Below are positions 1 to 13,284 of a DNA stretch of 13,284 bases, piece after piece. Source of the stretch: Desulfovibrio sp. (GTDB lineage Bacteria > Desulfobacterota > Desulfovibrionia > Desulfovibrionales > Desulfovibrionaceae); NCBI GenBank assembly GCA_022837365.1, contig JALHHV010000071.1, positions 3,161 through 16,444 of the forward strand. The letters are read 5' to 3'. How positions within the stretch are numbered: the stretch's first letter is position 1; each line of letters opens with the position of its first letter. The notes under the pieces were generated by a model. It was given only the letters and a program-made list of their open reading frames with translations, ran no database searches and was not told the origin of the DNA. The translations under genes were made by a program, and so were the position numbers.

Positions 1-711
1 TCCGCGCGCAGCGCCCTGGGCGGCTTTCTGGCGCGCCACGTGTCCGGGCGGGCCTTCTTCTGGGCCCTGCTGCCCGCCGCCGCGGGCATGTTCCTGACCC
101 AGTGCACCATGGCTCCGTTGTCCGCCGTCACCGCCGCCCGCGAGCAGGTCCTGCTGGCCGAGGCCCGCGACAGCCGCCTGGCCGCCACGGTCACCGCGCT
201 GGCCCAGGCCCTGGGCGAACTGGCCGCCACCCAGCCCGACGAGAACGCCCGGCGCGAACTGCTGGTGCGCGCGGTGGACCCGGTGCGCACCGGCGCCGCC
301 CACTGGGACTACGTGTTCCTTTCGCAGGGCACCGTAAACGTGCACACCCCCACCCTGCCCGACGCGGGCGGCGTGGACTTCGGCGCGGCCACCGACATGC
401 ACGGGGTGCGCTTCGTGCAGCACATGATGGACACGGCCCGCGCGGGCGGCGGCTTCACCGAATGGACGGCCGATATCGGCGACGGCCGCGCCGAGGCGCG
501 CCGGGCCTACACCCTGGCCGTGCCCGGCACCGACTACTGGCTGGGCGCATGGGCTCCGGCGTCCGTGCAGCCGCCCGGCACGGCACAGTCCGGCCCCCCC
601 ACGCCGCGCGCCCTGGAATTCCACGCCCTGCGCCTGGGCTGGCTGGCCGCGCTGGGGCTGGCCCTGCTGGTGGGGGTGCTTGCCCGACGCCGCGAGGCCG
701 CCCAGCGCTGA
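1..711 (+). CDS. Membrane-anchored single-Cache-domain sensor, 5' end outside window
   Basis: The frame is open from base 1 to a TGA at 709-711. The first in-frame start is a GTG at 40 with no Shine-Dalgarno sequence before it, so the real start probably lies upstream. Numbered from that GTG, residues 4-25 form a hydrophobic segment. A helix with many Ala and Arg residues follows, then a PAS-like core (about residues 88-175) containing WDYVFL, DMHGVRFVQHMM, GGGFTEW and GTDYWLGAW. This order matches single Cache (sCache_2) domains of chemoreceptors and histidine kinases, which bind small ligands in the periplasm. A second membrane segment (about 198-216) is followed by a few basic residues and the stop. 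No HAMP, kinase, cyclase or signalling domain follows, so the protein would need a partner or act as a ligand-binding membrane protein. The Cache call is by motif resemblance only. Confidence 0.7.
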   Translation, partial: SARSALGGFLARHVSGRAFFWALLPAAAGMFLTQCTMAPLSAVTAAREQVLLAEARDSRLAATVTALAQALGELAATQPDENARRELLVRAVDPVRTGAAHWDYVFLSQGTVNVHTPTLPDAGGVDFGAATDMHGVRFVQHMMDTARAGGGFTEWTADIGDGRAEARRAYTLAVPGTDYWLGAWAPASVQPPGTAQSGPPTPRALEFHALRLGWLAALGLALLVGVLARRREAAQR

Positions 712-733
712 TGCGCCGTATCCATGCAGCCCT

Positions 734-745
734 GCGGCATGCCGC
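734..745. repeat. Perfect 12-bp palindrome GCGGCATGCCGC
   Basis: This perfect inverted repeat lies in the 139-base gap between the Cache gene and the three-gene module. It could be an operator or part of a hairpin. GC-rich palindromes of this length also arise by chance in such a genome, and no promoter could be placed confidently around it. Confidence 0.3.
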
Positions 746-850
746 TTGCTGTTATCGATTCTTGCCCCGCGTCGCGACACTTTCGTCGCATGGCGCCACA
801 CACCGCGTTGCACGCGCCGTTTTTGTCGCTTCCGACACAGGAGCCTCCGC

Positions 851-1900
851 ATGAAAAGCCTCGACGACCTCATCCAGTCAGTGAGCCGCATGGCCGATGA
901 AGACCGCCAGCCCCCGCCCCCGGCGGACCTGCTGTTCTACGCGCCCTGCCCGGTGAAGCTGGCTGTGAAGGACGCCATCGACGCGCTGGCCGCCGCGCAC
1001 GCGGCCACGGGCGACTCCCTTGCCGTGCACATTCCCATGGGCTGCACCTCGGTGGACCCGTACGACCCCCTGCACAGGGAAACCGACCCCGGCCACCTGC
1101 CGCGGGTCATCGCCTCCATCGGCTTCGGCGACTTCTTCCGGCGCGGATTCGTTGAGCGTTTCGTCAACGCGGGCGTGTTCGCCGCGCCGCAGCCCGCGGG
1201 CGTCACCCCCATGCACCGCGCGGCGGGCATCGTGGACCCGGACGGGCACTACCTGGTCTACGGGCTGACCCCGTACATCTTCCTCATCGACCGCAAGCGC
1301 CTGGGCGACCTGCCCGTGCCCCGCCGCTGGGCCGACCTGCTGGACCCGCGCTACGCCGGGCAGGTGAACATGTGCGGCGACGGCGACGACATGGCCGACG
1401 CGGTGCTGCTGTCCATCCACAAGGACTTCGGCATGCAGGGCATTGCCCGGTTTGCCGCCAACACGCACGGGCTCATGCATTCCTCGCGCATGGCCAAGTC
1501 CGGCGGCGCGCCGCAGGCCGGGGGCATCTACATCCTCCCGTACTTCTTCGCGGAAACCACCCGCCAGCCGGACCACATGCTGACCGTCTGGCCGGAGGAC
1601 GGCGCGGCGGCCAGCCCCCTGTACATGCTGGCCAAACGAAACGCCCGGCCCCGGCTGGACCGGCTGGTCGACTTTTTCGCCACGGGGTTCGGCCAGATGG
1701 AAAGCGCCCGCTGGTTCCTGCCGCTGACCGGGCCGCTGCCCCGAAGCCTGCCGCAGGGCGCCGCCATCAAGTGGATCGGCTGGGATTACATCCGCGCCAC
1801 CGACATCACCGCCCTGCGCGACCGGCTGAACGGCGAATTCCGCCTGCTGGTGAAGGCGCGCGAGGGGCAAGGCCGGGGAGACGTGGCATGCGCCTCGTGA
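851..1900 (+). CDS. Periplasmic-binding-protein-fold protein without signal peptide
   Basis: 349 residues. The ATG at 851 is preceded by AGGAG at 839-843 with 7-nt spacing. Longer upstream starts would add a non-protein-like Arg/Cys-rich stretch. The body resembles the iron(III)/aminoethylphosphonate type of ABC substrate-binding proteins. RRWADLLDPRYAGQV (158-172) is the usual lobe-crossing motif, followed by a GIYILPYFF strand (225-233) and VWPEDGAAASPLYML (246-260), where such proteins line the ligand cleft. Unlike those proteins it starts MKSLDDLIQSVSRM, with no hydrophobic signal segment and no lipobox, so it should stay in the cytoplasm. Cysteines at 33 (APCPVK), 65 (PMGCTS) and 175 (NMCGDGDD) lie in conserved-looking places and might bind a metal or ligand. 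It overlaps the next gene by 13 bases. The fold is likely; the ligand and role are unknown. Confidence 0.8.
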   Translation: MKSLDDLIQSVSRMADEDRQPPPPADLLFYAPCPVKLAVKDAIDALAAAHAATGDSLAVHIPMGCTSVDPYDPLHRETDPGHLPRVIASIGFGDFFRRGFVERFVNAGVFAAPQPAGVTPMHRAAGIVDPDGHYLVYGLTPYIFLIDRKRLGDLPVPRRWADLLDPRYAGQVNMCGDGDDMADAVLLSIHKDFGMQGIARFAANTHGLMHSSRMAKSGGAPQAGGIYILPYFFAETTRQPDHMLTVWPEDGAAASPLYMLAKRNARPRLDRLVDFFATGFGQMESARWFLPLTGPLPRSLPQGAAIKWIGWDYIRATDITALRDRLNGEFRLLVKAREGQGRGDVACAS

Positions 1901-2667
1901 CCGTGGCCGGGCCGCCCTCGTGCGGCAAGACAGCGGTGCTGTCCCGCGCCTGCGGGCTGCTGGCGGCGCGGGGGGTGCGCACGGCGGTGGTCAAGTTCGA
2001 CTGCCTGCAAACCCGCGACGCGGACGCCTACGCGGCGGCGGGCATCACCGCCGTGGCCGCGCTGTCCGGCGGGCTGTGCCCGGACCACTTCTTCGCCACC
2101 AACCTGGAAGAGGCCTGGGACTGGGCCGCCGGAACGGGCGCGGAGTGTTGCGTCATCGAAACCGCCGGGCTGTGCAACCGCTGTTCGCCCCACCTGCGCG
2201 GGGCGCTGGCCCTGTGCGTGGTGGACAACCTGATGGGCATCGACGCGCCGGAAAAGATCGGTCCCATGCTGCGTCTGGCGGACATGGCGCTGGTGACCAA
2301 GGGCGACCTGGTCTCGCAGGCGGAACGCGAGGTGTACCGCCACCGCATCCGCCAGATGAACGGACGCGCGCTGATCCGCCACATCAACGGGCTGACCGGA
2401 CAGGGCTGCCAGGAACTGGCCACGGTGCTGTCCCGCGCGCCGGACATCGCCACGGTGACGGACATGCGGCTGCGCTTCGCCATGCCCGCCGCCGTGTGTT
2501 CGTACTGCCTGAGCGAGACGCGCATCGGCGCGCGCTACCAGAAGGGCAACGTGCGCAAGGCGGAGTTCGCCCCCGTGCCCGCGCGCGATCCGGAAGGCGA
2601 GGCGGCCTACGCGGCTGGCGGACCGGGCGGCCCCCGCGAGCCTGGCGTATCCGGAGAGCGCCCATGA
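1888..2667 (+). CDS. HypB/UreG/CobW-like P-loop GTPase with cysteine motifs
   Basis: 259 residues; ATG at 1888 with GGGGAG at 1875-1880, inside the end of the preceding gene. The Walker A loop is GPPSCGKT (8-15). VKFDCLQTRDAD (35-46) and SGGLCPDHFF (60-69) occupy positions where HypB and UreG carry metal-handling residues. ETAGLCNRCSP (91-101) corresponds to the switch region of metal-insertion GTPases (compare E-N-x-G-x-L-x-C-P in HypB). LADMALVTKGDLV (130-142) gives the guanine-specificity TKGD motif, and GLTGQG (168-173) resembles the helix cap before the family's last helix. A CSYC pair (204-207) near the C terminus could complete a metal site. The last ~30 residues are low-complexity. 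By family analogy it hydrolyses GTP to load a metal or cofactor onto a client. The stop overlaps the next start (ATGA, 2664-2667), so the two are translationally coupled. Substrate unknown. Confidence 0.85.
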   Translation: MRLVTVAGPPSCGKTAVLSRACGLLAARGVRTAVVKFDCLQTRDADAYAAAGITAVAALSGGLCPDHFFATNLEEAWDWAAGTGAECCVIETAGLCNRCSPHLRGALALCVVDNLMGIDAPEKIGPMLRLADMALVTKGDLVSQAEREVYRHRIRQMNGRALIRHINGLTGQGCQELATVLSRAPDIATVTDMRLRFAMPAAVCSYCLSETRIGARYQKGNVRKAEFAPVPARDPEGEAAYAAGGPGGPREPGVSGERP

Positions 2668-3488
2668 CGTCCGCAACCCGCGCCACCGCCCCCAATCCGG
2701 CAGACGCCGCGCCAGCGGCAGACAGTGACGCCCCGGTGCTGCGCACCCTCACCGCGCTGGCCGGGCACGACAAGTCGGGCCGCTCCGAACACGCGGACGT
2801 CACCTTCCGTCCCGGCGAGGTCACGGCCCTGCTCGGCCCCACCGGTTCCGGCAAGAGCCGCTTTTTGTACGACATCGAATCGCTGGCCGACGCGGACACC
2901 CCCTCCGGCAGGCGCATCCTGCTGGACGACGCCGTCCCCGACGCCGAACGCCGCTTTGCCCTGCAAGGACGGCTGGTGGCCCAGCTGACCCAGAACATGA
3001 ACTTCGTGCTGGACATGCGCGCGCTGCCGTTCATCCGCATGCACGCCGAAAGCCGCGCCGTGCCCGACCCGGACGCCACGGCCCGCGCGGTGCTGGCGGC
3101 GGCCAACGACCTCGCTGGCGAGCCGTTTGCCGATGACGCCCACCTCACCCAGCTTTCGGGCGGGCAGTCGCGCGCGCTGATGATCGCCGACGCGGCCCTG
3201 CTCAGCTGGTCGCCGGTGCTGCTCATCGACGAGATCGAGAACGCCGGTGTGGACAAACGGCGCGCGCTGGACCTGTTGCTGCGCAGCGACAAGATCGTGG
3301 TCATCGCCACGCACGATCCGGTGCTGGCCCTGTCCGCCGACCGGCGGCTGGTGTTCGAGCACGGGGCCGTGCGTTCGGTGCTGCGCCGCACCACCGAAGA
3401 AGCACGCCTGCTGGCCCACGTTTCGGCCATGGAGGATCAGCTTTCCGACATCCGCGCCCGTCTGCGCCGGGGCGTGTCCGTGGCCTGA
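2664..3488 (+). CDS. Stand-alone ABC-type ATPase
   Basis: 274 residues; ATG at 2664 overlaps the GTPase stop, with CGGAGAG at 2652-2658 as ribosome binding site. All ABC ATPase motifs are visible: Walker A GPTGSGKS (58-65), Q-loop AQLTQNMNF (106-114, Gln110), signature LSGGQ (164-168), Walker B with catalytic Glu VLLIDE (185-190) and switch His in IATHDP (His217). The enzyme should therefore be active. The Asn-Met-Asn after the Q-loop and the IENAGVDKRR stretch after Walker B are not typical of importer ATPases. The first ~25 residues are Ala/Pro-rich and the last ~35 are a charged, probably helical tail. No permease is encoded beside it, and both upstream partners look cytoplasmic. It may drive a soluble assembly or remodelling step rather than transport. 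Alternatively a permease is encoded elsewhere. Confidence 0.87.
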   Translation: MTSATRATAPNPADAAPAADSDAPVLRTLTALAGHDKSGRSEHADVTFRPGEVTALLGPTGSGKSRFLYDIESLADADTPSGRRILLDDAVPDAERRFALQGRLVAQLTQNMNFVLDMRALPFIRMHAESRAVPDPDATARAVLAAANDLAGEPFADDAHLTQLSGGQSRALMIADAALLSWSPVLLIDEIENAGVDKRRALDLLLRSDKIVVIATHDPVLALSADRRLVFEHGAVRSVLRRTTEEARLLAHVSAMEDQLSDIRARLRRGVSVA

Positions 3489-3672
3489 GGCCAGGGCACG
3501 GGCGGCGGACACCGCATCACCACGGGGCGGCGCGCGTGTCAGTGTGGCAATGGGCAGGCACTCTGGCTGCCGCGCTCCGTCCATCACCACACCCTCGCGG
3601 TGCGGGCGCGGTCGCGCATGCCGCGTGCGCACCGTGCGCGCCGTCCCACGGAAGGGGACGAAAGGACGACAC

Positions 3673-4392
3673 ATGGACAACCGGGCAACGTTCGTGCTGG
3701 TGCACGGGGCGTTTCAGGGCGGCTGGGTCTGGGAGGAAACGGCGGAGGTGCTGCGGGCCATGGGGCATGCCGTGCACGTGCCCGCGCTGACCGGGTGCGG
3801 CCACCTGCATCATGGCCTGCGGCAGGGGGTTACCCTGTACGACCACGTCACCGACGTGCTGGACCACCTGCGCCTGCACGACGCGCGGAACGCGGTGCTG
3901 GTGGCGCACAGCCTGTCGGGCATGACCTGCGGGGCGGTGCTGGCCCGCGCGGCGGGTACGGCCCATGCCCCGCGCCGGGCGGTGTACGTGGACGCCATCA
4001 TGCCGGAGCGGGGCCGCAGCTTCGTGGACACCGCCGGGCCGGGCCTGCGCACCATGCTGGACGCCCACCTGACCGATGGCTGGCGGGTGCGCCCCTGGCC
4101 GCTGCCCGCCTTCGGGGTGCCGGAAGGCAAGGCGGCGTGGTTCGCGGAGCGGCTGCGCGACTTTCCCGCCGCCGTGTTCGAAACGGTGTTCGAGGACGAC
4201 TTCGCACCCGCCCCGGCCACGATGTCCTTCATCGCCTGCCGAAACACCCCGGCCCCGTTCATCCGGGCCATGGCCGACAAGGCGCGGGGGCTGGGCTGGC
4301 CGGTGGACGAACTGGATTCCGGCCACATGCCCATGGTCAACTGCCCGGCGGAACTGGCCGCCCTGCTGGACGCCCACGCCCGGCGAGGCTGA
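3673..4392 (+). CDS. Alpha/beta hydrolase, esterase/hydroxynitrile-lyase-like
   Basis: 239 residues; ATG at 3673 with AAAGGA at 3661-3666. The N-terminal strand and oxyanion loop FVLVHGAFQGGWVWEE (7-22) is typical of the plant-esterase/EstC-like branch of alpha/beta hydrolases. The nucleophile elbow reads VAHSLSG (77-83) with Ser80; both glycines of the usual GxSxG are replaced, by Ala78 and Ser82. The catalytic His is probably His218 in LDSGHMPM. In relatives the acid is an Asp in the loop after the strand that here reads SFIACRNTP; Asn191 occupies that place, so the triad may be incomplete or use another acid. No signal peptide is present, so it is cytoplasmic. It lies 184 bases after the ABC ATPase on the same strand and might be cotranscribed, but its own ribosome site and the gap leave this open. 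Substrate unknown. Confidence 0.85.
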   Translation: MDNRATFVLVHGAFQGGWVWEETAEVLRAMGHAVHVPALTGCGHLHHGLRQGVTLYDHVTDVLDHLRLHDARNAVLVAHSLSGMTCGAVLARAAGTAHAPRRAVYVDAIMPERGRSFVDTAGPGLRTMLDAHLTDGWRVRPWPLPAFGVPEGKAAWFAERLRDFPAAVFETVFEDDFAPAPATMSFIACRNTPAPFIRAMADKARGLGWPVDELDSGHMPMVNCPAELAALLDAHARRG

Positions 4393-4494
4393 GCGAAGCC
4401 GCGACGTCTGACGGCGGTTCAGGGCTCACGACACGCGGCACGCGGCGTCGGGCGATGCTGGCGCCCGGCGCCGCACGCGCGCGTGGGTACGCAC

Positions 4495-4537
4495 GAAAAA
4501 ACCGGCGCCCTGCGGAAAGCATCCGGAAAGGCGTCGG
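4495..4537 (-). terminator. Rho-independent terminator of the two-module Cys protein gene
   Basis: On the minus strand, an 8-bp stem (4502-4509 with 4530-4537, one G-T pair) encloses a smaller stem (4513-4516 with 4522-4525). Six T residues follow (A run at 4496-4501 on the plus strand). It lies 30 bases beyond the stop of the minus-strand gene ending at 4567. No equally good terminator was seen for the convergent hydrolase gene. Confidence 0.6.
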
Positions 4538-4566
4538 CAAGCATGCGCGGGTGGGGGGGAGTGGGG

Positions 4567-5064
4567 TTACCCGTTGGTGCCGGTGGGCAGGCCCGGCAGC
4601 ACCAGCGTGCGGGGTCCGGTCAGGCGGGCCTTGACCTTGCGGTAGGTTTCCGGCAGCACGCCGAAGCGGTAGGACCACAGGGCGCAGCGGTCGCGGGCGT
4701 CGCAGGTGCGCACCTCGGCCCGCTCGCCGCCGCAGCAGGCGATGCAGTAGCGGCGGACGGCCCGCACCGGGCGTTCGTCGGGCAAGGTCTGGGCGATGAG
4801 CGGCAACGCGCCGGGCAGCGGGTTGCCGCCAGACGGCTCGCCTGATGAACCGACGGGGGCTCCGGCCACGGGGTCCGTGTCGGCATCGCCGTCCCCGGCG
4901 TGGTCGTGCCTGCCGCCGCCGGTCCCGCCGGTGAGGATGCCAGCCAGCCGCCACGCGTACAGGCCGCAGCCCGTGTCCGGGCACAGCCGCACCTCGCGCG
5001 CGACGCCGCCCTGGCAGTCCAGGCAGAAACGGCGGATGGCGCGGATGATCTTCACGTGCGACAT
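4567..5064 (-). CDS. Protein with two four-cysteine modules, function unknown
   Basis: 165 residues; ATG at 5064-5062 with GAGGA at 5072-5068 just upstream. It has two copies of the same module. Residues 5-40 (KIIRAIRRFCLDCQGG...CGLYAWRL) have Cys14, Cys17, Cys28 and Cys33. Residues 99-135 (RPVRAVRRYCIACCGG...CALWSYRFG) have Cys107, Cys110, Cys121 and Cys127. Each is an Ile/Val-Arg-rich lead, CxxC, then about ten residues, Cys, four to five residues, Cys, and an aromatic-x-Tyr/Trp-Arg ending. I recall single-copy versions in uncharacterised bacterial and phage proteins (KxxCLDCxxG...VxxCxxxxCPLYxYRxG). Four cysteines at this spacing suggest a zinc or Fe-S site. A Gly/Asp/Pro-rich linker of about 55 residues joins the modules. 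No signal peptide or membrane segment. It ends convergently with the hydrolase gene. Nucleic-acid binding is possible but unproven. Confidence 0.75.
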   Translation of the reverse strand: MSHVKIIRAIRRFCLDCQGGVAREVRLCPDTGCGLYAWRLAGILTGGTGGGRHDHAGDGDADTDPVAGAPVGSSGEPSGGNPLPGALPLIAQTLPDERPVRAVRRYCIACCGGERAEVRTCDARDRCALWSYRFGVLPETYRKVKARLTGPRTLVLPGLPTGTNG

Positions 5065-5193
5065 GGCTCCTCACCTACACGGTTTCGCCCGGCCCCGCCA
5101 CGGGTTTGTGCGCTCCGGACGGTGGTTTCCCGCCGTTGCCGGGGTCCGGTTCCGTCACCGGCCCCACCCCGGCGATCACCCTCGCCACGCAAA

Positions 5194-5223
5194 CGGCCCG
5201 CACCCTCCAGGGGGTACGGGCCG
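5194..5223 (-). terminator. Hairpin downstream of the chemoreceptor gene, probable terminator
   Basis: Bases 5194-5200 pair with 5217-5223, and the stem continues after one mismatch (5202-5205 with 5212-5215). Only three T residues follow on the minus strand (A at 5191-5193), so termination would be modest. It lies about 70 bases after the chemoreceptor stop and before the next minus-strand gene. Confidence 0.45.
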
Positions 5224-5234
5224 CGTTCATGCCG

Positions 5235-5305
5235 TCAGGCTCGTCGGTTCATCAGGCTCGTCAGGCTCGTCGGGCTCGTCAGGCTCACCGGGCTCACCGG
5301 GCTCC
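5235..5305. repeat. Tandem 9-bp repeat across the chemoreceptor stop codon
   Basis: About eight imperfect copies of a 9-bp unit (TCAGGCTCG and variants TCGGGCTCG, TCAGGCTCA, CCGGGCTCA, CCGGGCTCC), with one unit degenerate at 5244-5251. The array begins in the last codons of the chemoreceptor gene and extends past its stop. On the minus strand one of the other frames reads as repeated Glu-Pro-Gly then Glu-Pro-Asp and ends at a TGA after about 20 codons. Unit length is a multiple of three, so copy-number change would keep frame. Confidence 0.85.
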
Positions 5306-7090
5306 GGCCGAGCCGCTGGTCAACTGATCGATCTGCTTCTCCAGGGCCTTGGCCAGCCCGGCCAGCTTCAGCACGGCCCCGGCGGCCTGGTTCATGCCCT
5401 CGGCGGTTTCCGAGGCGATGCGGCTGATGTCCTCCACCGCGCGGTTGATCTCCTCGCTGGTGGCAGACTGCTGCTCGGCGGCGGTGGCGATGGATCGCAC
5501 CTGGTCGGAGTTCTCCTCCGAAAGGGCCACGATGCGCTGCAACGCCTGGCCGGATTCGCGGGCCATGCGGGTGGCCTCGGTCACGGCGGCGGCCGCCGTC
5601 TCCATGCCCTTGATGTTGTTGCGCGCCCCGGCCTGGATGGACTGGATGGCCTGGCCCACCTCCTTGGTGGCGTTCATGGTCTTTTCGGCCAGCTTGCGCA
5701 CCTCGTCGGCCACCACGGCAAAGCCGCGCCCGGCGTCGCCTGCGCGGGCGGCCTCGATGGCCGCGTTCAGGGCCAGCAGGTTGGTCTGGTCCGCAATGTC
5801 GCTGATCACGTCCATGATCCGGCCGATGTCCTCGGCCTGCTTGCCGAGGGTGGTCATCTCGCCTTGCAGGGCCTGGGCCTGCTCGTGCACCTGGCTGATG
5901 GCGTCCACCGCGCCGCTGACCACCCGTTCGCCCTCCTGGGCCTTGGACCTGGCCTCGTCGGCGCTCTGGGCGGAACTGCCGGAACTGCGCGCCACCTCGA
6001 GGACCGTGGCGTTCATTTCCTCCATGGCCGTGGCCGTCTCGCCCGCGCGGGCGGACTGCTGCTCGGCCCCGGCGGAAACCTGCTCCACCTGGGCGGACAG
6101 GGCTTCGGCCGCCAGCGACACCTGCTGCGCGATGATCGACGCTTCCCCGGCCACCGAGGTCATGCGTTGCAGCAGGTCATTGACCCGGGCTTCCTGCTGA
6201 CGGGCCTCGGCCAGGGCCGTTTCCGCGCGGGCGGCATGGGCGTCGGCGTCGGCGCGGCGCTGGTCGGCCTCCTGCATCTTCTGCTTCAGGTTGCCCACCA
6301 TGGTTTCCATGGCGGCCTTCACCTCGCCCAGTTCCGAGGCGTAGTCACCCTCGGCGCGGGCATCCAGCGCGCCCCCGGCCACCTGCCCGGCAAACTGGCG
6401 GATGCGCTGCAACGGGCCGATGATGCCCCGGTTCAGGACCACCCAGATCACCGCGAACAGCAGCGCCAGCACCAGCAGGGTCCATCCGGCCACGGCCATG
6501 CGCGCCTGCATGACCTGCTCGTGCGCCTTTTCCAGCGAGCTGATGACCACGAAGGCCCCGTGGGTCTCGCCCACCTTCCAGCCTTCCTTGGTGCCGCCCA
6601 CCACGTCGGGCTGCCCGGCCGGGTCGCCGTGGCAGAACAGGCAGTCCTTGGTCAGCTTGATGGGCCGGAAATAATAGATCTTGTCCGGCGTGTGGATGAC
6701 CTTTTCCGTCAGGTTGGCGCGCTCCATCTCCTGCATGGCCGAAAGTTCCAGCGGCGTCGGCGTGTTGGCCGGGTTGCGCGGCTGCACCTTGGGCGCGCGG
6801 AATTCGTAGCCCGCCTGCGCGGCGTTCTGGGCCGCCATGCGCATGGCGGTGACCACGGGCACCGCGTCCATGACCCTGTCCCTGGGCAGTTCGTCCAGCG
6901 GGCGCATCAGCCCGATGTCGAGCTTGCGGCCCATCTCGTTGCGGGTGGCCTCGGCCATGAGCACCACGGCCCGGCTTTTCTGGAGGATCGCCTCTTCAGC
7001 CCCGGTACGGATGTCGATGGCGGCCACGATGACCGGCCCGGCCAGCGCCACGATGAGGATCTTCCACTTCAGGCTGAGATTGCGAAACAT
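5294..7090 (-). CDS. Methyl-accepting chemotaxis protein with periplasmic c-type haem motif
   Basis: 598 residues; start ATG at 7090-7088, chosen over an upstream start at 7162 because GGGAGGGG (7100-7093) lies just before it and the first membrane helix follows at once. Order: membrane helix (about 9-26); periplasmic domain 27-198 with CLFCHGDP (Cys150, Cys153, His154), a CxxCH covalent haem site, in a fold resembling Tll0287-like/DUF3365 sensor domains; membrane helix 200-219; HAMP about 220-272; a helical stretch; and the signalling domain with the conserved hairpin tip (432-471, [18 protein letters not shown]) that binds CheA/CheW. It should report haem redox state or a haem-bound ligand to the flagellar motor. 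Desulfovibrio DcrA is a known precedent for a c-haem chemoreceptor. No C-terminal CheR-tethering pentapeptide (xWxxF) is present. No che or flagellar genes are nearby, as is common for receptors. Confidence 0.95.
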
Positions 7091-7189
7091 GACCCCTCCC
7101 AGGGATGACGGGACAATGCGCGCCGGGTGTTCGCGGCGCGCCTCACGCGGGCGTAGCGCCATCGGGAATCACCGTCAACAAGCCGGAAC

Positions 7190-7219
7190 GGGAATTCCCT
7201 CGGGCTCCTTGCAAGAGCC
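7190..7219. repeat. Adjacent inverted repeats in the chemoreceptor leader
   Basis: A perfect 10-bp palindrome GGGAATTCCC (7190-7199) sits beside a 5-bp stem (7203-7207 with 7215-7219) whose loop region contains CTTGCAAG. Both lie between the proposed promoter and the chemoreceptor start, so they would be in the mRNA leader or act as operator sites. On the minus strand a 17-codon ORF (ATG 7228-7226, MKKGSCKEPEG...) crosses them, without an evident ribosome site. Confidence 0.35.
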
Positions 7220-7234
7220 TTTCTTCATGGATGC

Positions 7235-7263
7235 TTATCGGCGGAACGCCGGGCAGGACTTTA
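7235..7263 (-). promoter_or_regulatory. Sigma-28-like promoter for the chemoreceptor gene
   Basis: On the minus strand GCCGATAA (7242-7235) matches the FliA -10 consensus exactly, and TAAAGT (7263-7258) matches the first part of the -35 consensus TAAAGTTT. The gap between TAAA and GCCGATAA is 17, against about 15 in E. coli, which weakens the call. Position upstream of a chemotaxis receptor fits flagellar-regulon control. The implied leader is about 135 nt. Confidence 0.5.
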
Positions 7264-7372
7264 GCCGGGAAACGCGATTTTCCGGCGATGATCCGCATCG
7301 CTCGCCGGAATGCCGCCCGGGCCCGGCAGGAGGGGGAAGGAAGAAGAACATCAACAATCAGGGCCGACCCTG

Positions 7373-7401
7373 AAAAACGCGGGCGCCGCAAATCGCCCGC
7401 G
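7373..7401 (-). terminator. Rho-independent terminator of the MucR-type regulator gene
   Basis: Perfect 8-bp GC stem (7378-7385 with 7394-7401), 8-nt loop, followed on the minus strand by five T residues (A at 7373-7377). It lies 28 bases beyond the regulator stop and separates it from the chemoreceptor gene further down the same strand. Confidence 0.85.
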
Positions 7402-7428
7402 CCGTCCCTGGTCCGGCCGTCCGTCGGG

Positions 7429-7821
7429 CTACGCCCCGCGGCGCTCCCACAGCTTCATGTCGCGCATCTTCTTGCGACGTTCGCGCTGCAACGACTTGCA
7501 GACCAGGGGAGTGCCCTTCTTGTAGCCGCACTTCTCGCGGTATGTTTCGGGGGTGAAGCCGTGCGTGGCCAGATGCTTCTTGGTCAGGATCTTGAACGAC
7601 TTGCCGCACTCGCAGCAGGTGATGGACTTTTCCTTGATGGCCTTCTTGGGGTCCATGCCGGCGCCATCGCCGCTTTCGGGCAGCGCACCACCTTCGCTCA
7701 GGGTCCGGATGCCCTCCGCAAGGCGCCGGACCATGGTGGTGATCTCGTCTTCGGTCATGGTCCGGACACCGGCCTGAGCCTTCACGATGTCCAGAGCCTC
7801 TTTCAGATAACTCTCCGTCAT
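7429..7821 (-). CDS. MucR/Ros family zinc-finger transcriptional regulator
   Basis: 130 residues; ATG at 7821-7819 with AAGGA at 7832-7828. The C-terminal half is a Ros-type prokaryotic zinc finger: Cys69-x2-Cys72-x10-His83-x3-His87 (TCCECGKSFKILTKKHLATHG), followed by the typical FTPETYREKCGYKKGTPLV segment and a basic tail (RERRKKMRDMKLWERR). The N-terminal half (EALDIVKAQ...MTEDEITTMVRRL) resembles the MucR oligomerisation region. These proteins bind AT-rich DNA and act as global silencers or activators, often repressing their own gene; targets here cannot be told from sequence. Upstream of the ribosome site is an inverted repeat (7835-7849) that could serve autoregulation. It stands alone, with its own terminator, and is divergent from the cobalamin operon about 430 bases away. 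Confidence 0.93.
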   Translation of the reverse strand: MTESYLKEALDIVKAQAGVRTMTEDEITTMVRRLAEGIRTLSEGGALPESGDGAGMDPKKAIKEKSITCCECGKSFKILTKKHLATHGFTPETYREKCGYKKGTPLVCKSLQRERRKKMRDMKLWERRGA

Positions 7822-7834
7822 TGCCGCTCCTTTG

Positions 7835-7849
7835 ATGTTTCATGAACAT
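7835..7849. promoter_or_regulatory. Inverted repeat ATGTT-N5-AACAT before the MucR-type gene
   Basis: Two 5-bp half-sites separated by TCATG lie immediately upstream of the ribosome binding site of the regulator. It is AT-richer than its surroundings, as expected for a Ros/MucR target. It is a candidate operator for autoregulation; short enough to be chance. Confidence 0.35.
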
Positions 7850-7858
7850 GAGGCGTGC

Positions 7859-7885
7859 ATGATACTCGTTCCGAACCTACGACAA
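7859..7885 (-). promoter_or_regulatory. Possible sigma-70 promoter of the MucR-type gene
   Basis: On the minus strand TTGTCG (7885-7880) and TATCAT (7864-7859) resemble -35 and -10 boxes, but the spacer is only 15. The position would give a leader of about 30 nt containing the inverted repeat at 7835-7849. Confidence 0.3.
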
Positions 7886-8247
7886 TCCTTCCTTCGCGGT
7901 CAACCACAATCGGATGCGTCCGCATGCAGCGCGGCGAACCGCATATCGAAGCCCGGCAGCGATGCACGCACGACACGGATGATGCAGAGTGCCCACTGAC
8001 GCAGTGGCAAGCGCAACCTTGCGACATGTACGGCTGCCTGCACGAATGGGCCGGGGCGAACCACGGGGGCGTTGCGCTCGCCGCGCGCCATGCGGCATGC
8101 CCGTTGCGGCGGCGCGGCCCCCATGCGGACAGGCACTGTTGTGCGCCGCGCCAATGCCTGCGTTCCGGCGGCGCGGGGTTCCCCCGCACCCTGTGGACCT
8201 TCGCCGCCAAAGCCCGTACCATGCGGCAAACCCATCGGGAGCCCCGC
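7865..8247. other. Divergent intergenic region, no gene recognised
   Basis: About 380 bases between the regulator promoter area and the cobalamin operon. The plus frame is open but its translation is rich in Cys, His and Arg and does not look like a protein, and no ribosome site precedes its starts. Contents seen: a 6-bp hairpin CCACTG-ACG-CAGTGG (7993-8007) and several GC-rich inverted repeats. I searched for a cobalamin riboswitch core (B12 box) ahead of the cob genes and did not find one. The operon promoter must lie here but I cannot place it. Confidence 0.5.
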
Positions 8248-8505
8248 ATGAAGTACATCATCTTCGAGGACTTTTCCGGCCACCCCGTGCCGTTCATCTT
8301 TCCGCACCGGGTGGACCACGCGGACATGCGCGAACAGCTGCCCTACACGCGCGTGCTGTCCGCCGGTTACGTGGACATGGTGGACGGCGCGTTCCGCTGC
8401 CACGGCGGCGCGCCGGAGTTGCAGGTTTCGGCCCGGGCCGGGGACGCGGCCATCATCGCCGCCAAGTTCGCACCTCGCATGCCCGGCGAGACCGACATCG
8501 CATGA
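8248..8505 (+). CDS. Small conserved-looking protein coupled to cbiA, unknown function
   Basis: 85 residues; ATG at 8248 with GGGAG at 8237-8241. An in-frame extension upstream exists but lacks protein character. The product begins MKYIIFEDFSGHPVPFIF and contains HRVDHADMREQLPYTRVLSAGYV, then a Cys-His-Gly-Gly (CHGGAPELQVSAR) and a helix DAAIIAAKF. It looks like a small alpha/beta protein with no signal peptide or membrane segment. Its TGA overlaps the cbiA ATG (ATGA, 8502-8505), so translation of the two is probably coupled. That suggests a link to cobalamin synthesis or simply a shared promoter. I do not recognise the family. Codon use is like the neighbours, which supports a real gene. Confidence 0.75.
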   Translation: MKYIIFEDFSGHPVPFIFPHRVDHADMREQLPYTRVLSAGYVDMVDGAFRCHGGAPELQVSARAGDAAIIAAKFAPRMPGETDIA

Positions 8506-10022
8506 CCCGCCCGGCGGCGCCCCACGCGGCGCCCGCGCGCCTGCCCGTCCTTGTGGTGGCGGGCACCCACAGCGGCTGCGGCAAGACCACGGCCACGCTG
8601 GCCCTGCTGGCCGCCCTGACCCGGCGCGGCCTGCGCGTGCAGTCCCTGAAGGCCGGGCCGGACTACATCGACCCCGGCCTGCACGCCGCCGTCACCGGCC
8701 GTCCGGGCTGGAACCTGGACGGCTGGATGTGCGGGCCGGAGGGGGTGCGCCGCTCGTTCGCCCGGGCGGTGCGGGCCGGAGAACCGGACGCCATTCCCGA
8801 TATCGCCGTCATCGAAGGGGTCATGGGCCTGTTCGACGGCGCCTCGGCAGAAGGGGGGCAGGGCTCCACGGCGGAAGCGGCCGCCCTGCTGGACGCCCCG
8901 GTGCTGCTGGTGGCCGACGTGCGCGGCATGTCGCGCTCGGTGGCGGCGCTGGTGGCGGGCTACACCCGGTTCGACCCGGCCCTGCGCTTTGCCGGGGTGG
9001 TCTGCAACCGGGTGGGCGGCCCCGGCCACCGCGACCTTTTGCGCGGGGCGCTGGCCGCGCACTGCCCGGACGTGCCCCTGCTGGGCCTGCTGCCCCGCGA
9101 CGAGGCCGTGGCCCTGCCCTCGCGCCATCTGGGCCTGGTCCAGGCGCACGAACATCACTGGGCGGACCTGACCGCCCGGCTGGCCGACTGGTTCGAGGCC
9201 GGGCTGGCCGCAGCCGGGCAAAGCCTGGACGGCCTGCTGGCCCGCTGCGCGGCCATGGCCCCCGAACCCCCACGGCCCGCCGCGCCCGCCACCCTTCCCC
9301 CCGCCACCGTCACCGCCACGCACCTGACCGAAGGCGCACCGCGCCGCGTGCGCGTCGGCATCGCCCGCGACGCGGCCTTCTCCTTCCTGTATCCGGAAAA
9401 CCTGTTCCTGGTGGAGGCGGCCGGGGCCGAGCCGGTGTTCTTCTCGCCGCTGGACGGCGCGGAACTGCCCCCCGGCCTCGGCGGGCTGCTGCTGCCCGGC
9501 GGCTACCCGGAACTGCACGCCGCGCGCCTGGCCGCCAACGGCCCCATGCTGGACGCCGTGCGCGCGTTCGCCGCGCTGGGCCGCCCGGTGCACGGCGAAT
9601 GCGGCGGGTTCATGTATCTGATGCGTTCCATCACCGATGCGGCGGGCGTCCGCCACGCCATGACCGGCTGCCTGCCCGCCCGTTGCCGCATGGACGGGCG
9701 GCTGCGCTCCCTAGGCTACCGCGAGGCGCACACCCTGGCCCCGTCCCCCTTCGGCCCGGCGGGCACGGCGCTGCGCGGCCACGAATTCCACTATTCGCAC
9801 CTGGAGCCCGGCGCGCCCGGCGACGATCCCGCCGCTCCGGCCCTTCCGGCCATTCCAGTATGGACCCTGCGCGACCGCAACGGCGCGCCGCTGGGACCGG
9901 AAGGGCTGCGCGCGGGTTCCGTGTCCGGCTCGTACGTCCACCTGCATTTCGGCTCCAACCCCGATGCGGCGCGCGCCTTCGTGGCCGCCTGCGCCGCCCC
10001 CGGAGACATCGCATGCCCCTGA
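8502..10022 (+). CDS. cbiA: Cobyrinate a,c-diamide synthase CbiA
   Basis: 506 residues, somewhat longer than the usual ~460. It catalyses glutamine- and ATP-dependent amidation of the a and c side chains of cob(II)yrinate in cobalamin synthesis, in the cytoplasm. N-terminal dethiobiotin-synthase-like ATPase domain: P-loop GTHSGCGKTT (21-30), SLKAGPDYIDPGLH (48-61), VIEGVMGLFDG (103-113) and LLVADVRGMSRS (135-146). A variable Ala/Pro-rich linker (about 250-282) accounts for the extra length. C-terminal class I glutamine amidotransferase domain: LLLPGGYPE (329-337), nucleophile Cys367 in HGECGGFMYL, and YVHLHFGSNP (478-487) with the catalytic His region. The start overlaps the stop of the small upstream gene, and its end overlaps cbiC by ten bases. 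The a,c-diamide specificity follows from the CbiA/CobB pattern; hydrogenobyrinate amidation (CobB) is less likely in an anaerobe. Confidence 0.96.
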   Translation: MTRPAAPHAAPARLPVLVVAGTHSGCGKTTATLALLAALTRRGLRVQSLKAGPDYIDPGLHAAVTGRPGWNLDGWMCGPEGVRRSFARAVRAGEPDAIPDIAVIEGVMGLFDGASAEGGQGSTAEAAALLDAPVLLVADVRGMSRSVAALVAGYTRFDPALRFAGVVCNRVGGPGHRDLLRGALAAHCPDVPLLGLLPRDEAVALPSRHLGLVQAHEHHWADLTARLADWFEAGLAAAGQSLDGLLARCAAMAPEPPRPAAPATLPPATVTATHLTEGAPRRVRVGIARDAAFSFLYPENLFLVEAAGAEPVFFSPLDGAELPPGLGGLLLPGGYPELHAARLAANGPMLDAVRAFAALGRPVHGECGGFMYLMRSITDAAGVRHAMTGCLPARCRMDGRLRSLGYREAHTLAPSPFGPAGTALRGHEFHYSHLEPGAPGDDPAAPALPAIPVWTLRDRNGAPLGPEGLRAGSVSGSYVHLHFGSNPDAARAFVAACAAPGDIACP

Positions 10023-10756
10023 CGCCAGACCCCGCCCGCCCGCCCGCCACGCACCCGGACGCCGCCCGTTCCGCCGACGCGGACCCGCGCCTGCAACCCG
10101 CCTTCACCCCGGACGCCATAGAGGCCCGCTCCTTCGCCATCATCGACGAAGAGGCCGGAGAGCCCAAGCCCTTCGCGGGCCGGGCCTGGGAAATCGCGCG
10201 GCGGCTGGTGCACACCTGCGCCGACTTCGACATCCTGCCCCACCTGCACCTGCCGGACGCGGCCATCGAGGCCGGGGTGGCCGCCCTTGTCCGGGGCTGC
10301 GCCATCTACACCGACACGGAAATGGCCCGCGCGGGCATGCCCCTGCGCCGTCTCGACCCGCTGGGCTGCACCGTGGCCTGCCTGCACGCCCTGCCCGGCA
10401 CGGCGGAACGCGCGCGGGAACGGGGCACCACCCGCGCCCGCGCGGCCATGGAACTGGCCGGGGACCGGCTGGGCGGGGCCATCGTGGCCGTGGGCAACGC
10501 CCCCACCGCCCTGCTGGCCCTGCTGGACCATCTGGGGGCGGGCGGCCCGCCCCCGGCGCTGGTGGTGGCCATGCCGGTGGGCTTCGTCAATGCGGCGGAA
10601 TCCAAGGAACTGTTTCTGGAACAGGCCGCCGCCCTGACGCAATATGGCCCGCAGGGGCTGCCCTGCCTGGCCCTGCGCGGCCGCAAGGGCGGCTCGCCCC
10701 TGGCCGCCGCCACCGTCAATGCAATGGCGGAAATGGCCCTGCGCATGAAAGATTGA
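10013..10756 (+). CDS. cbiC: Cobalt-precorrin-8 methylmutase CbiC
   Basis: 247 residues; ATG at 10013 inside the end of cbiA, with CGGAG at 10001-10005. It moves the C-11 methyl group to C-12, giving cobyrinate; in anaerobes the substrate carries cobalt. Family motifs: ARSFAIIDEE (38-47), ARRLVHTCADFD (62-73) with the likely catalytic His67, TDTEMARAG (100-108), AVGNAPTALL (159-168), MPVGFVNAAESKE (187-199) and RGRKGGSPLAAATVNA (222-237). The first ~28 residues are a Pro/Ala-rich extension beyond the usual start at IEARSF; the upstream ATG is kept because of its ribosome site. CbiC makes the direct precursor of the CbiA substrate, so the two adjacent genes encode consecutive steps. The rest of the pathway is not in this window. 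Confidence 0.96.
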   Translation: MPLTPDPARPPATHPDAARSADADPRLQPAFTPDAIEARSFAIIDEEAGEPKPFAGRAWEIARRLVHTCADFDILPHLHLPDAAIEAGVAALVRGCAIYTDTEMARAGMPLRRLDPLGCTVACLHALPGTAERARERGTTRARAAMELAGDRLGGAIVAVGNAPTALLALLDHLGAGGPPPALVVAMPVGFVNAAESKELFLEQAAALTQYGPQGLPCLALRGRKGGSPLAAATVNAMAEMALRMKD

Positions 10757-10768
10757 CGGCACGCCCGC

Positions 10769-10809
10769 GCGCCCCGGCATACCCGGGGGCGCCGCTTCAA
10801 AACAAGCGG
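10769..10809 (+). terminator. Two adjacent hairpins after cbiC, weak terminator
   Basis: A GC-rich stem (10769-10777 with 10783-10792, one bulged G) is followed by a perfect 6-bp stem CCGCTT/AAGCGG (10792-10797 with 10804-10809). The two share base 10792, so they may be alternatives. No T run follows, so termination may need Rho; placement at the end of the cobalamin operon supports the call. Confidence 0.4.
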
Positions 10810-10828
10810 GGGTCCGCGCCTCACGTTC

Positions 10829-10858
10829 TTGCGCAACGGGCACACCCTTTGCTATTCT
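10829..10858 (+). promoter_or_regulatory. Possible sigma-70 promoter of the DEAD-box helicase gene
   Basis: TTGCGC (10829-10834) and TATTCT (10853-10858) with an 18-bp spacer, in a locally AT-richer patch, give a leader of about 70 nt before the ATG at 10935. Confidence 0.45.
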
Positions 10859-10934
10859 GGTCGACAGGCATTCCGCTCCCTCGCCGGAGCGACGCCACAC
10901 CGCGCCGGCCCAGCCGGTCCAACAAGGAATCTGC

Positions 10935-12776
10935 ATGACCCACGATCCACGCCTCGAGGGCGACGCGCACTCGGCTGCCGACACCGGCGAAGCTCCTTCG
11001 TCCGCGCCCGGCGCACCCGACGTGCCCGCCCCCGCCGTCACCGACGTTCCCGGCACCCCCGACGTTTCCGTCGCCCCCGAATCCCCGGCCGCCGCAACCG
11101 CCGCCCCCCCCACCGAAGGCGATCCCGCCGAAATTTCCGCAGCCGACGCCGCCCCCGATGCTTCCGCTGACACTCCCCCCGACACTTTTGTTGGCGAGGA
11201 AGACCCGGCCCTGCGCCTTGCCGCGGAGATCACCCGCATCGACGAGCCCGAGGACGCGCTGCCCCCGGTGGCGCTCACCGACCTGCCCCCCGTGGTGCAG
11301 GAGGCCGCCGCCCGCGCCGGGTGGACCAACCTGATGCCGGTGCAGACCCGCGCCCTGCCGTACATCTTCGCCAAGCGCGACCTGATGGTGCAGTCGCGCA
11401 CGGGCAGCGGCAAGACCGGGGCCTTCCTGCTGCCGCTCATCGAGCGCCTTTCCCCCGACGAGGCCGCCGTGCAGGCCCTGATCCTGGTGCCCACGCGCGA
11501 ACTGGCCCTGCAGGTGGAATACGAGGCCCGCATGCTGTTCGAGGGCACGGGCCTGAACGTGGCCGCCGTGTACGGGGGCGTGGGCTACGGCAAGCAGATG
11601 GACGCCCTGCGCGAGGGCGCGCACCTGGTGGTGGGCACCCCCGGCCGCGTGCTGGACCACCTGCTGCGCCGCACCATGAACCTGGACCGCATCCGGGTGC
11701 TGGTGTTCGACGAGGCCGACCGCATGCTGTCCATCGGCTTCTACCCGGACATGAAGGAAATCCAGCGCTACCTGCCCAAGCGCCGCATTTCCGCCTATCT
11801 CTTCTCGGCCACCTACCCGCCCCACGTGCTGAACCTGGCGGGCGAATTCCTGAGCGAACCGCGCATGCTCAGCCTGAGCCACCAGCAGGTGCACGTGGCC
11901 CAGACGCAGCACCTGTATTGCGAAGCCAGGCCCATGGACAAGGACCGGGCGCTGGTGCGCATCATCGAGTCCGAGAACCCCACGGCGGCCATCATCTTCT
12001 GCAACACCAAGGCCAACGTGCACTACGTGACGGCGGTGTTGCAGGGCTTCGGCTACAATGCCGACGAGCTTTCGGCCGACCTTACCCAGGCCAAGCGCGA
12101 GCAGGTGCTGGGCAACCTGCGCAAGGGCGGGGTGCGCTTCCTTGTGGCCACCGACGTGGCCGCGCGCGGCATCGACATTCCCGATCTTTCGCACGTGATC
12201 CTGTACGAGCCGCCGGAAGACCGCGAATCGTACATCCACCGCGCCGGGCGCACCGGCCGCGCCGGTTCGGCGGGCACGGTGATCTCGCTGGTGGACATCA
12301 TCCAGAAGCTGGAATTGCAGCGCATCGCCAAGCACTACAAGATCGACATCCAGCATCGGCCCACGCCCGACGACGAGTCGGTGGCGCGCATCGCCGGGGA
12401 CCGGCTGACCGCCCTGCTGGAGGCGCGCCTGCGCGCCCGCACCGGGCTGGAGCGCGAACGGCAGCAGCGCTTCGCGCCGCTGGCCCGCGCCCTGGCCGGT
12501 GACGACGAGCAGCTTTCGCTGCTGGCCATGCTGCTGGACCAGTACTACCAGGAAAGCCTGCACGCGGCCCCGCCCATGCCCGCCACGGCCCCGAAGAGCG
12601 ACGCGACGAGCGCCGGGACGACAGGCGTGATGAACGGCGTGACGACCGGCGCGAAGAGCGCGACGGGCGCGACGGACGCCGCCGCGACCGGGACCGCCGG
12701 GATGACCGGCGTGACGAACGACGTGACGAACGGCGCGATGAACGCGACGGGCGCGATACCCGTCCCCAGCCCGTGA
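10935..12776 (+). CDS. DEAD-box ATP-dependent RNA helicase, probably frameshifted near its C terminus
   Basis: 613 residues in this frame; ATG at 10935 with AAGGAA at 10924-10929. RNA unwinding or RNP remodelling in the cytoplasm. All core motifs are intact: Q motif with Gln137 (NLMPVQTRALP), motif I SRTGSGKT (154-161), PTREL (186-190), TPGR (235-238), DEAD (259-262), SAT (291-293), IIFCNT (353-358), ATDVAARGIDI (405-415) and HRAGRTGRAG (435-444). A helical region (480-540) follows. The N terminus carries an unusual ~105-residue Pro/Ala/Asp-rich disordered extension. From about residue 553 the frame reads as Thr/Gly/Ala/Asn low complexity to the TGA at 12776. In the frame one base back (open from 12503) the same DNA gives an Arg-Asp/Glu repeat and a basic tail typical of bacterial RNA helicases. 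The native protein is probably longer. Single-copy gene with its own promoter region. Confidence 0.92.
   Translation: MTHDPRLEGDAHSAADTGEAPSSAPGAPDVPAPAVTDVPGTPDVSVAPESPAAATAAPPTEGDPAEISAADAAPDASADTPPDTFVGEEDPALRLAAEITRIDEPEDALPPVALTDLPPVVQEAAARAGWTNLMPVQTRALPYIFAKRDLMVQSRTGSGKTGAFLLPLIERLSPDEAAVQALILVPTRELALQVEYEARMLFEGTGLNVAAVYGGVGYGKQMDALREGAHLVVGTPGRVLDHLLRRTMNLDRIRVLVFDEADRMLSIGFYPDMKEIQRYLPKRRISAYLFSATYPPHVLNLAGEFLSEPRMLSLSHQQVHVAQTQHLYCEARPMDKDRALVRIIESENPTAAIIFCNTKANVHYVTAVLQGFGYNADELSADLTQAKREQVLGNLRKGGVRFLVATDVAARGIDIPDLSHVILYEPPEDRESYIHRAGRTGRAGSAGTVISLVDIIQKLELQRIAKHYKIDIQHRPTPDDESVARIAGDRLTALLEARLRARTGLERERQQRFAPLARALAGDDEQLSLLAMLLDQYYQESLHAAPPMPATAPKSDATSAGTTGVMNGVTTGAKSATGATDAAATGTAGMTGVTNDVTNGAMNATGAIPVPSP
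12568..12592 (+). other. Likely frameshift site in the helicase gene
   Basis: Two C4 runs (12568-12571 and 12589-12592) lie just before the point where the alternate frame starts to read as Arg-Glu/Asp repeats. Adding one C to the second run would join ...MPATAP to EERRDERRDDRR without a break. Candidates are a sequencing or assembly deletion, a real mutation, or slippage. The shift must lie between 12503 and 12776, because the alternate frame has a stop at 12500-12502. Confidence 0.5.
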
Positions 12777-13284
12777 CCGGGGACGGCGAGGCCGCCACGG
12801 ACGATACCGCCCACGCAGAGGGCGCGGAACAGCGCACGGAACCCCGTGAGGACGGGCAGGCCCCCCGCGAGGGACGCCGCCGGTCGCGGCGCGGCCGTGG
12901 CCGCAAGCGCCGCCGCGAGGCCGAGGCCCTTGCCGCGCAGGAAGGCGCTCCGGACGCTGGCGTCCCGGAATATCCGGATGACGGAATGGACGACGATGGG
13001 GCGGACGGCGGCCTGACCGGCACCCCGGAAACGGCCGTGGCCGCCGCTCCGGAAGCGCCCAGGCAGCCCCGCGAACCACGGACGCCCAAGGCCGCCGCTC
13101 CCGCCGCAACGGACGCCGACGACGCCGAGGCGGAAGACATCCCCACAGACAAACCCGGCACTGACAAGCCCGGAACTAACAAGCCCGCCCCCGACAAGCC
13201 CGGCAGGGCCAAACCCGCGCGCCCGGCCCGGGGCAAGGCCACCGGCCGTGCCGCCAAGGCCGATGCCGAAAAGGCCGACGCGGA
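12593..13284 (+). CDS. C-terminal extension of the helicase in a shifted frame, runs off the window
   Basis: This frame is open from 12503 to the window end; the part from 12593 reads as a helicase tail of at least 230 residues. First comes an Arg-Asp/Glu repeat (12596-12757, units RDER, RDDR, REER), then an acidic stretch, then RRRSRRGRGRKRRRE (about 12869-12913), a Pro/Ala/Glu-rich spacer, and five pentapeptide repeats of the type T-D-K-P-G (13145-13219), then Lys/Ala-rich sequence. Such basic, disordered tails bind RNA in RhlE/CsdA-type helicases. Alternatively it is a separate gene starting at the GTG at 12773, whose GTGA overlaps the helicase stop. I find no ribosome site for that start, and the Arg-Asp repeat lies upstream of it, so one frameshifted helicase gene is more likely. 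Confidence 0.65.
12601..12757. repeat. Degenerate 12-bp-period tandem repeat encoding Arg-Asp/Glu
   Basis: The DNA is built of imperfect units around CGCGACGAGCGC/CGTGATGAACGG, period about 12 bp and interrupted near 12665-12695. In the shifted helicase frame they encode RDER/RDDR units; in the main frame Thr-Gly-Val-Met-Asn-like low complexity. Such arrays change length by slippage. Confidence 0.7.

What the first reader, a model, noticed from the sequence alone, without database searches (positions are those of the whole stretch)
851..3488. Permease-less module: cytoplasmic binding protein, metal-chaperone-like GTPase and ABC ATPase
Seen: three overlapping same-strand genes (13-base overlap, then ATGA) encode a substrate-binding-protein fold, a HypB/UreG/CobW-type GTPase and a complete ABC ATPase, with no membrane protein among them. 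Known: importers need a permease and an exported binding protein, and GTPases of this type insert nickel, cobalt or zinc into enzymes. Inference: the three may form a soluble machine that binds a metal or metal-containing ligand and uses ATP and GTP to deliver or remodel it. I recall similar GTPases with the same GGLCPDHFF and CSYC motifs in other anaerobes, but know of no assigned function.
Basis: partly seen in the sequence, partly recalled or inferred. Interest (0 to 1): 0.75.

Follow-up and report, generated by a model that had tools for sequence, protein, structure and literature searches.

The report
Soluble metal-handling module tied to nitrogenase
Three overlapping bacterial genes encode a soluble, membrane-free set of proteins that looks like it loads a metal into another enzyme, and comparison across many genomes suggests that in this bacterium's group the enzyme is nitrogenase, which turns air nitrogen into ammonia.

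Summary
In detail: a signal-less, ferric-binding-protein-like SBP, a HypB/UreG-like GTPase and an ABC ATPase overlap in one operon with no permease. The trio is conserved: exact order in 67 of 80 loci. On a GTPase tree, clade A stands apart from the window's clade D and a remainder, B. Of 44 carrier genomes tested, nifB is in 25 of 25 from B and D and 2 of 18 from A. In the window's class, 58 of 64 GTPase-bearing genomes are nifB+ against 102 of 233 others. In L157 the trio follows nifDKENB. A sigma-54 element lies upstream in 28 of 34 clade D copies, the window's included but weak. Some clade A copies instead sit with Hcp or carry HcpR boxes. Best reading: a soluble GTP/ATP-driven metal-delivery machine, here for nitrogenase cofactor assembly. 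The client is well supported, metal delivery inferred, the metal open. Against a simple Mo-donor role: 102 nifB+ genomes lack the GTPase, two carriers also have NifQ, and the own genome's nifH lies in an Fe-only nitrogenase cluster.

The parts
735..749 (+). sigma-54 type -24/-12 promoter element CGGCATGCCGCTTGC (GG 736-737, N10, GC 748-749), 2 mismatches to TGGCACN5TTGC
   Evidence: the element is in 28 of 34 clade D upstream regions at up to 2 mismatches; Desulfovibrio consensus tGGcacg/tTGCt from PMC4641369 (passages). Weak on its own
839..843 (+). AGGAG ribosome-binding-like site
   Evidence: sequence
851..1900 (+). substrate-binding protein without export signal, SBP_bac_6, ferric-binding-protein fold; no DUF1858 domain, which three of three relatives scanned have
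947..949 (+). codon of Cys33 of the P-C-P motif, invariant in the 49-row alignment, near the place of iron ligand His9 of FbpA (inference from the aligned range)
1888..2667 (+). HypB/UreG-like GTPase (PF02492)
2077..2088 (+). CPDH motif of the GTPase; its C-P aligned with the C-P of the UreG CPH
2173..2184 (+). CNRC motif of the GTPase
2497..2508 (+). CSYC motif of the GTPase (CAYC in L037, CPYC in L070)
2664..3488 (+). ABC ATPase without transmembrane part; Walker A, Q-loop, LSGGQ, Walker B, H-loop present

Best explanation
The three genes make one soluble machine that hands a metal to the assembly line of nitrogenase's active-site cofactor. The ferric-binding-protein-like subunit, kept in the cytoplasm, would hold the metal or metal chelate in its cleft, with an invariant Cys about where FbpA has a His; the GTPase, with CPDH and two CxxC pairs, would take it over and release it on GTP hydrolysis, as UreG and HypB do with nickel; the ABC ATPase would drive opening and closing, as SufC works without a membrane. 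Shown: gene conservation, predicted folds, motifs, co-occurrence with nif genes, gene order, sigma-54 elements. Inferred: physical complex, metal binding, delivery. Molybdenum is the likeliest metal (about 0.4), iron next. A sister lineage of the same machine serves the Hcp/nitric-oxide response.
Against: 102 of 160 nifB+ genomes of the class lack the GTPase, as do 14 of 18 in the Clostridia sample, and 15 of 18 lack a B-like copy, so it is not needed for every nitrogenase. NifQ is present in 2 of 26 carriers, so it is not simply a NifQ substitute. Of 14 more distant copies 4 sit in genomes without a nifB match. No nif gene was recognised among the window genes scanned, and the window's promoter element has 2 mismatches, a level at which 5.3 of 34 are expected by chance. 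In the own genome Mo-type nifD was not seen (only a 74-residue nifDKEN-type piece beside nifB; the genome is 75% complete). No shared activator site between nifH and module promoters was found by a simple dyad search. No metal or complex was measured.
Confidence: 0.53

Rival explanations
1. It serves the alternative (Fe-only) nitrogenase or the switch between metals, not the Mo enzyme as such.
For: Own genome has AnfD, 1089.9 bits against a cut-off of 873.8, with the own nifH match beside it. Regions of a further nifB in carriers hold AnfD in G747 and G839 but not in G758 and G748, and in none of three non-carriers G719, G708, G721. The nifD-like gene about 10 kb from the trio in Pelosinus L043/L060 is 83-85% identical to the own AnfD. 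Genomes with more than one nifB match carry the GTPase in 9 of 12 against 49 of 148 with one (counted; six of the twelve are one genus). Patchy presence among diazotrophs fits.
Against: Clusters adjacent to the trio in L022 and L157 have Mo-type nifD, and L068 Mo-type nifK. Around the best nifB an AnfD-like gene was seen in 2 of 20 regions of 15 clade B genomes, 0 of 19 class carriers, 0 of 20 class non-carriers; this looks only near nifB.
Confidence: 0.18
2. All clades protect or repair metal clusters against nitric oxide; nitrogenase is protected as a sensitive client.
For: Clade A: Hcp neighbour in 4 of 31 and 5 of 13 loci, HcpR2 boxes in 9 of 42 (control 0.69), HcpR FNR-like boxes in 6 of 42 (control 0.4), YgbA_NO family gene in two loci (Pfam seen for one).
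Against: HcpR2 boxes 0 of 27 in B and 0 of 34 in D; FNR-like 0 and 1. No Hcp neighbour in B or D; one weak 24% hit 8 kb away in L176.
Confidence: 0.12
3. General molybdenum or tungsten trafficking inside the cell, for any Mo enzyme.
For: Mop, ModE, ModA, ModB or TrmO genes beside the trio in clade B and some D loci, several without nif in view.
Against: In B and D nearly restricted to nif genomes; in a Gammaproteobacteria sample 1 of 274, that being the centre genome itself.
Confidence: 0.09
4. An ordinary importer whose permease is elsewhere.
For: SBP plus ABC ATPase; a FecCD-type permease in four clade B runs, another permease type in L066.
Against: No export signal seen in 72 SBPs, a GTPase gene in between, membrane protein in the run in 11 of 80 loci only.
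Confidence: 0.04
5. The nif link is only shared ancestry and anaerobic lifestyle.
For: Counts are not corrected for kinship; the named carriers are mostly anaerobes.
Against: Clade A carriers include many anaerobes too and are nifB-poor (2 of 18); adjacency and promoters agree independently.
Confidence: 0.04

Closest known systems
HypB / UreG metallochaperone GTPases
   Same: Fold (best Foldseek hits 2hf8, 2wsm, 5xkt), G motifs, C-P-(x)-H motif
   Different: Below NCBIfam cut-offs (hypB 38.1 of 121.2, ureG 19.9 of 204.2 bits); extra CNRC and CSYC; partners are an SBP and an ABC ATPase
Ferric-binding SBPs (FbpA, SfuA, FutA)
   Different: No export signal, Cys about where the first iron ligand lies, no permease, DUF1858 in relatives
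SufBCD
   Same: ABC ATPase used in cofactor assembly without a membrane part (PMC9164220, passages; also recalled)
   Different: No SufB/SufD-like protein among recurrent neighbours; SBP and GTPase instead
NifQ, and HesA of Paenibacillus
   Same: Proposed Mo supply to FeMo-co (PMC11605450, PMC6361004, passages)
   Different: Different families; NifQ co-exists with the trio in two genomes; HesA not compared here
ABC importers
   Same: SBP and ATPase
   Different: No permease, no secreted SBP

Membership tests
ABC importer | permease encoded with SBP and ATPase | tested here: not met
   no TM protein in the trio; 11 of 80 runs hold one
ABC importer | exported SBP | tested here: not met
   0 of 72 with a signal-like stretch, crude hydrophobicity test
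HypB equivalog TIGR00073 | score above 121.2 bits | tested here: not met
   38.1 bits
UreG equivalog TIGR00101 | score above 204.2 bits | tested here: not met
   19.9 bits
CobW/HypB/UreG superfamily PF02492 | score above 20.7 bits | tested here: met
   39.7 bits
HypB/UreG type metallochaperone | binds a metal at the switch region | not testable with these tools
   CPDH aligned to UreG CPH, no binding data
SBP_bac_6 PF13343 | score above 24.6 bits | tested here: met
   208.5 bits
NifQ | PF04891 domain | tested here: not met
   not among the Pfam matches up to E 1 of the three proteins
SUF system | SufB/SufD partner beside the ATPase | tested here: inconclusive
   no such family noticed among recurrent neighbours; not searched with a SufB/D model
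nitrogenase accessory system | present mainly in nif genomes | tested here: met
   25 of 25 and 58 of 64 nifB+
nitrogenase accessory system | needed for nitrogen fixation | not testable with these tools
   needs a mutant

The most novel reading that the evidence does not exclude
A previously undescribed class of cofactor-assembly machine, a cytoplasmic binding protein recycled from importers and coupled to both a GTPase and an ABC ATPase, that loads a metal into complex Fe-S enzymes: into nitrogenase in one lineage and into the hybrid cluster protein in another.
Probability: 0.35. Interest if true: 0.92.

Novelty: new variant of a known kind. Interest (0 to 1): 0.8.

Why it matters
How diazotrophs without NifQ supply metal to the nitrogenase cofactor is, to my knowledge (recalled; PMC6361004, passages, proposes HesA for Paenibacillus), not settled; 24 of 26 carriers tested gave no NifQ match. 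A conserved three-gene unit with a likely client makes this testable by one deletion, and it could add a part to the list needed for moving nitrogenase into new hosts. The sister clade offers a candidate accessory system for Hcp.

Tried and rejected
Hcp as the client of all clades: rejected, because clade B and D copies lack HcpR boxes and Hcp neighbours, although most carriers have an Hcp gene (36 of 44 over cut-off; 14 of 14 Clostridia carriers against 101 of 231 others). NifQ replacement in the strict sense: weakened by two carriers with NifQ. Gammaproteobacteria as a contrast set: 1 of 274, uninformative. Spirochaetota: GTPase in 5 of 120; nif not counted there. First gene-calling attempts mis-called GC-rich loci and one search failed; one search is the one used.

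Rows and choices behind the counts: searched the GTPase alone; the whole trio was seen only where DNA was fetched. In one search the three genes lie together in 30 of 30 loci L087-L116, but L112 is the window and several others repeat earlier loci. L037 and L070 were missed by my CSYC pattern (CAYC, CPYC) and are in no clade count; L070 is nifB+. Of the 44 genomes, 18 are clade A, 25 B or D, 1 (L070) unassigned. nifB is over the curated cut-off in 22 of those 25; G006, G033, G043 score 335.6-337.7 bits against 343.65. Clade of the copies fetched and of the Clostridia copies was judged by search score, not by the tree. L013 and L159 are the same genome, so clade D has 33 distinct upstream regions; L046, L049 and L059 are close kin; L168, L170 and the window are one genus. 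Some relatives have the order GTPase-ATPase-SBP (L016, L122-L133, L135). Shared activator dyads: none found. Odds: on rechecking I saw that the own nifH match lies beside anfD, so I moved the best explanation from 0.55 to 0.53, the Fe-only rival from 0.15 to 0.18 and the general Mo rival from 0.10 to 0.09.

Literature: ten searches (titles and abstract starts listed) showed no paper describing the trio; the passages seen in PMC5701242, PMC12915319 and PMC1274295 do not name it. Subscription papers and supplements were not searched.

Full report

A conserved unit. With L003 and the window that is 82 loci; the GTPase was recognised in 80. Of these, 78 have the ATPase family (75 directly downstream), 73 the SBP family (69 directly upstream), and 67 the exact order. 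Misses include contig ends (L027, L057, L062) and copies without an adjacent SBP (for instance L066). Three of three relatives' SBPs scanned carry an N-terminal DUF1858 domain (L003, L043, L019; also the profile) that the window copy lacks.

Clades. A maximum-likelihood tree of the 80 GTPases separates clade A (31 rows), the clade D with the window (13 rows, mostly Desulfovibrionales) and the rest, called B here (36 rows; not shown to be one clade). Neighbours within about 10 kb differ sharply. Clade A: an 80-aa zinc-ribbon protein in 20 of 31, Hcp in 4, CRP/FNR in 4, Rrf2 in 4, ferredoxin in 5, YgbA in 2, modA/modB in 1. Clade B: modA in 10 of 36, modB 9, Mop/ModE 9, FecB-like 11, FecCD 9, TrmO 4, nifDKEN-type 5, nifB 4, nifV 3, nifH 3, nitrogenase-associated TIGR01616 type 4, CRP/FNR 2. 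Clade D: nifH and nifV in L008, Mop in L013, RpiB in L012. Ten representatives were checked with NCBIfam: nine are over the cut-off of the expected model (one through its Mop and ModE domains), the nifV of L008 is not (303.9 of 462.9 bits).

Co-occurrence. Of 44 carriers that I picked from the 80 loci, nifB (E up to 1e-40) is in 25 of 25 from B and D, 2 of 18 from A, and in L070, unassigned. In 297 genomes of the window's class the GTPase is in 64 and nifB (E up to 1e-70) in 160: 58 both, 6 GTPase only, 102 nifB only, 131 neither. By similarity of the GTPase: 33 of 35, 15 of 15 and, for the most distant copies, 10 of 14. In 245 Clostridia, the three genomes with B-like copies (by score) are all nifB+ over the cut-off against 15 of 242 others, while of ten A-like carriers one is nifB+ and the distant-copy genome G276 is not. 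Hcp is in all 14 Clostridia carriers and in 101 of 231 others, but it is common among B and D carriers too, so its presence alone does not tell the clades apart. None of these counts is corrected for kinship.

Order. L157, from a genome of the window's family, reads nifD, nifK, nifE, nifN, nifB, SBP, GTPase, ATPase on one strand, with nifD, nifK, nifE and nifB over the NCBIfam cut-offs and nifN just under; about 520 bases lie between nifB and the SBP. In L022 and L024 the trio is followed by ModE/Mop, modA, modB, nifH and nifD-type genes. Among 13 newly fetched clade A type loci, 5 have Hcp beside the trio (L137, L138, L154, L155, L156).

Promoters. In 350 bases upstream of the SBP gene, the sigma-54 element TGGCACN5TTGC is found in clade D with 0, 1 or 2 mismatches in 8, 11 and 9 of 34 regions; random windows of the same loci predict 0.7 at one and 5.3 at two. 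Clade B: 4 and 6 of 27 at one and two (0.4 expected at up to one, 3.8 at two). Clade A: 0 at up to one and 2 of 42 at two (0.3 and 4.5 expected). L008 and L157, where the trio follows nifV or nifB, are among those without the element. The window's copy at 735-749 has 2 mismatches and exact GG-N10-GC spacing; by itself it is weak, but its kin L168 and L170 have a similar one. It fits the Desulfovibrio consensus in PMC4641369 (passages). The HcpR2 box of PMC1274295 (section 6 read) is in 9 of 42 clade A regions at up to one mismatch (0.69 expected), 0 of 27 B, 0 of 34 D; the FNR-like HcpR box in 6, 0 and 1. So two independent signals, neighbours and promoters, split the family the same way.

Own genome. 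It is 75% complete in 589 contigs. It has nifB over the cut-off with a 74-residue nifDKEN-type piece at the contig end beside it, and an Fe-only nitrogenase alpha subunit, AnfD, next to the one nifH over the cut-off. A Mo-type nifD was not seen in it; a genome of the same genus, G747, has both a Mo-type nif cluster and anfD.

Mechanism. The parts suggest a relay: the binding protein offers a metal chelate, the GTPase carries the metal, the ATPase moves the binding protein. The direction, the metal and the acceptor (NifEN would be my guess) are inferred. Mo is favoured by Mop, ModE and molybdate transporter genes next to clade B and some D copies; iron by the ferric-binding fold and by clade A, whose members such as Fusobacterium are not known to me (recalled) for Mo enzymes. 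The Fe-only enzyme in the own genome, in G839, and about 10 kb from the Pelosinus copies keeps a role in the alternative nitrogenase open.

Verdict. Real, widespread, not found in the literature I could search, and with a likely client that can be tested. The components are of known kinds; the combination is not one I can file under a named family.

Noticed in passing
window 7989-10022 and 10019-10756 (+): Cobyrinate a,c-diamide synthase type protein (CbiA plus GATase_3) followed by precorrin-8X methylmutase CbiC.
   Followed up: partly
window 4567-5064 (-): 165-aa protein with two similar Cys-rich repeats (CLDCQGG..CPDTGC and CIACCGG..CDARDRC), no Pfam family over cut-off.
   Followed up: no
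window 5294-7162 (-): Chemoreceptor with a Tll0287-like sensor domain; ARAGORN's tRNA-Pro at 6759-6844 lies inside it on the other strand and is probably false.
   Followed up: no
window 7429-7821 (-): ROS/MucR regulator.
   Followed up: no
L025 4169-4426, L030 11751-11999, L053 11723-11965 and 17 others: About 80-aa zinc-ribbon protein (MHDGC...CP.C...PCHAFD) downstream of the trio in 20 of 31 clade A loci; weak match, under cut-off, to HypA's zinc part.
   Followed up: partly
L152 9612-14500 and L127-L135: Further lineage with the order GTPase-ATPase-SBP; in L152 followed by a NifH-like protein (347 bits, under the nifH cut-off of 394), two proteins that look to me like nitrogenase-like subunits, and FecB/FecCD genes.
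   Followed up: partly
L122, L123, L124, L126, L016, L050, L066: TrmO (TsaA) gene next to or near the trio in several loci; reason unknown.
   Followed up: no
L188 1186-2745: Own genome encodes AnfD, alpha subunit of Fe-only nitrogenase.
   Followed up: partly
L003 (NZ_CP084075.1): A 2.1 Mb record filed as a Fusobacterium plasmid carries the trio among what look like ordinary chromosomal genes.
   Followed up: no
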